Assembly: GCF_009371985.2 (NCBI RefSeq)
Contig: NZ_VIKU02000001.1
Location: 868,001-932,000, forward strand
From: Pelagihabitans pacificus
Lineage (GTDB): Bacteria; Bacteroidota; Bacteroidia; Flavobacteriales; Flavobacteriaceae
Direction: 5' to 3'
DNA length: 64,000 nucleotides
Shown: one piece after another, positions 1 through 64,000 of the stretch
Layout of the letters: each line of letters opens with the position of its first letter
Position numbering within the stretch: position 1 is the first letter of the stretch
Notes under the pieces: generated by a model
Databases searched by the model: none
Told to the model about the DNA's origin: nothing
What the model saw: only the letters and a program-made list of their open reading frames with translations
Made by a program: the position numbers and the translations under genes

Positions 1-336
1 AAACGCCCTGCTCCACCACAAGCGCCGCAAGCGGCCATGGCGCCCCTACAACAGGTTGATCAAGTCGAGGAAGCAGAAGAAATGCAAGAAGCGGATGAGA
101 TGGAAGAAATCATCGAATTACCACCCGCTCCGCCAAGTCCGCCATCCCCTTTGGACCATGTAATCGAAATGGCCAAAAAAGGTGCCACCTTCTATTATGA
201 AGGCCAAAAGGTTTCGTCAGATAGGGCCATTGAACTTCTAAAGAATAACAAAAACCTGAACATCGACTCTAGGGGTTCCGGGGGCAAACACCCTGAGGTA
301 AGGATTTCAAAAAATTCCATTTTCATCGAAAACTGA
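1..336 (+). CDS. C-terminal fragment of an M56/BlaR1-type TonB-linked protein (5' partial)
   Basis: The frame is open from the first base, so the gene begins outside the window and only about 111 residues are visible. They are a proline- and alanine-rich linker, an acidic stretch, a second proline-rich segment, and a small C-terminal domain containing MAKKGATFYYEG followed by a DRAIELLKNNKNLNID stretch. I recognise this ending from flavobacterial M56 metallopeptidase/BlaR1-like proteins, where it follows the membrane protease and TonB-like parts. The protease part is not visible, so the family call rests on this tail alone. A second M56-TonB protein lies at 14077-16032. The internal ATG at 37 is not a likely start. 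Confidence 0.6.
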   Translation, partial: KRPAPPQAPQAAMAPLQQVDQVEEAEEMQEADEMEEIIELPPAPPSPPSPLDHVIEMAKKGATFYYEGQKVSSDRAIELLKNNKNLNIDSRGSGGKHPEVRISKNSIFIEN

Positions 337-550
337 ATAAAATCATAAATTATGACCCTAGGCCTTCATTTCGAGGGCTTTTTTTGTAACAAATGGCGCA
401 AGGGAACGTTCTAATACTATGCTATCCTAAGGGTTGTTCCCTTGGGTAGTAGGTTCAACGGGAGTCGAGAACAATCGATTCCCCAACGAGACCATCGCCA
501 TTTTTCATCAATCAACTACTGAAGCTATTTCAGTATCAAACCAGAACACG

Positions 551-1651
551 ATGCTACAAAACTTTTTTATTCTCTGCTCAGGGGCCGATTCATCCATTCT
601 AAAAACCTGTTCCGAAGGGGAACAGAACAAATACGCCGGTATCGGAGCCACGGTGTTCTTTACGGCGGTAATGGCCTTTATCGCCAGTGCCTATGCACTG
701 TATACCGTTTTTGACAACGTGTATACCGCTATATTTTTTGGACTCATCTGGGGTTTATTGATTTTTAATCTAGACCGATTTATTGTCTCCACGATTAAGA
801 AAACAGGTAGCTTCGGAAGCGAATTGCTACAGGCGAGTCCACGAATTCTTTTGGCGGTCATCATCGCCGTGGTCATTTCCAAGCCACTGGAAATGAAGAT
901 TTTTGAAAAGGAAATCAACCAAGTATTGTTGGAGCAAAAAAACGAACTGACCTTGGCCAATAAGGAGCAGCTTGCCCTTCAATATACGCCCCAAGTAGAA
1001 AAACTAAACGGGGATATTGCAGCCCTTAAAGCTGAAATCGCTTCGAAGGAAGCCGAAACCAATGACCTCTATGACACCTATATCTCGGAAGCGGAGGGGA
1101 GGGCTGGCACCATGCTATTGGGAAAGGGTCCCGTATATGCTGAAAAGCGCCAAAAGCACGATGCCTCTTTGGCAGAATTGGCGCAGCTAAAGGAAACCAA
1201 CGCCCAAAAGATTGCCGGAATCGAATCCCAAATCACGGCTCTTAACATTGAATATGCCGAAGTGGTCAAGAACTCCCAGCCTATTATCGACGGTTTCGAC
1301 GGGCTCATGGCCCGTATCAACGCTTTGGGGGAACTGCCCTGGTTTCCCTCCTTTTTTATCTTTCTATTATTTTTGGCAATCGAGACATCGCCCATTATCG
1401 CTAAATTGTTGGCGCCCAAAGGGGAATATGACCTGAAGTTGGAAGACGAGGAAACCGCTATCAAAACTTGGGTGACCCAGAAAGTGAGGGAACGTCAAAA
1501 AATCCTCGTTACCGATACCGAATTGAATGAGAAAATCTACGGCGAAATCGCCGAGGAAGAAGCAGTATACGCATATAAAAAGCAGAAAGCGGAGGAACTC
1601 ATGCGATTACAGGCCGATGCCTTTCACGATATGCAGGTGAAGCGATTGTAA
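551..1651 (+). CDS. DUF4407 domain-containing membrane protein
   Basis: A 366-residue inner-membrane protein of unknown function. I chose the ATG at 551 because the frame upstream opens only with a TTG at 434 and does not look coding. From that start the protein has an N-terminal segment with LCSGADSSILKTC, two closely spaced hydrophobic segments (about residues 28-70), the family-typical NLDRFIVSTIKK stretch, a third hydrophobic segment, a long charged coiled-coil region (about residues 110-250), a fourth membrane segment ending in ETSPIIAKLL, and a charged C-terminal helix. This order matches the DUF4407 family, common in Bacteroidetes and without an assigned function. It ends 34 bases before the convergent glycosidase gene. 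Confidence 0.85.
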   Translation: MLQNFFILCSGADSSILKTCSEGEQNKYAGIGATVFFTAVMAFIASAYALYTVFDNVYTAIFFGLIWGLLIFNLDRFIVSTIKKTGSFGSELLQASPRILLAVIIAVVISKPLEMKIFEKEINQVLLEQKNELTLANKEQLALQYTPQVEKLNGDIAALKAEIASKEAETNDLYDTYISEAEGRAGTMLLGKGPVYAEKRQKHDASLAELAQLKETNAQKIAGIESQITALNIEYAEVVKNSQPIIDGFDGLMARINALGELPWFPSFFIFLLFLAIETSPIIAKLLAPKGEYDLKLEDEETAIKTWVTQKVRERQKILVTDTELNEKIYGEIAEEEAVYAYKKQKAEELMRLQADAFHDMQVKRL

Positions 1652-1685
1652 GTGAAATGATATGTCATCGTTTTGCTTCTCGTCA

Positions 1686-3527
1686 TCATTTTTCCTTGGC
1701 TACCCTTAGCAGTACCACCCAGTCCTTTTTATCGGCTTTCGGCGGAAGTCCCAAGTTTTGCACACTACCACCGGTCAGGGTAGTAAGTGACCCCTGTTGT
1801 AAATCGCCCCCATTTAAAGGATCGAACCACTGCACGGTGAATGTACCCTCGACCGAACTCAAATCGATGCTATATTCTTCATAATCCGGTAGGTATACGG
1901 CATACACTTCCCCTGCTTTCCTGAAACAGTAGGCCTCTTTCGAATTCACAAGCGTGTGTTCGGGCTGCATTTCCCAATACGGCAAATGGTCTTCAAAGAA
2001 TCGCATCGCATAATGGGTCAACTCCCAAAGACGGTCGGTGGTTCTCCAATCTTCGGTATTCAAATCGTTATAGCGATTTCTGGCACCGTAATACCACTCC
2101 ACCCCAGCAGCGCCCGATAATAAAGTGCCCCACAACACATACCTTCGTAGGCTATCATGTTCGGGGTCTATGGCATCAGGAACGGCTCCAGTGTGCCACA
2201 TGCCGATTTCATCCATGGAAATCAACCAACCATGTCCCGCTTCTCGGGACTTCTCTTTCCAAGTTTCCACTACCGCCGCGGCCCCTTCCCTTTTATCGAC
2301 CTGTAGAGAGAGTCCGTCCAAATCCTTAAAACCAACAATTGAATCGAGTACATCGGTACGTGCGGGCTCGTGGGAGTGGGTGTGCAACAAGAGGGGATGA
2401 TCATAGGGGTCTATTTTGGTAAGAAAGCGAATCATGGCCTTTCGTTGTACATCATTCTGGGCAATCGGGGTGAAATCGGCCGGACCGTTCTCTTCCCCTA
2501 AATTAAATTGCAGCGCAAGATGATGCCCGAAACGAGCCATCAATTCGCGCAGATACAATTGTCGAAGCGGACCAGTATCCCCCTCATCGAGCATGGTCTC
2601 GTTCTCGGTTTCCTGCAATACCATATGCAGTAACATTCCTTTGGATTGCATGTGTTGAAATACCATTTCCCATTGCTCCAGTTTGCTCACATCAAACCGG
2701 GTAAAATTGTCGGGGGCTGCGTAGGGCCAAACATCCTTGCCATCGCCCTCGATATTCATCGCCAAGAAGTACACCGCGTTCATTCCCTTGGAAGCCAAAT
2801 AGTTCAACGCGCCGATCAGGCCTTTCCCTTTGCCATTCTGCCAAGTAGGGTCTCCCTCCTGCCAATCGTTTAAGTGCGGGGTATACGAATGAATGGTATC
2901 ATTGGTGCTTGCTTCCCCCTCGGAATTGGAGGTCTGCATCCGATACGTACCATCAAAGTCCTCGTAAGCCAATAGGTTTTCGGGACTATCGGCGCCTCCC
3001 TTGATCCAGTAGTCGCCGGTATCGCCAAAACGAAAGTATCCGTTAGACACTCTTAATCGTCCCTTGGAACGAAAGTCCGGGGCTTGTTTGTCCGAGGGTA
3101 CCACTAAAAAGGCTCCATCGGCATCGGTGATGTCAATTGTATTTCCTGTTTCCGAGTCTTCCTTAAGCGCGATCGAGTCTCCTTGTTGCAGCACGGCATG
3201 ATACGACCACTCCCCCAACCTATCCGGAGTGAACCGTACCCGCCAGATGTTTCCAGAATCCGCACTTGTTTCGGCCGCATTGCCATCGGCGGCATAGAAG
3301 CCTTGAATCGTATAATTCGTATCGGCATGTTTGAATTCAACTTGTAAGCGATAGTTTAGAAACGGATTCTCCGCAGCTTTTTCAGAAGTCTCCGGTCCTT
3401 CAAAATCGAGGGTGACCGTATGCCATTGGTGATGTTCCGGTAACGAAATCTCTTTTTGTTCTTCGGCACAGGCCCCAAAAAAGAGCGCCACGATTAGATA
3501 GTAGGTAAACAATCGAAAATTTTTCAA
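1686..3527 (-). CDS. DUF5060-containing glycoside hydrolase-like lipoprotein
   Basis: A 613-residue predicted lipoprotein: a short hydrophobic leader ends in LFFGAC, a plausible lipobox, with Cys at about residue 20. The N-terminal part (about residues 30-140) carries DUF5060 landmarks: HQWHTVTLDFEGPE, NPFLNYRL, GFYAADGNAAETSA and RVRFTPDRLGEWSY. It is followed by a TIM-barrel-like region containing LQFNLGEENG, whose Glu is a candidate catalytic residue, and a C-terminal beta-rich domain. Family knowledge points to surface or periplasmic cleavage of a plant or algal polysaccharide, but the substrate cannot be read from sequence. It stands alone, with no SusC/SusD pair or other glycosidase beside it, and is convergent with DUF4407. 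Confidence 0.8.
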   Translation of the reverse strand: MKNFRLFTYYLIVALFFGACAEEQKEISLPEHHQWHTVTLDFEGPETSEKAAENPFLNYRLQVEFKHADTNYTIQGFYAADGNAAETSADSGNIWRVRFTPDRLGEWSYHAVLQQGDSIALKEDSETGNTIDITDADGAFLVVPSDKQAPDFRSKGRLRVSNGYFRFGDTGDYWIKGGADSPENLLAYEDFDGTYRMQTSNSEGEASTNDTIHSYTPHLNDWQEGDPTWQNGKGKGLIGALNYLASKGMNAVYFLAMNIEGDGKDVWPYAAPDNFTRFDVSKLEQWEMVFQHMQSKGMLLHMVLQETENETMLDEGDTGPLRQLYLRELMARFGHHLALQFNLGEENGPADFTPIAQNDVQRKAMIRFLTKIDPYDHPLLLHTHSHEPARTDVLDSIVGFKDLDGLSLQVDKREGAAAVVETWKEKSREAGHGWLISMDEIGMWHTGAVPDAIDPEHDSLRRYVLWGTLLSGAAGVEWYYGARNRYNDLNTEDWRTTDRLWELTHYAMRFFEDHLPYWEMQPEHTLVNSKEAYCFRKAGEVYAVYLPDYEEYSIDLSSVEGTFTVQWFDPLNGGDLQQGSLTTLTGGSVQNLGLPPKADKKDWVVLLRVAKEK

Positions 3528-3730
3528 GATATATCGGTTTTAGATGGTTTTATGGTAAACGACCTCGGGGCCTCCGTCTGCAGTCCGCGTGTCACCATAG
3601 CTTTAGCGGAGGCACAAATGGCTAGGTGAAGGCGTGACAGCCCACGAGGCACTCAAAGCAATCAACATAGGTTTCTACGCAAGCCTGCCCGAACACCTTT
3701 CGTAGGGGTGTCGGAGCATTCAAATCTCGA

Positions 3731-4339
3731 TCATCGAGCAAAAAAACTGACAACGCATACCCAAGAAAGGACACTCGCTTCAATAATTCGTTGGTATATC
3801 CCCTTAAAAGGTCCGTTCGCATCCCCGAATAAAAATACAACAAAAGTCAATGCAACAACCCCTGCGCCTAAGGAGAACCTGGACATGTACCTATATGAAA
3901 CTTCTTTTCGAAGTCCAAAACCCACCGCCAGCATACAAAAAGGTACGGTCGAATAGGTCAGTGTCCCTGAAAGGTTGTGCACGAATTGGGATAGACTTGG
4001 ACTTTCCCCATTGGGCACACATCCGATATCACAGGGAAAAATGCCCGTAATGATGGTCCCCAAACCGTAGAAAATGGCAAATAGGACAAACGCTATTTTT
4101 ACACTTTTCGATTTCACATACACCCTGGCGGATAGAAATCCAAAAAACGCCAAAAGCATTCCACTGATGATAAAAGCATATTGCAGATACGCGGCGTTTG
4201 GCATGCCGGTAGCATAGCTCTCACTTATATATTGTTCCAGTTGGCTGTAGCCTTCGATTTGCAATCCGCCAAAAACGGAAGCAACAGCAAAAATGAAAGC
4301 ACCGGACAGCCCGAAAACAAAAGTGACTTTTTTGATCAT
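3731..4339 (-). CDS. DUF998 family membrane protein
   Basis: About 202 residues with six or so hydrophobic segments spread over the whole length. The motif TGIFPCDIGCVP between membrane segments, followed by HNLSG, is typical of DUF998 proteins, whose function is unknown. A longer frame begins with TTG at 4372 and would overlap the upstream gene. The ATG at 4339 (MIKKVTFVFG) gives a proper first membrane helix and leaves 8 bases to the upstream stop codon, so I prefer it. It probably shares a transcript with the YdjM-like hydrolase upstream. Confidence 0.75.
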   Translation of the reverse strand: MIKKVTFVFGLSGAFIFAVASVFGGLQIEGYSQLEQYISESYATGMPNAAYLQYAFIISGMLLAFFGFLSARVYVKSKSVKIAFVLFAIFYGLGTIITGIFPCDIGCVPNGESPSLSQFVHNLSGTLTYSTVPFCMLAVGFGLRKEVSYRYMSRFSLGAGVVALTFVVFLFGDANGPFKGIYQRIIEASVLSWVCVVSFFAR

Positions 4340-4347
4340 ATTGTACC

Positions 4348-5349
4348 TTAATTTCCCCACATTCGTATCCAAAGTGCCGATAGCAAACGGTTGGTATCGG
4401 TCTTGAATTTCGGCGTCTCCCGAATCTTCAATCCAGCCTTCGTTTGTTCTAGTTCGTAACTAAAAGCAAAGCGGGTTTCGGTCGGGTCGAGACTGAGTAA
4501 CCCGAACCGGAGGTCGTTCAGATAGCGTTGGTCTTCCTGTTGATTAATGGTATACCAGCCCTCGGTTACTTCAATGAGTCGACTTACTTTGTCGTTATTT
4601 TTCAGGTCACCCAGTAACTGATGATTTTTTGAATAGGCGGTAAACTGAATCTCCCTTGAATCAAAAAAGGAATAATTACCTATCAAATAGGCGTCTCCCA
4701 CGTCGACATTGGCTGTCCAAAGTATCGTATTGAACGGGGTTGGCCGTGTATCGATTTGCGCATACGCAATACGTTGTGATTCTAGGCTATCTATAAATCT
4801 CGAATGGGCAAAACCCTTTAAGGCCAGTGTCAATATCAAATAGGAACTACTGATCAGCAGTCCCAACCGGTTGTACTTTTTCCTTAGGGGAGCGGTTCGC
4901 TTTTGTCGCATCGTCGATATAAGAAAAATCAAAAACGGAATCGTATACAGCGGATCGATCACAAAAATGTTCTGAAAAGCAAGTCGGGTATCAAAAGGCC
5001 AAAAAAGTTGGGTGCCCCAGGTCGTAAAGGTATCGAGAATGGGATGGGTGAAAAGCCCCCAAAAGAAGAGCCATGACCATTCCTTCCATGAAGCCTCCCC
5101 CTTTTTTTCGAGCTTCCAAACCAACCAACCAAAAATAGGGGCAAACCCGATACTAAAGACGATGGAGTGGCTAAAACCCCGATGCCATTCAATAGCGGTC
5201 ACCGTATCGGTAAAATACTTCATTAAAACGTCGAGGTCGGGAATGGTCCCGGCAATAGCACCGTAGAGCATTGCCTTGTTACCCACTTTTTTACCCAACA
5301 CCGCTTCGCCTACCGAGGCACCTAATACAATTTGTGTCAGTGAATCCAT
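4348..5349 (-). CDS. YdjM/DUF457-type membrane-bound metal-dependent hydrolase
   Basis: A 333-residue protein starting MDSLTQIVLGASVGEAVLG, the standard opening of the YdjM/YfhO-like (DUF457) family. Metal-ligand candidates are conserved in order: PDLDVL, EWHRGFSHS and THPILDTFTTWGTQLFWPF. Four or five hydrophobic segments cover the first 170 residues, and a polar C-terminal domain of about 150 residues follows. The family is annotated as an inner-membrane metal-dependent hydrolase, but its substrate is not established. The start is an ATG, 15 bases downstream of the MutS-like gene, which suggests one transcript running from 7137 through the DUF998 gene. Confidence 0.85.
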   Translation of the reverse strand: MDSLTQIVLGASVGEAVLGKKVGNKAMLYGAIAGTIPDLDVLMKYFTDTVTAIEWHRGFSHSIVFSIGFAPIFGWLVWKLEKKGEASWKEWSWLFFWGLFTHPILDTFTTWGTQLFWPFDTRLAFQNIFVIDPLYTIPFLIFLISTMRQKRTAPLRKKYNRLGLLISSSYLILTLALKGFAHSRFIDSLESQRIAYAQIDTRPTPFNTILWTANVDVGDAYLIGNYSFFDSREIQFTAYSKNHQLLGDLKNNDKVSRLIEVTEGWYTINQQEDQRYLNDLRFGLLSLDPTETRFAFSYELEQTKAGLKIRETPKFKTDTNRLLSALWIRMWGN

Positions 5350-5364
5350 TTGTTACGTTCAATT

Positions 5365-7137
5365 TCATTCCACGACCCCCATCTTTTTCAGCAAAAACGA
5401 AGCGTTCATGTTCTGGCAAACACCTTGCTTTATGTGGTAGTCAAAATGTAATTCGTTATTGACTATTTCCGCATCAAAATAGTAATTCTTTACTTGCGGT
5501 AGTTTCTTGGCTACTTCACACAAACTCAAATCATGGGTGGCAATGATACCGGTAGACCTTGAGCGTACCAAGCGTTCTACAAATTTACGCGAACCCTTGG
5601 CCTTATCAGTACTGTTCGTACCCTTTAAAATTTCATCAAGCACGATAAAATAACGGTCGTTCTGAATCTCGTCAACGATAAATCTCAACCGTTTTAATTC
5701 CGAGAAAAAATACGACTCTTCGTCGGTTAAGGAATCTGTTGTCCGCATACTTGTAATCAATTTGACAGGTTGGTATTCCGCCGAATCCGCACAAACCGGC
5801 AAGCCTATATTCCCCATAAGAATGAGTAAGGAAACCGTTCTCAAAAAAGTACTTTTCCCGGCCATATTGGCTCCTGTGATAATCAAAAAAGCTTGATCAT
5901 CGATTTGAAAATCGTTTAAAACATTCTTCTTCGGATCTAAGAGCGGATGCCCTGCACCTTTCACCTTCAGTACTTCCTTTTCATCGGTCAATCGAGGAAA
6001 TTGATAGTTGGGATGGTTAAAGGCGAAATTCCCCAAACTATTGTAGGCATCGAAAAAAGCGATGGTATCGAACCATTCCTCTACAGAATTCCCATAGGTT
6101 TGAATCCATTGCTCCGTTTGATAGGCATAGGTAAGTGCCCTTAAAAAATAGCCGTTCGCCAAAATTAGATAGAATACATTGTTGTTCTTATCCAAGCCGT
6201 TGAGGAGCCTTGAAAACTGTTGGATGAGGGTTGAGGTTTTTTCTCCTTCACGCATCACCGACCGTCTCTGTTCTGACAGAAACTGGGCTTCAAATTCGTG
6301 GTTTTCAATCAATTGAATCAATTGATTGTATTGAGTGAAGGTGCCATGGGCCTTCGAAGCATTGACTCCGAGCTTCGTAATTTTCCTGGTGTAAATCGAT
6401 GACATCCCAAGCCCTGTGAACACCCATAAAAAAGGAACCAATCCCGGCAGAATACCCAAAAAGTACAATGTTAAAAACAATAGCGAGGCCCCGGAGAAAA
6501 GCCATGGTAGCCAACGCATCGCTTTCGGAACAAAGGGGGTATAATGGGTCAACCATTGATGAATGACATCCACCCCGGTTTCAGCTTTGGTCAGGGAGGC
6601 GATGGCCGAAAACTCCTGACGCCATTCGGGTATTTTTGACAGCGCTTTTACCGCTTCTTGTTTTTGCAAAATGTCCTCAATCGAATTCTCCAAAAACAGT
6701 TGCGCCAAGGTCTCGCTACCTTGTTGCAATGCCGTTCGGTTAACATATTGGTAAAAAGATCCCCTTCCGAACAAATCGATGTCCTGACTAAAATAGTGCG
6801 TCGGGTCCTTAAACTGGTTTCCTTCCGGCCGATGGTAAAAATCACGGTTAAGCATCCGAATTTCGTTTTCATTACTATCCAAAAGCGCCTTTAAGGTATC
6901 TCTTTTTCGTTCCAGATCGGTATGTCTTGAAACCAAAAACAAAAACAGTGCAATCGCCAACAAAACAATTGCTACGACGGCTTTCGCATTCCAAAAAACC
7001 AAATAGCTTCCGATTACGGCACCCACGAAAACCATCAATCGCAGCATGCTGGAAACAAAGAGCCTTTTTTTTACGGCGGACAGGGCCTGGGTATGTTTCC
7101 GTATTTGATTTTGGTAGAAATGAAGGGGTTCATTCAT
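5365..7137 (-). CDS. MutS-like ATPase with N-terminal membrane segments
   Basis: A 590-residue protein with the MutS core ATPase domain at its C terminus. Walker A TGANMAGKST lies at about residues 421-430, the following SMRTTDSLTDEESYFF matches the MutS signature region, Walker B FIVLDEI lies at about 497-503, and IIATHDLSL is the later conserved His region. There is no N-terminal mismatch-recognition domain. Instead there are two hydrophobic segments at about 33-70 and two more at about 209-248, so the protein is probably membrane-anchored. Such shortened MutS-related proteins are frequent in Bacteroidetes and have no firmly assigned role. A function in classical mismatch repair is unlikely. 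Confidence 0.85.
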   Translation of the reverse strand: MNEPLHFYQNQIRKHTQALSAVKKRLFVSSMLRLMVFVGAVIGSYLVFWNAKAVVAIVLLAIALFLFLVSRHTDLERKRDTLKALLDSNENEIRMLNRDFYHRPEGNQFKDPTHYFSQDIDLFGRGSFYQYVNRTALQQGSETLAQLFLENSIEDILQKQEAVKALSKIPEWRQEFSAIASLTKAETGVDVIHQWLTHYTPFVPKAMRWLPWLFSGASLLFLTLYFLGILPGLVPFLWVFTGLGMSSIYTRKITKLGVNASKAHGTFTQYNQLIQLIENHEFEAQFLSEQRRSVMREGEKTSTLIQQFSRLLNGLDKNNNVFYLILANGYFLRALTYAYQTEQWIQTYGNSVEEWFDTIAFFDAYNSLGNFAFNHPNYQFPRLTDEKEVLKVKGAGHPLLDPKKNVLNDFQIDDQAFLIITGANMAGKSTFLRTVSLLILMGNIGLPVCADSAEYQPVKLITSMRTTDSLTDEESYFFSELKRLRFIVDEIQNDRYFIVLDEILKGTNSTDKAKGSRKFVERLVRSRSTGIIATHDLSLCEVAKKLPQVKNYYFDAEIVNNELHFDYHIKQGVCQNMNASFLLKKMGVVE

Positions 7138-7182
7138 GGTAGGCCTAAAGACTTATTTGGGGTCAAAGATACATTTTCTACC

Positions 7183-7656
7183 TTAGCTTCTTACCGCTGA
7201 ATCGATTAGGGCTATCTGCCCCAAATGATAGATATCGTGTTGCGCAATACTGTTGAGTACGGGGCCAAAATCGTATTGCTTTCCCGGCACTTCGGTTTCC
7301 AAAATCGGGTCGGTAGAACGGCCCAGTACTGCCAACAAGTCATCTTGGGTTTGAATGAGTTCCTGTTTCAGTTGCTCCCACTCCCCTTGGTTCTTGATGT
7401 GAACATCGGACCAGTCGTTCGGACCGTCGATTACGAGATCGTAGGTAGCATCTCCCTGTAACTTTTTTAACACAAAGATGCGCCAATTGATGATATGTCG
7501 AAGCAGGGTGGCAATAGACCGTACGCCAGAGGGTCGGTGATTTACATGTTGCCAATCGATGCTGTTCAACTTTTTCATCACCGAGTCCCCGTACCAAGGT
7601 TTTCCATCAAAGCACTCCTTCAAATTATCTATAATGGTCTTTAAGCGACTTTCCAT
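7183..7656 (-). CDS. DinB-family protein
   Basis: A 157-residue four-helix-bundle protein. The DinB-type metal-binding histidines are seen in LLRHIINW (about residues 48-55) and in the C-terminal AQHDIYHLGQI (about 138-148), the usual spacing for this family. DinB-like proteins often act as metal-dependent thiol transferases or are of unknown function; nothing here identifies a substrate. It lies 8 bases downstream of the MmcQ/YjbR gene on the same strand, so the two are likely co-transcribed. Confidence 0.8.
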   Translation of the reverse strand: MESRLKTIIDNLKECFDGKPWYGDSVMKKLNSIDWQHVNHRPSGVRSIATLLRHIINWRIFVLKKLQGDATYDLVIDGPNDWSDVHIKNQGEWEQLKQELIQTQDDLLAVLGRSTDPILETEVPGKQYDFGPVLNSIAQHDIYHLGQIALIDSAVRS

Positions 7657-7664
7657 ATCGTAAT

Positions 7665-8021
7665 TTACAGGCTATCAAATTCGGCCCTAAGCTTTTTGGG
7701 GAATTTTGCGACTACCAGTTCAAAAGAGTGATCAATCAGCCCGCTCACCAATTTTGGGGGAAGCTGTTCCAGGAACAACGTATTCCAATGTGTTTTGCTC
7801 ATATGATAGCCCGGGCTGATGGCCCCATCGTATTCCTCCCTCAATTCAATGGCCCTTTCGGGATCACATTTCAAGTTGGCCTGTGATGGTAGGCGCTCCA
7901 AAGGAACCAATGCGAACATTTTGCCCATTACCTTAAAGACCAAGGTGTGTTCATCGAATGGAAATTCTTCGGTGACGCCCTTTTTCGCTAAACAGTACTC
8001 GCGGAATGCTTCGATATTCAT
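7665..8021 (-). CDS. MmcQ/YjbR family protein
   Basis: A 118-residue protein with the compact MmcQ/YjbR fold signatures: FPFDEHTLVFKVMGKMFAL near the N terminus, LKCDPERAIELREEY in the middle, and GYHMSKTHWNTLFL followed by a C-terminal helix containing DHSFELV. The family has a CyaY-like fold and is usually called DNA-binding, although the biochemical evidence is thin. Length and domain layout are normal. It starts at the ATG at 8021 and is followed closely by the DinB-family gene. Confidence 0.85.
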   Translation of the reverse strand: MNIEAFREYCLAKKGVTEEFPFDEHTLVFKVMGKMFALVPLERLPSQANLKCDPERAIELREEYDGAISPGYHMSKTHWNTLFLEQLPPKLVSGLIDHSFELVVAKFPKKLRAEFDSL

Positions 8022-8202
8022 GGTCTACGCTCCTAAATCCTGTCCTACATGGGTAGAGAGGACCTTACTTTATTGTTATTTTAAATGGCCCCCTAAGTAA
8101 TCAAACCCCCGACAAGCCGAGCAGCGTTTAAATCTAGATGATCGTGTGAACAATACACTGGTCAGACCAACTGGCGGCTCTCATTCGGAATTATCCACAA
8201 AA

Positions 8203-8598
8203 TCACAAGCCCATCGAATCGTACACGATGACTTTAGTCCATAATTTGCTCGACTCCTCGACGAACAATTTGTGCGGTGCCTCGTCCTGATATTTTTGTT
8301 GTGCCTCGGCAGAATCGAAGGTTACGATCAGCGAATAGGTGAACGAGCCATCGACCACATCCCGACTTGCCCTGGGAGGGGTGCCGATAAACTTGGTTTT
8401 TGCATAAGCCGAATTGTCCAGAAAATTCTGTAATGAGGTTACAAAAGCAGTGCGGTCCGCTTCGCTATCGGGGTTTTTTAACCAAAAGTAAACGGTATGT
8501 ACAAAATTGGCATCGAATTCTTTCATAGTGTTTTCAGTTTGGCCATGACCATAAATGGCTAAAGTTAGCAATAGAAATACAATGGCGATTTTTTTCAT
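8203..8598 (-). CDS. Secreted Dabb (stress-responsive A/B barrel) domain protein
   Basis: A 131-residue protein with an N-terminal signal peptide (MKKIAIVFLLLTLAIYGHGQ), so it is likely periplasmic. The remainder is one Dabb domain: FVHTVYFWLKNPDSEADRTAF, then GTPPRASRDVVDGSFTYSLIVTFDSAEAQQKY (two fragments of one continuous region) and HKLFVEE. Dabb domains form small dimeric alpha/beta barrels and their roles vary; no catalytic residue can be assigned. It lies 18 bases downstream of the DUF4230 gene and may be the last gene of that transcript. Confidence 0.85.
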   Translation of the reverse strand: MKKIAIVFLLLTLAIYGHGQTENTMKEFDANFVHTVYFWLKNPDSEADRTAFVTSLQNFLDNSAYAKTKFIGTPPRASRDVVDGSFTYSLIVTFDSAEAQQKYQDEAPHKLFVEESSKLWTKVIVYDSMGL

Positions 8599-8616
8599 GA
8601 TCTTATTGATAAAGTA

Positions 8617-9288
8617 CTATTTACTGGATCGTTCGGATGCTTCGTTTTTTGATTCCAACAAGGCATTGCCTTTTGGGAGCTTGTCAATTTTACTTCCTAT
8701 CTCCAAAGCGGAATAATCCAACTTCCAACCGATGGTCTCCGCTAGGTTTTCAATTAAAAGAATGGTATCCAAGGCTTCCTTTCTGGCCATTTCCATCAAT
8801 CCGCTTTGGGGTATTTTTTCCCGAATATGGTGTTTGGCTTCTTGGTTCAGCACATTCAAGTCATTCGGTGTAAACGAATTGAACATACCATTTTTGATGT
8901 CATAGAATTCCAGCTCGGGCTCTATCGACAGTATCTCGGGTTGGGGAAAATCCGTAAGCGTCACTTTTTTATTTTCCACATCGGACTTCATCGCGATCTT
9001 TGATAGGTCATAGCCAATATGGGCCTTGGCGTTGATGACGATGAGCGCTTTTTTCTTACTACTGATCATACTTAGGAACCGTTGCTTGGTATTCTCGTAC
9101 GTATAGATTTCGGCAAACTCCCCTTCCACGGAAATCAATTTGCAGACACTCTTGATTTTTTCCAATAAAACGGTCGATTGGTGCTTGGTCACTTCCCTTC
9201 CCTGCTTTTTTCGAAAAAAGGAATAGACCCAATAGGTGACGATGGCACCCAAAGCGAGTCCTAGTAAAGAATCCAACACATTATCCAT
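8617..9288 (-). CDS. DUF4230 domain-containing membrane-anchored protein
   Basis: A 223-residue protein with a single N-terminal membrane anchor (LLGLALGAIVTYWVYSFF) and a DUF4230 domain over the rest. Supporting stretches are ISVEGEFAEIYTYEN, ALIVINAKAHIGYDLSKI and KHHIREKIPQSGLMEMARKE. The family is widespread in Bacteroidetes and Firmicutes, and no function is known. The last 40 residues are polar and probably disordered. It lies 36 bases after the cyclase-family gene on the same strand. Confidence 0.85.
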   Translation of the reverse strand: MDNVLDSLLGLALGAIVTYWVYSFFRKKQGREVTKHQSTVLLEKIKSVCKLISVEGEFAEIYTYENTKQRFLSMISSKKKALIVINAKAHIGYDLSKIAMKSDVENKKVTLTDFPQPEILSIEPELEFYDIKNGMFNSFTPNDLNVLNQEAKHHIREKIPQSGLMEMARKEALDTILLIENLAETIGWKLDYSALEIGSKIDKLPKGNALLESKNEASERSSK

Positions 9289-9324
9289 TCGATAAATATA
9301 AGAAGATTAGCACAGTACCGAAGG

Positions 9325-10062
9325 CTATGATTCTATTTTGTAAAGTACAGGCCTGCTGGGGCTGGCATCGTTCTCAAAAGGGGCTACCTGTAAATTCAAA
9401 AAATATTTTCCATCCTCGATGTGGTTGGGCACGAATATGAATTCGGTAATCGTTGCTTGTTTTCGTAGGTCTCCATCAAAATCCCAAAAGGCCTTATGCG
9501 CCAATAGTGCCCCGTTATCTTTTTCCTTATCGACCGAAGGCAGGTCGATCAACAAATGTTTCACTCCCTTTGCAACTAGCAATCGTGCAGCTTGTTCCAA
9601 AAGATAGGGCGGATTGCTGTGGGAATACTGTTTGGAAAGCTTCTCCTTTAAATTGGGCAAGGTTCTAATAACGACCGCCTCCCGTTTTTTGTTCCCCAGG
9701 GCATATTGCAATTGTTTTCTTGATATCACAAAATCATCCTGATACTTTTCGGGGGCAATGGTAATCAGCTCGGCCAAAAAGAAAAATCGATTCAAATTTT
9801 GATTGATGGAATGAAAGCCTTCGGTAATATGGCCTACGCACTCCGTATGGGTGCCATGGGCATGGGGATTGAACCAGATATCGTTAAAATTGGTGGAAGC
9901 TCCTTTGGAAACCTTACCGACAAACTCCCCCTCTGTATGTGGCGTTATTTTGGGAGGACCTATGTACCAAGCGTTTACGTTGGAAGCATCACCCCGCAAC
10001 GGAATGGAGATATCCAAGGGTTTGGAAAGGTCGATGGTATGGTTTTTTATTTTGGCTATCAT
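9325..10062 (-). CDS. Cyclase family protein (kynurenine formamidase-like metal hydrolase)
   Basis: A 245-residue cytoplasmic enzyme of the cyclase/kynurenine-formamidase superfamily. The metal-binding signature appears as HAHGTHTECVGH (about residues 86-97), the family HxGTHxDxPxH pattern with Glu in place of the usual Asp. A conserved region containing LLIDLPSVD follows at about residue 170. Members hydrolyse amide or cyclic substrates with Zn or Mn. Tryptophan catabolism genes are not adjacent, so a kynurenine formamidase role is only one option. It lies 47 bases downstream of hemW. Confidence 0.8.
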   Translation of the reverse strand: MIAKIKNHTIDLSKPLDISIPLRGDASNVNAWYIGPPKITPHTEGEFVGKVSKGASTNFNDIWFNPHAHGTHTECVGHITEGFHSINQNLNRFFFLAELITIAPEKYQDDFVISRKQLQYALGNKKREAVVIRTLPNLKEKLSKQYSHSNPPYLLEQAARLLVAKGVKHLLIDLPSVDKEKDNGALLAHKAFWDFDGDLRKQATITEFIFVPNHIEDGKYFLNLQVAPFENDASPSRPVLYKIES

Positions 10063-10109
10063 AGGATTGAATGCATCGCACTGTCATTGTACACTCTCGG
10101 GAGCGATGG

Positions 10110-11243
10110 CTAACCCAATTTAATCATAAACAGGTCACTGGCAATACCATCGGCCAAAAATCGTCCTTTTTTGGTCGCTAAAAGCGTATCCCCGTCTAAA
10201 TACAGTAAGTGGTCTTCCAGGTATTTCGCTGCTTGTGATAAGGCGTATGCCGCATAGTTTTTTCCAAAGTCCCGCTTGATTTTATCCATAGAAACACCCC
10301 AGATCGTCCGTAGGCCCGTCATCACATATTCGTTGTATTTATCGGTGGTGGAAAGTAGCTCGGTTTCCATAGGCAGTTGCCCCTTTTCGATGGCTTTTAA
10401 GTATGTAGGATTGTTATTAACGTTCCAGCCACGACGCTCACCATCGTAGGAGTGGGCAGACGGCCCGATACCGATATATTTTTTTTGCTGCCAATAGGCC
10501 GTATTGTTTTTGGAGAAATAGCCCGGTTTCCCAAAGTTGGAAATCTCATAGCTCTCAAATCCGGCCGCTTCCAAGGTGTCCGATAAAATAGTAAAATGCT
10601 CGTGGGCGACTGCATCGTCGACCCCTGGCACAATACCTTTCTCGATAAAATGGGCCAAGGCGGTTTTGGGCTCCACGGTCAGGGCATAACTGGAAATATG
10701 GGGAACGTTGAGCGATAAGGCCTTTTCCAGATTCCGCTTCCACCGGTCGTTGGTCATATTGGGAATTCCGTAAATCAAATCGATGGAAATGTTATCATAA
10801 TACCTGGAAGCCTCCTTGATACAAGCTTCCGCTTCCTGGGCATTATGCGCCCGGTTCATTAGTTTTAGATCTTCTTCAAAAAATGACTGGACACCAATAC
10901 TCAAACGGTTGATCCGGGTGTCTACCAATTCTTTGATTTTTTCGGCAGACAGGTCATCAGGGTTGGCTTCCAAGGTGATTTCGGGATACTCTGTTACTTC
11001 GTAGTGCCGATAGATAGTATCAATGATGGACTGGATTTCGCCCACATGCAATACCGATGGTGTGCCACCTCCCAAATAGACGGTTTCTACACGCCCGTTC
11101 CGGAATTCCTGCTTGCGCAGTTCCAGCTCCTTGCACAAAGCCGTTACCATGGCGTCCTTTTTGCCCATACTCGTTGAAAAATGAAAATCACAGTAGTGGC
11201 ATGCCTGTTTGCAGAAAGGTATGTGGATATAGATGCCGGACAT
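10110..11243 (-). CDS. hemW: Radical SAM family heme chaperone HemW
   Basis: A 377-residue radical SAM protein. The cluster motif IPFCKQACHYCDFHF places Cys at residues 11, 15 and 18, the CxxxCxxC spacing with the HemW-type following residues. YLGGGTPS, TLEANPDDL and LSIGVQSF are further HemN/HemW family signatures, and the C-terminal winged-helix part is present. HemW binds heme and is thought to deliver it to respiratory proteins; it is often misnamed coproporphyrinogen oxidase. Length is normal. The region upstream holds a broken four-helix-bundle gene that separates it from ruvC. Confidence 0.9.
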   Translation of the reverse strand: MSGIYIHIPFCKQACHYCDFHFSTSMGKKDAMVTALCKELELRKQEFRNGRVETVYLGGGTPSVLHVGEIQSIIDTIYRHYEVTEYPEITLEANPDDLSAEKIKELVDTRINRLSIGVQSFFEEDLKLMNRAHNAQEAEACIKEASRYYDNISIDLIYGIPNMTNDRWKRNLEKALSLNVPHISSYALTVEPKTALAHFIEKGIVPGVDDAVAHEHFTILSDTLEAAGFESYEISNFGKPGYFSKNNTAYWQQKKYIGIGPSAHSYDGERRGWNVNNNPTYLKAIEKGQLPMETELLSTTDKYNEYVMTGLRTIWGVSMDKIKRDFGKNYAAYALSQAAKYLEDHLLYLDGDTLLATKKGRFLADGIASDLFMIKLG

Positions 11244-11262
11244 TTCTAGTAATAAGTGAACA

Positions 11263-11278
11263 GTATTGAGTAAACAGT
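11263..11278. repeat. Left copy of a 16-bp inverted repeat flanking the four-helix-bundle gene
   Basis: GTATTGAGTAAACAGT here is the exact reverse complement of ACTGTTTACTCAATAC at 11680-11695. The pair brackets the frameshifted four-helix-bundle gene. Weaker matches of the same tgtttact type surround both copies, so the flanks look like degenerate repeats of one unit. Confidence 0.7.
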
Positions 11279-11303
11279 GAACATAATGAGTACAGGCAAA
11301 TCG

Positions 11304-11668
11304 CTATTTTGAACCAAACTTACCAGGGTTGTTTCTCATATAATAAATCAATTTACCTATTTCGAAGTTTTGTTCCATCAATCCGTTAAACTACGGCTAT
11401 CTAAATACTCACAATCCAAGGCAAATTGCAACCAAGCCTGTGTTTCTAAGTTTTCTCCGTCCGAATCGGACAGTTTACCAATGAAGTGTTTTGGATAAAG
11501 GCGTTTGGCGTAAGATTCGGCTATATTCGACGCAGTGCTGCGAGATGACCTTCTTATTTGATCGGTCAAAGAATATAATTCCTCTCTAGGAAACTGTTTT
11601 GAGACTTTAAAAATTTGCATTGCCAAGTCTTGTGCTTTTTGATAGGCCAAAAGATCTTGAAATTTCAT
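11304..11668 (-). pseudogene. Frameshifted four-helix-bundle protein (23S rRNA intervening-sequence protein family)
   Basis: The intact frame (11378-11668) encodes 96 residues with the signatures of the IVS/four-helix-bundle family: LLAYQKAQDLAMQIF, LTDQIRRSSRSTASNIAESY and FIGKLSDSDGENLETQ. It stops early after YLDSRSLTD. In another frame the sequence continues with NGLMEQNFEIGKLIYYMRN and then NPGKFG, the family's usual end, to a stop at 11304. Adding one T to the TTT run in the minus-strand stretch AGTTTAACGG would restore a 121-residue protein of normal length. It is therefore either a recent one-base pseudogene or a sequence error. The gene sits inside a small unit with 16-bp inverted repeats between hemW and ruvC. 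Confidence 0.8.
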
Positions 11669-11679
11669 AAATACTGTTT

Positions 11680-11695
11680 ACTGTTTACTCAATAC
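11680..11695. repeat. Right copy of the 16-bp inverted repeat
   Basis: ACTGTTTACTCAATAC is the exact reverse complement of 11263-11278. Together they delimit a segment of about 430 bases containing only the four-helix-bundle gene. Confidence 0.7.
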
Positions 11696-11761
11696 GGCTT
11701 ACTGTTGACTAATGACCAATCACTTTTCACCTACCTCTTTTTACGTAGTACTGACTACTAC

Positions 11762-12316
11762 TCACTTTTTAACCCTTCCATCATTCTGCTTTACAAAAGC
11801 CTCCCATCCCGAATAGTTTTTGCCCACTTCAACTATTCCCTCATTGTAGAAATGGCATACCGCTGCGGCAAGGCCGTCGGTGCTGTCCAGGTTTTTAGGA
11901 AGTGTTTTGAGACCCAATATACCCTGGAGCATCTTAGCGACCTGTTCCTTACTGGCGTTCCCGTTGCCCGTAATCGCCATTTTGATTTTTTTTGGAAGGT
12001 ATTCGGTAATGGGAATTTGACGGGAGAGTCCGGCTGCCATGGCCACCCCTTGGGCACGGCCCAGTTTCAACATTGATTGTACGTTTTTACCATAAAATGG
12101 TGCCTCGATAGCGATTTCATCGGGATGGTAGGTGTCGATAAGTTCGATGGTGCGCTCAAAGATCAATTTAAGCTTGGTATAGGGATCGTCGTACTTTTTT
12201 AAAAGCAGTTCATTCATTTGCACAAACTGCATCTTTTTATTCACCACCTTGATGAGTCCAAAACCCATGATGGTCGTTCCGGGGTCGATACCTAATATAA
12301 TTTTTTCGCTTGTCAA
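11762..12316 (-). CDS. ruvC: Crossover junction endodeoxyribonuclease RuvC
   Basis: A 184-residue RNase-H-fold Holliday junction resolvase. It starts MTSEKIILGIDPGTTIMGFG, with the first catalytic Asp in GIDPGT. EAPFYGKNVQSMLKLGRAQG carries the conserved Glu region, and the C-terminal SxDGLAAAVCH pattern appears as DSTDGLAAAVCHF. RuvC cleaves Holliday junctions in the cytoplasm together with RuvAB. Length is normal. It starts 8 bases after the TonB-like lipoprotein stop, so it is probably read through from that gene. Confidence 0.93.
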   Translation of the reverse strand: MTSEKIILGIDPGTTIMGFGLIKVVNKKMQFVQMNELLLKKYDDPYTKLKLIFERTIELIDTYHPDEIAIEAPFYGKNVQSMLKLGRAQGVAMAAGLSRQIPITEYLPKKIKMAITGNGNASKEQVAKMLQGILGLKTLPKNLDSTDGLAAAVCHFYNEGIVEVGKNYSGWEAFVKQNDGRVKK

Positions 12317-12324
12317 AACTTGTT

Positions 12325-12804
12325 TTACTCGGTATTAAGTATGATGGGAATTCGAAACTTCGCCTTCACAGGAATACCCCTCTTCAACGCCGGGGCCAAA
12401 GGTGGCATATTTTTAAGACTTTGCGTTATGATTTGGTCAAATTCGGGCATCTGGGAATCGATTGCAGCATCTTTTTGAATATCCAAAACGGAGATTTGTC
12501 CATCTTGATCGACCAAGAAATCCACTTGCACCGTGGGGTTGGTCCCGCTTAAGAGCACGAATTCAAACTCTTTCAAACTTCTAGAACAGTGTAAAAGGAC
12601 TTCCTGTTCGAAACATTCCCGTTGGCCTTTCTTTGTTTGGGTCTCATCGCAATTCCCAAAAAGTGGGTAGCTATCGATATCGTTCCAATTGATGTCGCGC
12701 ATCTCTTGCTCCACTAGCTTTCGCATCTTCTTTTCTTTTGAGGCAAAAAGATTGCAAGAGACCAGCAGACCTGAAAAAAGTACAACCAAAAGATATTTCA
12801 TCAC
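12325..12804 (-). CDS. Small lipoprotein with TonB C-terminal-like domain
   Basis: A 159-residue predicted lipoprotein: the hydrophobic leader ends LLVSCNLF, a good lipobox. The C-terminal half contains VQVDFLVDQDGQISVLDIQ and ends with a PVKAKFRIPIIL strand, the pattern of TonB_C-like domains, and a CFEQEV segment precedes it. The M56-TonB protein two genes upstream has related domains with CFQDGIQRHI/CFMEKMRTHI segments, so this is probably a stand-alone relative. It has no TonB-type membrane anchor, so energy transduction is unlikely. Its role is unknown. Confidence 0.65.
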   Translation of the reverse strand: MMKYLLVVLFSGLLVSCNLFASKEKKMRKLVEQEMRDINWNDIDSYPLFGNCDETQTKKGQRECFEQEVLLHCSRSLKEFEFVLLSGTNPTVQVDFLVDQDGQISVLDIQKDAAIDSQMPEFDQIITQSLKNMPPLAPALKRGIPVKAKFRIPIILNTE

Positions 12805-12909
12805 GCCCCTATTCTAGGTGGAAATTACAACAATTTAGGGACATTCCGGCCAGATTTCAGCCGGACGGCAGCTTCGAATAACAATCCGAATGGCGCAAGG
12901 GGTGTTCGA

Positions 12910-14067
12910 TCAATCTCGCTTATAGTGCAGTTCTTCTTTCAGTTCCCGAATACGCCTAAGGACGGTTTTGGAAAGGTAAGGGACTTCTTTTCCAAATTTC
13001 CGAAGGAAGTTTTCATAATACTCCAACCGAATTTTAGGGTCTTCATAGTATTGATCGGCTACGGTGCAAACTTGATAATACCCGGTACTACTGGTAGTAT
13101 CTTCTTGATAGGCCAATCGATAATATTCCAAGGCCGACTTTAAATCGTTCCGCTCCCGCGCTAAACTTGCCAAGGCATTATACTCCCGGTCCAGCGCTGG
13201 ATCTTTAACTTCTATTGCGGTCTTAAAATTAATTTCAGCGCTATCGAGTTGTTTGTTCCTCAAGTACACGCTACCAAGGCCAAAATAAGCATCGGGATTG
13301 GTGTCGTCAATAGCAGAGAGGATGCGATACATCGCCTTTGCCTTGTCAAATTCCCAGTTCTTATAGTAGCAATAGGCCAGTTTGGAATAGATATACTCCT
13401 TCTTTTCGCCCAGTTCCAATACCTTTTCGAACCATGGAATGGCGTTTTCGAACTGGTCATCATTATAGAGAATCAATGCCTTTAGATTTACAAGTGCCAC
13501 ATCGTTTTTATAGAATTCAAGCCCCCTGTTTACATACTTAAGGGCGGCACCCCGCTCCAGTTTTACCGTATAATACTTCCCTAATCGAAACAGACTACGT
13601 AGATGGGTACTGTCTAGGTCAACAGCTTTTTTATAGGCCACAAGACTACTGGCAATTTGATCTAGTTCCCGAAATGCTTCTCCTTGATAATAGCGATATT
13701 CAGGGTTGGTCTTGTTCGTGCTTACGAGATAAGAAAAAATCTTTCGTGCTTCATCGAACTGCTTGGTTTTCAAATAAAGCTTGCCTAGTTCGAATCGGGC
13801 AATCTCCAGGCCTAAATCCTTGCCAACCACGTCTCGATATTGATCAATTGCCTTATCGTAATTTCCCATCGCATTGTAGACCCTGGCAATTTGTAAGTTT
13901 GAATTTTGGGAGCCTACCTTGGCGTAGAAATTGATAGCTGCGGTGTAATTCCCTATGGTATAGAGGCTGTCAGCAATTTTTAAGTTTTGGTCAGACGAGA
14001 ATTTAATGGATGTCTGTGCACAAGCGAAGAACAGATTGAACATAAAAAGGATGGAAAATATGCGCAT
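12910..14067 (-). CDS. Secreted tetratricopeptide-repeat protein
   Basis: A 385-residue protein with an N-terminal signal sequence (MRIFSILFMFNLFFACAQ, possibly a lipoprotein signal) followed by about nine TPR-like helical pairs from about residue 30 to 340. Examples are ARVYNAMGNYDKAIDQYRDV and AYCYYKNWEFDKAKAMYRIL. TPR arrays serve as protein-binding scaffolds. It starts 9 bases downstream of the M56-TonB gene and is very likely in the BlaI-controlled transcript, so it may work with that membrane protease. Confidence 0.85.
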   Translation of the reverse strand: MRIFSILFMFNLFFACAQTSIKFSSDQNLKIADSLYTIGNYTAAINFYAKVGSQNSNLQIARVYNAMGNYDKAIDQYRDVVGKDLGLEIARFELGKLYLKTKQFDEARKIFSYLVSTNKTNPEYRYYQGEAFRELDQIASSLVAYKKAVDLDSTHLRSLFRLGKYYTVKLERGAALKYVNRGLEFYKNDVALVNLKALILYNDDQFENAIPWFEKVLELGEKKEYIYSKLAYCYYKNWEFDKAKAMYRILSAIDDTNPDAYFGLGSVYLRNKQLDSAEINFKTAIEVKDPALDREYNALASLARERNDLKSALEYYRLAYQEDTTSSTGYYQVCTVADQYYEDPKIRLEYYENFLRKFGKEVPYLSKTVLRRIRELKEELHYKRD

Positions 14068-14076
14068 GGTACACTT

Positions 14077-16032
14077 TTACAACTTAAAGGTTATGGGAAT
14101 GGAAAAAGGTACGTTCACAGGCTGGCCATTCGCTTTTTTTCCAGGCTGCATTTTGGGCAATCTTGAGATGATTCGAACCGCCTCATCTTCCAACAAGGTA
14201 TGGGGACCTCTTTTCGCAATACTGGTAATCTCTCCTTCCTTGGAAATCAAGAACATGACATTCACCCTTCCTTGAATACCCTGCTCTTTCGCCTTCGTCG
14301 GATAGTTGAAGTTTTTCATGATGTGCGTTCTCATTTTTTCCATGAAGCACGCCCTGCCATCGGAGGCATCTTCACATCCTGGTAAAATGGGTACTTGGGC
14401 TACTTCTCCAAAAGGAACCGCATTCTGAAATTCAATCTTTAGATCCTCGGGCATTTCGGCTATTTGTGCAGCCTTTACCTTTTCATATTCTGAATCCTCA
14501 TTGATCCCATTAAAGCTTCCCTGTTGTAACTTAAAGGTGATGGGAATGGAAAAAGGTACATTCACCGCTTTCCCGTCCTGTTTGCCAGGGGTCATTTGAG
14601 GGAGTCTGGAAAGAATCCGGGCGACCTCGGCTTCCAATAGCTTATCGGGTCCTCTCATTTTCAGACCTTGAACGGAACCGTCTTTAGTGATAACAAAGAT
14701 TGCATTGACCCTCCCCTCAATACCCTGCTTTTGAGCCTCTAAAGGATATCTGAAATTTTTGCTGATGTGCCGTTGTATCCCATCTTGAAAACAGGCCCTT
14801 TTATCGGTTTTGTTGTCACATCCTGGAAAAATAGGCACTTCATCAACGACTCCAAAAGGGACGGAGTTTTCGTTTATGACGATTTGTATATTTTTGGAAG
14901 CAGCATCAAAAAGACTGAAATCTTCCTCCAAAATGCTGGATTCAATTTGCATTTTCGCTTTGATCGGAATGCCCCCGGGACCGGAGATAAACGAGGCTTC
15001 ATCGTTCGGGCTACTGAATTCAATGGATGACGAAGTATCCTTCAATAGCAGGTTCCAGTTTTTAGACTGTACGGAAAGATCGATCAACCGTGTAAAAATC
15101 CTTGATTCTTCATCGAGAGTTAGATTTGCAACATCCCCTACCACAAAGGTTTCTTTAATACCTTCGGATTGATCTAACTCGCTGACGCAGGAAGTATAAT
15201 ATAGCATACAGAAAACAATAGGTGCTAAAATCAAATATTTTAGTTGAAAAACTTTTCTGGACTTCGCTTTCTGTAACATGACAATTCGTTTTTTGATTAA
15301 TGATGTTTTAAAAAACTGGTTTACAAATGAGATATGCTGCGTTTGAAATACCTGTGACAGCAGTAGCTGATACTGCCCCTTCTTGTCGGCCTTTGCGACT
15401 TTTGCATCGGCAATAAATTCGTGTAGTTCCGCAATCCTGCCTTGATAGAGGTACACCAAAGGGTTGAACCATCCCACAATCCGCATCGATTCAAAAAAAA
15501 GTAGGTCCCAGGTATGCCTTTGTTCGATATGAACCATTTCGTGTAGGATGATACCCTGGTGTTCCTTTTCCAATACACGGTCTCCCAGAAAAACAGATTT
15601 GAAAAAAGAAAAAGCAATATCAGTATTGGCAATGATTATCTTGGTGAAATCAGGAAAATAGTGTACGGTCCCCTCTTTTCGGAAGCGGTATATCCTGTAT
15701 AATTTGTAAGTAAAAAGAATAGTGGCCAGGAACATGCCACCAAAGAACACACCTTGTAGCCATGTAAGTTGTAGTCCTTGGTTTTCCGAAGCGACAGTTA
15801 CGACAGAAGCTTGGTCCAGTTCCATTAGAAAAGCCGGATATACATGGTATTCCTTGGGCAGCTGAGTGCTTAAAGCCTCGATTTTGATCCAAGGCAGTAC
15901 CAAGGATAACAAATACGTACTTATCAAATAAAGACGGTTCCACTGAAAAAAGGTTTCCCCTTTCAACAAAAGGTCATAGATACTAAGGAATACCAATTGA
16001 AAGATGATGCACTCAAGAATATACTGTATCAT
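14077..16032 (-). CDS. M56 (BlaR1-like) metallopeptidase with two TonB C-terminal domains
   Basis: A 651-residue integral membrane protein. The N-terminal 280 residues contain four or five hydrophobic segments and the zinc motif HEMVH at residues 164-168, typical of peptidase family M56. After the last membrane segment come two tandem TonB_C-like domains, at about 390-502 and 538-651. Both have a PGC...ACF segment, RVN(A/V)(I/M)F and an ending NVPFSIPITFKL, so they are an internal duplication. The start overlaps the BlaI-type regulator by 4 bases, the classic sensor-repressor arrangement. By analogy with BlaR1 it may cleave the repressor when a signal is sensed, but the signal is unknown. Confidence 0.88.
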   Translation of the reverse strand: MIQYILECIIFQLVFLSIYDLLLKGETFFQWNRLYLISTYLLSLVLPWIKIEALSTQLPKEYHVYPAFLMELDQASVVTVASENQGLQLTWLQGVFFGGMFLATILFTYKLYRIYRFRKEGTVHYFPDFTKIIIANTDIAFSFFKSVFLGDRVLEKEHQGIILHEMVHIEQRHTWDLLFFESMRIVGWFNPLVYLYQGRIAELHEFIADAKVAKADKKGQYQLLLSQVFQTQHISFVNQFFKTSLIKKRIVMLQKAKSRKVFQLKYLILAPIVFCMLYYTSCVSELDQSEGIKETFVVGDVANLTLDEESRIFTRLIDLSVQSKNWNLLLKDTSSSIEFSSPNDEASFISGPGGIPIKAKMQIESSILEEDFSLFDAASKNIQIVINENSVPFGVVDEVPIFPGCDNKTDKRACFQDGIQRHISKNFRYPLEAQKQGIEGRVNAIFVITKDGSVQGLKMRGPDKLLEAEVARILSRLPQMTPGKQDGKAVNVPFSIPITFKLQQGSFNGINEDSEYEKVKAAQIAEMPEDLKIEFQNAVPFGEVAQVPILPGCEDASDGRACFMEKMRTHIMKNFNYPTKAKEQGIQGRVNVMFLISKEGEITSIAKRGPHTLLEDEAVRIISRLPKMQPGKKANGQPVNVPFSIPITFKL

Positions 16033-16424
16033 AGGTCTATTTCTTTAGGGTCTTCGCCAACATCGTCAGAAGATTTTTTAATATCTTTTAGAATGGATTC
16101 CAATTCGGAAAGACTTACTTCGTTCTCTTTCATAAAAAAAGAGACCATACTCTTGAAGGAGCCCTGAAAATAGCCATCGACCAATTTGGTGATCGATTGG
16201 TTGCTGTAATCGGATTTTTTGACCAGCGGAAAATATATATGGCCCTTCCCCTCTTTTTCATGGTTTACAAATCCCTTGCTTTCCAAAATACGTACGATGG
16301 TGGATATGGTATTGTAGGCAGGCTTGGGCTCCGGAAGTTGGTCGATGATAGCGGCGACATTGCATTTCTGCAATTGCCAGAGAACCTGCATAACTTCTTC
16401 TTCAGCCTTGGTTAACTGCTTCAT
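16029..16424 (-). CDS. BlaI/MecI/CopY family transcriptional repressor
   Basis: A 131-residue winged-helix repressor. MKQLTKAEEEVMQVLWQL, AYNTISTIVRILESKGFV and the following GKGHIYFPLV are textbook BlaI family signatures, and the C-terminal helices should form the dimer. It heads a minus-strand transcript and overlaps the M56-TonB gene by 4 bases (ATGA). Three palindromes of the AACTAA...TTAGTT type lie just upstream and bracket a TATATTTG -7 element, so autoregulation is strongly suggested. Confidence 0.92.
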   Translation of the reverse strand: MKQLTKAEEEVMQVLWQLQKCNVAAIIDQLPEPKPAYNTISTIVRILESKGFVNHEKEGKGHIYFPLVKKSDYSNQSITKLVDGYFQGSFKSMVSFFMKENEVSLSELESILKDIKKSSDDVGEDPKEIDL

Positions 16425-16427
16425 TTG

Positions 16428-16443
16428 AACTAAATTTTTAGTT
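16428..16443. promoter_or_regulatory. BlaI-type operator 1
   Basis: AACTAAATTTTTAGTT is a perfect 7+7 palindrome around TT. It lies 4 bases upstream of the repressor start codon and downstream of the -7 element, where bound protein would block transcription. Confidence 0.6.
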
Positions 16444-16452
16444 ATAAAAAAA

Positions 16453-16460
16453 CAAATATA
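16453..16460 (-). promoter_or_regulatory. Bacteroidetes -7 promoter element for the blaI-like operon
   Basis: On the minus strand the sequence reads TATATTTG, an exact match to the Bacteroidetes -7 consensus TAnnTTTG. The predicted start of transcription is about 6 bases downstream, leaving a leader of roughly 20-25 bases. No clear -33 TTG is present, which would fit a promoter that is held off by the flanking operators. Confidence 0.5.
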
Positions 16461-16475
16461 ACTAAATTCTTAGTT
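16460..16475. promoter_or_regulatory. BlaI-type operator 2
   Basis: AACTAAATTCTTAGTT, with 6-base palindromic arms, directly abuts the upstream side of the TATATTTG element. Its centre is 32 bases from that of operator 1. Confidence 0.6.
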
Positions 16476-16477
16476 TA

Positions 16478-16493
16478 AACTAATTTTTTAGTT
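16478..16493. promoter_or_regulatory. BlaI-type operator 3
   Basis: AACTAATTTTTTAGTT, with 6-base arms and the same half-site as operators 1 and 2. Its centre is 18 bases from that of operator 2. It is also the copy nearest the divergent DUF456 gene. Confidence 0.6.
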
Positions 16494-16577
16494 GAATAAT
16501 TTTTCGGAGCTTTCCGTTTAAAACTGGATTCCTGTAACAAATCGTTTCTATCTTCGTCAAACAACAAACCAATTTGA

Positions 16578-17087
16578 ATGGACATTGCGCTATTAATGAT
16601 CGGACTCCTTCTGATGCTGGTCGGAATTTTGGGAAGTTTTCTACCCGTATTGCCGGGTCCCCCCGTTAGCTGGTTGGGATTACTGTTGTTATCCCTCACC
16701 GAAGCGGTACCGGATGATTGGTGGTTTTTGGGAATCACTGCTGTGATCGCGTTGGTAGTTTTCGCCCTTGACTACATTATTCCAGCTATTGGAACCAAGA
16801 AATTCGGTGGTACACGGGCTGGGATGATCGGCACCACCATCGGTCTCATCGTGGGGCTTATCTTGCCGATTCCGGGTGGCATCATTATCGGTCCGTTTTT
16901 GGGTGCCTTAATCGGGGAACTCTCCAATAAGGCCGATAGAAGAACCGCCTTAACGGCGGCTTTTGGTTCTTTTTTGGGTTTTCTCACAGGTACTTTTATG
17001 AAGTTCCTTGTGAGCATCATCTTTTTAGGACTGTTTCTCTCGACAGCCTGGGACTATAAAGCGGCCCTTTTTCCATTTTTTGATTAA
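16578..17087 (+). CDS. DUF456 domain-containing membrane protein
   Basis: A 169-residue membrane protein covered by glycine-rich hydrophobic segments. LVGILGSFLPVLPGPPVSWL near the N terminus and FGGTRAGMIGTTIGLIVGL in the middle are the DUF456 landmarks. The family is widespread and its role is unknown. It is divergent from the blaI-like gene with 153 bases between them, and the operator cluster lies in that gap, so co-regulation is possible. It converges with the nitroreductase gene, ending 2 bases before it. Confidence 0.88.
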   Translation: MDIALLMIGLLLMLVGILGSFLPVLPGPPVSWLGLLLLSLTEAVPDDWWFLGITAVIALVVFALDYIIPAIGTKKFGGTRAGMIGTTIGLIVGLILPIPGGIIIGPFLGALIGELSNKADRRTALTAAFGSFLGFLTGTFMKFLVSIIFLGLFLSTAWDYKAALFPFFD

Positions 17088-17089
17088 TA

Positions 17090-17644
17090 TTATCCCATCC
17101 AAACCACTTTTTCGGTCATGGAACCCCGTTCTACCTTAGGCAGTTCGCCATCATAGTACCCCATATAGAAAAACCCCAAACACTTCTCCCCTTCCTTCAA
17201 CTCGAAAAATTCATGCATGTGCTTGATCAAACCAGGGGAGCTCCAATAGCAACCGATACCGAGTTCGGTACAGCACAACCACATATTTTGTACCGCCATG
17301 GCGGTCGCCGCAATTTCCTCCCATTCCGGTAGACTTTCCTTGGGATCACGTTGCATGCAAATAGCAATGACCGCTCCCGATTTTACAGGGTTTTCCTTGA
17401 GTTTCCTAATTTTCATCTGTTTGGGGCGTTCCTCAATTTCTTGATATTTGGCCGACAAAAATTGCCCCAATCGCCTTTGGGAGTCCCCTTGCAATACCTT
17501 AAAACGCCAAGGTTCGGTCTTTTTATGGGTGGGGGCCCAGTTGGCCGCTTCCAGTATTTTTTCGATATCCGCTTTCGCAATCGGTACGTCGTTGTATTGT
17601 GCCGGGAAGACCGATCGCCGGTTCTTTATCAATTCAAAAATCAT
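17090..17644 (-). CDS. Nitroreductase family protein
   Basis: A 184-residue FMN-dependent oxidoreductase. IKNRRSVFPAQY gives the N-terminal Arg-Arg-Ser FMN phosphate contact, EAANWAPTHKKTEPWRFKVL follows the family pattern, and AAVQNMWLCCTELGIG-type sequence (here starting at AVQNMWLCC) and the C-terminal GYYDGELPKVER region complete the fold. The frame can start with TTG at 17650, but the ATG at 17644 (MIFELIKN) is preferred. Substrates of such small nitroreductases are broad and cannot be named here. Confidence 0.88.
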   Translation of the reverse strand: MIFELIKNRRSVFPAQYNDVPIAKADIEKILEAANWAPTHKKTEPWRFKVLQGDSQRRLGQFLSAKYQEIEERPKQMKIRKLKENPVKSGAVIAICMQRDPKESLPEWEEIAATAMAVQNMWLCCTELGIGCYWSSPGLIKHMHEFFELKEGEKCLGFFYMGYYDGELPKVERGSMTEKVVWMG

Positions 17645-17735
17645 TAGCAACGATTTAATAGGATAAAGTTACGTCATTCCACTGGTCATTCTCAAATGGA
17701 TTAAATACTTTTAGGGCACCTTATCCAAAAAATAG

Positions 17736-19316
17736 ATGACTGCCACCTCCAACACGTTTCGACTGGGCGAAGACTTACTCACCGCCGGTACTGCCCTGGC
17801 GATTGCCCGCGGCGATATGAAATTACAATGCTCTTCGACCGCAAAAAAAAAGGTCGTTGCAAGCTACGAGGTAGTACGGCAGATCGTTGACAAAGGGCAT
17901 CCCGTTTACGGAATCAACACAGGTTTTGGACCCTTATGCACTACCAAAATATCAAAGGAAGAAACAAGCATTCTGCAGACCAACATCCTACAAAGCCATA
18001 GCGTCGGGGTGGGCCAACCTGTTGCCGGGGAAATCGCAAAACTCATGCTGGTGCTAAAGGCACATTCGTTGGCAAAGGGCTTTTCAGGAATTTCGGAAGC
18101 GACGCTCGATCGCATTATTTGGCATATAGAAAATAACGCGATTCCTATAGTGCCTTCCCAAGGTTCGGTCGGTGCTTCGGGAGATTTGGCACCACTCTCC
18201 CATTTATTCCTTCCCTTAATTGGTCTGGGAAAAGTGGAGTTTGAGGGAAAAACAATGGATACACCCCTATTCTTCAAAAAAACGGGGCTCCAATCCTTAG
18301 CCCTTGGTCCCAAGGAAGGTCTTGCGCTTATTAATGGAACACAGTTCATTGCAGCCCATGCGATACGGGTGGTAGAGAAACTACATTCCTGTCTTTCACA
18401 AGCCGATATTATTGGGGCCATGATGATCGAGGGCCTCCAAGGCTCGGTAAAACCATTTTATGAAAAACTGCATCAACTCCGCCCGTTCAAGGGAAATATA
18501 CATGTCGCCAAACGGATCGGAAAACTATTGCAGGGTTCGGAAATTTTAGAGGACCATATCGATTGTGAACGAGTTCAAGATCCCTACTCCCTACGCTGTA
18601 TTCCACAAGTGCATGGGGCCTCCCGCAATACGTGGTTGCATCTGAAAGAACTACTTGAAGTGGAACTGAACGCCGTCACCGATAACCCTGTGATTATTGA
18701 TAAGGACTTAACAATCAGTGGTGGTAATTTTCACGGACAACCCCTGGCCATGGCCTTGGATTACGCGTGCTTGGCGGCTTCCGAAATCGGGAATATCTCC
18801 GACCGCCGTATCTATCTCGCTTTGGAGGGCAACAGCCCCGGGGTTCCCAAATTGTTGATGAAGGATACCGGTATCAACTCAGGTTATATGATCCTGCAAT
18901 ACACCTCGGCGGCGCTCGCCAGTGAGAATAAAGGATTATGTTTTCCGGCCAGTGCAGATAGCATCCCAACTTCCTTAGGACAGGAAGACCATGTAAGTAT
19001 GGGGTCAATTAGTGGAAGAAAAGCACTGCGGGTGCTCGATAATGTTGAAAAAATTCTTGCCATTGAACTATTGACAGCCGCACAAGCCTTTGAATACAGA
19101 AAACCGCTCAAATCCGGAATTTTCTTAGAGGAAGTACATCTGGAGGTTCGTAAAAAAGTATCCTTTGCGGACAAAGATCGGGTATTTGCCGACGACATCG
19201 AAAAAGGAATACAAATGATTCGTGGCCAAGTCTTACTAGACATTATTGATCGTGTTCGGAAAAAAGAGAAAATTTCCTTGAAGACAAAATACTCCGATGA
19301 ATTTGAGGTATATTAA
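17736..19316 (+). CDS. hutH: Histidine ammonia-lyase HutH
   Basis: A 526-residue enzyme that removes ammonia from L-histidine to give urocanate, the first step of the Hut pathway. The self-processed cofactor MIO comes from Ala147-Ser148-Gly149 in GSVGASGDLAPLSHL. YGINTGFGPL near residue 60 and NPVIIDKDLTISGGNFHGQP are further conserved active-site regions. Length is typical (about 510 residues) and the ATG start is well placed. It is the first gene of hutH-hutI-hutU-hutG, all on the plus strand. No HutC-type repressor gene lies nearby. Confidence 0.95.
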   Translation: MTATSNTFRLGEDLLTAGTALAIARGDMKLQCSSTAKKKVVASYEVVRQIVDKGHPVYGINTGFGPLCTTKISKEETSILQTNILQSHSVGVGQPVAGEIAKLMLVLKAHSLAKGFSGISEATLDRIIWHIENNAIPIVPSQGSVGASGDLAPLSHLFLPLIGLGKVEFEGKTMDTPLFFKKTGLQSLALGPKEGLALINGTQFIAAHAIRVVEKLHSCLSQADIIGAMMIEGLQGSVKPFYEKLHQLRPFKGNIHVAKRIGKLLQGSEILEDHIDCERVQDPYSLRCIPQVHGASRNTWLHLKELLEVELNAVTDNPVIIDKDLTISGGNFHGQPLAMALDYACLAASEIGNISDRRIYLALEGNSPGVPKLLMKDTGINSGYMILQYTSAALASENKGLCFPASADSIPTSLGQEDHVSMGSISGRKALRVLDNVEKILAIELLTAAQAFEYRKPLKSGIFLEEVHLEVRKKVSFADKDRVFADDIEKGIQMIRGQVLLDIIDRVRKKEKISLKTKYSDEFEVY

Positions 19317-19361
19317 GAAGGAGAAAAAAGAAGAAACAGGATAGCATAAAGAATTAAAAAG

Positions 19362-20612
19362 GTGAAAAAAAGAATTCTTGTAGGCCCTTTCAAACAACTT
19401 GTCCCCATGACGGGATTGGCCATCAAAGGACCGATTTCAGACGGTGACTTGACCCTAATGCAGGATGCAGGGATTCTGATACATGATGAAAAGATAAGTA
19501 CTATAGGACCTTACACCTCGTTGTTGGCAAATGCAAAGGATGTCGAAGTTCAAGAACTCAAAGGCGACCATGTTTGTCTTCCAGGCTTCATCGACGCGCA
19601 CACCCATATTTGTTTTGCGGGTTCCAGGGCCAACGACTACGCTCTGCGTAACGCGGGCAAAACCTATTTGGAAATCGCCAAGGGCGGAGGCGGTATTTGG
19701 GACACCGTGACCCAAACACGGAAAGCTTCGCAGCAGACCTTGACCGTACGCACCCGGAAATTGGCCAACCGCCACCTTAAAAATGGAGTGACTACTATCG
19801 AGGTAAAAAGTGGCTACGGCCTTTCCATCGAAGAAGAACTCAAAATACTACGGGCTATTAAGGAAGCCAATGAAACTATTTCCACAGACCTGATTACCAC
19901 TTGTCTTGCCGCGCATATGGTTCCCAAGGATTACCAAGGGAACGCCGAGGAATACCTTTCCGAAATTAGCACATCGCTTTTTCCACGAATCAAGAAGGAA
20001 GGTCTGACCAACCGCATCGATGCCTTTATCGAGGAAAGTGCTTTTTCAAGCGACGACATTCTGCCGTATTTCCAAAAGGCAAAGGAAATGGGGTTTGACC
20101 TTACCGTACATGCAGATCAGTTTTCCACCGGTGGCAGTGAGGTGGCCGTACGCTTCGACGCGCTCAGCGCCGACCATTTGGAGGCGAGCACGGAGAAGGA
20201 AATCGAATTATTGGCGAAAAGCAATGTCATCGCCACGGCGCTGCCAGGGGCTTCCTTGGGACTGGGTTGCGGTTTTACCCCAGCCCGTAAGATTTTGGAT
20301 GCCGGAGGTGCTTTGGCCATTGCCAGTGATCATAATCCGGGATCTGCGCCCATGGGTGACCTGTTGACACAGGCCGCTATTCTTGGGGCTTTTGAAAAAT
20401 TGACGAATGCGGAGGTCTTGGCCGGCATTACTTTTCGTGCGGCTGCTGCCCTGAATCTGAAGGATCGTGGGCGATTGGCAAAAGGCAAGTTGGCCGATTT
20501 TTGTGGCTTCCATTCCGATAATTACCAAGAGATTTTGTACAACCAAGGCAACTTTAAGCCCTGTATGGTATGGAAAAAAGGGGAATTGGTCTTTGACAAA
20601 CACAAGCATTAG
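19362..20612 (+). CDS. hutI: Imidazolonepropionase HutI
   Basis: A 416-residue amidohydrolase that opens imidazolonepropionate to N-formimidoyl-glutamate, step three of histidine degradation. Metal ligands appear in GFIDAHTH (His80, His82), followed by AGSRANDY, AKGGGGIWDTV, HADQFS and SDHNPGSAPMG, all in the family order. Translation starts at a GTG, since no in-frame ATG is near the conserved N terminus. It begins 45 bases after hutH and ends 10 bases before hutU. Confidence 0.94.
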   Translation: MKKRILVGPFKQLVPMTGLAIKGPISDGDLTLMQDAGILIHDEKISTIGPYTSLLANAKDVEVQELKGDHVCLPGFIDAHTHICFAGSRANDYALRNAGKTYLEIAKGGGGIWDTVTQTRKASQQTLTVRTRKLANRHLKNGVTTIEVKSGYGLSIEEELKILRAIKEANETISTDLITTCLAAHMVPKDYQGNAEEYLSEISTSLFPRIKKEGLTNRIDAFIEESAFSSDDILPYFQKAKEMGFDLTVHADQFSTGGSEVAVRFDALSADHLEASTEKEIELLAKSNVIATALPGASLGLGCGFTPARKILDAGGALAIASDHNPGSAPMGDLLTQAAILGAFEKLTNAEVLAGITFRAAAALNLKDRGRLAKGKLADFCGFHSDNYQEILYNQGNFKPCMVWKKGELVFDKHKH

Positions 20613-20622
20613 ACGAAACAAC

Positions 20623-22629
20623 GTGGATTTCAAATCACAAATACTACAGGGCATTCCATCAACACTTCCCCCGAAGAAGGAGTATCTATCGAAAGTTGAT
20701 CACGCCCCAAAACGAAAAGACATTTTATCCTTGGCGGAAAAAAAATTGGCTATTTCCAATGCACTCCGGTATTTTTCCAGGGATTGGCATGGGGAACTCT
20801 CCAAGGAATTTGCCGAGGAGCTTCATTTGTACGGTCGCATTTACATGTATCGGTTTAAACCTGACTACGAGATGTATGCCCGTCCTATCGACGCCTATCC
20901 GGCAAAAACGGCACAGGCAGCGGCCATCATGCTCATGATCCAGAACAATTTGGACCCTGAAGTGGCGCAACATCCGGAGGAGCTCATTACCTACGGGGGC
21001 AATGGGGCCGTATTTCAAAATTGGGCACAGTACCTGCTTACCATGCAATATTTGGCCACCATGACCGAGGAACAGACGCTGCACGTCTATTCCGGACATC
21101 CGATGGGGCTCTTTCCTTCCGCCAAAGAGGCCCCAAGAGTAGTCGTCACCAACGGAATGATGGTTCCTAACTATTCCAAGCCCGATGATTGGGAAAAATA
21201 CAACGCACTGGGGGTGACCCAATACGGGCAAATGACCGCTGGATCCTACATGTACATTGGCCCACAGGGTATTGTTCATGGCACTGCCATTACCGTAATG
21301 AACGCTTTTCGGAAAGTGTTACAAGCTCAGCAATCCATCCAAGGGAAGATATTCTTGACAGCCGGTCTGGGCGGCATGAGTGGTGCCCAACCCAAGGCAG
21401 GAACCATTGCTGGATGCATCACGGTCTGCGCGGAGGTAAATCGTGCCGCGGCCGTGAAAAGACATCAACAAGGCTGGGTCGATGAGTTGATAGAAGATTT
21501 GGACTCCTTGGTGGTACGAACCAAAAAAGCCGTAGCGCGGGAAGAAACCGTATCGCTGGCCTTTATCGGTAACATCGTAAACGTGTGGGAACGCTTTGAT
21601 AAGGAAGAAATCTTTATACACCTCGGGTCCGATCAAACCTCGTTGCACAATCCATGGGCCGGAGGGTACTATCCTGTTGACCTATCTTTTGAGGAGTCTA
21701 ATCGAATGATGGGTGAGCATCCGGAAACCTTCAAAAATCATGTCCAGGAATCCTTGCGAAGACATGCCACCGCTATCAATAAGCATACTGCGAAAGGCAC
21801 CTATTTCTTTGACTATGGCAACGCCTTTCTGTTGGAAGCTTCAAGAGCAGGCGCCGACGTTATGGCCGAAAATCAAATCGATTTTAGATATCCCTCCTAT
21901 GTACAGGATATTTTAGGGCCTATGTGTTTCGATTACGGATTCGGACCTTTCCGGTGGGTCTGTACTTCGGGAAACCCTGAAGATTTGAGGAAAACCGATG
22001 CTTTGGCACTTCAGATGATGCAGGAAATTGAAAAAGACGCCCCGTCGGAAATCCTACAACAGCTACGAGACAATATCAAATGGATAAAAGAGGCGGAACA
22101 AAATAAGTTGGTCGTGGGTTCCCAAGCAAGAATTTTGTATGCCGATGCCGAGGGAAGGATCAAAATAGCCGAAGCCTTCAACCGTGCTATCGAAGCCGGG
22201 GACATTTCCGCCCCCATTGTTCTGGGAAGGGACCATCACGACGTCAGCGGTACCGATTCCCCGTTCAGGGAGACCAGCAATATTTACGATGGAAGTAAAT
22301 TTACCGCCGATATGGCCATCCATAATGTCATTGGTGATAGTTTTCGGGGGGCTACTTGGGTCTCTATCCACAATGGTGGTGGTGTTGGTTGGGGCGAAGT
22401 CATCAATGGAGGATTTGGAATGGTCTTGGATGGATCGGAGGCAGCTTCCGACCGCTTAAGGAATATGTTGTTCTACGATGTGAACAACGGAATTTCCAGA
22501 AGGAGCTGGGCTCGAAATACCGAAGCGTTGTTCGCTATCAAAAGGGAAATGAAGCGTACTCCCGAATTGAAGGTAACCCTGCCGCATTTGGTGGAAGACC
22601 GGTTGTTGGATGAATTATTTGATGAATAA
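20623..22629 (+). CDS. hutU: Urocanate hydratase HutU
   Basis: A 668-residue NAD-dependent enzyme that hydrates urocanate to imidazolonepropionate. The frame is open far upstream into hutI, but homology begins at MDFKSQILQGIPSTLP, read from a GTG at 20623, 10 bases after hutI; I use that start. Signatures include ITYGGNGAVFQNWAQYL, LTAGLGGMSGAQPKA, QTSLHNPWAGGYYPV and the NAD-region SIHNGGGVGWGEVINGG. Length is close to the long urocanase form found in Bacteroidetes. It is followed 2 bases later by hutG. Confidence 0.94.
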   Translation: MDFKSQILQGIPSTLPPKKEYLSKVDHAPKRKDILSLAEKKLAISNALRYFSRDWHGELSKEFAEELHLYGRIYMYRFKPDYEMYARPIDAYPAKTAQAAAIMLMIQNNLDPEVAQHPEELITYGGNGAVFQNWAQYLLTMQYLATMTEEQTLHVYSGHPMGLFPSAKEAPRVVVTNGMMVPNYSKPDDWEKYNALGVTQYGQMTAGSYMYIGPQGIVHGTAITVMNAFRKVLQAQQSIQGKIFLTAGLGGMSGAQPKAGTIAGCITVCAEVNRAAAVKRHQQGWVDELIEDLDSLVVRTKKAVAREETVSLAFIGNIVNVWERFDKEEIFIHLGSDQTSLHNPWAGGYYPVDLSFEESNRMMGEHPETFKNHVQESLRRHATAINKHTAKGTYFFDYGNAFLLEASRAGADVMAENQIDFRYPSYVQDILGPMCFDYGFGPFRWVCTSGNPEDLRKTDALALQMMQEIEKDAPSEILQQLRDNIKWIKEAEQNKLVVGSQARILYADAEGRIKIAEAFNRAIEAGDISAPIVLGRDHHDVSGTDSPFRETSNIYDGSKFTADMAIHNVIGDSFRGATWVSIHNGGGVGWGEVINGGFGMVLDGSEAASDRLRNMLFYDVNNGISRRSWARNTEALFAIKREMKRTPELKVTLPHLVEDRLLDELFDE

Positions 22630-22631
22630 TA

Positions 22632-23588
22632 ATGACCTATAAAAAAACCAGTCCGGAAATATATAAGGGTCGAAGCTCCAAAGAGCAGCTTTATCTGCAT
22701 GAAAAGTTGATTTGTCTTGATTTCCAGGAAGAAATAATCAAGAAATCCCCCAAAAAAACGATCGTACTTCTTGGCTATGCCTGCGACGAGGGAGTCAAAA
22801 GAAACCAAGGGAGAACGGGAACGGTCTCCGGACCCGACGCCATTCGGGGCGCCCTTGGTAAAATGCCCAATCATTTATCCGAAGGTACCCGTTTTTTGGA
22901 TGTCGGTACCATTGGCTGCCTCGATGGGGACCTGGAAGCAACACAAACACAGCTATGCCACTTGGTTGATCAACTGTTGGAAAAGGGAGTCTTCCCTGTT
23001 CTCTTGGGAGGCGGCCATGATATCGCATATGGACATTTTAATGGAATCAAAAAACATCGAGGGCCACAAAAAGCAATCGGTATCATCAATTTTGATGCCC
23101 ATTTTGATTTACGCGACACAACAAACGGCAACAACTCAGGAACCCCTTTTTACCAAATCGCCCAAGATTGCAAAAAAGAAGGTTCCGAATTCAGGTATTT
23201 CTGTTTAGGCATTCGACAAGACGCCAATGACCCGGTTCTTTACAAAACTGCCGAGGAGTTACAAGTGCACTATTTAGAGCGTCACCATTTCCAAATGCAC
23301 TATCTGGAACATGTTCAGCTTCGTCTTATCCAGTTTATCGAAGATGTGGATTGCCTTTACGTGACGGTTGATTTGGATGGGTTTTCCACTGCCTACGCCC
23401 CAGGGGTCAGTGCCCCGTCGGCAATGGGGTTTTCACCTGATATCGTATTGGAGTGTCTTAAACTCATTATCGATTCCAGGAAATTGATCAGCATCGATTT
23501 TGCCGAAATGAACCCTGCCTACGATATTGATGACCGTACGGCCAAATTAGCGGCATCCCTGATTCATTTCGTCATTCATAGATACTGA
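22632..23588 (+). CDS. hutG: Formimidoylglutamase HutG
   Basis: A 318-residue arginase-family enzyme that hydrolyses N-formimidoyl-glutamate to glutamate and formamide, the last step of the Hut pathway. The binuclear manganese ligands are seen in GGGHDIAYGH, NFDAHFDLR and TVDLDGFS, the three arginase-superfamily blocks. Starting at ATG 22632, it follows hutU by 2 bases and is clearly in the same operon. The one-step amidase route implied here needs no HutF or N-formylglutamate deformylase, and neither is present. Confidence 0.93.
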   Translation: MTYKKTSPEIYKGRSSKEQLYLHEKLICLDFQEEIIKKSPKKTIVLLGYACDEGVKRNQGRTGTVSGPDAIRGALGKMPNHLSEGTRFLDVGTIGCLDGDLEATQTQLCHLVDQLLEKGVFPVLLGGGHDIAYGHFNGIKKHRGPQKAIGIINFDAHFDLRDTTNGNNSGTPFYQIAQDCKKEGSEFRYFCLGIRQDANDPVLYKTAEELQVHYLERHHFQMHYLEHVQLRLIQFIEDVDCLYVTVDLDGFSTAYAPGVSAPSAMGFSPDIVLECLKLIIDSRKLISIDFAEMNPAYDIDDRTAKLAASLIHFVIHRY

Positions 23589-23589
23589 C

Positions 23590-24747
23590 TTACTCCAACC
23601 AACTGCGATAATACTTCCCATCGTCGATATCCAAAGCTGCCTGTGTCAATTGCAAAGGCTTGAACGTATCGATCATCACCGCCAACTCCTCTGTTTTTGA
23701 TTTTCCGATACTGGCTTCATAGGTGCCCGGATGTGGGCCGTGTGGAATACCGGCAGGATGCAGTGAGATGTATCCCTTATCAATTCCTTTTCTGCTCATG
23801 AAATCCCCCTCTACATAATAGAGCACCTCGTCCGAATCGATATTGGAGTGATTATAGGGTGCCGGAATTGCCTCAGGATGATAGTCGTACAATCGCGGAC
23901 AGAAGGAACAAACCACAAATGCCCCTGTCTCAAAGGTCTGGTGCACTGGGGGTGGTTGATGTACTCGTCCGGTAATAGGCTCAAAATTATGAATGGAAAA
24001 TCCGTAAGGATAATTATACCCGTCCCAACCTACAACATCAAAAGGATGGGTAGCATACACCATATGGTGTAACTGTCTTTCTTTCTTCACCTTGATCAAA
24101 AAATCACCTTTTTCGTCGTAAGCCTTTAGATTTTGGGGTAGTTTAAAATCACGCTCACAAAAAGGCGAATGTTCCAAATGTTGACCAAACCAATTGCGAT
24201 AACGTTTCGGGGTGTATATGGGGTGATAACTTTCAGTGACCAGCAACCGGTTGTCATCGCTATCGAACTCGATTTGATAGATCATTCCTCGGGGAATCAA
24301 CAGATAATCCCCATATTCGAACGGAATTTCGCCTAACATCGTTTTCAGCGTTCCAGTACCCTCATGTACAAAAAGCAATTCATCGGCATCGGCATTCTTG
24401 TAATAATAGTCGGTCATTGATTTTCTCGGGGCAGCTAAACCTATGTGTACATCCTTATTGAACAACACCGTTTTTCGACTCTCCAAATAATCGTCCTCAG
24501 GACGCACCTCAAAGCCCTTTAGCAATCGCGATTTTATGTTGTGGTCAACGGCTGCCCGCGGAGCAATGTCGAGGGTGTTTCCTACCTCTTTCACCTGGGT
24601 AGGCCTATGGAGATGATACATTAACGAAGACATACCATCGAAACCGACGGTTCCGAACAGCTGCTCATAGTGGAGCGAACCATCTTCTTTTTTAAAAACG
24701 GTATGTCGTTTCTGGGGTATTTTTCCCAATTTATGATATAAAGGCAT
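23590..24747 (-). CDS. hmgA: Homogentisate 1,2-dioxygenase
   Basis: A 385-residue cupin-fold iron dioxygenase that cleaves the ring of homogentisate to maleylacetoacetate in tyrosine and phenylalanine breakdown. Family stretches are seen in YEQLFGTVGFDGMSSLMYHL, the cupin part with DELLFVHEGTGTL, GRVHQPPPVHQTFETGAFV, and the iron-site region HPAGIPHGPHPGTYE. Length is in the usual bacterial range. It ends one base after hutG on the opposite strand, placing two amino-acid catabolic functions side by side. No fahA or maiA gene is in the window. Confidence 0.92.
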   Translation of the reverse strand: MPLYHKLGKIPQKRHTVFKKEDGSLHYEQLFGTVGFDGMSSLMYHLHRPTQVKEVGNTLDIAPRAAVDHNIKSRLLKGFEVRPEDDYLESRKTVLFNKDVHIGLAAPRKSMTDYYYKNADADELLFVHEGTGTLKTMLGEIPFEYGDYLLIPRGMIYQIEFDSDDNRLLVTESYHPIYTPKRYRNWFGQHLEHSPFCERDFKLPQNLKAYDEKGDFLIKVKKERQLHHMVYATHPFDVVGWDGYNYPYGFSIHNFEPITGRVHQPPPVHQTFETGAFVVCSFCPRLYDYHPEAIPAPYNHSNIDSDEVLYYVEGDFMSRKGIDKGYISLHPAGIPHGPHPGTYEASIGKSKTEELAVMIDTFKPLQLTQAALDIDDGKYYRSWLE

Positions 24748-25051
24748 ACAAAAAATGACATTAAATTAGAAGTCTAAAATTACGATATTTTAGAGGAACC
24801 GCTTGATTCTCCCAAGTCAATTTTATCCCTTTTAAAAGAATCCCTTTTAATCGAAGTTTTGACCCTTTATCGAAAAAAATTTCTCTCTACCGAAATCCTA
24901 TTTATATTGTATGTGCCTTTTGACTATAGAGGTAATCATTCCCTGAATGATTATGGTATTCCAATGAATACCCTTATACATTGTTTGTGCATGCTAACCA
25001 CTGCGCCCAAAAGCTTGAACACCTTTGGACGTTGGCCAAACTGAACTGAAA
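24748..25051. other. Intergenic stretch upstream of hmgA
   Basis: About 300 bases, AT-rich, with repeated ttttaa and aaatttt runs close to hmgA. I see no convincing gene, tRNA or hairpin terminator. The hmgA promoter should lie at its left end, but I cannot pick a clear TAnnTTTG element. Confidence 0.4.
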
Positions 25052-25264
25052 ATGAAGGAAAAAAGTACCGAAGCCAAGGCCAGAAAGGCCATGGAGGAAT
25101 GGGAGCTACTCCAAGAATCCAGAAAGGTTCAAAAAATCCATGGTGATTTATCCCTACAGGAACAACACCCTAATCCACAAAACGATACAGCTCAAAAAGA
25201 TTTCTCCAAAGACCGCATTGAGAATGGAAAAAAGGGGAAGGACCATCTTCGGGATATCGCTTAA
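25052..25264 (+). CDS. Small hydrophilic hypothetical protein
   Basis: A possible 70-residue protein starting at ATG 25052 (MKEKSTEAKARKAMEEWELL). It is very polar, rich in Lys, Glu and Gln, with no membrane segment, signal peptide or recognised motif; the first 30 residues could form a helix. The frame also opens at a TTG 27 bases upstream. There is no neighbour in an obvious operon with it. It could be a chance frame. Confidence 0.35.
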   Translation: MKEKSTEAKARKAMEEWELLQESRKVQKIHGDLSLQEQHPNPQNDTAQKDFSKDRIENGKKGKDHLRDIA

Positions 25265-25301
25265 GACATCCAATACCGTGTGACCTAAAACCTCTCCAAA
25301 C

Positions 25302-25327
25302 AAAAAAAGCCTCCCAATTTGGAAAGC
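25302..25327 (-). terminator. Hairpin terminator on the minus strand
   Basis: A seven-pair stem (GCTTTCC with GGGAGGC, two G-T pairs) with a five-base AAATT loop, followed directly by seven T residues on the minus strand. Confidence 0.5.
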
Positions 25328-25374
25328 CTTTCATTGGCCCTCACCTCAAAAAAAGGTAATGGGTCACAACACAA
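25302..25374 (-). ncRNA. Candidate short transcript between a -7 element and a hairpin terminator
   Basis: On the minus strand a TATATTTG element (25387 down to 25380) is followed about 70 bases later by a hairpin, GCTTTCC / GGGAGGC, and a run of seven T (25308 down to 25302). A second small hairpin, ACCT / AGGT, lies between them. The arrangement would make an RNA of about 70 bases. It could be a small RNA or a terminated leader. hmgA lies over 550 bases further on in the same direction, so a leader role for hmgA is not obvious. I do not recognise the family. Confidence 0.3.
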
Positions 25375-25379
25375 CGAGG

Positions 25380-25387
25380 CAAATATA
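25380..25387 (-). promoter_or_regulatory. -7 element TATATTTG
   Basis: An exact match to TAnnTTTG on the minus strand, preceded by an A/T-rich stretch. No clear TTG sits at the -33 distance, so promoter activity is only suggested. Confidence 0.4.
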
Positions 25388-25674
25388 GGAAAGGTTTTTT
25401 ACTTTTTAATGTTTACCGGCTAAATCTGTACTATTCCTTCTTTGGACCATTGTTTGGTTGATGACTGCCGAGGGCAACAAATATCGGTGTTCGCCCTATT
25501 TAATCGTTGTGGGTAAAAAATGACTTTCGGGTATATGGCACAAAAGCCAGACAAGCGGCACTGTCGCTATGCACTCATCGAACTTCTTGGCATTCAATCG
25601 CAAAATACATCCCATAAGACAGACAGCGGCTAATTTTATGGTCAATTTTCGAATTTCAGGAAACCTAAGCGCTT

Positions 25675-26871
25675 ATGCTCAAAAAACTACTTTTAGCCAT
25701 TGTACTATTTTTTACCATTTTCTCCTGTAGTGTAGAGGATCTGGAAGAAGTCGGTATAGGAGATTCCGACACGGTAGTACCCCTTGAGCCCAATGAAGGG
25801 GTAGAAGTGGTTTTGGAAGAGGTACTTTTGGAAGAGTTGTCCTATAATTGGATCAGCAACGTTCAGCATTCAAATGGCTTGTTGGAAAGTTCGGAAAACA
25901 CCGACTTTGTATCGCTCTATGACAATGCCTTGGCCGCCTTGGTCTTCATTCAGAAAGGGGAATTGGAAAAGGCTGAAAAAATCCTTGCTTTTTTCGACAC
26001 TAGGGTTTCCGGTGAGCTGATGGCAGATTCAGGCGGGTTTTACCAATTTAGAAACAAAGAAGGAACGAATGGCCGCCGTAAATGGCTTGGCGACAATGCT
26101 TGGCTCCTAATTGCCGTTAATAATTATCATGAAGCAAGCGGCAATCCAAAATACCACCGTTTGGCCCAGGAATTGGAACTATGGATCCGGTCGTTACAGG
26201 ATGAGGATGGCGGTCTATGGGGAGGAACCGAGGAAGATGGAACGCCCATACATAAGGTAACCGAAGGCATTGCCACGGCTTTCAACGCCGTCCCGGGCTA
26301 TGACGATTTTCATAAAAAGATACTGGAGTATTTGGAACAATACCGTTGGGACCCGAACAAAAAAACACTGATCGCATGGCCAGAAAATCCCCAATACCTA
26401 AATGCCCTGGATTTGCACGCTATCGGGCAGGGTGTGTTCCAAAATTTTCCCAAAGAACAATTGTACTACGCCGATGAACTATTTATCACCTCACAAATGG
26501 CAACGGTTTCAGGGAAAGAGGTCACTGGTTACTGTTTCGATGTGGATAAAGACGTTATTTGGCTTGAGGGCACCGCACAAATGGCATTGGCTTTCAAACA
26601 ACTGGACGATATTCCAAAAACGGAAAAGCTTTTGACAGAGTTGGAAAAAACGTTCATTGCCAGTACTACGATGAAAGATTCCGAAGGCATTCCATACACA
26701 AGCAACCATGGGAGTACGTATGGGCCCAATCCTCTTTGGGACCGTGCCGATATTACTCCGGCACTCTCCTCGACTGCCTGGTATCTTCTTGCAAAAACAG
26801 GATTTGACCCTTTTGCGATAGGATATGAAAAGAACATTCCCACATCGGATATGTTTTGGATTCAGGAGTAA
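25675..26871 (+). CDS. Lipoprotein with six-hairpin (alpha/alpha toroid) glycosidase-like fold
   Basis: A 398-residue predicted lipoprotein: MLKKLLLAIVLFFTIFSC gives a clear lipobox at Cys18, followed by an acidic linker. The body has repeated helix pairs and aromatic-rich segments such as YDNALAALVFIQKGELEKA, WLGDNAWLLIAVNNY, DGGLWGGTEEDGTP and YCFDVDKDVIWLEGTAQMAL, the look of an (alpha/alpha)6 barrel as in six-hairpin glycosidases. The exact family and substrate are not recognised, so catalytic residues are not named. It is on the plus strand ahead of the Gfo/Idh/MocA oxidoreductase, 168 bases away. Confidence 0.6.
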   Translation: MLKKLLLAIVLFFTIFSCSVEDLEEVGIGDSDTVVPLEPNEGVEVVLEEVLLEELSYNWISNVQHSNGLLESSENTDFVSLYDNALAALVFIQKGELEKAEKILAFFDTRVSGELMADSGGFYQFRNKEGTNGRRKWLGDNAWLLIAVNNYHEASGNPKYHRLAQELELWIRSLQDEDGGLWGGTEEDGTPIHKVTEGIATAFNAVPGYDDFHKKILEYLEQYRWDPNKKTLIAWPENPQYLNALDLHAIGQGVFQNFPKEQLYYADELFITSQMATVSGKEVTGYCFDVDKDVIWLEGTAQMALAFKQLDDIPKTEKLLTELEKTFIASTTMKDSEGIPYTSNHGSTYGPNPLWDRADITPALSSTAWYLLAKTGFDPFAIGYEKNIPTSDMFWIQE

Positions 26872-27039
26872 AGGTAATTGTTGCGTATGATTTATGATAC
26901 TCTCTGAGCCATTGGGTTGCCACAAAGCCCAAAAATCACCTAACCGGGCTACCTGATGGCTATTTTTACCGTGCCCTTGTCTTCTGAACTGAAATAACGT
27001 AAATTCAACGTGCTATAAACCATCCGAAAGCATATCCAG

Positions 27040-28437
27040 ATGAAAAAAAACAACTCCAGAAGATCATTCCTTAAAAAAGCAACCTTAGGCTCCGCAGCCT
27101 TGACCGCTACTCCCTATGTGATGGGGTCTCCACGAAATGAAAAACTAGAATTATCCAGAAACTACGAGTCTATAAGTTATGAGGCAAATGATCAAATCAA
27201 TTTGGGATTGATAGGGTCTGGAATCCAGGGTATTTATGATACTACGGCGGCACTAAAGGTTAATGGTGTAAAACTAGTGGCTGCTTGCGACCTCTATGAT
27301 GGTCGTCACACACGGGCCAAAGAGCTCTGGGGCGATGACATTTTCACCACCAGGGATTATCGGGAACTTTTAAATCGAGACGATATCGATGCCGTCATTG
27401 TGGCGACTCCCGATCACTGGCATAAACGAATTACCATCGATGCCCTAAAGGCCGGAAAAGCGGTATATTGCGAAAAGCCCATGGTACAACGATTCGATGA
27501 GGGGCAAGAGATTATCAAAGCCCAAGCAGCTTCCGGTACTATATGTCAAGTAGGTAGTCAGGGCATGTCGTCGCTAGGAAATGAAAAGGCCAAGCAATTA
27601 TACGAAGAAGGTGCTATCGGTGAAATTGTAATGCTGGATATGTACAACGACCGCTATTCGGCCGAAGGTGCATGGCAGTATCCCATTCCCCCCGATGCCA
27701 ATCCCGACACCGTTGATTTTGACACTTTCCTGGGACGTGCACCCAAAGTACCTTATGAGCCAAAACGTTTTTTTAGGTGGCGGAACTATCGAGATTATGG
27801 CACGGGGGTTGCAGGCGATTTGTTCGTACACGCTTTCTCCACATTGAATCACGTTATCAGCTCAAACGGACCCAATAGGGCATTGGCTACGGGTGGTTTG
27901 CGCTATTGGAACGATGGTCGCGACGTACCCGATGTGACCATTACCTTATATGACTATCCTAAAACCGATACCCATGCGGCCTTCAATGCCGTATTCCGAA
28001 TTAATTTTATTGCCGGCGGTGGAGGCGGTGGCGGGTTCAAGCTCATCGGAACGGAGGGTGAAATGGAAGTAGGCCAGAACTCCGTAAAATTGACACGTTC
28101 CAAGTTGGGTATGGTTCCAGGCGGCTATTCGATGGTTGCCTATACCGAAGCGACCCAAGGGAAGATACGGGAATCGTATGCCAAAAAAAACCTGGAGACA
28201 AGAGCTTCCAAACTAAACACAGGAACCACCACATGGGAAGCCCCTAGGGATTATAAGGGAGCCCACTACGATCATTTTTACAACTTTTTCCAAGCCGTTC
28301 GTGGCAAGGGGCCGGTAATCCAAGATCCGACCTTTGGATTACGTGCCGCCGGGGCGGCCCTATTGGCCAATGAGAGTTATTTCCAAGGAAAGCCGGTCAA
28401 CTGGAACCCAACGGTCATGAAGTTGATTGAAGGCTAA
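27040..28437 (+). CDS. Gfo/Idh/MocA family oxidoreductase with Tat-type signal
   Basis: A 465-residue exported NAD(P)-dependent oxidoreductase. The N terminus NNSRRSFLKKATLGSAALTA is a twin-arginine signal. The Rossmann motif appears as GLIGSGIQGIYDT, AVIVATPDHWHKRI follows, and CEKPM carries the conserved EKP lysine. The C-terminal domain contains a glycine run of eight residues in FIAGGGGGGG. Periplasmic members act on sugars or glycosides; the specific substrate is unknown. It ends 6 bases from the convergent sulfatase gene. Confidence 0.85.
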   Translation: MKKNNSRRSFLKKATLGSAALTATPYVMGSPRNEKLELSRNYESISYEANDQINLGLIGSGIQGIYDTTAALKVNGVKLVAACDLYDGRHTRAKELWGDDIFTTRDYRELLNRDDIDAVIVATPDHWHKRITIDALKAGKAVYCEKPMVQRFDEGQEIIKAQAASGTICQVGSQGMSSLGNEKAKQLYEEGAIGEIVMLDMYNDRYSAEGAWQYPIPPDANPDTVDFDTFLGRAPKVPYEPKRFFRWRNYRDYGTGVAGDLFVHAFSTLNHVISSNGPNRALATGGLRYWNDGRDVPDVTITLYDYPKTDTHAAFNAVFRINFIAGGGGGGGFKLIGTEGEMEVGQNSVKLTRSKLGMVPGGYSMVAYTEATQGKIRESYAKKNLETRASKLNTGTTTWEAPRDYKGAHYDHFYNFFQAVRGKGPVIQDPTFGLRAAGAALLANESYFQGKPVNWNPTVMKLIEG

Positions 28438-28443
28438 AAACGA

Positions 28444-30051
28444 TTAATCCTTTTGTTTGAGAGGCACTTTTTCAAGGGTATTGCCATCCCCATCAAGGTA
28501 AAAGGTCTCGAAATCGGTATTGTTGACCCAAGGGGCCTGGGGATTTTCACCTGCCATATAACGGGTGTAAAAATCCCTTCCTCCCGCAAGGGGTGCCCGT
28601 TCGTACAAATGTCCATAGCCTACCATCCTAAGGTCACCTTGTTCCAACAGTTTGGCCTCCATCTCTTGGCGGAGTGTATTTGTCATGCTTAGGTACTGGG
28701 CATCCTGGGCTAGATTCACCATACAAAAGGGGTCCGTTCCAATGTTGTAAAGCTCGTCGGCAACCCGTTTTCCGAAGTTTAGTCTCCAATACCGCGCATC
28801 CTCCCCATTGCGCCTCATATTCAGGATTACCGTTTTGGTGGGACTTCCATCGGAATTCAAATAACCCGTTTCAGGATTTCCCGATGGCCATCGATCTGTT
28901 TCATAGTTCCTTAGATACAGCATACTGTCTTTGTACATGCCTCGAATGGGAAAGCCGATATCATCGGGTCTTCCGGTATCGTGGCGTTCCTTTCCTACCA
29001 GCACGTAGTTGCGATCGATCTCGATTTGTCCCGATTTTGAGGATTCGATGATGTTCATTAAACTCCTTCCCGAGGCCGGATGCATTCCAGATACCTTCCA
29101 ATCGATTCCTGCCATTTCCAAAAAAGTTGGGGCCAAATCTATAAAGCTAACGTAGTTGTCGACCACCCTTCCTCCCTGTTGCATTTTTTCCTTCCAAAGC
29201 ATGGCCATCGGAACGTGATTGGCATTTTCGTACTGATCACCTTTTACTCTTGGAAACGGCATGCCGTGATCGGAAGTTACTACCACCAATGTATTCCCCA
29301 GTAAATTGCGTTCCCGAAGGATTTGCATAATGTTGCCGATATGCCGATCTGTATCCTCGATTTCATAGGCATAATCCAATAAATCGTTTCTGGTAATTTC
29401 ATTATCGGGCCAATACGGCGGGAAGTTCTCGATCATGTCGATGGTCTTTCCGCCCAATCTGGAGCCCGTACCATACTCATAGCCACGATGCGGTTCGGTG
29501 GAGCCTACCCAAAAACTCCATGGTTTGTCTTTAGGGGCCTTCTCTAAAAAATCATTGAAATTGGCACTGTAATCGTTATCGGAAATACCGGAGGTTGCAG
29601 GCTGCAGCTTTTTATCATTGTACGCCAGGCCCATGACCTCCCGTTGGCTTCCGTCCTCGTTCAGGGTCTTCCCCGGGGCATATCCCTTGCCCGTATGGCC
29701 TGTGGTATACCCATTTTTCAATAGCACCTCCTGATACGTCTTGAATTTGGGCGGGAAGTAAATATAGTGGTTGGCAGCAGCATCCAACTGCCAAGAGTTA
29801 CGCCCGGTCATCACCGAGGAGCGAGATGGGGCACATTTGGCATTCGGGGTATAGGCCCGACTAAAAAGTATTCCTTCCTTTGCAATGGCATCAAAAGCGG
29901 GTGTATTCACATAGGTACTTCCGTAGGCACCCATATCGAGTCCCGCATCATCGAACATGATGACCAAGATATTTGGCCGTATGTCTTCTTGGGCATACCC
30001 GATGCCTTGCCAAATGGCGCAGACGAGAAAAAAAATATATCTCATCTTCAT
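28444..30051 (-). CDS. Secreted sulfatase (formylglycine-dependent, S1 family)
   Basis: A 535-residue arylsulfatase-superfamily enzyme with a signal peptide (MKMRYIFFLVCAIWQGIGYA). The active-site motif is CAPSR at residues 73-77, the C-x-P-S-R form whose Cys becomes formylglycine. NILVIMFDDAGLDMGAYGS supplies metal-binding Asp residues, and HTGKGYAPG and VVTSDHGMPF match later blocks. It resembles the sulfatases that act on sulfated polysaccharides or amino sugars; the desulfated sugar cannot be named. An in-frame ATG at 30075 overlaps araA, but the ATG at 30051 gives the better signal peptide. It lies 10 bases downstream of araA as the last gene of the arabinose operon. An activating formylglycine-generating enzyme is not in the window. 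Confidence 0.88.
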   Translation of the reverse strand: MKMRYIFFLVCAIWQGIGYAQEDIRPNILVIMFDDAGLDMGAYGSTYVNTPAFDAIAKEGILFSRAYTPNAKCAPSRSSVMTGRNSWQLDAAANHYIYFPPKFKTYQEVLLKNGYTTGHTGKGYAPGKTLNEDGSQREVMGLAYNDKKLQPATSGISDNDYSANFNDFLEKAPKDKPWSFWVGSTEPHRGYEYGTGSRLGGKTIDMIENFPPYWPDNEITRNDLLDYAYEIEDTDRHIGNIMQILRERNLLGNTLVVVTSDHGMPFPRVKGDQYENANHVPMAMLWKEKMQQGGRVVDNYVSFIDLAPTFLEMAGIDWKVSGMHPASGRSLMNIIESSKSGQIEIDRNYVLVGKERHDTGRPDDIGFPIRGMYKDSMLYLRNYETDRWPSGNPETGYLNSDGSPTKTVILNMRRNGEDARYWRLNFGKRVADELYNIGTDPFCMVNLAQDAQYLSMTNTLRQEMEAKLLEQGDLRMVGYGHLYERAPLAGGRDFYTRYMAGENPQAPWVNNTDFETFYLDGDGNTLEKVPLKQKD

Positions 30052-30061
30052 GATGGATAGT

Positions 30062-31558
30062 TTATAGTTTACCATAAGTTACATTATTCCATCGTAGCTC
30101 TTGTTTAAACCGATAAAGATCGGTCTTGTCATCGATCAGTAAAAATTCAATGTTCAGCATATCGGCAAAATCCTCTAACTGTTCCGCTAGAATATTTTGA
30201 CTATAACAGGTATGGTGCGCTCCTCCCGCCAGAATCCATGCGGCGACGGCGGTAGGCAAATCGGGTTCAGGTCGCCATAGGGCTCTTGCTACCGGTAGTT
30301 TGGGCATATCGTTTTGTATTTCCAAAGCCGCTACCGTATTGACCAAGAGACGAAACCGATGCCCCAAATCGATCATGGTTGCATTTACTGCTTTTCCCGG
30401 TCCGGCATTGAAGACCAATCGTGCGGGATTTTCTTTGCCCCCGATTTCCAAAGGATGTACCTCTAACTTGGGAGTACCGCTTGCGATGGAAGGACAAATC
30501 TCCAACATATGGGAACCTAGTACAGCACTATTATCGGGTTCGAAATGATAGGTGTAGTCCTCCATAAAACTATTGCCCCCTTTTAGACCGGCCGCCATGA
30601 CCTTCATACTTCGCACTAAGGCGGCCGTCTTCCAATCACCCTCTGCCCCGAAACCATATCCTTGAGCCATTAAGCGCTGTGTAGCGATTCCGGGTAACTG
30701 CTTTAACCCGTGTAAATTTTCAAAGGTATTGGTGAACGCAGTGAATCCGCCTTCCTCTAAAAAGGCCCTCAGACCAATTTCAATTTGGGCGGCATCGCGA
30801 AGCGACCTATGCCGTTCGCCTCCTTGTTTGACCGAATCGGCGAGGGCATATGAATCGTTATATTCCTCGATTAACCTTCTGATTTCTTTATCTGTCACCC
30901 GATTTATAAAAGGCACCAGATCTCCAAGTCCGTACCCATTGACCTCATATCCAAACTGGATCTGAGCGGAGACCTTGTTACCCTCGGTGACAGCTACTTG
31001 GCGCATATTGTCCCCTATCCGGGCTATCTTCATGCTTTGGGAATCCGCCAAGGCACAGGCTACACGGCACCAACGGTCGAGTTGTTCGATGACCATTTGA
31101 TTTTCCCAATGGCCGACCACTACTTTGCGTTGTATCTCCATGCGTGCGACGATAAAACCAAACTCCCTGCCTCCATGGGCCGATTGGTTGAGGTTCATAA
31201 AGTCCATGTCGATACTATCCCAAGGAATATCCCTATTGAACTGTGTATGAAGATGAAGGAAAGGTTTGTGAAGGACTTTAAGACCAGTGATCCACATTTT
31301 GGCGGGCGAAAAGGTATGCATCCAAACAATAAGGCCAACACAACTAATATGGTTGTTGGCTTCCTTGCATAAGTGCAGAATTTCATCTGCCGTTTTCACT
31401 ACCGGCTTAAAAACAAGCTGTACCGAAATGGAATTTTGTGACCGATAGGCACTTACAATCCGCTGGGAATGATCGGCCACTTGCCGCAAGGTTTCCGGTC
31501 CATAAAGGCGCTGACTTCCCGTTACCAGCCAAACTTCGTATTTATCGAGATCTATCAT
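30062..31558 (-). CDS. araA: L-arabinose isomerase AraA
   Basis: A 498-residue cytoplasmic isomerase converting L-arabinose to L-ribulose. [16 protein letters not shown] at the N terminus, [20 protein letters not shown] followed by AHGGREFGF, and the late HHTCYSQ with its metal-binding His are strong AraA signatures. I start at ATG 31558 ([10 protein letters not shown]) because the residues before it do not belong to the family. It sits between the SSS symporter and the sulfatase; gene order from the promoter is araR, araB, araD, symporter, araA, sulfatase. Confidence 0.95.
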
Positions 31559-31618
31559 GTCGGTATGTAATTCATAACAGGCAACCTCCCCGTAAACCAA
31601 GGAAATTGATAAAGTATC

Positions 31619-33244
31619 TTATAACGAAAGCGTACTGAAGGATACCATGATATACAATACGATCAAAACTACCACCACAGAGGCAACAATATCCCAAATG
31701 TTATAGCTCGCCTTATTGGCCGCTTTCTGCTCTGCGGTCACCGTACCAAAAGTAAGACCCTGTAACTGGGCCTCCGAAGGCCTGGGATAAAACATACTTA
31801 CCGTAACCGCGATGGCGATGCACATGGCAAAAAAATAGGCCCCAAAAACGAGCCAATTAATATCCGCTATAGCAAATAGAAAACTGCCTTCGCTGAAACT
31901 TGACTTGGTAATCTCCAAGGTAAGTTTTGAAAATCCAATAATCAATCCACCTACCAAAGTTGCGATTGCCCCATTGGCGTTGATGCGCTTATAAAAAATG
32001 CCTAAAAGAAATACCGCGGTAATCGGCGGTGAAATATAGGCCTGTACGTTCTGTAGATATTCGTATAATCCATCGGATAAAGTAGTAATGATCGGAATCC
32101 ACAACAAGCCCAAGCCCACAACGAAAAAAGTAGCGACGCGACCGGTCTTCACCAATTGTTCCTCCGGTTTGTCCGGTTTTAGCTTTTTATAGATATCCAA
32201 GGTAAACAGGGTAGAACAGGAGTTAAAGACCGAGGCCAAGGAACTCATTAGGGCCGCTAGTAGTCCGGCCGCTACCAATCCCCTAAGACCGGAAGGCAGC
32301 AGGTTGCTCATCAAAACGGGAAAGGCTTCATCGGGACTATCCCAATCGAGCTTTCCCTGCATCTTTAATCCCAAGGCCACTACTCCCGGTATCAAAAAGA
32401 GGAAAACGGGCATCAATTTCAAAAGTGCCCCGAAAATGCTTCCCCTTCTACCTTCCTTGATATTTTTGGCGGTCAATACCCGTTGTACGATCACCTGATC
32501 GGTACACCAGTACCATATTCCTACAATGCTACTTGTAAAAAAGAGCGGAAACCACGGATAGTCCGGATCGGAGTTCGACCGCCACATATTAAAATAATCG
32601 ACCCCTACGGTGTCTTTGAGCTCTCCCCATCCTCCAACGGCATCCAAGCCCATAAAAGTGAGTACCCCCGCACCGACCACCAGCACCATGGCCTGGATGG
32701 TTTCGGTGTAGACCACTGCACGCATACCTCCCAGCACGGTGTACAAACCTGTTAATACGACCGTGGCGACCGCCCCTATCCAAAATGGAATGCCCAACAG
32801 GGCTGAAACTACTATACCACCGGCGTAAATAGTTACCGATACCTTGGTCAAAATATAGGCGATCAAGGAGACGACCGACAGCACCCATCGGGACCGTGCG
32901 TCGAAACGCTTTTCTAAAAACTCCGGCATGGTAAACACCCCACTTCGGGCGTAAAAAGGAAGAAAAACCCAGCCTAGCATCAAGACGATCCAGGCATGTA
33001 ATTCGTAAATTAGGAGTGGCATCTTGTCACCCGCACCGTTTCCTGCCAGACCAACAACGTGTTCCGAACCGATATTGGAGGCAAAAATGGAGGCCCCTAC
33101 GACGAACCATCCGATATTGCGTCCTGCCAGGAAGTAATCTTCGGTATCTTTTTGCTTTTGTTTAATGACCCACCAAGCAATTCCTAAAAGTATTAGAAAG
33201 TAAATGGCAATTACTACCCAATCCAATGTATCCAGTCCCTTCAT
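31619..33244 (-). CDS. Sodium/solute symporter (SSS family), probable L-arabinose transporter
   Basis: A 541-residue transporter with about 14 membrane segments. The N-terminal DYFLAGRNIGWFVVGASIFA and the SNIGSEHVVGLAGNGA following it are SSS/SGLT signatures, and WYWCTDQVIVQRVLTAKN matches the vSGLT type of sugar carriers. It imports its substrate with Na+ across the inner membrane. Its position between araD and araA argues for L-arabinose, or a related pentose, as substrate; this is inference from context. The start is 26 bases downstream of araD. Confidence 0.88.
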   Translation of the reverse strand: MKGLDTLDWVVIAIYFLILLGIAWWVIKQKQKDTEDYFLAGRNIGWFVVGASIFASNIGSEHVVGLAGNGAGDKMPLLIYELHAWIVLMLGWVFLPFYARSGVFTMPEFLEKRFDARSRWVLSVVSLIAYILTKVSVTIYAGGIVVSALLGIPFWIGAVATVVLTGLYTVLGGMRAVVYTETIQAMVLVVGAGVLTFMGLDAVGGWGELKDTVGVDYFNMWRSNSDPDYPWFPLFFTSSIVGIWYWCTDQVIVQRVLTAKNIKEGRRGSIFGALLKLMPVFLFLIPGVVALGLKMQGKLDWDSPDEAFPVLMSNLLPSGLRGLVAAGLLAALMSSLASVFNSCSTLFTLDIYKKLKPDKPEEQLVKTGRVATFFVVGLGLLWIPIITTLSDGLYEYLQNVQAYISPPITAVFLLGIFYKRINANGAIATLVGGLIIGFSKLTLEITKSSFSEGSFLFAIADINWLVFGAYFFAMCIAIAVTVSMFYPRPSEAQLQGLTFGTVTAEQKAANKASYNIWDIVASVVVVLIVLYIMVSFSTLSL

Positions 33245-33270
33245 CTGTAAAATTTAGTTGGTTGCTATAT

Positions 33271-33978
33271 TTACCGGCACCCCTGACCATAATAGGCATC
33301 TTTACCGTGTTTTCGGTCAAAGTGCTTTCTTTTTAAAGTATCTTTTAAAGGTAGGGCATCCGGATTAATTTGCAAGGTAAGGTAGGCCATCTTGGCTACT
33401 TCTTCGCAGACCGCGCTGTGGTATACCGCTTTGCCAACCGTAGTGCCCCATGTAAACGGGCCGTGACTGCCCACCAGTATCATTTGTACTTCCTTATAGT
33501 CTAACTTTCTTTCCTTGAGACAGTCGAAAATCTGATATCCCGTCATGTGTTCATAATCTCCCTGTATATAATCATCTTTCATAGGCAGGGCACAGGGAAT
33601 ATCCGTTATCAAATAATCCGCATGGGTAGTACCAAAAACAGGAATATCCTTCAAGGCCTGTGCCCAGGCGGTAGCGTATGTGGAATGGGTATGCACTACC
33701 CCACCGATAGCATCATATTCCTTGTACAAGACTGCATGGGTCTTGGTATCGGAAGAGGGCCTTCGGTTTCCATCGATAGGTTTGCCATTAAAATCACAAA
33801 TGACCACATCCTCTGGACGCAGCTCGGCATAGGGAACCCCACTGGGCTTGATGCCAAAAACTCCCTTATTTCTATCGACCGCGCTGGCATTGCCGAAACT
33901 GTATAGCACTAGACCCAATCGGGGCAATTGCATATTGGCCTCATATACCTCTTCTTTCAATGTTTTATAATTGCCCAT
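33271..33978 (-). CDS. araD: L-ribulose-5-phosphate 4-epimerase AraD
   Basis: A 235-residue class II aldolase-fold epimerase that links the arabinose pathway to the pentose phosphate pathway by making D-xylulose 5-phosphate. GNASAVDR near the N terminus, VVHTHSTYATAWAQA with zinc ligands, GTTHADYL, and ILVGSHGPFTWG are characteristic. Length is typical. Its start codon lies inside the end of araB (14-base overlap), showing translational coupling. Confidence 0.94.
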   Translation of the reverse strand: MGNYKTLKEEVYEANMQLPRLGLVLYSFGNASAVDRNKGVFGIKPSGVPYAELRPEDVVICDFNGKPIDGNRRPSSDTKTHAVLYKEYDAIGGVVHTHSTYATAWAQALKDIPVFGTTHADYLITDIPCALPMKDDYIQGDYEHMTGYQIFDCLKERKLDYKEVQMILVGSHGPFTWGTTVGKAVYHSAVCEEVAKMAYLTLQINPDALPLKDTLKRKHFDRKHGKDAYYGQGCR

Positions 33979-35662
33979 ATCTCTTTTTTTCGTTCATAAT
34001 GTGCTGCTCCATGATCTTGCCGAGAGTATCATACCTTGCATACACTTGACTATACTGCACCACATGGTCGGGTATTGGTAAATAGGCTCGCTCGAACGCA
34101 CTCCCCATTTTTTGCATAGCGGTAGTCACATCATCAAAGACTCCTGCCGCTACGGCACCGAAAATAGCAGCTCCCAAGGCACAGGCTTGTTCCGAAGCTA
34201 CTACTTTTATCGGCATATTAAGTACATCGGCCATCATTTGCATGATAAAAGGCGATTTTTTTGCCACGCCACCCAAGGCAATTACTCCATTGATCGGAAC
34301 CTGTTCTTCGATAAAGCGTTCCACTATTTTCCTGGCTCCAAAACAAGTGGCTTCTGCCAAGGCCCTGAAGATTTTGGGGGCCGTACTTCCTAGGTTGATA
34401 CCGACTATAGCACCTTTTAAGAACTGGTTGGCATCGGGTGATCGTCTTCCGTTCATCCAATCCAAAGCCAGCTCCCCAGCAGAACCGATAGGTTCTGTGG
34501 AGGCCGCTTCACTCAATTTAGGAATCAATTCCGAACTCATTTTCTCGATTAGTTTTTGTTTCGTGGCCTGATCTATCAGATCAGAAGTTTCCAGAATTTC
34601 ACCCAATGGCCAAGAAAGTACCCGTTCGAACCAAGCGTAGATGTCTCCAAAGTCCGATTGACCCGCTTCGAGCCCTGACATACCTGGTACGACAGAGCCA
34701 TCTACCTGTCCGCAGATACCCTTTACGAGTCTTTCATTCCCCACCCCCGGGGCCACCAAAATATCGCAGGTAGAAGTACCCATGATTTTAGTAAGAAAAT
34801 AGGGTTCCATTTTCGCCCCTACGGCACCCATGTGGGCATCAAAGGCGCCTACGGAAACGACTACCGAATCTGGCAATCCCAACCGTTGTGACCATTCCCA
34901 TGATAGTGTTCCTACCGGAACATCGGCAGTGTACGTGCGGGTATACAGACGGTCTCGAAGTCCGTTCAACAACGGGTCCAAAGTGGTCAAGAAGTCGTTC
35001 GAAGGTAGTCCTCCAAAAGATTCATGCCAAAGTGCCTTGTGTCCGGCAGCACAGCGACTTCTCTTTATTTGGGAAACATCGGACCCTTCAGTTAACAAAA
35101 AGGGAATCCAATCGCAGTGTTCTACCCATGAGTACGCGGCTTCATATACTCCGGCATCTTGCCTTGATATATGTAGAATTTTAGACCAGAACCATTCCGA
35201 CGAGTAGACACCTCCTTCATACTTCGAATAATTGATGGGCCATTGGGAACAAAGTGTATTAATCTCCTCCGCTTCAAGAATCGCGGTATGATCTTTCCAA
35301 AGCACAAACATGGCATTAGGATTATCTGTAAATTTGTCGAGCAAGGCTAAAGGAGTACCTGATTTATCGACAGCTACTGGAGTAGATCCGGTGGTATCGA
35401 CCCCTATGCCAACAACGTTTTCCACAACGGATTCCCCGACCTTATCGGTAATCGCTTTGACGGTGTTCTCTATTCCCTCAATATAATCGAAGGGATGCTG
35501 TCGAAACTGATTCGTGGAGGGGTCACAATAGTGTCCCTTTTGCCAACGTGTATAAACATGTACCGCTGAAGCGAGTTCTTCCCCCGTACTGGTATTGACC
35601 AGAAGCGAGCGTACCGAATCAGTACCAAAATCGATACCTATGGTGTATTTTAATTGGGCCAT
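33965..35662 (-). CDS. araB: Ribulokinase AraB
   Basis: A 565-residue FGGY-family carbohydrate kinase that phosphorylates L-ribulose. The N-terminal IGIDFGTDSVRSLLVN is the FGGY phosphate-binding motif, GVGIDTTGSTPVAVD and KDHTA match AraB, and the C-terminal IALGGVAKKSPFIMQMMADV is the second ATP-binding block. Length matches the family (about 560). It is the first enzyme gene of the arabinose operon, 167 bases downstream of araR on the same strand. No separate operator was seen in that gap, so it is probably read through from the araR promoter. Confidence 0.95.
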   Translation of the reverse strand: MAQLKYTIGIDFGTDSVRSLLVNTSTGEELASAVHVYTRWQKGHYCDPSTNQFRQHPFDYIEGIENTVKAITDKVGESVVENVVGIGVDTTGSTPVAVDKSGTPLALLDKFTDNPNAMFVLWKDHTAILEAEEINTLCSQWPINYSKYEGGVYSSEWFWSKILHISRQDAGVYEAAYSWVEHCDWIPFLLTEGSDVSQIKRSRCAAGHKALWHESFGGLPSNDFLTTLDPLLNGLRDRLYTRTYTADVPVGTLSWEWSQRLGLPDSVVVSVGAFDAHMGAVGAKMEPYFLTKIMGTSTCDILVAPGVGNERLVKGICGQVDGSVVPGMSGLEAGQSDFGDIYAWFERVLSWPLGEILETSDLIDQATKQKLIEKMSSELIPKLSEAASTEPIGSAGELALDWMNGRRSPDANQFLKGAIVGINLGSTAPKIFRALAEATCFGARKIVERFIEEQVPINGVIALGGVAKKSPFIMQMMADVLNMPIKVVASEQACALGAAIFGAVAAGVFDDVTTAMQKMGSAFERAYLPIPDHVVQYSQVYARYDTLGKIMEQHIMNEKKRYGQL

Positions 35663-35829
35663 GGTTCCAGTTATATCACGGTTCTCTTAACGGGTAATTT
35701 TAATGGGCTGACCAACTTCAAAAGTTGAAAGGGACCAGTATATGGCATCAGGTCTTAAACAAGTCCCCCAGCAAACTCCCCTAATCTTTGTTCTCAAAAA
35801 AGGCTTTGGTGTCTTTGTTGCAACGGCTA

Positions 35830-36519
35830 TCATAGACTAAAGCTTTTGGCATGTTCATACTTCACTCTATTAAATTGGTATAAAAAAGCGCCCTTTTTAG
35901 ACTCGGATTTGTCCTTCTCGTCCAGCTTTATCAAAAAATCCATCATCATGATTTTTTTTCTGAAGTTCCGTTTGTCAATTTCTTCGTTCAAGACTACCTC
36001 GTACAGACGCTGTAATTGGGGAAGGGTAAACTTTTTGGGTAAAAGATTAAACCCGACGGGTGCGGTCCTTACTCGGCGCCGTAACCTTCTTAAGGCGGAA
36101 GCGATCATTTCTTCATGGTCGAAAATTAAATTGGGCAAGGCATCGACGGGGAACCACCGAGCCCGGTATTTTTCTACAAGCCCAGCATCATAGTTTTCCT
36201 TTAGTATCAAAGCACTATACGTAGTTGATACAACTCTTTCATACGGATCACGGTCCGATTTTCCGAACGTCCGCACCTGTTCCATATAAAGATCCTCCAA
36301 GCCAGATAGCTCCTTTAGCACTCGATACGCAGCCTTGTCCAAATCTTCTTCGTTGCCTACAAATCCGCCCATTAATGACCATCGGTCTTTTTCGGGTTCA
36401 AACCCTCTATGGATTAACAGCACTTCCAGTTTTTTGTTATTAAATCCAAAAATAATACAGTCTACCGCCAAGGTGATCTGTTGTATTTCCGTATAAGTTC
36501 GATTGAGGTGTCTCGTCAT
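35830..36519 (-). CDS. araR: Nudix-related transcriptional regulator of arabinose use (AraR/NrtR family)
   Basis: A 229-residue protein with an N-terminal Nudix domain and a C-terminal winged-helix domain, the NrtR/AraR architecture. The Nudix box (residues 52-74) is degenerate: Arg66 and Glu70 remain, but the Glu expected at 67 is Val and that at 71 is Leu, so it should sense a ligand and not hydrolyse it. The C-terminal FTLPQLQRLYEVVL and DKRNFRKKIM are the DNA-binding part. AraR of Bacteroides is a known member that responds to L-arabinose. Here it heads the operon, and a palindrome overlaps its promoter, implying autoregulation. Confidence 0.88.
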   Translation of the reverse strand: MTRHLNRTYTEIQQITLAVDCIIFGFNNKKLEVLLIHRGFEPEKDRWSLMGGFVGNEEDLDKAAYRVLKELSGLEDLYMEQVRTFGKSDRDPYERVVSTTYSALILKENYDAGLVEKYRARWFPVDALPNLIFDHEEMIASALRRLRRRVRTAPVGFNLLPKKFTLPQLQRLYEVVLNEEIDKRNFRKKIMMMDFLIKLDEKDKSESKKGAFLYQFNRVKYEHAKSFSL

Positions 36520-36540
36520 TTTTTACGTAGCGAAGTCTTT

Positions 36541-36548
36541 CAAATATA
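36541..36548 (-). promoter_or_regulatory. -7 promoter element of the araR-ara operon
   Basis: The minus strand reads TATATTTG, an exact TAnnTTTG match, 22 bases upstream of the araR ATG. The predicted leader is about 15 bases. The -33 region falls inside the palindromic operator at 36561-36581. Confidence 0.5.
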
Positions 36549-36560
36549 TAAAATAAATAT

Positions 36561-36581
36561 TAGGTGTATTATATACACTTA
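36561..36581. promoter_or_regulatory. Palindromic candidate AraR operator
   Basis: A 21-base imperfect palindrome in which eight of ten base pairs match, with core arms GTGTAT and ATACAC separated by TAT. It lies between the divergent araR operon and the DUF1080 gene, over the expected -33 region of the araR promoter, so bound protein could control both directions. No second copy was noticed before araB. Confidence 0.6.
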
Positions 36582-36618
36582 TTTTTAATACATTTAAAAC
36601 TAAATTCATCCTTTTCCA

Positions 36619-37407
36619 ATGAAGATTTTGCCGGTTTGTCTGCTTTTTTTGTTCGTAGCTGTCCCCTTTCTAAACAACCCTTCGGCAAAAAAGGGCTGGG
36701 TAACCGATTTACAAGACCCCAAATGGGAGCCCCTTTTTAATGGAACCAATCTTGACGGTTGGTACATGGTAGTCAAAGACAGTTCGTTCACCGGAACGGT
36801 GGATGAAATTTTTGCGGTAAAAGAGGATGCGATACATGTTTATCCCGGACAAGAACCGCACTCGCTACAGACTTTCGCCGGACTCGTTACGGAAGAAACC
36901 TATGACAACTACAAATTGCGGATGGAATACAAATGGGGCGAAAAAAAGTTTCGACCACGACATGGGGCCGTTCGTGATGCCGGAATCATTTTTCACATGC
37001 ACGGTAAGGAAATGATTTGGCCTTATGGGATAGAATGTCAGATCCAAGAAGGCGATACGGGAGATGTATGGGCCATTGGCTCCAAGGTCAGTTCAACAAT
37101 TCAGGATGTGGTACGCAATTATGACCCCAAAGGTACTTTGACAACGAGGGGAGACACCCTACAAACCTTTCAACGCTTTCATCGAAGTTATTGTTGGGAG
37201 GTTCCGGGATGGAATACCATTGAAATTCATGTCAAGGAGAACAACGCCGTTTTTCTAGTAAACGGAAAAGTAGTAAACGAAGCCCTGGATATGCGTTATT
37301 GGTCGAAAACCGATACCGCCTGGGAGCCCCTAACAGAGGGTAAAATCATGATCCAAGCGGAAGGTGCGGAACTTTTTTACCGCAACATCGAACTCCAAAA
37401 ACTGTGA
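36619..37407 (+). CDS. DUF1080 (3-keto-disaccharide hydrolase-type) secreted protein
   Basis: A 262-residue protein with an N-terminal signal peptide (MKILPVCLLFLFVAVPFLNN) and a DUF1080 beta-sandwich over the rest. WEPLFNGTNLDGWYM is the classic start of the domain, and DAGIIFHMHGK and YGIECQIQEGDTGD follow in order. Family members act in periplasmic breakdown of glycosides, some on 3-keto sugars made by Gfo/Idh/MocA oxidoreductases, and two such oxidoreductases are encoded in this region. It is divergent from araR and shares the operator region, which suggests control by arabinose. Confidence 0.87.
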   Translation: MKILPVCLLFLFVAVPFLNNPSAKKGWVTDLQDPKWEPLFNGTNLDGWYMVVKDSSFTGTVDEIFAVKEDAIHVYPGQEPHSLQTFAGLVTEETYDNYKLRMEYKWGEKKFRPRHGAVRDAGIIFHMHGKEMIWPYGIECQIQEGDTGDVWAIGSKVSSTIQDVVRNYDPKGTLTTRGDTLQTFQRFHRSYCWEVPGWNTIEIHVKENNAVFLVNGKVVNEALDMRYWSKTDTAWEPLTEGKIMIQAEGAELFYRNIELQKL

Positions 37408-37479
37408 CGGGCGCCCACTGGAATCAATACATCGCGGTAAGAGACTCTTAGAAAACGTTTTGGTTTACCAAAAAGGACC

Positions 37480-38838
37480 TTAATAGGCATCCTTGATCCA
37501 CTGGTAGGGTTTTCTTTTTATCCAAAGACCACGGGTAAAATCAGGAAAATCTTGAGGGGCGCCATTGTTTTCTATAGAGGCCTCCGACAAAGGGGTCACG
37601 GCACTCCATGCTGCGGCGTCATAGGCATCCATAGGTGGGGCAACGTTCGCCTTGGCAGACTCCACGAACGAATTAATGACGAAAAAATCCATTCCGCCAT
37701 GTCCGGCGTCCAGGGCGTATTCACCAAACTTTTTCCATAATGGATGGTCGTATTGGGACAACCATTCTTTGTCCGGATCCCATTTGTGCGGTTTCGACTT
37801 TCCTTCAATATAGATACGATCACCATCGTTTTCCCAGAGTCCGTTTGCACCCTGCACACGAAACCCTAGGGAATAAGGTCGTGGCAGATTACAATCGTGT
37901 GTGATAATGATGGTTTCTCCATTGGCGGTTTCCAAGGTAGAAGTAATCACATCGCCCTGCTTAAACTTTACCTTGGCATTTGGATGATCTTCTCCGCCGA
38001 TTTTCACAATGTAATTATGTAATCCTATCGCTTTCGACGCATGGGAAGTCATCGAAACCAGACGATTCCCCCTGTTTATGTCGGCCATCACGGCGATAGG
38101 TCCCAATCCGTGGGTCGGATAGACATCCGCATTGCGCTTTACCGAATGTTCAGTACGCCACCTGGCCTCTGAAATAGCTTTTTCCCCAAACTCTACCCCA
38201 CCACCGTAAGGCTGTTTGCCATCGTTGAATTTTACTTCCCTCAAATCGTGCTGATAGCCACACCTAAAGTGCACTAACTCTCCGAATATATTTTGCTTGA
38301 CCATATTCAACACGGCCATGATGTCTCTTCGATAATTCACGTTCTCCAGAATCATCATGTGGGTGCCAGTAGCTTCATGGGTGTTCACCAAATCCCAACA
38401 CTCTTCCAAGGTATTCGATGCAGAAACCTCGACCCCTGCATATTTCCCAGCCTTCATCGCATCGACGGTCATTCGTGTATGCCATAGCCAAGGTGTAGCG
38501 ATGATGACCGCATCTACTTCCTTCAAATCAAGTAAATTGCGATAGTCGTAGTCATTGCTTCCAAAAGTCTTTGGCACCTTGCCCCCGGCTTTGGAAATAA
38601 GATCTTTGGCGATTGTAATCCTAGTCGGGTCAATATCGCAGACAGCGGTGACGTTTACATCTTTCCTCGACAAAAGGTTTTGCAAATGGTTGGTACCTCG
38701 CAGTCCGGCACCGATCAAACCCACGTTCAATTTTTCATTCTGATCGGCAGGCAACATCCCGTAGCCAAAGCCAGGTGCTAGCGCTAGTCCGGTTCCTATC
38801 ATTGCGGATTTCTGTATAAAATTTCTTCTAGAGCCCAT
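37480..38838 (-). CDS. GH109-like / Gfo-Idh-MocA family glycosidase with Tat signal
   Basis: A 452-residue exported protein. I start at ATG 38838, which places the twin-arginine signal MGSRRNFIQKSAMIGTGLA at the N terminus. The Rossmann motif is NVGLIGAGLRGTNHL, ENVNYRRDIMAVLNM and DVYPTHGLGP are shared with GH109, the NAD-dependent alpha-N-acetylgalactosaminidases, and DAGHGGMDFF is near the C terminus. Family knowledge suggests removal of terminal alpha-GalNAc or a related sugar in the periplasm. The next genes on the plus strand are a nucleotidyltransferase and an N-acetylhexosamine-kinase-like protein, which fits amino sugar use. Confidence 0.82.
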   Translation of the reverse strand: MGSRRNFIQKSAMIGTGLALAPGFGYGMLPADQNEKLNVGLIGAGLRGTNHLQNLLSRKDVNVTAVCDIDPTRITIAKDLISKAGGKVPKTFGSNDYDYRNLLDLKEVDAVIIATPWLWHTRMTVDAMKAGKYAGVEVSASNTLEECWDLVNTHEATGTHMMILENVNYRRDIMAVLNMVKQNIFGELVHFRCGYQHDLREVKFNDGKQPYGGGVEFGEKAISEARWRTEHSVKRNADVYPTHGLGPIAVMADINRGNRLVSMTSHASKAIGLHNYIVKIGGEDHPNAKVKFKQGDVITSTLETANGETIIITHDCNLPRPYSLGFRVQGANGLWENDGDRIYIEGKSKPHKWDPDKEWLSQYDHPLWKKFGEYALDAGHGGMDFFVINSFVESAKANVAPPMDAYDAAAWSAVTPLSEASIENNGAPQDFPDFTRGLWIKRKPYQWIKDAY

Positions 38839-38983
38839 TTTGTCCTTTATTTTTGTTTGAGATTTTTTTTGGCTACCTATCAACCATTCGATCAAATTAT
38901 AAAAATTTTTGCTTGCATCGTTTCAGACAGCCATTTTTATTGGAAATGACCGCATCTTCGATGCTTCTTTTGATTCAAAAACT

Positions 38984-38991
38984 TACTTTTG
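38984..38991 (+). promoter_or_regulatory. -7 promoter element for the nucleotidyltransferase-kinase pair
   Basis: TACTTTTG is an exact match to TAnnTTTG, 22 bases before the ATG at 39013, giving a short leader of about 15 bases. No good -33 element at the normal spacing was found. Confidence 0.4.
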
Positions 38992-39012
38992 CAAGGTAAA
39001 AACAGAAAACAC

Positions 39013-39900
39013 ATGACCTTATTATTAATGGCCGCCGGGAGTGGAAGCCGCTACGGAAAACTAAAACAATTCGATGACTTGGGCCCCAAAGGTGAATTTC
39101 TGATGGAATTTGCGATGTACGACGCTATAAAGAATGGCTTCGGGCACATCGTGGTCATCACTAAAAAAGAGAATGTCGATTTTTTAAGGGAACACCTGGA
39201 AGCAAGACTTCCCAAGACCGTAAAATTGGATGTGCTCTCCCAAGAAATCAGCGACCTACCGGACGGAATGGAATTTTCCGGGGAACGTCTAAAACCATGG
39301 GGAACCGCCCATGCCGTATGGACAGCCAGAGATGTAATCAAGGATCCTTTTTGTGTTATCAATGCCGATGATTTCTACGGCCAATCGGCCTATGAAAACG
39401 CAGCGAAGTTTATCAGGGAACACCCTCAAGAAGACCATTACGCCCTAGTAGGTTATATCTTAAAAGACACCCTATCCGAACATGGTTCGGTGTCCCGTGG
39501 GGTCTGTATGACCAGTGGGGATGACCTTGTTTCGGTTGATGAACGATTAAAGTTGGAACAAAAGGGCGACAAAGTGGTCGATGCCGATTCGGGATTGGAA
39601 TATACCGGAAATGAATTGGCCAGTATGAATTTCTGGATATGTAGGCCCTCTATTTTTGGGGTCATAGAAACAGAATTTCGAGAGTTTCTACAAGACGACC
39701 AACTAGTTAAAACCGGTGAACTCTACATTCCCAAGACCGTTCAAAAAATGTTGAAGGATGGACTTGCGAAGGTCAAGGTAGTCCCTGCCCAAGATCAGTG
39801 GTTTGGGGTAACCTATGCCAGTGACCGGGAAACAGCGGTGGCCAGTCTGAAACAAAAGACCGCCGAAGGACAGTACATTACCCCCTTATGGTCAATGTAA
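39013..39900 (+). CDS. Sugar-phosphate nucleotidyltransferase
   Basis: A 295-residue NTP-transferase-fold protein. MTLLLMAAGSGSRYGKLKQF is the nucleotide-binding signature, VINADDFYG carries the metal-binding Asp pair, and GSVSRGVC and MNFWICRPSIF follow. I use ATG 39013 and not the upstream TTG. The enzyme should make an NDP-sugar from a sugar 1-phosphate. The following gene overlaps it by 13 bases and encodes a kinase resembling those that make N-acetylhexosamine 1-phosphate, so the two likely act in sequence; the sugar identity is inferred. Confidence 0.82.
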   Translation: MTLLLMAAGSGSRYGKLKQFDDLGPKGEFLMEFAMYDAIKNGFGHIVVITKKENVDFLREHLEARLPKTVKLDVLSQEISDLPDGMEFSGERLKPWGTAHAVWTARDVIKDPFCVINADDFYGQSAYENAAKFIREHPQEDHYALVGYILKDTLSEHGSVSRGVCMTSGDDLVSVDERLKLEQKGDKVVDADSGLEYTGNELASMNFWICRPSIFGVIETEFREFLQDDQLVKTGELYIPKTVQKMLKDGLAKVKVVPAQDQWFGVTYASDRETAVASLKQKTAEGQYITPLWSM

Positions 39901-40967
39901 CGTATAGTGATAAGACCCTAAATATCCTGCTTAAGGAATTTCAGACCCCGCGGACGGACTACCGATTTCAGCCGCTGACACAGGGCTTTATCAACGATAC
40001 TTTTTTAGTACTTTCCGATACGCAGCCCCTTTATATTTTGCAGCGAATCAACCATGAGGTATTTCCTAATGTGAAGGAGTTGATGGGCAACATACAAAAA
40101 GCCTTTGAACATCTCAAGCACGACTCCTATCGTACAATAGCATTGGTACGTACTGGCAGCGGGAGTACCTATTTCGAGCATGAAGTGTACGGATATTGGC
40201 GTTTGATGACCTATATTTCCGGTACTATCGCGTACGACACCACCCAAGATTCGAAAATAGCTCGGGAAGCAGGACGTCTAATAGGGACGTTTCATCTGTT
40301 GCTACAAGACGTAGACCCCGATGACTTTTTCGATACCGTCCCCCGTTTTCATGATTTACACCTTCGAAACCAACAGTTCGAAACTTCCCTTGGAAGGGCA
40401 AGGACTGCAAGGCTAAACGAAGCAAAGAACGCCATCGCCTTTGCCAAAGATACGATCAAAGAGCTTCTCGGTTTTGACAGAACCCCCTTACCCCCTAGGG
40501 TTTGCCATAATGATACGAAGCTCAATAACATTCTTTTTTCAAAACAAACCGGTGAGGCACTTTGCCTCATCGATCTCGATACTTTGATGAAGGGGTATTT
40601 CCATTACGATTTCGGTGATGCGGTACGCACGATTGTCAATACCGCCGCCGAAGATGAAAAAGATCATCGCAAAATTGCTTTTGAAAACAGGTTGTTCGAG
40701 GCCTTTGTCGATGGTCTGGCCTCCAATGCGCCCTTTCTCACCAAAGGGGAAATCAAAGCCTTGCCTTATGGGGTAGTATTGATGCCTTTCCTACATGGGC
40801 TTCGAGCCTTGACCGACTATCTGAACAACGACACCTACTACAAAGTAGCGTATGAAAATCAAAATCTGGATAGATGCCTGAGCTTGTTCGATTTTACAGC
40901 AAAGGCACTACGGGAAATGGACTATATGGCCCAAATAGCCCTCAAAAAATTATCTCCAAAAAGCTAG
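39888..40967 (+). CDS. Phosphotransferase-family kinase, N-acetylhexosamine 1-kinase-like
   Basis: A 359-residue aminoglycoside-phosphotransferase-fold kinase. LTQGFINDTFLV is the nucleotide-binding start, CHNDTKLNNILF is the catalytic loop (the family's HxDxxxxN), and ALCLIDLDTLMKGYFHYDFG carries the metal-binding Asp. LYILQRINHEVFPNVKELM is characteristic of the NahK/mucin-desulfatase-named subgroup. NahK phosphorylates GlcNAc or GalNAc at C1. It overlaps the nucleotidyltransferase gene and is probably translated with it. An older name, mucin desulfatase, is misleading. Confidence 0.78.
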   Translation: MVNVTYSDKTLNILLKEFQTPRTDYRFQPLTQGFINDTFLVLSDTQPLYILQRINHEVFPNVKELMGNIQKAFEHLKHDSYRTIALVRTGSGSTYFEHEVYGYWRLMTYISGTIAYDTTQDSKIAREAGRLIGTFHLLLQDVDPDDFFDTVPRFHDLHLRNQQFETSLGRARTARLNEAKNAIAFAKDTIKELLGFDRTPLPPRVCHNDTKLNNILFSKQTGEALCLIDLDTLMKGYFHYDFGDAVRTIVNTAAEDEKDHRKIAFENRLFEAFVDGLASNAPFLTKGEIKALPYGVVLMPFLHGLRALTDYLNNDTYYKVAYENQNLDRCLSLFDFTAKALREMDYMAQIALKKLSPKS

Positions 40968-41142
40968 TAAATCAACTTTCTCGAGGAATGCTGGCAGGTC
41001 GACTGTGACCGCCAAAAAAACGTTCCCAAGCAGCTTCCTATTTTTACTCTCAAATTCAAAATTCCAAGGAAAACAAGGAATACCGACAAGCCGTTCAACA
41101 TCAATTTTAGTACCTTGGTATTACTATTAATACTGCTTGCGG

Positions 41143-43075
41143 ATGTCTAAACATCTTATCGGATTCTTTCTACTACTCTTAACCGTTTTCGGTTGTAAAA
41201 AAGAACAAAAAGACCATCGATTTGTTCATCTGGCTTCCTCGAAAACAGGTATCGACTTCGTCAACCGGATAACCGAAAACGACAGTATCAACGCAGTCAA
41301 TTTTCAGTACTGCTATAACGGGGGCGGAGTCAGGATGGGCGATTTCAACAATGACGGACTCACCGACATCGTTTTTACCGGAAATCAAGTATCCTCAAAG
41401 CTGTACCTCAACCAAGGGGAGCTATCCTTTGAGGGTGTCTCGGAAAAAGCGAATTTCAAGACCAGTAGCTGGACAACCGGGGTATCGATCGTAGATATCA
41501 ATTCGGATGGTCTCGAGGATATTTACCTAAATGTCGGTGGTTCCGATTGTAAAGGAGATTGTAACAACCTATTGTTCGTTAACCAAGGCCTTGATGAGAA
41601 TGGCGTTCCTCGGTTCGCCGAAGAAGCAACCGCCTACGGCCTTGATGACGGAAATTATGCCCAACAGTCGGTCTTTTTCGACTATGATGGGGATGGGGAT
41701 CTGGATGTATATATTCTTCATAATGGCAACTCCGGCATCGACAAGAACAATCCCGTTCCGAAACAGTATATGCCACCCCACCTAAAGGATTTTTTACTAC
41801 GAAACGATACGAAGGAAGGCATCGAACATCCCGTATTTACCAATGTGTCTGAAAGCGTTGGAATCGTTCATGGTGGATTTGGACTGGGTGTGGGTATCAA
41901 TGATTTTAACGGTGACGGACTTATCGATATTTATGTGGCGAACGATTTCATCACCGAAGATCTGTTGTACATCCAAAAAAGACACGGGGATAGTCTACAG
42001 CCCTGGTTTGAGGAGAAAAGCAAGCAGCTATTGGGTCATGAGACCTATAATGCCATGGGAATCGATTTTCAAGATATCAACAATGATACGCGACCCGATA
42101 TTTTGGTGTTAGACATGTTACCCCAGGATTATGGGCGCCATAAAAAGATGCTGGGTATGATGAACTATGACAAGTACTTGCTCTCCCTGCGTAACGGCTA
42201 CAGTTTACAATACGTACACAATACCCTTCAAATCAACAATGGGCAGCTACATGAAAAACCTATAAAGGCAAGTGAAATAGGCTTTCTGAAGGGCCTCGCC
42301 AGCACCGATTGGAGCTGGGCACCCCTGATGGTGGATCTGGACAACGATGCCGATAAGGATATTTACATCTCCAACGGGTACGTAAAAGATGTGGCCGATT
42401 TGGACTATATCAACTATTCGGGCCAAAACAATATGTTCGGCACGAGGGAACAACGGATTGCAAAACAAATTGAATTTACCAAGAAACTGGACAGCATATA
42501 TCTTCCCAACTTTATCTATGAAAATGACGGGGCTTTACATTTTACGGATGTCTCGGATAACTGGGTCGTAGGCAAACCCTCGTATTCCAATGGGGTAGCC
42601 TATGCCGATTTGGACCGGGACGGTGATTTGGATTTAGTCGTCAACAATATCAATGAGCCAGCTTATTTGTTGGAAAATACCTCCAACAACAACGAAGAAA
42701 CCGACTATTTAAGAATACAATGAACGGGACTAAAAAGAATCCTCATAGCGTCGGAGCCAAAATTACGCTTTGGAACCAAGGAAAAGTACAGCATCATTTT
42801 CAATCCATAATACGAGGGTATCTTTCGTCAATGGAACCCTTGATCCATTTTGGGGTTCCCGACAGCTTGGTCGATTCCCTGAGCGTTACTTGGCCCAATG
42901 GAAAAAAACTGTCTTAAAACAGGTACGGGCAAGTCTAGTGTGGACTATTGAAATTCAAACCGGAAAGGAAATTCAATCTTTTGATCCGTCGACGCCCTCT
43001 TTATTGAAGCAAAAGAAAGGGCTCATCGACTTTGTTATCGTTCTTTTCTGGTTTCAATTTTTTCGTTGGGCATGA
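41143..43075 (+). pseudogene. Frameshifted and truncated FG-GAP/VCBS-repeat ASPIC/UnbV lipoprotein
   Basis: The first frame (to 42723) has a lipoprotein signal (LLLLTVFGCKKE) and many FG-GAP calcium-binding loops such as GDFNNDGLTDIVF, DYDGDGDLDVYI and DLDRDGDLDLVVNN. It stops after DYLRIQ. One extra base at CAATGAAC would continue it into NGTKKNPHSVGAKITLWNQG and VPDSLVDSLSVTWPNGKK, the UnbV_ASPIC domain. That frame ends at 42917 in a run of seven A; one more A leads to TVLKQVRASLVWTIEIQTG, which runs to 43075. Family members have about 1,100 residues, whereas only about 640 codons remain here, so the C-terminal half is also missing. Two indels plus truncation favour true decay. Confidence 0.8.
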
Positions 43076-43411
43076 AGCGATCCCTTATTCGATTTTTCTT
43101 ACAGCTCCCCTGAAAGATAAACACAAAGCAGGGCTATCCTCTTTTAAATTATAGTTTAAGAGTTATCCAAAATACATCCACTTTTATACCACCTAAAAAA
43201 ATAGCAACACCCGTCGGTGTTTCTCATTTGTATTCTTTTTCAGTGGTCTGATTGGTGATACTACGGTTCTATGCTTTTAGGTACAGGAAATCAAAAGAAT
43301 CGAGGTGATAGGACTAAGTGAAAAACACACTGTTTAACGTAATTAAAAAATTAATAAACATTTAACTATGGTTGCATGTGCAACCTTTTGTTTTTTAGCT
43401 AGCTTAGCCCC
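43076..43411. other. Intergenic stretch before the efflux operon
   Basis: About 335 bases with no gene recognised. Its left part may hold worn remains of the broken FG-GAP gene. The right end contains the MarR-type palindrome and the promoter region of the efflux operon. Confidence 0.5.
43370..43385. promoter_or_regulatory. MarR-type operator palindrome
   Basis: GGTTGCATGTGCAACC has perfect 7-base arms around TG and lies 26 bases before the GTG start of the MarR-family gene. A near-consensus -7 sequence (TATGGTTG, 43367-43374) overlaps it, so a bound repressor would cover the promoter. Confidence 0.6.
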
Positions 43412-43876
43412 GTGAAAGTAGCGGAACCCAAAATCGATTTTGAAAACTCCATTGGTCCTTGGATTGGGAAGACCACCAAGATTATGGATTATTACATGCA
43501 GGAGGTGATGTCGCGGCACGGACTCGACTTGAGCAAGGAACAGATGATTGTTTTAAAAAAATTGCATGACCAAGACGGTCTTAAGCAGAACGAATTGGCA
43601 TCGCTTACGTATCGGGACAAATCGTCGTTGGCACGTTTACTTTCAAAGATGGAGGCCAAAAACTTCATTGTTAGAAAGCAAAGTGAGGAAGACAAGCGAA
43701 GTAACGAAGTTTTTTTGACCGACGAAGGCCGCCGAATTTTTCATCGTACGCGTCCTGCCATCAAGGAGCACCTGGAAACCATGGAACAGGACCTCACCGA
43801 AGAGGAAAAACATCATATTATCCAAATACTTAAAAAAGTACAATTCAACTTTACAGGGAAAACCGCAAACTTATAA
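43412..43876 (+). CDS. MarR family transcriptional regulator
   Basis: A 154-residue winged-helix protein read from a GTG start. LKQNELASLTYRDKSSLARL is the recognition helix region, followed by KQSEEDKRSNEVFLTDEGRR, the MarR wing and its Asp-Arg pair. Helices at both ends should form the dimer. It is the first gene of a four-gene efflux operon and lies 6 bases before the adaptor gene. The palindrome just upstream is the natural target. Its ligand is unknown. Confidence 0.9.
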   Translation: MKVAEPKIDFENSIGPWIGKTTKIMDYYMQEVMSRHGLDLSKEQMIVLKKLHDQDGLKQNELASLTYRDKSSLARLLSKMEAKNFIVRKQSEEDKRSNEVFLTDEGRRIFHRTRPAIKEHLETMEQDLTEEEKHHIIQILKKVQFNFTGKTANL

Positions 43877-43882
43877 CAAAAC

Positions 43883-45016
43883 ATGAGAAAAATAATTTTA
43901 TCTGTTTTAGGTCTCTTATTAATCGTAGGGGCCTTTTTCGGTGCAAAAGCGATCATCGCGAGCAAAAAGAACTTTCGCCCAAAAGCGGAAAAGGTCGTAA
44001 AAACCGTTTTTACGGAGGTTGTGAAAAATGGTACAGTTCCCATTGTCGTTCCCGCCAACGGAAATCTCCGTGCCAAAAGACGCGTTGAATTGTATTCGGA
44101 GGTACAAGGCGTTTTTAAAGGAGGAAGCAAACTGTTTAAGACGGGTACGGCTTTTAGGAAAGGGGAAACCATCATCCGAATCGACGCTGCGGAATATGCG
44201 GCCAGTGTACAATCGGCAAAAAGCAATCTTTACAATCAGCTCACCTCCATAATGCCAGACCTCAGATTAGACTATCCCGATATCTTCCCTAAATGGGAGG
44301 CCTATCTCAACGGATTCGATCTGGCCGAAAGCACTCCCGAACTTCCGGAAATGGTATCCGAAAAAGAAAAATTCTTTATCTCGGGTCGAGGAATACTCAC
44401 AAGCTATTACAACGTTAAAAACTTGGAGCAACGACTCTCCAAATACCGGATTGCCGCACCCTTTAACGGTGTACTCACCGAAGCTTTGGTCACAGAGGGC
44501 ACTTTGGTTCGTGCCGGTCAAAAGTTGGGGGAGTTCATCAACACCGATGTCTACGAGTTGGAAGTAGCTGTTAGCAAAACCTACAGCGACATGTTAAAGG
44601 TCGGGGAGGCCGTGGAGCTCACTAGTTTAGACAGTGAAAAAACCTATACGGGCAAAGTGGTACGGATCAATGCCAATATCGACCAAGCCACCCAAACCAT
44701 ACAGGCCTTTATCGAGGTGAAAGACAATTCCTTAAAAGAAGGGATGTATCTAGAGGCGAATTTAGATGCCAAGGAAGAGCCCAATGCCATTGAAATAGAT
44801 CGAAATCTTTTATTGGAAAGTAATCAGATATTCGTGGTTCGCGATTCCATTTTAGACCTGATCGACGTAAGACCCGTGTACTTCAGTGATAAGAAAGTAG
44901 TCATCAAGGAAGTTCCGGATGGCACTACGATTATGGCCAAACCCTTGATAGGGGCCTATACCGGAATGGCGGTCAAGATTTACGAAGAAAAAACCACCGA
45001 TACCCAGGGATCATGA
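43883..45016 (+). CDS. RND efflux periplasmic adaptor subunit (HlyD/MFP family)
   Basis: A 377-residue membrane fusion protein with an N-terminal membrane anchor (IILSVLGLLLIVGAFFGAKA). The lipoyl/barrel-sandwich halves are recognised around VVPANGNLRAKRRVELYSEV and LSKYRIAAPFNGVLTEALV, and the beta-barrel part YELEVAVSKTYSDMLKVGEA follows. It bridges the inner-membrane pump and the outer-membrane channel. It overlaps the pump gene by 4 bases. The hairpin part between the lipoyl halves is of modest length. Confidence 0.9.
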   Translation: MRKIILSVLGLLLIVGAFFGAKAIIASKKNFRPKAEKVVKTVFTEVVKNGTVPIVVPANGNLRAKRRVELYSEVQGVFKGGSKLFKTGTAFRKGETIIRIDAAEYAASVQSAKSNLYNQLTSIMPDLRLDYPDIFPKWEAYLNGFDLAESTPELPEMVSEKEKFFISGRGILTSYYNVKNLEQRLSKYRIAAPFNGVLTEALVTEGTLVRAGQKLGEFINTDVYELEVAVSKTYSDMLKVGEAVELTSLDSEKTYTGKVVRINANIDQATQTIQAFIEVKDNSLKEGMYLEANLDAKEEPNAIEIDRNLLLESNQIFVVRDSILDLIDVRPVYFSDKKVVIKEVPDGTTIMAKPLIGAYTGMAVKIYEEKTTDTQGS

Positions 45017-48000
45017 GAAAGTTAATCTCCTATTTTATCAAATACCACGTAGCCGTCGATGTTATCGTGATTGCATTTCTAATCTTTGGAGTCGTAGGGG
45101 CCCTCTCGTTGAAATCCTCCTTTTTTCCATTGACCGAATCCAAGAATGTCTTTATCACCGTCACGTATCCGGGAGCGTCTCCCCAAGAAGTCGAGGAAGG
45201 AATCGTACTTAAAATAGAGGACAACCTAAAGGGATTGGAAGGAGTGGACCGCGTTACTTCGACCTCAAGGGAAAACAGCGGTAGCATCAATGTGGAAATC
45301 GAAAAAGGGCGGGACATTGATTTTATGCTGCTCGAAGTCAAAAACGCCGTTGATCGCGTACCTACCTTCCCAGGTGGGATGGAGCCTTTGATCGTTTCCA
45401 AGCTTGAAGCGGTACGACCGACCATCAGTTTTGCCGTGAGCGGCGAAAACATTCCCCTGGCAACACTCAAACAGATCGCACGACAGATCGAAAACGATAT
45501 TCGTGCCATCGATGGTATTTCCCAAATAGAAATTAGCGGGTATCCGCAAGAGGAAATCGAGATAGCCGTGAACGAAAATAGTTTGTTGGCCTATAATATT
45601 TCCTTCACCGAGGTGGCACAAGCGGTCGGAAACGCCAATATTTTGGTAACTGGTGGAAATATAAAGACCGATGCCGAGGAATATCTGATTCGGGCGAACA
45701 ACCGTTCGTATTACGGCGATGAGCTTTCCAACATTATTATCAAGGCCGACCCTTCGGGCCGGTCCGTACGGTTAAGTGATGTTGCCGTTATTAGAGATCG
45801 CTTTTCCGAGAATCCGAATGCCACGTATTTTAATGGTAACCTGTCGGTTGATGCCACGATTACCAGTACAAATACCGAAGATTTGATCGGTTCCGCGGAA
45901 AAGGTGAAGGAGTACATTACGGCGTTCAACGAGAAGTACGATAATGTACAACTCGATGTGGTCAGGGACCTTTCCACTACGCTCACCCAGCGTACCAAAT
46001 TGCTTACGGAGAACGCCATTATGGGTATGGCATTGGTATTGATATTTCTTTCGCTTTTCCTGAATACCCGATTGGCTTTTTGGGTTGCCTTCGGTCTGCC
46101 CATCGCCTTTTTAGGAATGTTCGTTTTCGCTGGTTTCTTTAACGTGACCATCAACGTGCTTTCGCTGTTCGGGATGATCATCGTCATCGGTATTTTAGTG
46201 GATGACGGTATCGTCATCGCGGAAAATATTTATCAGCATTATGAAAAAGGGAAATCACCGATTCAGGCTGCCATCGATGGCACGATGGAGGTAATACCAC
46301 CAATCGTATCGGCGATCATCACCACCATATTGGCCTTCTCGATATTCCTGTTTCTAGATGGCCGGATCGGCGATTTTTTCGGGGAGGTATCGGTCATCGT
46401 AATTTTGACCTTGGTCGTTTCCTTGGTGGAGGCACTGATCATCTTACCCGCCCACTTGGCGCACTCCAAGGCCCTTCAGCCTGTAGATAAGAAACCCAAA
46501 ACAGGCGTTGCCAAGGCATTTGCCAAGTTGCGAATCATCAATAAGTCGGGAGATCGCTTTATGTCCTATATGCGGGACAAAACCTATGCCCCTGTTCTAA
46601 AGTTTACGCTACAGAACAAGCTGTTGACCTTTGCAATATTTGCAGCAGCCTTGATTCTTACCTTGGGTTCAATAGGCGGAGGTATCATCCGTACTGCCTT
46701 CTTCCCGCGGATTGCGAGCGACAGGGTACAGGTAGAATTGTTGATGCCCAATGGCACGAATGAAAAGGTGACCGATTCGATCATTAGTTTGATCGAGGAA
46801 AAGTCCGAAATTGTCAACGAAGAACTTACCGAACAATATTTGAAGGGAACCGATAAGGTACTTTTTGAAAATGTGATTAAAAGAATTGGCCCGGGATCGT
46901 CAGCGGCCACTTTAACGATTAACTTACTACCAGGGGAAGAGCGCCCCGATGCGATTCGGGCAGACCTCATTACGACCAGGCTCGAAGAATTGGTTGGTCC
47001 CGTCGTCGGCGTGGAAAGTCTTATCTACGGTTCTGGAGGCAACTTTGGGGGAAGTCCGGTTTCCGTATCGCTCCTTGGAAACAATATCCAGGAATTAAAG
47101 GCGGCCAAAAAAGAACTGAAGGATGCCATGTTGAACAATTCCGCCTTAAAGGACATCGCGGATAACGATCCCGCGGGAATCAAGGAAATACGATTGGAGC
47201 TCAAGGAAAACGCCTATCTGCTAGGTTTGGATTTGAGAACCGTTATGAACCAAGTACGTGCCGGTTTTTTTGGAGCCCAGGCCCAGCGCTTTCAACGAGG
47301 TCAGGATGAAATTCGGGTTTGGGTGCGTTATGACCGGGAGAACCGTTCTTCCATTGCCGATCTTGACGATATGCGTATTGTCACCCCTAGTGGTAGCAGG
47401 GTGCCCCTAAAGGAAATCGCCACCTATAGTATCGAAAGGGGTGATGTCGCCATCAATCGATTGGAGGGGCAACGGGAAATTCAGATTTCGGCCGATCTCA
47501 AAGACCCTAAAGCGACCAGTCCCGTGGATATAATGAATGAAATCAAAACGGTCATCATGCCCGAGATTCAATCAAAATATCCTACGGTAACCGCATCCTA
47601 CGAGGGGCAGAATCGAGAGCGTAACAAGTTGTTCGACTCGCTTAATTTCGTGGGGCTTTCTGTACTGGCGTTGATATATATTACCATTGCCTTTACTTTT
47701 AGAAGTTTTAGCCAACCCTTGATGCTGTTGCTTCTGGTTCCGTTTAGTCTTACCGGTGTCGCATGGGGCCATTGGATCCATGATTTCCCCATTAACATTC
47801 TGTCGATGTTGGGAATCATAGCCCTCATTGGAATCATGGTCAACGATGGTCTTGTCCTGATAGGTAGGTTCAATAGCAACCTTCGTCTGGGCATGACGTT
47901 CGATGATGCCATATACGAGGCAGGAAAGTCCCGTTTTCGGGCTATTTTTCTCACCTCTTTAACGACTATCGCAGGTTTGGCCCCTTTGATGTTGGAGACC

Positions 48001-48330
48001 AGTAGGCAGGCGCAATTCTTGATTCCCATGGCCATCTCCATCGCCTATGGTATCGGTTTTGCCACCATTCTCACGTTGTTGATGCTTCCCTTATTCCTAT
48101 CGTTTAGCAATAGGGTAAAAGTTAGTGCCAAATGGTTGAAAACCGGGAACGAGATCACGAAGGAAGAGGTAGAGCGGGCCATTAAGGAACAAAAGGAAGA
48201 AGCGCACTTGGGCGCGTTAGACCATGTGCATGTTAATGGAGAGTCTAAAGATATTCCAGAACACGAGTTAGTCAAAGCCAGCGAACTATTTAAAGAAAGT
48301 ACCACTGAGACGCCAGTAGAGAACCCCTGA
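45013..48330 (+). CDS. RND efflux transporter permease subunit
   Basis: A 1105-residue AcrB/MMPL-superfamily pump. After the first membrane helix come two large periplasmic loops separated by the central membrane block. The signature ILVDDGIVIAENIYQHYEKG is the RND motif around the proton-relay helix, and GIMVNDGLVLIGRFNS is its copy in the second half. SSFFPLTESKNVFITVTYPG is the usual start of the first porter domain. It should use the proton gradient to expel compounds through the adaptor and TolC protein encoded on either side. Substrates cannot be deduced. Confidence 0.93.
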   Translation: MRKLISYFIKYHVAVDVIVIAFLIFGVVGALSLKSSFFPLTESKNVFITVTYPGASPQEVEEGIVLKIEDNLKGLEGVDRVTSTSRENSGSINVEIEKGRDIDFMLLEVKNAVDRVPTFPGGMEPLIVSKLEAVRPTISFAVSGENIPLATLKQIARQIENDIRAIDGISQIEISGYPQEEIEIAVNENSLLAYNISFTEVAQAVGNANILVTGGNIKTDAEEYLIRANNRSYYGDELSNIIIKADPSGRSVRLSDVAVIRDRFSENPNATYFNGNLSVDATITSTNTEDLIGSAEKVKEYITAFNEKYDNVQLDVVRDLSTTLTQRTKLLTENAIMGMALVLIFLSLFLNTRLAFWVAFGLPIAFLGMFVFAGFFNVTINVLSLFGMIIVIGILVDDGIVIAENIYQHYEKGKSPIQAAIDGTMEVIPPIVSAIITTILAFSIFLFLDGRIGDFFGEVSVIVILTLVVSLVEALIILPAHLAHSKALQPVDKKPKTGVAKAFAKLRIINKSGDRFMSYMRDKTYAPVLKFTLQNKLLTFAIFAAALILTLGSIGGGIIRTAFFPRIASDRVQVELLMPNGTNEKVTDSIISLIEEKSEIVNEELTEQYLKGTDKVLFENVIKRIGPGSSAATLTINLLPGEERPDAIRADLITTRLEELVGPVVGVESLIYGSGGNFGGSPVSVSLLGNNIQELKAAKKELKDAMLNNSALKDIADNDPAGIKEIRLELKENAYLLGLDLRTVMNQVRAGFFGAQAQRFQRGQDEIRVWVRYDRENRSSIADLDDMRIVTPSGSRVPLKEIATYSIERGDVAINRLEGQREIQISADLKDPKATSPVDIMNEIKTVIMPEIQSKYPTVTASYEGQNRERNKLFDSLNFVGLSVLALIYITIAFTFRSFSQPLMLLLLVPFSLTGVAWGHWIHDFPINILSMLGIIALIGIMVNDGLVLIGRFNSNLRLGMTFDDAIYEAGKSRFRAIFLTSLTTIAGLAPLMLETSRQAQFLIPMAISIAYGIGFATILTLLMLPLFLSFSNRVKVSAKWLKTGNEITKEEVERAIKEQKEEAHLGALDHVHVNGESKDIPEHELVKASELFKESTTETPVENP

Positions 48331-48334
48331 CCAC

Positions 48335-49723
48335 ATGAAAAAAACACCTTTACCGTGCCTACTCTTTTTCGTAGGGCTAACATCACTTTTCGCACAAGAG
48401 AAATTACTATCCAAACAAGAGGCTTTTAACTTGGCCTTGGAGAATAATTTCGGGATCAAGGTCGCGCAGGGCCAGGTGGCCATTGCCGAAAACAACCAAA
48501 GCGTTTTGAATAGCGGGTTTTTACCCATTCTTACCGGCAACGCTGGTGCTACCTACAATCGGGACGATTCCACCATTGAGTTCCCGGGCCAGTTTCAGAC
48601 CGACGGGGAGGGAAATCCCATCATCGATCCGGACACAGGGAATCAGTTACCGAGGGAGGACTTGATTTTAGACCAGGCAGAAAGCCAACGTTACAATGCC
48701 GGTTTGACCCTTAATTATACCCTCTTTGACGGACTGGGCCGTTTCTATAACTACAAACGATTAAAGGAACAATTTCAGTTAAGTCAATTGCAAGCAAGGG
48801 AGACTATCGAAAATACGATGCTTCAATTGTTCAGCATCTATTTTGAAGTGGCGCGATTGTCTGAAAATGAGCGGGTCTTGGAAGAAGCCTTGCGTATTTC
48901 CTCCCAACGCACGCAGCGTGCGGAATATGCATTTGAATATGGCCAGAATACAAAGTTGGACATCTTGAACGCCCAAGTTGACGTCACCAACGACAGTATA
49001 AATTTGTTGAATACGAGACAACAGTTGGCAAACGTTAAAAGGGATCTCAATGTTATTTTAAGCCAAAATCTGAATGAGACCTTTCAAGTGGATACGTTGG
49101 TGAACTTTATCCCTAAATTACAATTGGAAGAATTTGTCTCCCAATCCGATCTCAACAATGTGGCGTTGCTCCAAACAGAAAAGAATCTGTCGATCAATGC
49201 ATATGATATCAAGGTGAACAAATCGGGTTATCTCCCTACCATTGGGTTAAGTGGCTCCTACGGCTGGAATCTCAACCAAACCGCTGATGGCGCTTTCTTT
49301 CCCGGTGTGAATAATACAAGTTATACTACGAATTTAGGAGCTACCCTTACATGGAACCTTTTCGACGGGGGAGGAACCGCCGTGCGGGTAAAGAACGCCA
49401 AAATTGCCTACGAGAACCAAGAGCTTCTAAAACAACAGGTGCTGTTGGAAGTGGACCGGGACATCCAAAATGCCTTGGCGATTTACGAAAACCGCTTGAA
49501 CATCTACAAAATCCAAGAACAGAACGTCATCACCAATCAAAATAATTTTGAGCGTTCGCGGGAGCAGTTTCAATTGGGGCGTATTACTTCCATCGAATTC
49601 CGGCAGGCCCAGATCAATCTATTGAATGCCCAGACCAATAAAAACCTTGCCAAATACGATGCGAAACTCGCCGAACTGCAATTGCTGCAGTTAACAGGGC
49701 AATTACTGAATGTGGAATTTTAA
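48335..49723 (+). CDS. TolC family outer-membrane efflux protein
   Basis: A 462-residue outer-membrane factor with a signal peptide (MKKTPLPCLLFFVGLTSLFA). It has two internal repeats of long coiled-coil helices, with typical TolC family stretches LTLNYTLFDGLGRFYNYKRL and GATLTWNLFDGGGTAVRVKN, and NLLNAQTNKNLAKYDAKLAE near the end. It provides the exit channel for the pump encoded directly upstream (4 bases apart) and is the last gene of the efflux operon. Confidence 0.92.
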   Translation: MKKTPLPCLLFFVGLTSLFAQEKLLSKQEAFNLALENNFGIKVAQGQVAIAENNQSVLNSGFLPILTGNAGATYNRDDSTIEFPGQFQTDGEGNPIIDPDTGNQLPREDLILDQAESQRYNAGLTLNYTLFDGLGRFYNYKRLKEQFQLSQLQARETIENTMLQLFSIYFEVARLSENERVLEEALRISSQRTQRAEYAFEYGQNTKLDILNAQVDVTNDSINLLNTRQQLANVKRDLNVILSQNLNETFQVDTLVNFIPKLQLEEFVSQSDLNNVALLQTEKNLSINAYDIKVNKSGYLPTIGLSGSYGWNLNQTADGAFFPGVNNTSYTTNLGATLTWNLFDGGGTAVRVKNAKIAYENQELLKQQVLLEVDRDIQNALAIYENRLNIYKIQEQNVITNQNNFERSREQFQLGRITSIEFRQAQINLLNAQTNKNLAKYDAKLAELQLLQLTGQLLNVEF

Positions 49724-49792
49724 AAAGAAAAATGGAACAAAGACTGTATTCATTGTCTTTGTTCTATTCTCTAACCTCTTTACGCTTAACCC

Positions 49793-49975
49793 ATGTACGA
49801 ACATTTCTTTCAATGCCCGTATTGCTGGGAAGATATTTCGATGTTGCTAGACCCTTCCGTCTCCCGGCAGACCTATGTGGAAGACTGTGAGGTCTGTTGC
49901 AATCCCATCGAAGTGACCCCTGTGTTCGAAGAAAACGATTTGGTAGGTTTTGAGGCCCGGGACATCGAGCAATAA
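49793..49975 (+). CDS. CPXCG-motif cysteine-rich protein
   Basis: A 60-residue protein with two zinc-knuckle-like pairs, CPYCWEDIS at residues 8-16 and CEVCCNPIEV further on, matching the CPXCG-motif protein family. The second Trp/Glu-containing stretch and the C-terminal FEARDIEQ are also typical. Function is unknown; it probably binds zinc. It lies 69 bases after the TolC-family gene and may or may not belong to the efflux transcript. Confidence 0.85.
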   Translation: MYEHFFQCPYCWEDISMLLDPSVSRQTYVEDCEVCCNPIEVTPVFEENDLVGFEARDIEQ

Positions 49976-50061
49976 CCCAAATAATACTGCGTGGCATTGG
50001 AATTTTGGAAAGGTCTACTTCCTCTTTGAAACAAGGATTATTATAGAAAGTCCGCCGCTTC

Positions 50062-50433
50062 ATGAAGTTGTCCGATACCATCCCTGCCAAAATATTCCCC
50101 CTTCTTTCGGTAAACTTTATCGGGTTCCCCGGTGATGGCATCGTTATCCCCATCCTTATTTTCATGGTGGTCGATATAGGCGGCAATGGTCTTATCTATG
50201 GAATCTTCGGTGCCAAGGGGCCATTCAAGGTTATCGGAACAGCATGGGCAGTTTTGCCAGCAAGCTGGCATTCATTGTAGGCGGACTATTGTTTGAACGT
50301 ATAACGACCACGGCCTTCTTGATTGGGGGGGATGGTTTTTTTGATCGTACTGCTCTCGATAGGAATCTATTATTTACAGCAGAAAAAGAAGCCTGTAAGT
50401 ATTAAAGAAGTCCAGGTCGGCTCATCGTACTGA
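50062..50433 (+). pseudogene. MFS transporter remnant with internal deletion and frameshift
   Basis: The first about 60 codons, MKLSDTIPAKIFPLLSVNFI and then IGGNGLIYGIFGAKGPFKVIG, match the N terminus of MFS drug transporters (first two membrane segments). The sequence then jumps in a different frame to MGSFASKLAFIVGGLLFERI followed by TTTAFLIGG, which looks like the last part of such a transporter. After a run of seven G at 50325-50331 the frame shifts back to MVFLIVLLLSIGIYYLQQKK and a stop at 50431. About 280 residues in the middle are missing. This is a dead gene beside an active efflux operon. Confidence 0.6.
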
Positions 50434-50771
50434 AATTTATTCGTGATCCTGTAAAGTCCCAACCGATGATTTTGAAACTTATAGGTTTGTCAGGGACTGA
50501 GTTCCGAGCGCTATTCGAACATCGGCCCATAAGGTGTCTTTCCAAATGACCATTTCAATGCCCTTAGGTCACTACAACCCAAGCTACATGTATACCCAAA
50601 CGGGTTTTTAGTTTCCATGCTGTAAAGCAAGTATGGCTTTAGTTGCCAAAAATGCAACACTTTTCATTAGTCTGGACCATACCGATGCATTAGAAAAGCG
50701 ATGGCTTTATCATAAAAAAAGGCCGAATTTCTTCGACCTATTCTTTCAGCGAACCACTTTACATTCAATTT
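50434..50771. other. Intergenic stretch after the MFS remnant
   Basis: About 340 bases with stops in all frames and no recognised element. I see nothing that explains it; it may be an older, unrecognisable part of the decayed transporter locus. Confidence 0.4.
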
Positions 50772-51080
50772 TCATTCATCCAATGTTAGCCCAACGATTT
50801 TTGATATCATAATGTCTTCACCCTCATCGTCAGTTTCCATTTCCGACTCAAAAGTAATTATGAAAGTTTTGCCCTGGTATTGCACATCCATAAGATTAAA
50901 TGATTTCCGAACTTCCTCAGCTATTTCATCAAATTCAAGAGAAAAGCCGTCGGCGTCCAAAAAGTAATAGGTTCCATCCTCTACTGTCTCGAAGGTGGCC
51001 TTCACAGTTTCTTTTTCCTGCGCTTTTGCTGTGGTAGTCATAATCATAAGTGCAAGGATGGTCAAAAGTTTTGTTTTCAT
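50772..51080 (-). CDS. Small secreted acidic hypothetical protein
   Basis: A 102-residue protein with a clean signal peptide (MKTKLLTILALMIMTTTAKAQ) and a mature part of about 80 residues rich in Asp and Glu. It has alternating hydrophobic beta-like stretches such as TYYFLDADGFSLEF and KTFIITFESEME. No family was recognised. It is likely periplasmic or extracellular. Codon use resembles the neighbours, which supports it as a real gene. The genes on both sides are decayed or very small. Confidence 0.7.
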   Translation of the reverse strand: MKTKLLTILALMIMTTTAKAQEKETVKATFETVEDGTYYFLDADGFSLEFDEIAEEVRKSFNLMDVQYQGKTFIITFESEMETDDEGEDIMISKIVGLTLDE

Positions 51081-51192
51081 TGTTTATCGAAAAAGTTAAT
51101 GTTAAATACAACATTGATACACAAAAGCTATAAAAGGTCACCTTTGTTTCATTAGTTTGATCCAAAATTCGACCCAACTCTTAAACCATCCA

Positions 51193-51309
51193 ATGAAAAA
51201 TCCATTCATCGCGTTGTTTTTGGCTCTCCTGACTGGCCCAACTATTTTTGGTCGAACCAACAAAACAAACAATGATTCCCATAAAAAACATCACGGCCTT
51301 CAAAAATAA
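51193..51309 (+). CDS. Very small ORF with signal-like N terminus
   Basis: Thirty-eight codons beginning MKNPFIALFLALLTGPTIFG, a plausible signal peptide, followed by a short polar tail rich in Lys, Asn and His. It may be the start of a broken gene, because the sequence after it is open in another frame. Support is weak. Confidence 0.22.
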   Translation: MKNPFIALFLALLTGPTIFGRTNKTNNDSHKKHHGLQK

Positions 51310-51676
51310 CCGGCTTCCATACTCTGACATTCGCTGGTGTTACACCTACGGAAGCACTTGTATGCCTCAAGTCCAATACCTTTGTCCTCATCGTAGAACC
51401 CAGATTTGAGATAGGCCATAACCTTTTGGATTTTTTTTGGTATACCACCCTATCGATCAATCGTATCGAGAGCTCGTTGTTACACATGCCAATTATTGGT
51501 CGCATCTCCTTTTTAAATGCCCGAAACTTTTTAATTCCGCCCTTTTCGATTGCGTTGATAGCTACCATTAAACTGGCAGTTTTGGGTAGGCCTATAACGT
51601 GCATCATAAGACTCCCATTGGCTCGGGTAATAGGAACGTTCTGCGGAATCTTTGAGATAAACGATGCCACCACCAT
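51242..51676 (-). pseudogene. Possible degraded IS110-type transposase relic
   Basis: The minus-strand frame of 144 codons contains HVIGLPKTASLMVAINAIEK, GGIKKFRAF and WPISNLGSTMRTKVLDLRHT. These loosely resemble the C-terminal Transposase_20 region of IS110 elements (pattern G-I-G-x-K-T-A-x-L, then IS-K-x-G-x-x-x-x-R). The similarity is by eye only and low. The opposite strand is also open over most of this span, so either reading could be chance. No terminal repeats were found. Confidence 0.2.
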
Positions 51677-52034
51677 TCTTTTTGGGGTAATCCATCGATT
51701 CCAACCGGCAAGCGAAGTCAGCCAGATTTTAGCGTTGCGCGTCAGGCCGTATCCGACGTTTTTCGTGATGGCAGAATTTTGTTATCTGCAATTTGATCCG
51801 GCAAGTCTACCCAAGCCCTTGTCAAAGTACCCAAAGGCTATCGGATAGAAGACAGAATAGTCTTGAATTCATAGGCTTACCATTCACTTATGTAGGCTAC
51901 AATGCAGGAACTCCACTGAATTCAAATTCCTGCGAAATTTTAAAATTTTGTCGTCCCTATGAAGATATGTTCGCAAATGTGGTGACAAACTAGCCCCAGA
52001 TGTGTATCTATTAAGAACAAAAGTCATTAAGGTC
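51310..52034. other. Probably decayed sequence
   Basis: Over 700 bases in which a long frame is open on each strand at various points, but none starts well, matches a family or fits an operon. Apart from the weak transposase-like signal I see nothing definite. Confidence 0.35.
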
Positions 52035-52298
52035 ATGAAAAAAGTAAAAATCGATGTTGGATGTAGCAGTCTGGAAAGTTTACAAACATTGGCGACCAAC
52101 CTTCCCGACCTATTTACCAAATGCGAGGTTATTGAATTTACCTTGAACAACGGACAAAAACAGGAAAGGATAAAACTAGTTGTAGGAGATACCGTGTATT
52201 TGATTAAACGATCGGCGTTGACTTCGCTCAGTGGAATCCCGAAAGACAGGGAATATGATTCCCCCTATTTGGTTGAAGCACCGGATGCAGGGCTCTAA
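52035..52298 (+). CDS. Small hypothetical protein
   Basis: An 87-residue protein starting at ATG 52035, with an AAGG stretch just upstream. The sequence begins MKKVKIDVGCSSLESLQTLA and continues with beta-strand-like segments (CEVIEFTLNNGQKQERIKLV). There is no signal peptide or membrane segment, and no family was recognised. An upstream GTG at 52002 would add 11 residues. Its composition is like real genes of this genome. It stands alone between decayed DNA and a convergent gene. Confidence 0.5.
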   Translation: MKKVKIDVGCSSLESLQTLATNLPDLFTKCEVIEFTLNNGQKQERIKLVVGDTVYLIKRSALTSLSGIPKDREYDSPYLVEAPDAGL

Positions 52299-52416
52299 GA
52301 TTGGAGTTCCAATCCGTTCAAAAGATATTTCTTTGAACACATCACACGTTAAAAGAGATTCTGTCAAATCATAGGAGTTGAGTGAGGGCTAGAAAAATAA
52401 TCTAGCCCCAATTTTT

Positions 52417-52674
52417 TTATCCTATCCAGTTGAACAATATGTACAATAACAAAAAGGTCATGGTTATGAGTACAATCAGAAAGGATGCTGCATGCTTTTC
52501 AAAGTAATTTCGGATGCGAACCAATGCCCTGGTCGAATTGGTAATCAACGCTTCCTCAAAGCCAATTTGCTTTTTACGATTTACCTTGGTGATACCAACC
52601 TGCCTCTGACTAGACCTTACTTGTTTCAAAAATTGTTTGTACTCTTTTTTATGAAGCGCATGACTGTCTTTCAT
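52417..52674 (-). CDS. Small tail-anchored hypothetical membrane protein
   Basis: An 85-residue protein with a basic, polar N-terminal region (many Lys, Arg and Gln) and one hydrophobic helix at the very end (AASFLIVLITMTFLLLYILF), so it is probably C-terminally anchored in the inner membrane with the basic part in the cytoplasm. No family was recognised. It lies 21 bases downstream of the 229-residue hypothetical gene on the same strand. Confidence 0.55.
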   Translation of the reverse strand: MKDSHALHKKEYKQFLKQVRSSQRQVGITKVNRKKQIGFEEALITNSTRALVRIRNYFEKHAASFLIVLITMTFLLLYILFNWIG

Positions 52675-52695
52675 TTTTTCCTATTTAATAGCTTG

Positions 52696-53385
52696 TTAAA
52701 CCTTGTCGGTATATAACTTTAGGACCGCTCGGAACGAATCCGTAAATTTCAAATCATCGAACCAATACCCCGAGGATATAATTTTGAATTCTTTTGTTAG
52801 TCCTGTCTGGCTCTGCGATAAATGCCAAATAATATCTTTGGCCTCAGTGAAATTACCCTCGATTAGTTGTTTTTCGAATAGCCGATTGATCAGCCCGTTC
52901 TCGGGCATACCCTGTGCCAGCAACCGAATCAGGTCGGTTTCTATGTTGTCATTGCCAAAAGCCTTTATTTCTGTGGCTTTTGAAGTAATTCGAACTTTAA
53001 ACGATACGGCTTCGGGTTTTGGAAACGTTCCCCCATACGCCTCGTATAGCAGCTGCCCACAGTTAAAAAACTGTTCATGCTTTGATATATCGGCATATTC
53101 TACCCATAGTTTTTCATCTATTATGTCATCTGCAAGGGCTTTCACCTGACCTATTCTCAGGGCATCGCCAAAAACGTAACTCAAGACCAGCTCTGCACTT
53201 TCCTCGGGTCGGTTATCGGACAAGGCCAAAAGGCACATTTCCTCTAGCTCATCCACGGCCACGGAAGCGGTATCGGAATAGTCCATACGGTTTAAAAGAT
53301 CAACGTATTTCTGCGGTGTCCAAAACCCTTCTATTTTTCGTATTGTTTTGAAATCCCATACATCGACTTTACAATCTAGTTTCAT
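52696..53385 (-). CDS. Hypothetical protein of 229 residues
   Basis: I start at ATG 53385 (MKLDCKVDVWDFKTIRKIEG), since the longer frame to 53442 begins with a hydrophobic, unlikely stretch. The protein is soluble-looking, mostly helical and acidic, with a central region SAELVLSYVFGDALRIGQVK and a C-terminal part containing LSQSQTGLTKEFKI. No signal peptide, membrane segment or known motif was seen. The downstream small membrane protein is probably co-transcribed. Function is unknown. Confidence 0.7.
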   Translation of the reverse strand: MKLDCKVDVWDFKTIRKIEGFWTPQKYVDLLNRMDYSDTASVAVDELEEMCLLALSDNRPEESAELVLSYVFGDALRIGQVKALADDIIDEKLWVEYADISKHEQFFNCGQLLYEAYGGTFPKPEAVSFKVRITSKATEIKAFGNDNIETDLIRLLAQGMPENGLINRLFEKQLIEGNFTEAKDIIWHLSQSQTGLTKEFKIISSGYWFDDLKFTDSFRAVLKLYTDKV

Positions 53386-53636
53386 TTGATATTCTATTTT
53401 GCGGTATATACTTGATACACTTAAAATAAAAAAGGTCACCAAGGCAGTGAATGGGATACTTGGTAGGCGGTTACAGATGCGTTCTAATCGACTGCATGAC
53501 GCAAGCCAAAGAAATACCTAAACCAAGTCTGATATTCGCTTTGGCCGAATCTTACGGAAAAAGGATATCTGACTGGCGGGGTGGCAGGGTTTCTTTGCCT
53601 GTATTTTCCCGTTGCCAATATCCTTCCGCGTATACC

Positions 53637-54698
53637 CTATGGATTTAAAACTCCGAGTCCGGGCGAGGTGTTCGGGTATAATATGCCCTTTTCAAGCCTA
53701 AAAAGATTTCGGAAAGGGTCGCCTTGTAAGTCAAAGTGTCCATCCAAATCGGCATACTTTACGTTTGGCCGTGACAGCGAAAAGTGCAGCCCGGCCGAAA
53801 TTCCCAAGCGGCACTCGTCCAAACAACCGACCATTGATTCGATATTTCCTGCCTTTGCCACCGCGTTCATTTGAATGGCGCGCTGGATCCCGCCAACCTT
53901 CATCAATTTAATATTGATCATATCAACCCGCTCGTTCTTGGCAAGTCTAAAAATATCTTTTAAAGTTTTAAGGCTTTCATCCGCCATAATGGGGATATCT
54001 ATTTGTTCACGTATTTTTCCCATCCTGTAGTCTTTGCCGATTCTCGTGGGTTGTTCGAAAATCTCGATATTCAAGTCATGGGTATCCCTGTAAAATACCA
54101 AAGCATCCTGAATGGAATACCCTTGATTACCATCGAACCTTAAATGTATGGAAGGGTACTTTTCACGCAGCAAGACCATTTTTTCAATATCCTCGGAAAG
54201 GGATTTCCCTCCCTTGACCTTTAGAATGAAAAATCCCTGTTCTACATAATCTTTCGCCCGTTTCATGGTTTCGTCAATCGACATAATACCAATGGTAATA
54301 CTGGTTGGAATACTGGTTCGATAACCTCCCAGAAATTGATAAAGCGGAACGTCCATTTTTTTGCTGAGTAGGTCCATCAGGGCCATATCCACCATTGCCA
54401 AGGTCGAAGATTGCTGATTGAGAAGGCCGGCAACCTCCTCTATAAGCCGGGAAAACATATAGGGATTACTTCCCTTTAAAAATGGAATCACCGTGGCTTT
54501 AATCGCTTCTTCGACTTGATCCGGCGTTTCAAGGGTCACTACTTTGTCAGGAGCTGCACAGCCATAACCCACCAGCCCCGTATCGGTTTCAATCCTGAGA
54601 ACAAAGTTGACCACTTCAGCTACGGTCTCATAGGCTATGGTATAGGGCTCCACTAGTGGTAAATTCAGGCGCTCATATGAAACCATTCTTATTTTCAT
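53637..54698 (-). CDS. Enolase-superfamily dipeptide epimerase / N-acyl-glutamate racemase-like
   Basis: A 353-residue muconate-lactonizing-subgroup enzyme. All expected residues are seen: the KxK pair Lys160 and Lys162 (LKVKGG), metal ligands Asp189 (RFDGNQG), Glu215 (FEQPT) and Asp240 (ADES), the opposite base Lys264 (INIKLMK), and the DxD pair Asp317/Asp319 that marks L-Ala-D/L-Glu epimerases. The same family includes the marine enzyme DgcA, which racemises N-acetyl-D-glutamate. The start is ATG 54698, overlapping the creatininase-family stop by one base. It is the last gene of a five-gene operon. Confidence 0.82.
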   Translation of the reverse strand: MKIRMVSYERLNLPLVEPYTIAYETVAEVVNFVLRIETDTGLVGYGCAAPDKVVTLETPDQVEEAIKATVIPFLKGSNPYMFSRLIEEVAGLLNQQSSTLAMVDMALMDLLSKKMDVPLYQFLGGYRTSIPTSITIGIMSIDETMKRAKDYVEQGFFILKVKGGKSLSEDIEKMVLLREKYPSIHLRFDGNQGYSIQDALVFYRDTHDLNIEIFEQPTRIGKDYRMGKIREQIDIPIMADESLKTLKDIFRLAKNERVDMINIKLMKVGGIQRAIQMNAVAKAGNIESMVGCLDECRLGISAGLHFSLSRPNVKYADLDGHFDLQGDPFRNLFRLEKGILYPNTSPGLGVLNP

Positions 54699-55492
54699 CA
54701 ATAACGGTTCTGATAGAGGTCATCTAGAGGAGTATTGATAATAGACTCCACAAGATGAACCATATGGTGAATCATCAGTTCCCACATTTCATGTCCTTTT
54801 TCTGCCGTTGCCTTGGTCGCATCGCCCATAATACCGCTTTCAGAAAGTTTGCTGGTTCTCACATACCAATTCACGCTCCGTTCGTCGTCATAATCTAGAA
54901 ACTTGCTACCGAAACGAATGGTCTCGTTGACCGCCTTGTCCATTTGTACCATATCGGGTCTTATCGCCAAGGTAGTACTCGTCTCTATTTCCCCGGCATG
55001 TATGTCGTTTGGAGTATCTATCAGTTTGTAAAGATCAATATCACTGGTATCTCCCGTGTCTACACAAACAAAAATTTTACCATCCCTATTGATCATTTGT
55101 GCCGCATAATTTAAAGTAGGCGCATTATCACCATGGCCGTTGAGGATAATGATTTTCTTTATGCCGTTTTTTACCAAGCTCATCCCAAGATCATATACAA
55201 ATTTTGACAAGGCCTCATTAGTAACGCTTAAAGTGCCCTTAAAATCATCATGATGGTATGATACACCGAAGGGAATAGGAGGCAATACCAGCGGTTTTGG
55301 GTCGGAACAGGCCTCGGCTACCTTATAGGCCATGTACTTGGCATCAAAGTAATCAATATCGACAGGTAGGTGGGGACCGTGTTGTTCAATAGCGCCACAG
55401 GGCAAAATTACAGTATCTACTATTTTCAGATAGGACTCCAGTTCCGGCCAAGTCATTTCTTCCCAAAGGAAGGTTTTTTTAGTTGTTTTCAT
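54698..55492 (-). CDS. Creatininase family amidohydrolase
   Basis: A 264-residue protein with the creatininase metal-binding and active-site blocks in order: LPCGAIEQHGPHLPVDIDYF, HHDDFKGTLS, ILNGHGDNAP and DIHAGEIETS. Members hydrolyse amide bonds in creatinine, in a formamidopyrimidine of the deazaflavin pathway, or in a peptide (mycofactocin). Here the neighbours (dipeptide epimerase, DUF1611, PP-loop enzyme) suggest an amide or peptide bond of a glutamate-like compound. It overlaps the PP-loop gene by 4 bases and the epimerase by one, so it is part of a coupled operon. Confidence 0.88.
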   Translation of the reverse strand: MKTTKKTFLWEEMTWPELESYLKIVDTVILPCGAIEQHGPHLPVDIDYFDAKYMAYKVAEACSDPKPLVLPPIPFGVSYHHDDFKGTLSVTNEALSKFVYDLGMSLVKNGIKKIIILNGHGDNAPTLNYAAQMINRDGKIFVCVDTGDTSDIDLYKLIDTPNDIHAGEIETSTTLAIRPDMVQMDKAVNETIRFGSKFLDYDDERSVNWYVRTSKLSESGIMGDATKATAEKGHEMWELMIHHMVHLVESIINTPLDDLYQNRY

Positions 55493-57000
55493 ACGTTTTT
55501 ATCTAAGAAATGGGGCATCCCCCAATTGTCGTTTTTTATTGTAAATGCTTGCCATTTTCGGTCTTGAAATTGTACAGCCCCTTCACTGTATTTTGCCAGG
55601 ATCGCGAACAGCGGTCTTCGAATATAAGTTGGCAAATCGGCAAGCGTACTACGTTCCTTGTCAAAACGTAGCATCATAATTTCCTTGTGTTCTTTCGCCA
55701 GTTTCTTGGTATGGTCATTCGTTTCGATTATGGCTTTACTTAACAATAAATGATATAGTTGTGCGGCATCGCTCCCTAGCTGTTTCACACTTCGTTGCGC
55801 CAACGTTTTTAAGGCCTTTTGAATCTGGGAATCCGTATAGCCGCAACGCTTGGGGTCCTCATCCAAAGCGGACAACATTCCAACGATCCGGCGGCATTTT
55901 TCGCAGTTCCCGCAAGGGCGCATTTTACCGTTCTCCTCATGGGCTGCATGACAGGAAACCTGTAAGGTTTGAAGGTCTGGATAGCGTTTTACCAATATTT
56001 TTAGGATCAATAGCTCGGATAGGCTACGCAGCAGGGAATACTGGTACACATCCCACCCTTTTCTCCGATAGTATCGGGTCATGGCATTGTCAAAGTATTT
56101 GCTTTGATCATATAAACCATGGTAATGGGTGATACCCTGGTAGTTGCCTTTTATCGTGGTGTCGTATTCGTTGCCGATCAACACGTTTCCCAAACCTCTT
56201 TTGCGCACTACGGGCAGTACCCCAAAAAGAAAAACGGCCACCGTCCATAATCGAATGGGGTAGCTATCGGAGCGGATATTTTGAAAGTTCTCTTTGATAA
56301 AGGGCATTTGCTTCACCATCCAATTAAAGATCCGATCACTATTGCACCAAGGTTTCACGGTATTGGGCTCATAAGCCCTAAAATATTGATGTGCATTGAC
56401 AGCGGTAAACCAATGGCGACCACTTTCATTGATAAAAACAGGATGGGGTTCGCCAATTTCCTTGATAAGTCCGTAGGTTAACAAGCTATCCTTTCCCCCG
56501 CTACTTAAAATGGCGTAGGCGTTCCTATCGATTGCGGATTCGGATATAATCAATTCCAGGGAGGCGAATTGCGTGTTGACAAACACTATGTTTGCCGCGG
56601 TGTACCGTTCCAATTTTTCCCGTTGAATGGTATCGAAAGGAGCTTTCAAGAATTCATTTTTACTAAAAAATTTATGTACTAAAATTTCCCTGGAGGTATT
56701 TTCGGTCATGTCCCGAATGAAACGGCTATCTGTTTCGTCGAACCATCCGTCGAACAAAATGGTTTCAAAGAACAATCCATAGTTGAGGGCGACCTGTGCG
56801 ACCATCATCGATGCCAGATTGACGTCAGAAGCGTTTTTCGGATCGAAGTACCGATCATTGTAGCTATAAATGAGTTCGGAGCATACTTCACTATTATCCT
56901 TTTTTACGATGGTATAGGTAGCCTTTACACGCTTGGGCTCGACGACCAGCTGATGTACTTTTAAGGTCTTAAATACTACAAGGGACCGTATGGTTGTCAT
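55489..57000 (-). CDS. QueC-like PP-loop ATPase of unknown function
   Basis: A 503-residue protein. The PP-loop SSGGKDSL lies at residues 166-173 and would bind ATP to form an adenylate. A four-cysteine zinc site, Cys350, Cys363, Cys366 and Cys369 in PCGNCEKCRR, resembles that of QueC, the deazaguanine-forming enzyme, but with a longer first gap. The N-terminal 150 residues are not recognised and could be a substrate domain. Carboxylate adenylation followed by amide formation or epimerisation would fit the neighbours; the ATP-dependent MurL epimerase is one possible relative, not verified. It overlaps both neighbours by 4 bases. Confidence 0.65.
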   Translation of the reverse strand: MTTIRSLVVFKTLKVHQLVVEPKRVKATYTIVKKDNSEVCSELIYSYNDRYFDPKNASDVNLASMMVAQVALNYGLFFETILFDGWFDETDSRFIRDMTENTSREILVHKFFSKNEFLKAPFDTIQREKLERYTAANIVFVNTQFASLELIISESAIDRNAYAILSSGGKDSLLTYGLIKEIGEPHPVFINESGRHWFTAVNAHQYFRAYEPNTVKPWCNSDRIFNWMVKQMPFIKENFQNIRSDSYPIRLWTVAVFLFGVLPVVRKRGLGNVLIGNEYDTTIKGNYQGITHYHGLYDQSKYFDNAMTRYYRRKGWDVYQYSLLRSLSELLILKILVKRYPDLQTLQVSCHAAHEENGKMRPCGNCEKCRRIVGMLSALDEDPKRCGYTDSQIQKALKTLAQRSVKQLGSDAAQLYHLLLSKAIIETNDHTKKLAKEHKEIMMLRFDKERSTLADLPTYIRRPLFAILAKYSEGAVQFQDRKWQAFTIKNDNWGMPHFLDKNV

Positions 57001-58070
57001 TTTAGTTTGGTCTTTATCAATTTGACCAGTTCATCCGCACCATGTGCCAACACATCAAAAGCGGGCAGGCCGGTTTGTTTTGTAATGGCCTCACAGGCGG
57101 GAAGAATTTCTTCCGGGGCCATATCCTCATGGTTGATGGTAACGGCCAGGACTTTCTTGCCCGATATCAGTTCCAAGGCCCTGATCTGCAGTTTTAGCGG
57201 ATGTATTTTGTACCCTGGGAAACCGTCATATTCCTTTCGTTTCGGTGCATGTTGCAATAGGATATAATCGGGCCTACCGGCGGCCAAAATTTCAAATCCG
57301 CCCGGATATGCGGGGTTCATAAGACTTCCTTGTCCTTCGATCACGATGACATCCGGGTCCTCGTTTTCATAGGCACTGACCACGGCATGTTCGATTTCGC
57401 CGGATACAAAATCGTTGATACAGCTGTCCATGATCATACTGTATTTGGCCCCTTGCATCCATGCAGTCTGTCCAGTCCCGATCATTTCGGCATTCAAACG
57501 GTTTTTTCTAAGGGCGTGCACGAGGATCCAGGCAGTGGTCCGTTTTCCCAAAGCTGAATCCGTTCCCAGCACCGCTAGTTTCAGGCAATCTACTTTTTCT
57601 ATTTTTCCCGAGAAAAAATGTAGGTCGCTTCGATCAGGGGTTTTGCGAATATCCCTTAGTCGACAACCATGGGAGTTGGCCAGTTGTACCAATTCTTTGT
57701 CGCTGGTCAGAAAATCGTGCAATCCGCTATCTACATTCCAGCCTAGGGCCAAGGCCTTCTTAATTGCCTCTTTGGCAGATGATGGCAATCGTCCCCCGTC
57801 GGGAGCAAGACCAATAACCAAGCACTTGGGCAGGGATCCCTTATCGCGAAGTTCCCGCACCGCCGAGGGAATGTCCTTAAAAATAAGAATCCCATTTTTT
57901 TTATTGTCAAGTATCTTTCCGGCATCTTGTCCGGTATAGGTACTGTCAATAACGCCCACTATTTCGTACCGTTCGGTAAAACGGACTAGGCCATGTGCGG
58001 TTTTACCATTGGGGGTATTAAAGGCTCCTTCGCAATAAACGAGGGCTCTTCCATCGATTTTTTTCTTCAT
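56997..58070 (-). CDS. DUF1611 family protein (DgcN-like)
   Basis: A 357-residue protein with an N-terminal Rossmann-like part (to about residue 150) and a C-terminal P-loop domain with GTDSALGKRTT at 169-179, then EGQGSLMNPAYPGG and LLQHAPKRKEYDGFPG, hallmarks of DUF1611. A characterised member, DgcN, acetylates D-glutamate to N-acetyl-D-glutamate, and its partner DgcA is an enolase-superfamily racemase. A homologue of DgcA is encoded four genes on in this operon, so a D-glutamate or related role is a reasonable guess. It starts 2 bases after the PLP enzyme and overlaps the PP-loop gene by 4. Confidence 0.82.
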   Translation of the reverse strand: MKKKIDGRALVYCEGAFNTPNGKTAHGLVRFTERYEIVGVIDSTYTGQDAGKILDNKKNGILIFKDIPSAVRELRDKGSLPKCLVIGLAPDGGRLPSSAKEAIKKALALGWNVDSGLHDFLTSDKELVQLANSHGCRLRDIRKTPDRSDLHFFSGKIEKVDCLKLAVLGTDSALGKRTTAWILVHALRKNRLNAEMIGTGQTAWMQGAKYSMIMDSCINDFVSGEIEHAVVSAYENEDPDVIVIEGQGSLMNPAYPGGFEILAAGRPDYILLQHAPKRKEYDGFPGYKIHPLKLQIRALELISGKKVLAVTINHEDMAPEEILPACEAITKQTGLPAFDVLAHGADELVKLIKTKLK

Positions 58071-58072
58071 GT

Positions 58073-59134
58073 TTAGTTTTTTGCCGTGAGGATCGCCACA
58101 AAGCGATCTGGTTCAAAATTATACTGTCGGTCCAGTTCCAAAAGTCCGATGAGACCGGCGGTGGCGGCGGGCAATATGCGTAGCCCTTCTTTTTTTAGGA
58201 CAAAAGAAGCCATTTCCTTCATTTTTTTATCGCTGATATGAAAGGCTTCTCCCTTTGACTCACGAAGCGCGTAAAGCGCCTCGTCGCCGTCAAAGCTGTG
58301 CCAATTGATCAAGGGTTCATTGTATATGGTCTCCTTGATAGTAGCCGGGTCTAGGTCCTCACAGAGTTCCAAACCATTTTTAAACGAAATAATTATAGGA
58401 TTTTTACGCGTTGAGGAAGCGGCGATCATTTTCGGAATTCTCGATGTTTTACCTCGTTTATGCAAAGTAACAAAGCCGCGATAAATCCCGGCCAACAAGG
58501 TTCCGTTCGATACAGGGGTCGCACAGTATTTGGGTGCATCGCCCAAATCCTCCACGATTTCAGAAGCAATTTGGGAATAGGCGGTTATCTGCAACGGGGT
58601 GTTCGCCCCTCCAGGATTGGCATCGTACCAATCGTATTGTATGGCATAATCGCTGCTTGACCGTACCACATGTTCATAGCTGCCGTCAAGGCGTATGATT
58701 TCGGCATTGAGCCCTTCTATTTCCTTGATTCGTTCGGTACGGTAACTTTCAGGGATGAACACCTTACAATGGAGACCGGCCAGATTTGCGGCCAATGCAA
58801 CCGCAACCCCGTAGTTGCCGCAGGTTGCGAGGGAAATGGTATCGTAATCCCTCCGTAATGCATCATATACCTGGGCGAACGCAATGCGGTCTTTTTGGGT
58901 ACCCGTGGGGTTGTCGCCTTCGTATTTGATATAAAGTTGTCTGATGTCAAATTCGCGCTCCAAGGTTTTGGCGCGGGTTAGTCCCGTATCGCCGACCTCA
59001 ATATTGATAATGTCCTCAAAACTCTCTAAACGGTCTATGGACGATTTACTTTTATCCTTCACAAAATCACTGAGTTTCATCGTTTCCGATGACATTTTGA
59101 TTTCGACCGACTTTACACCATCCCTAAGGTTCAT
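58073..59134 (-). CDS. PLP-dependent fold-type II enzyme (threonine synthase-like)
   Basis: A 353-residue enzyme when begun at ATG 59134; ATGs at 59095 and 59080 are alternatives. IKYEGDNPTGTQKDRIA carries the PLP Schiff-base Lys, SLATCGNYGVAVALAANLAG matches the fold-II phosphate and nucleotide region, and ATPVSNGTLLAGIYRGF gives the PLP glycine loop. It is shorter than standard threonine synthases (about 430). Such enzymes do beta- or gamma-replacement or elimination on amino acids; cysteate synthase is a relative. It is the first gene of the five-gene operon, suggesting that an unusual amino acid is made or broken here. Confidence 0.78.
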   Translation of the reverse strand: MNLRDGVKSVEIKMSSETMKLSDFVKDKSKSSIDRLESFEDIINIEVGDTGLTRAKTLEREFDIRQLYIKYEGDNPTGTQKDRIAFAQVYDALRRDYDTISLATCGNYGVAVALAANLAGLHCKVFIPESYRTERIKEIEGLNAEIIRLDGSYEHVVRSSSDYAIQYDWYDANPGGANTPLQITAYSQIASEIVEDLGDAPKYCATPVSNGTLLAGIYRGFVTLHKRGKTSRIPKMIAASSTRKNPIIISFKNGLELCEDLDPATIKETIYNEPLINWHSFDGDEALYALRESKGEAFHISDKKMKEMASFVLKKEGLRILPAATAGLIGLLELDRQYNFEPDRFVAILTAKN

Positions 59135-59244
59135 GTACTTAGCATAAAATTTAAAATCAATAAAAAAACTATTCCCATTGATACCCCGAAAACACAAGAA
59201 GGTCACATAACGCCTTCATCTGCCCAAAAAACAATCCTATTTCG

Positions 59245-59418
59245 CTATTCGTCCTCTGCTACTTCTTCCCGATTGCTAGAGGGTGAGGTATCTTCCAAAT
59301 CAGTTTCTTCGTTCAAATCCGACACATCAAGTTCGGGAAGAGTACTTAAGATATCTTCCTTGATTTCTTTTGGAAGCTCCTTATCGGTCTCGATTCTTTT
59401 AAAAATGTTCTTTTTCAT
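59245..59418 (-). CDS. Small acidic protein translationally coupled to the sigma factor
   Basis: Fifty-seven residues starting MKKNIFKRIETDKELPKEIK, with a strongly acidic C-terminal half rich in Glu, Asp and Ser. Its ATG overlaps the sigma factor stop by 4 bases (ATGA), strong evidence for translation. It has no membrane segment, so it is not a classical membrane anti-sigma factor, but it could be a small cytoplasmic partner. No family was recognised. Confidence 0.65.
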   Translation of the reverse strand: MKKNIFKRIETDKELPKEIKEDILSTLPELDVSDLNEETDLEDTSPSSNREEVAEDE

Positions 59419-60038
59419 CGGCTACTTTCATAAATTTTGACCACTTTTTTTTTCGCCCTATTAATGCGCATTTTAACGGCACTTTCGTTAAGACACAATA
59501 GTTCCTGGATTTCCTTTATGGGTACGTCATCCTGATAGCGTAGTAGTAACAAGGCCTTATCTTCCGGAGGGAGTTTCAACAAAGCCTCTGAAAACTTCTC
59601 TTCGTCCAAGCCATTCAACTCCTCCAGTTCAATAACGTCCCCACTATCTCCATAGTCTTTTATGGAAGATTCCTTGAATGTGTTTTGCCATCTCTTTTTA
59701 TCCCGGGTCACATAATTCGTGCAATGATTATATACGATAACATACAGCCATGTGGAGAAGGACGCCTTGACCTTGTTGTAATGCTGCAACTTTGTAAATA
59801 CTTTGAGAAAAATATCCTGAACGAGGTCTTTGGCCTCATTCTGATTTTTGGTGAAACCGATACATTTGTTATACACTTTATTGGAGTAGCGATCATACAA
59901 AACCCCAAAAAGCCGGCTATCCTTCTTTTCCACGATCTTGTCTATTAACTCATCGTCGGTCCAGTTTTTGGCATCTCGATAATCACCTCCGGGACTATCG
60001 CTGACAAGGCTTAAAATAAGAGCTTTTTTTAAATGCAT
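59415..60038 (-). CDS. ECF-type RNA polymerase sigma factor
   Basis: A 207-residue sigma-70 family protein of the ECF type. Region 2 is seen as LFGVLYDRYSNKVYNKCIGF and DLVQDIFLKVFTKLQHY plus FSTWLYVIVYNHCTNYV. Region 4 is PPEDKALLLLRYQDDVPIKE followed by CLNESAVKMRINRAKKKV, the DNA-binding helix-turn-helix. The N-terminal 25 residues are an extra basic and polar tail. The gene next downstream is a 57-residue acidic protein overlapping it by 4 bases. No membrane anti-sigma gene is adjacent. Confidence 0.9.
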   Translation of the reverse strand: MHLKKALILSLVSDSPGGDYRDAKNWTDDELIDKIVEKKDSRLFGVLYDRYSNKVYNKCIGFTKNQNEAKDLVQDIFLKVFTKLQHYNKVKASFSTWLYVIVYNHCTNYVTRDKKRWQNTFKESSIKDYGDSGDVIELEELNGLDEEKFSEALLKLPPEDKALLLLRYQDDVPIKEIQELLCLNESAVKMRINRAKKKVVKIYESSR

Positions 60039-60222
60039 TCTTTCCCGTAGTGTGTTAAATAAAAGTGACGGCCCAGAGATTCGGTGTATAAATAAAAAAT
60101 AAATTTATCGTGTTACCAATTTTTTAACCCCAGTGCGTGGATTAACGAACCAAAAAACAACCCTGTGGTGATCGATTCAAAATCGCCATTGCGATTCATT
60201 TAATTTAACCAAAAAATAAAGC

Positions 60223-60645
60223 ATGTCCATAAAAAATCTGTTCGAATCGGGTGAGCAATTGAGCAAATCTACCCATTTCACCGCAATAGTCCATCTAGCC
60301 GCTGTTGACGGACAAATCAACTTAGAAGAAAAAAAGGTCTTGGAAAAGCTCGCCCTTAAATTGGATATTGGCCATGAAGAATACAATGAGATACTAAGCT
60401 GGGCCGCCGATGTACAAGAATCTCCGGAATACAAAACCAAAAAAAGATTGGAATACATTCATGATTTGTTTCAAATCATTTATGCAGATCATGATATAAA
60501 CGAAGTGGAGCAGAAAATTTTGAGAAAGTATGCCATACAGCTTGGTTTTACCGAAAAGGAAGCCGCTAAGATTATTCAAAAATCAATAAAAATTTTTGGG
60601 GGTAAAATTGATTTTGAGGACTATGAACTTATTATGAATCAATAG
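60223..60645 (+). CDS. TerB-like protein
   Basis: A 140-residue helical protein of the TerB/DjlA-N superfamily. AIVHLAAVDGQINLEEKKVL near residue 25 is the first acidic metal-binding loop (a DGQI-type motif), and YADHDINEVEQKILRKYAI is the second copy. TerB domains bind metal ions and are found in stress responses, but tellurite resistance itself is not implied. It is divergent from the sigma factor gene, 184 bases away. Confidence 0.8.
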   Translation: MSIKNLFESGEQLSKSTHFTAIVHLAAVDGQINLEEKKVLEKLALKLDIGHEEYNEILSWAADVQESPEYKTKKRLEYIHDLFQIIYADHDINEVEQKILRKYAIQLGFTEKEAAKIIQKSIKIFGGKIDFEDYELIMNQ

Positions 60646-61141
60646 TTGTGACAACACAAGTCAATACGATCAGACCGTAATCGATTCCCATACGTTGGTT
60701 TCAAAATCAGGGTCGAAAAAGTTCTCCGGTGAGCACCGGGAAACTACAAAGGGGCTTGTGAATCACTGGCCTTTGCAAATTTATTATCCATAGCCATTAC
60801 CTTTTTTCAGCTTGAGTGGATGAGCGCTTTTTGATGATGCGATGGGCAATAGTTCCCAGGATTATTCTTAAGCAAGCTGAAATGATACTGGTTGGATTGA
60901 TGCCAGTAGAAAATGGTGATGTGACAAATGGACCGGGACGTGGGTTCCGGACTTTTAATGTTCGACGATCCTAACGCAAAAAGTAATTTAAGGATAAGAC
61001 GGAAGAAAACGGAAGAAATATGGGCACCTCCATGACCCGTGCGAAAAATTGGAATAAATCCCTTGTTTAAATATAAATAATCAAAATTCTTGTCTTACAT
61101 TCAGACAATCAAAAAGAACCTCTTTTATGATTAAATAAAGT
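60646..61141. other. Intergenic stretch between TerB and the GNAT-nitrilase gene
   Basis: About 500 bases with frequent stops on both strands. I see no tRNA-like fold, no long frame and no clear terminator. Its right end is very A/T-rich and should hold the promoter of the next gene. Confidence 0.45.
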
Positions 61142-62668
61142 ATGGAAATAAAGGAAATTGAAAATATAGAGCTTCAGTTTTTGACACTGGATGATTATCA
61201 AGACCTCAAAAAGGCAATGATCGCTGCTTATTCGAACATGAACGGAGCCTATTGGAAAGAAGAACATATAAAATCATTGATCGAAAAGTTTCCGGAGGGA
61301 CAGGTCGTCATTAAGATCAATGGTCAATTGGCCGGGGTTGCCTTATCCATCATAGTAGACTACGAAACCTTTGATGACCAACACACCTACGAGCAAATTA
61401 CCGGTAAGTACTCTTTTGATACCCATGATAACAACGGCGATGTGCTTTACGGGATCGAAGTGTTTATAAAACCACAGTTTCGAGGGCTTCGATTGGGACG
61501 CAGATTGTATGATTATCGCAAGGAACTCTGTGAGAAGTTGAATCTTAAAAGTATTCTTTTTGGAGGGCGTATGCCCAATTACCACAGGTATGCCGACACG
61601 TTTACTCCAAAGGAATACATCGAAAAGGTGAAGCGGAAGGAGATCCAAGACCCAGTCCTCAACTTTCAAATCAGTAATGATTTTCACCCTGCCAAGGTTA
61701 TGAAAGGGTACCTTCCAGGAGATAATGCATCAAATGATTTTGCCATTTTGATGGAGTGGGATAATATCTATTACCACAAGCCTACCAAAAAGGCGGCTAC
61801 CAAGAAGAAGGTAATCCGGTTGGGATTGATACAATGGCAGATGCGCCCGTACAAGGACCTCGAGGCCCTATTGCAACAGGCCGAATACTTCATTGATGCC
61901 GTATCTGGATACCGCTCGGATTTTGCCCTATTTCCCGAATTTTTCGATGCGCCTTTAATGGCCAAGGACAACCATTTGTCTACCCCGGATGCCATTCGTG
62001 AATTGGCGAAGCATACGGAGGCCATTGTCCAGAAATTCTCGGAATTTTCCATTTCCTACAATATAAATATCATAACGGGCAGTATGCCAGAGGTGGTCGA
62101 TGGGCGCCTGTACAATGTTGGTTATTTGTGTCGAAGGGATGGTAGTATGGAACGATACGAAAAACTGCACGTGACCCCGGACGAAGCCAAAGTTTGGGGT
62201 ATGCAAGGTGGAAATCAACTACAGGCTTTCGATACCGATTGCGGCAAAATAGGTGTACTCATCTGCTACGATAGTGAATTTCCCGAACTGAGCCGGATTT
62301 TGGCTGATGAGGGTATGGATATTTTGTTTATTCCATTTTTGACCGATACTCAGAATGGCTATTCCAGGGTGCGAAACTGTGCACAGGCGCGCGCCATAGA
62401 AAATGAATGCTATGTGGCTATAGCCGGTAGTGTGGGCAACTTGCCCAACGTCCAAAATATGGACATCCAATTTGCCCAATCCATGGTATTTACTCCCTGT
62501 GATTTTTCGTTTCCCACGAATGGCATAAAGGCAGAGGCGACACCCAATACCGAAATGATTTTGATTGCGGATGTGGATATCGACTTACTACGTGAGCTCA
62601 ATCAATTTGGGGCCGTTCGCAATTTAAAAGATAGAAGAAAAGACCTTTTTGAACTCAGAAAAAAGTAA
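61142..62668 (+). CDS. GNAT acetyltransferase-nitrilase (carbon-nitrogen hydrolase) fusion
   Basis: A 508-residue two-domain protein. Residues 1-210 are a GNAT domain with the acetyl-CoA loop region QFRGLRLGRRLYDYR at about 112-126. Residues 225-505 are a carbon-nitrogen hydrolase domain with the catalytic triad Glu266 (LFPEFFDAP), Lys341 (YEKLHVTPDE) and Cys375 (LICYDSEFPE). Such fusions occur in many bacteria and probably act on amides or amines, hydrolysing one and acetylating another; substrates are not known. The gene is monocistronic here. Confidence 0.9.
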   Translation: MEIKEIENIELQFLTLDDYQDLKKAMIAAYSNMNGAYWKEEHIKSLIEKFPEGQVVIKINGQLAGVALSIIVDYETFDDQHTYEQITGKYSFDTHDNNGDVLYGIEVFIKPQFRGLRLGRRLYDYRKELCEKLNLKSILFGGRMPNYHRYADTFTPKEYIEKVKRKEIQDPVLNFQISNDFHPAKVMKGYLPGDNASNDFAILMEWDNIYYHKPTKKAATKKKVIRLGLIQWQMRPYKDLEALLQQAEYFIDAVSGYRSDFALFPEFFDAPLMAKDNHLSTPDAIRELAKHTEAIVQKFSEFSISYNINIITGSMPEVVDGRLYNVGYLCRRDGSMERYEKLHVTPDEAKVWGMQGGNQLQAFDTDCGKIGVLICYDSEFPELSRILADEGMDILFIPFLTDTQNGYSRVRNCAQARAIENECYVAIAGSVGNLPNVQNMDIQFAQSMVFTPCDFSFPTNGIKAEATPNTEMILIADVDIDLLRELNQFGAVRNLKDRRKDLFELRKK

Positions 62669-63291
62669 TCTTTGAAAAATACGGCGTTTCATTTGTCCTT
62701 ACCCCTTAGAAAGCATCTCCCCACATAAAATTTTTGTGTGTATACCTTGGGTGCGAAAATGGCAAGAAATAAGTGTCAATAGCAGGATATCGATTTCTAA
62801 GGCAGCCAGGCGACGTTTGCCAAGTCGGGGCGTTTTGATTTCGATTACAAGTCCAATAAGTTTGGGGGAAACGGTGGCGCCATCGTTCTATTTGGGTTAA
62901 TTGTTTGGCGGGATATCCCAGAAGCCCACTTCGATAGACTAACGTCTTCAGGTCATGGGGTTGCTCGAGAAACAACATTCCTGTAGGGCCATCGCTCCCA
63001 CCCGTTCATTAACTTCTTAGCAGCTATCAAAAAAAATCTAGGCTATGCCCCATGATATTGCAAGGCTGGAAATTTGCCCGATTGCTAGACCAATTCAAGT
63101 AATCCCAACTTGGGTTTGACGATTTTTTCCGCTCCAATCATCTGACAAATCCAATGTAAGGGTTAAACCCAATCTATTAAGATTGTCAGATTAAGTCTTA
63201 CCTATTACAATATAAGCCAGCCTATTCTGTATATAGTTACCCTTTCCGAACTTATCACACAAACGGTCCCATCTATAGAGCCTTAAAAATA
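62669..63291. other. Intergenic stretch of about 620 bases
   Basis: No credible gene on either strand. A minus-strand frame at 62706-62978 exists but has an unusual composition, rich in Trp, Arg and His, and no family match. It may contain decayed coding sequence, but I cannot identify it. Confidence 0.4.
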
Positions 63292-64000
63292 TTACCTTTC
63301 GACAACTTCCTTGAGTTTGGACAAGGCCCTTGGCCAAGATTCTTTGAAATATTCTTCCCATTCTGGCGCGGAATCCATTCGTACTTTTAGGATAGTTATA
63401 TCATTTTCTTGAACAAATGTGTATTCTTCCAAAGCACCTGAGAAGGCATCTACCTTTTCCCCTACAACTATTTCTTCTCCATCCTCCAAAATTCCGGTAT
63501 GTTCAATACTCACGAAGTCGTTGGGTCGGTTTTCGTTGATACGGCTGACCATTCCGCAGGCTTTCCCATCGGCATCATCCGACAAAAAGAGGATTTTTGA
63601 GCCCTTTTCCCAACTTCCCTGATAGCGCGAAGTGGGACTGAATTCAGCGGTCCATTTTTCAAAGGTCTTTTTGCCCAACATCGTTTCATACACTTTCGAT
63701 GCTGGCGCGTTGATTTTTGTTTCAAAATGCAGTGTTTTCATCTGTTTGTTTTTTAATTGCTGGTCTATTGTTTTCTTTTGCCTAAAGTGGTGCCTGCAGT
63801 GCATCTCGGCGAACTGAAACCATTCATGGGCAGTCAAAAATTGATGGCCAGGATGTTTGGACTTGCCCTTCGAGTTACTTGTTGAAATGGTATCGGTCAT
63901 TTGTCGTACATCACTTTTGAGTCTTTCCAATTTGTCGACCAACTCGTTTATAGAGTTGGGTTGCTTCGGTTCGTCCATATCTTCCGGCCCTTTAAAGCGC
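63292..64000 (-). CDS. DUF1569/DinB-type tail fused to SRPBCC (AHSA1) domain, 5' partial
   Basis: The frame is open to the right edge of the window, so the N terminus lies outside (an ATG at 63978 is internal or an alternative start). The first about 75 visible residues end in HPGHQFLTAHEWFQFAEMHC and RHHFRQKK, like the C terminus of DUF1569/DinB-superfamily proteins. Then MKTLHFETKINAPASKVYET begins a complete SRPBCC domain of about 150 residues, with KTFEKWTAEFSPTSRYQGSW. These two are normally separate proteins. No stop codon separates them here, so this is a fusion or a stop-loss; the Met at the junction may still serve as a start. Confidence 0.72.
   Translation of the reverse strand, partial: RFKGPEDMDEPKQPNSINELVDKLERLKSDVRQMTDTISTSNSKGKSKHPGHQFLTAHEWFQFAEMHCRHHFRQKKTIDQQLKNKQMKTLHFETKINAPASKVYETMLGKKTFEKWTAEFSPTSRYQGSWEKGSKILFLSDDADGKACGMVSRINENRPNDFVSIEHTGILEDGEEIVVGEKVDAFSGALEEYTFVQENDITILKVRMDSAPEWEEYFKESWPRALSKLKEVVER

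Follow-up and report, generated by a model that had tools for sequence, protein, structure and literature searches.

Organisation of the gene block

The window analysed here is a 64,000-nucleotide stretch of the Pelagihabitans pacificus genome, and on its minus strand lies a block of five open reading frames (Table 1). Gene 1 encodes a PLP enzyme resembling threonine synthase, gene 2 a DUF1611 protein akin to DgcN, gene 3 a PP-loop enzyme of the QueC fold, gene 4 a creatininase and gene 5 an enzyme resembling dipeptide epimerases. The spacings between successive frames, recalculated from the coordinates, are 2, -4, -4 and -1 bases, reproducing the first-pass annotation of this DNA, and the five family assignments made there are borne out by Pfam, NCBIfam and fold searches. 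ATG starts were adopted for gene 1, where the ORF caller picks a GTG 72 bases upstream, and for gene 5, where it picks a TTG one codon earlier. The combination had been said to match no textbook pathway, and the literature searched likewise yielded no description of a five-enzyme combination or route of this kind; nor is the block described in the available portions of PMC5808125 and PMC2922099.

Table 1. Features of the five-gene block and its surroundings (positions within the window)
Feature	Position	Strand	Basis
Gene 1, PLP enzyme of fold type II resembling threonine synthase (PALP; NCBIfam PRK06381)	58073..59134	-	Pfam, NCBIfam, model
Gene 2, DUF1611 protein, P-loop GTDSALGKRTT, DgcN-like	56997..58070	-	Pfam DUF1611 + DUF1611_N
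Gene 3, PP-loop protein with QueC fold and distant likeness to MurL, without a Pfam family	55489..57000	-	Alignment, model, fold search
Gene 3 PP-loop motif SSGGKDS	56485..56505	-	Alignment
Gene 3 Cys/His motif, putative zinc site	55894..55953	-	Alignment
Gene 4, creatininase-family amidohydrolase	54698..55492	-	Pfam
Gene 5, enolase-superfamily dipeptide-epimerase-like enzyme	53637..54698	-	Pfam, structure comparison
Gene 5 Glu25 codon (aligned with Arg24 of 1jpm)	54627..54629	-	Alignment
Linked accessory gene, GNAT + carbon-nitrogen hydrolase fusion	61142..62668	+	Pfam

The five proteins

The product of gene 1 matches PALP (E 1.2e-52) and scores 401.1 bits against the PRK06381 equivalog, above the cut-off of 266, and 92.8 bits against TIGR00260, under the cut-off of 167.1. 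Threonine synthases are the nearest solved structures to its predicted model (pLDDT 73.2), and it shares with them (PRK06381, 1uim) the fold and the PLP lysine, but has Ala177 and Gln182 where the Thermus enzyme has Ser155 and Arg160. A distinct ThrC gene is found elsewhere in the same genome (TIGR00260, 283.8 bits), and the identification of gene 1 as the housekeeping threonine synthase was therefore rejected. Gene 2 encodes a DUF1611 protein (E 2.1e-63) that also carries DUF1611_N; it scores 150 bits against the DgcN model, whose function is assigned to proteins above the cut-off of 480 bits.

Pfam assigns no family to gene 3. In an alignment of 38 rows, which includes the window sequence and counts two genomes twice, residues S166, S167, G168, G169, K170 and S172 of the PP-loop motif are invariant whilst D171 varies (Glu in L034), and C350, H351, H354, C363, C366 and C369 are likewise invariant and constitute a probable zinc site. 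The predicted model (mean pLDDT 80.7) has just two PDB matches at E <=0.001, one to a chain of the QatB-QatC complex (E 5.9e-6) and one to QueC (E 1.5e-4), with loose superposition in both cases (TM-score by query 0.38 for QatC and 0.30 for QueC; rmsd 9.4 and 8.4). The sequence matches no PDB sequence, and a profile search of the PDB gave a sole match at E 0.04 that was taken as chance. The PP-loop assignment is thus based on the conserved SSGGK[D/E]S and Cys/His motifs and on the fold matches of the model. The PP-loop motif, the Cys-rich motif and the best fold matches (TM by query <0.4) are common to gene 3 and QueC/QatC, but the QueC model is absent from its NCBIfam and Pfam matches at E <=1 and no queuosine gene occurs among the typed neighbours of the cassette.

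There is some evidence of a distant likeness to MurL, the comparison being made via the NCBIfam model NF041275 alone. The model matches 14 of 16 members of the gene 3 family at E <=1, over some 76 residues that do not include the PP-loop motif, but weakly (E 2e-4 for P0003, 6.6e-5 for the best member), and it gives gene 3 20 bits against a cut-off of 700. Matches at E <=1 were also found in 5 of 14 control genomes, and one of eight PP-loop genomes of a single phylum reaches E 0.01. According to the available portions of the published accounts, MurL converts ATP to AMP, with adenylation of the alpha-carboxylate proposed (PMC8788868), and its mechanism is described as not clear and the protein as being without known conserved domains (PMC5808125, PMC8788868). 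The same ATP to AMP chemistry would be expected for gene 3, but the window's genome, unlike the setting proposed for MurL, has a glutamate racemase.

Gene 4 is a clear member of the creatininase family (Pfam Creatininase, E 7.7e-70, 235.4 bits against a gathering score of 31.3). Its likeness to creatininase and to mycofactocin MftE is at the family level, as it falls under both NCBIfam cut-offs (140.5 bits against 172 for MftE, TIGR03964), and in some genomes it differs further in being fused to the PP-loop enzyme.

Gene 5 contains MR_MLE_C (E 1.1e-40) and MR_MLE_N (E 9.5e-12), and its closest solved structure is the L-Ala-D/L-Glu epimerase of B. subtilis, YkfB (1jpm, E 5.2e-63). The catalytic lysines, metal ligands and DxD motif (K163, K265, D190, E216, D241, D318 and D320) are invariant in 28 aligned rows and shared with YkfB, confirming that all the dipeptide-epimerase residues are kept. 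The two differ in operon partners and at Arg24 of the B. subtilis enzyme, presumably a contact for the glutamate side chain, which is replaced by Glu in 27 of the 28 rows (Glu25 in gene 5) and by Gln in the other. The scores are 237 bits with the NCBIfam L-Ala-D/L-Glu epimerase equivalog (cut-off 500) and 129 bits with the DgcA model (cut-off 400).

Linkage, distribution and transfer

The PLP, DUF1611 and PP-loop genes are contiguous in 30 of 35 other genomes, and in 24 of the 35 all five genes occur in the same order. The first-pass annotation had proposed a single unit, and in relatives the genes do stay linked with their order conserved; since this order is kept in other genomes, the arrangement is not due to chance. 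At 3 of the 34 loci where this could be assessed no creatininase adjoins the trio, and at 4 of 33 the epimerase orthologue is lacking, which makes the final two steps optional. At eight related loci the PP-loop and creatininase genes are fused into one ORF of 774-848 amino acids.

Occurrence of the cassette is patchy (11/395, 8/82 and 1/52 genomes). A search of 19 operon-bearing entries, representing 18 distinct genomes, found a DUF1611 orthologue in each, as against none of ten same-family relatives lacking the operon. A tblastn search of plasmids gave no match. Across 19 loci the mean identity per protein is 57-68%, and the five proteins give concordant matrices of pairwise distances (r 0.76-0.95, a level reached in 0 of 2000 permutations), a congruence that is expected under vertical descent too. 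However, cassette identities depart from those of RpoB: G397 and G399 share a mean 78% identity in the cassette and 51% in RpoB, and the cassette of G345 is 66% identical to that of G000 as against 56-58% to those of G051, G116 and G326, whereas for RpoB the figures are 59% and 80% respectively. The cassette therefore spreads by horizontal transfer between distantly related bacteria.

Of the 13 genomes with both the operon and the GNAT-nitrilase gene, six have the two close together. The gene was rejected as a dedicated member of the cassette, since 10 of 14 genomes lacking the operon carry it too.

Possible function of the pathway

The probable role of the five enzymes is to make an unusual amino-acid amide or to invert one. 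A more specific model, built on the observed gene order, families, catalytic motifs, co-inheritance, horizontal transfer, fusion and change in the epimerase pocket, is that the cassette is a transferred metabolic unit with a PLP/DUF1611/PP-loop core, usually joined by the creatininase and epimerase, which acts on an amine-bearing amino acid; this is put forward tentatively, as plausible without being probable, and each reaction, the reaction order, the substrate and the direction are conjectural. The PLP enzyme would make (or break down) a non-standard amino acid, the amino group of which would be acylated by the DUF1611 protein. The PP-loop enzyme would convert a carboxylate to an adenylate, allowing amide or dipeptide formation with an amine; alternatively, the activated substrate might itself be inverted, a mechanism proposed for MurL. 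The gene 5 enzyme would invert the alpha carbon of the N-acyl or dipeptide intermediate. Hydrolysis of the amide would fall to the creatininase, which at some loci forms one polypeptide with the PP-loop enzyme. In line with this model, DUF1611 paralogues adjoin epimerase-family genes in L032 and L033, and one adjoins an ornithine-racemase-like gene in L031. The net result would be an ATP-paid L/D interconversion of an amine-bearing amino acid, or the synthesis of a small D-residue-containing amide. A narrower version, which we consider unlikely, is a one-way, ATP-costing inversion of chirality. Here the PP-loop enzyme would adenylate the carboxylate of an N-acyl or dipeptide intermediate that bears an amine, the creatininase (fused to it in some cases) would release the product, MurL would be PP-loop kin, and a D-amino-acid metabolite would be common to distant bacterial phyla.

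The first-pass annotation had suggested a pathway that adenylates, cleaves and epimerises a Glu-containing amide or peptide. A single co-inherited pathway is upheld, as by family membership are the three classes of reaction, but Glu, D-Glu or N-acetyl-Glu as the substrate is unsupported because Arg24 is replaced by Glu and because the DgcN and DgcA models, through which the link to D-Glu had been drawn, score far below their cut-offs (150/480 and 129/400 bits).

A catabolic role is the first alternative to be considered. A D-amino acid would be taken up, N-acylated by the DUF1611 protein with an acyl group activated by the PP-loop enzyme, inverted by the epimerase and deacylated by the creatininase, the L-form then being deaminated by the PLP enzyme. 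This parallels the known DgcN-DgcA route, which according to the available portions of PMC11747546 and PMC10845958 takes D-Glu to N-acetyl-L-Glu or L-Glu. That route likewise couples two enzymes of the same families, one from DUF1611 and one an enolase-superfamily racemase. The DUF1611-epimerase pairs in L032 and L033, from which the PP-loop gene is absent, also fit this reading. However, the cassette has additional PLP, PP-loop and creatininase enzymes, both of its proteins fall well under the DgcN and DgcA cut-offs, its epimerase has Glu25 where Arg would be expected for glutamate, and the mapped loci show no recurrent transporter or peptidase, so that a catabolic role appears rather unlikely.

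Accumulation of a small D-residue-containing amide as a compatible solute under salt or ionic stress would be in keeping with the neighbouring genes. The gene immediately upstream, in six of eight typed loci, encodes a Na/H exchanger, a universal stress protein, an amino-acid-permease-family transporter, a Na/Ca exchanger, or a TerC or MscS channel. A gene that looks sigma-factor-like by eye lies upstream in the window and in L021. The eight genes were, however, chosen post hoc after inspection of their first residues, the remaining two encode a phospholipase-D-family protein and a DUF5698 protein, and neighbours in other lineages are unrelated (e.g. a GH9 cellulase in L013), which leaves the proposal distinctly unlikely.

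The supply or salvage of D-Glu for peptidoglycan, by a MurL-like or L-Ala-D/L-Glu epimerase function, is close to what the first-pass annotation favoured. The MurL similarity of the PP-loop protein points in this direction, as does a NamZ exo-muramidase gene third downstream of the cassette in Maribacter loci L002-L004 (Pfam-typed on L002 only), and among ten operon genomes searched glutamate racemase is unmatched in G183 and G397 and matched only below the cut-off in G399. In the other seven, the window's genome included (213.4 bits, cut-off 146.65), MurI is above the cut-off, and replacement of MurI by the cassette in that genome was rejected; together with the Arg24 to Glu change and MurL and Glu-epimerase scores far under their cut-offs, this makes a peptidoglycan role very unlikely.

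Finally, four of the five proteins come from large known families, but that these are unrelated housekeeping genes adjacent by accident is scarcely credible and was rejected on the linkage data, given the conserved order, the fusion and the patchy joint transfer; a housekeeping role, the alternative named at the outset, is in any case unlikely since ThrC and MurI are encoded separately in the window's genome.

Significance

The cassette, as a well-conserved, patchy and jointly transferred five-enzyme pathway, is a well-defined target, and its linkage, the PP-loop/creatininase fusions and the altered epimerase pocket make specific assays feasible. The MurL lead could account for the mechanism of a known ATP-dependent cell-wall epimerase. 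If the ATP-costing inversion proved true, it would represent a new way to invert the chirality of an amino acid, and the metabolite would be one that has so far gone unrecognised.

Gene composition and conservation of the operon

The five genes are closely packed on one strand, with the spacing described in the first-pass annotation re-obtained to the base. According to Pfam and NCBIfam models, gene 1 encodes a PALP enzyme that falls in the PRK06381 threonine-synthase group, gene 2 a DUF1611 protein, gene 4 a creatininase and gene 5 an MR_MLE enzyme (the epimerase); a Pfam search assigned no family to the third protein, of 503 residues.

A pattern scan for the PP-loop protein in 84,980 species genomes, which detects close relatives only, yielded 20 loci, titled Maribacter, Aquimarina, Kriegella, Eudoraea, Muriicola, Muricauda, Flavobacteriaceae, Lewinellaceae, Draconibacterium, Melioribacteraceae, Bacteroidetes, Calditrichaeota and SAR324. 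Scan and genome-set matches gave 37 mapped loci from 35 genomes besides the window, L015/L055 and L008/L037 each being the same genome. The proposed association of the five families held in most of these genomes: the PLP-DUF1611-PP-loop trio was contiguous in 30/35 and the full set kept its order in 24/35. Among the trio exceptions, L051 and L058 are truncated by contig ends, and in L008 (=L037) four genes separate DUF1611 from the PP-loop gene. All four clusters of this insert lie upstream of the PP-loop gene both in L011, where DUF1611 is about 8 kb upstream, and in L012, where neither a PLP nor a DUF1611 gene occurs in 8 kb; in L002 and L003, and in part in L005, they precede the operon. 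Creatininase adjoins the PP-loop gene in 31 of 34 testable loci (absent from L049, L050 and L052; L012 cut), and the two form a single ORF in L020, L034, L035, L036, L038, L048, L053 and L054. An epimerase orthologue is present in 29 of 33 testable loci (absent from L016, L034, L049 and L052; L010 and L012 cut), L049 and L052 carrying, on the opposite strand, a more distantly related member of the enolase superfamily (34% and 32%, respectively).

Features of the window and of related loci (positions are those of the sequence named)
Sequence	Position	Strand	Feature
Window	53637-59134	minus	five-ORF block, gaps 2, -4, -4 and -1 bases
Window	59245-59418	minus	acidic 57-residue ORF (read by eye), overlapping the next feature
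Window	59415-60038	minus	gene directly upstream of operon, taken to be ECF-type sigma-factor-like
Window	61142-62668		GNAT + carbon-nitrogen hydrolase fusion
Window	51434-51703	minus	short stretch, apparently a remnant, with 41% identity over 90 residues to a Beta-lactamase2-family serine hydrolase whose gene adjoins the operon in Maribacter loci
Window	50772-51080	minus	102-residue protein, probably secreted; relatives near operon in L004, L056 and L021
L037	8001-15913		four-gene insert: PPDK_N protein, two Beta-lactamase2-family proteins, HEAT/TLC transporter-like protein
L035	2771-3595		AguB-like carbon-nitrogen hydrolase directly after epimerase, 197 of 410 bits (one genome)
L031	4913-7731		DUF1611 paralogue beside ornithine-racemase-like gene (405 of 480 bits) and VanX-like dipeptidase-family gene

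Neighbouring genes

The GNAT-hydrolase fusion was found in 13 of 18 operon genomes searched, lying near the operon in six of the 13 (G000, G395, G396, G401, G345 and G116), and also in 10 of 14 operon-free genomes. Six of eight typed immediate upstream genes, chosen after their starts were read, concern ion transport or stress, and neighbours differ in other lineages. A gene resembling the sigma-like one (cluster 12) lies ahead of the operon in L021 and is found near it again in L018 and L020. No glutamate racemase was matched at E 1e-10 in operon-bearing G183 and G397.

Distribution and horizontal transfer

The PP-loop gene occurs in 11/395 genomes of the window's phylum (window genome counted), 8/82 of the phylum of G397 (genome of the Calditrichaeota locus, L014), 1/52 of that of G399 (genome of the SAR324 locus, L017) and 6/294 of the class that contains G051, each of these six being also among the window-phylum matches. 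A DUF1611 orthologue was found in 19/19 operon handles (18 distinct genomes, G345 being G398) and in 0/10 operon-free relatives sampled from the head of the no-match list. Distance matrices of the five proteins were concordant (r 0.76-0.95; 0/2000 permutations) over 19 five-gene loci, L003, L004, L015 and L037 having been dropped as duplicates or near-duplicates. Such concordance is also expected from vertical descent, and RpoB was therefore compared with the cassette in 10 operon genomes. Mean cassette identity between G397 and G399 is 78% against 51% for RpoB, and the corresponding figures are 66% and 48% for G399 and G000, and 66% and 59% for G345 and G000. RpoB of G345 groups with that of G051, G116 and G326 (80%), yet its cassette is only 56-58% identical to theirs. 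For this sample, the discordance therefore shows that the cassette has passed between distant lineages.

The PP-loop enzyme

The first-pass assignment of gene 3 to the PP-loop enzymes was right: its orthologues retain SSGGK[D/E]S together with a Cys/His motif, and the nearest structures to its AlphaFold2 model (mean pLDDT 80.7) are one chain of the QatB-QatC complex and QueC, in loose superpositions (TM by query 0.38 and 0.30). The MurL model matched 14/16 family members at E up to 1 (best 6.6e-5), and no QueC model was among these matches. Within the window genome the PP-loop protein alone matched the MurL model at that threshold, and one gene of this family the sole match in 82 further genomes at E up to 0.01, a threshold at which 0/14 control genomes matched. 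Two results count against the link: with the limit at E 1, matches also came from 5/14 controls, and only one of the eight PP-loop genomes in the 82-genome set reached E 0.01. MurL is described as turning ATP into AMP and lacking known domains (PMC8788868, PMC5808125). Kinship of MurL with the PP-loop enzymes is thus a lead, not a demonstration.

Substrates of the PLP enzyme and the epimerase

The PLP enzyme exceeds the PRK06381 cut-off and falls below that of TIGR00260 (92.8 of 167.1 bits). A separate TIGR00260 gene (283.8 bits) is present in the window genome, and 9/10 operon genomes have a gene over that cut-off besides the operon PLP gene. The predicted model of the enzyme (mean pLDDT 73.2, against 51-57 for the other four) best matches threonine synthases. 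Ser155 and Arg160 of Thermus threonine synthase (1uim), phosphate contacts in that protein, are replaced by Ala177 and Gln182. O-phosphohomoserine is therefore a doubtful substrate.

The nearest solved protein to the gene 5 product is the B. subtilis L-Ala-D/L-Glu epimerase YkfB (1jpm; E 5.2e-63). K163, K265, the metal ligands, the DLD motif and Asp295 are invariant in an alignment of 28 rows, which includes the window, has L015/L055 twice and excludes fragments below 85% coverage; roles for K162 and K268, the YkfB counterparts of the two lysines, are given in PMC5808125. The position of Arg24 of 1jpm is Glu in 27 rows and Gln in one; it is Arg in 3rit and Gly in 3jva and 2p88, the next solved relatives, and Thr, Gly, Ala and Ala in the distant relatives of L032, L033, L049 and L052. 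Arg24 presumably contacts the Glu side chain. This replacement disfavours the Glu-type substrate first proposed, and an amine-bearing or neutral substrate therefore seems likelier.

Overall reading

A literature search whose coverage excluded most subscription papers found no description of the five-gene pathway. The RpoB comparison makes firmer only the claim of transfer. We read the block as a pathway spread by horizontal transfer, in which three enzymes form the core and two more are frequent partners. It would most plausibly work via N-acyl or dipeptide intermediates, adenylating a carboxylate and inverting the stereochemistry of an amine-bearing amino acid.
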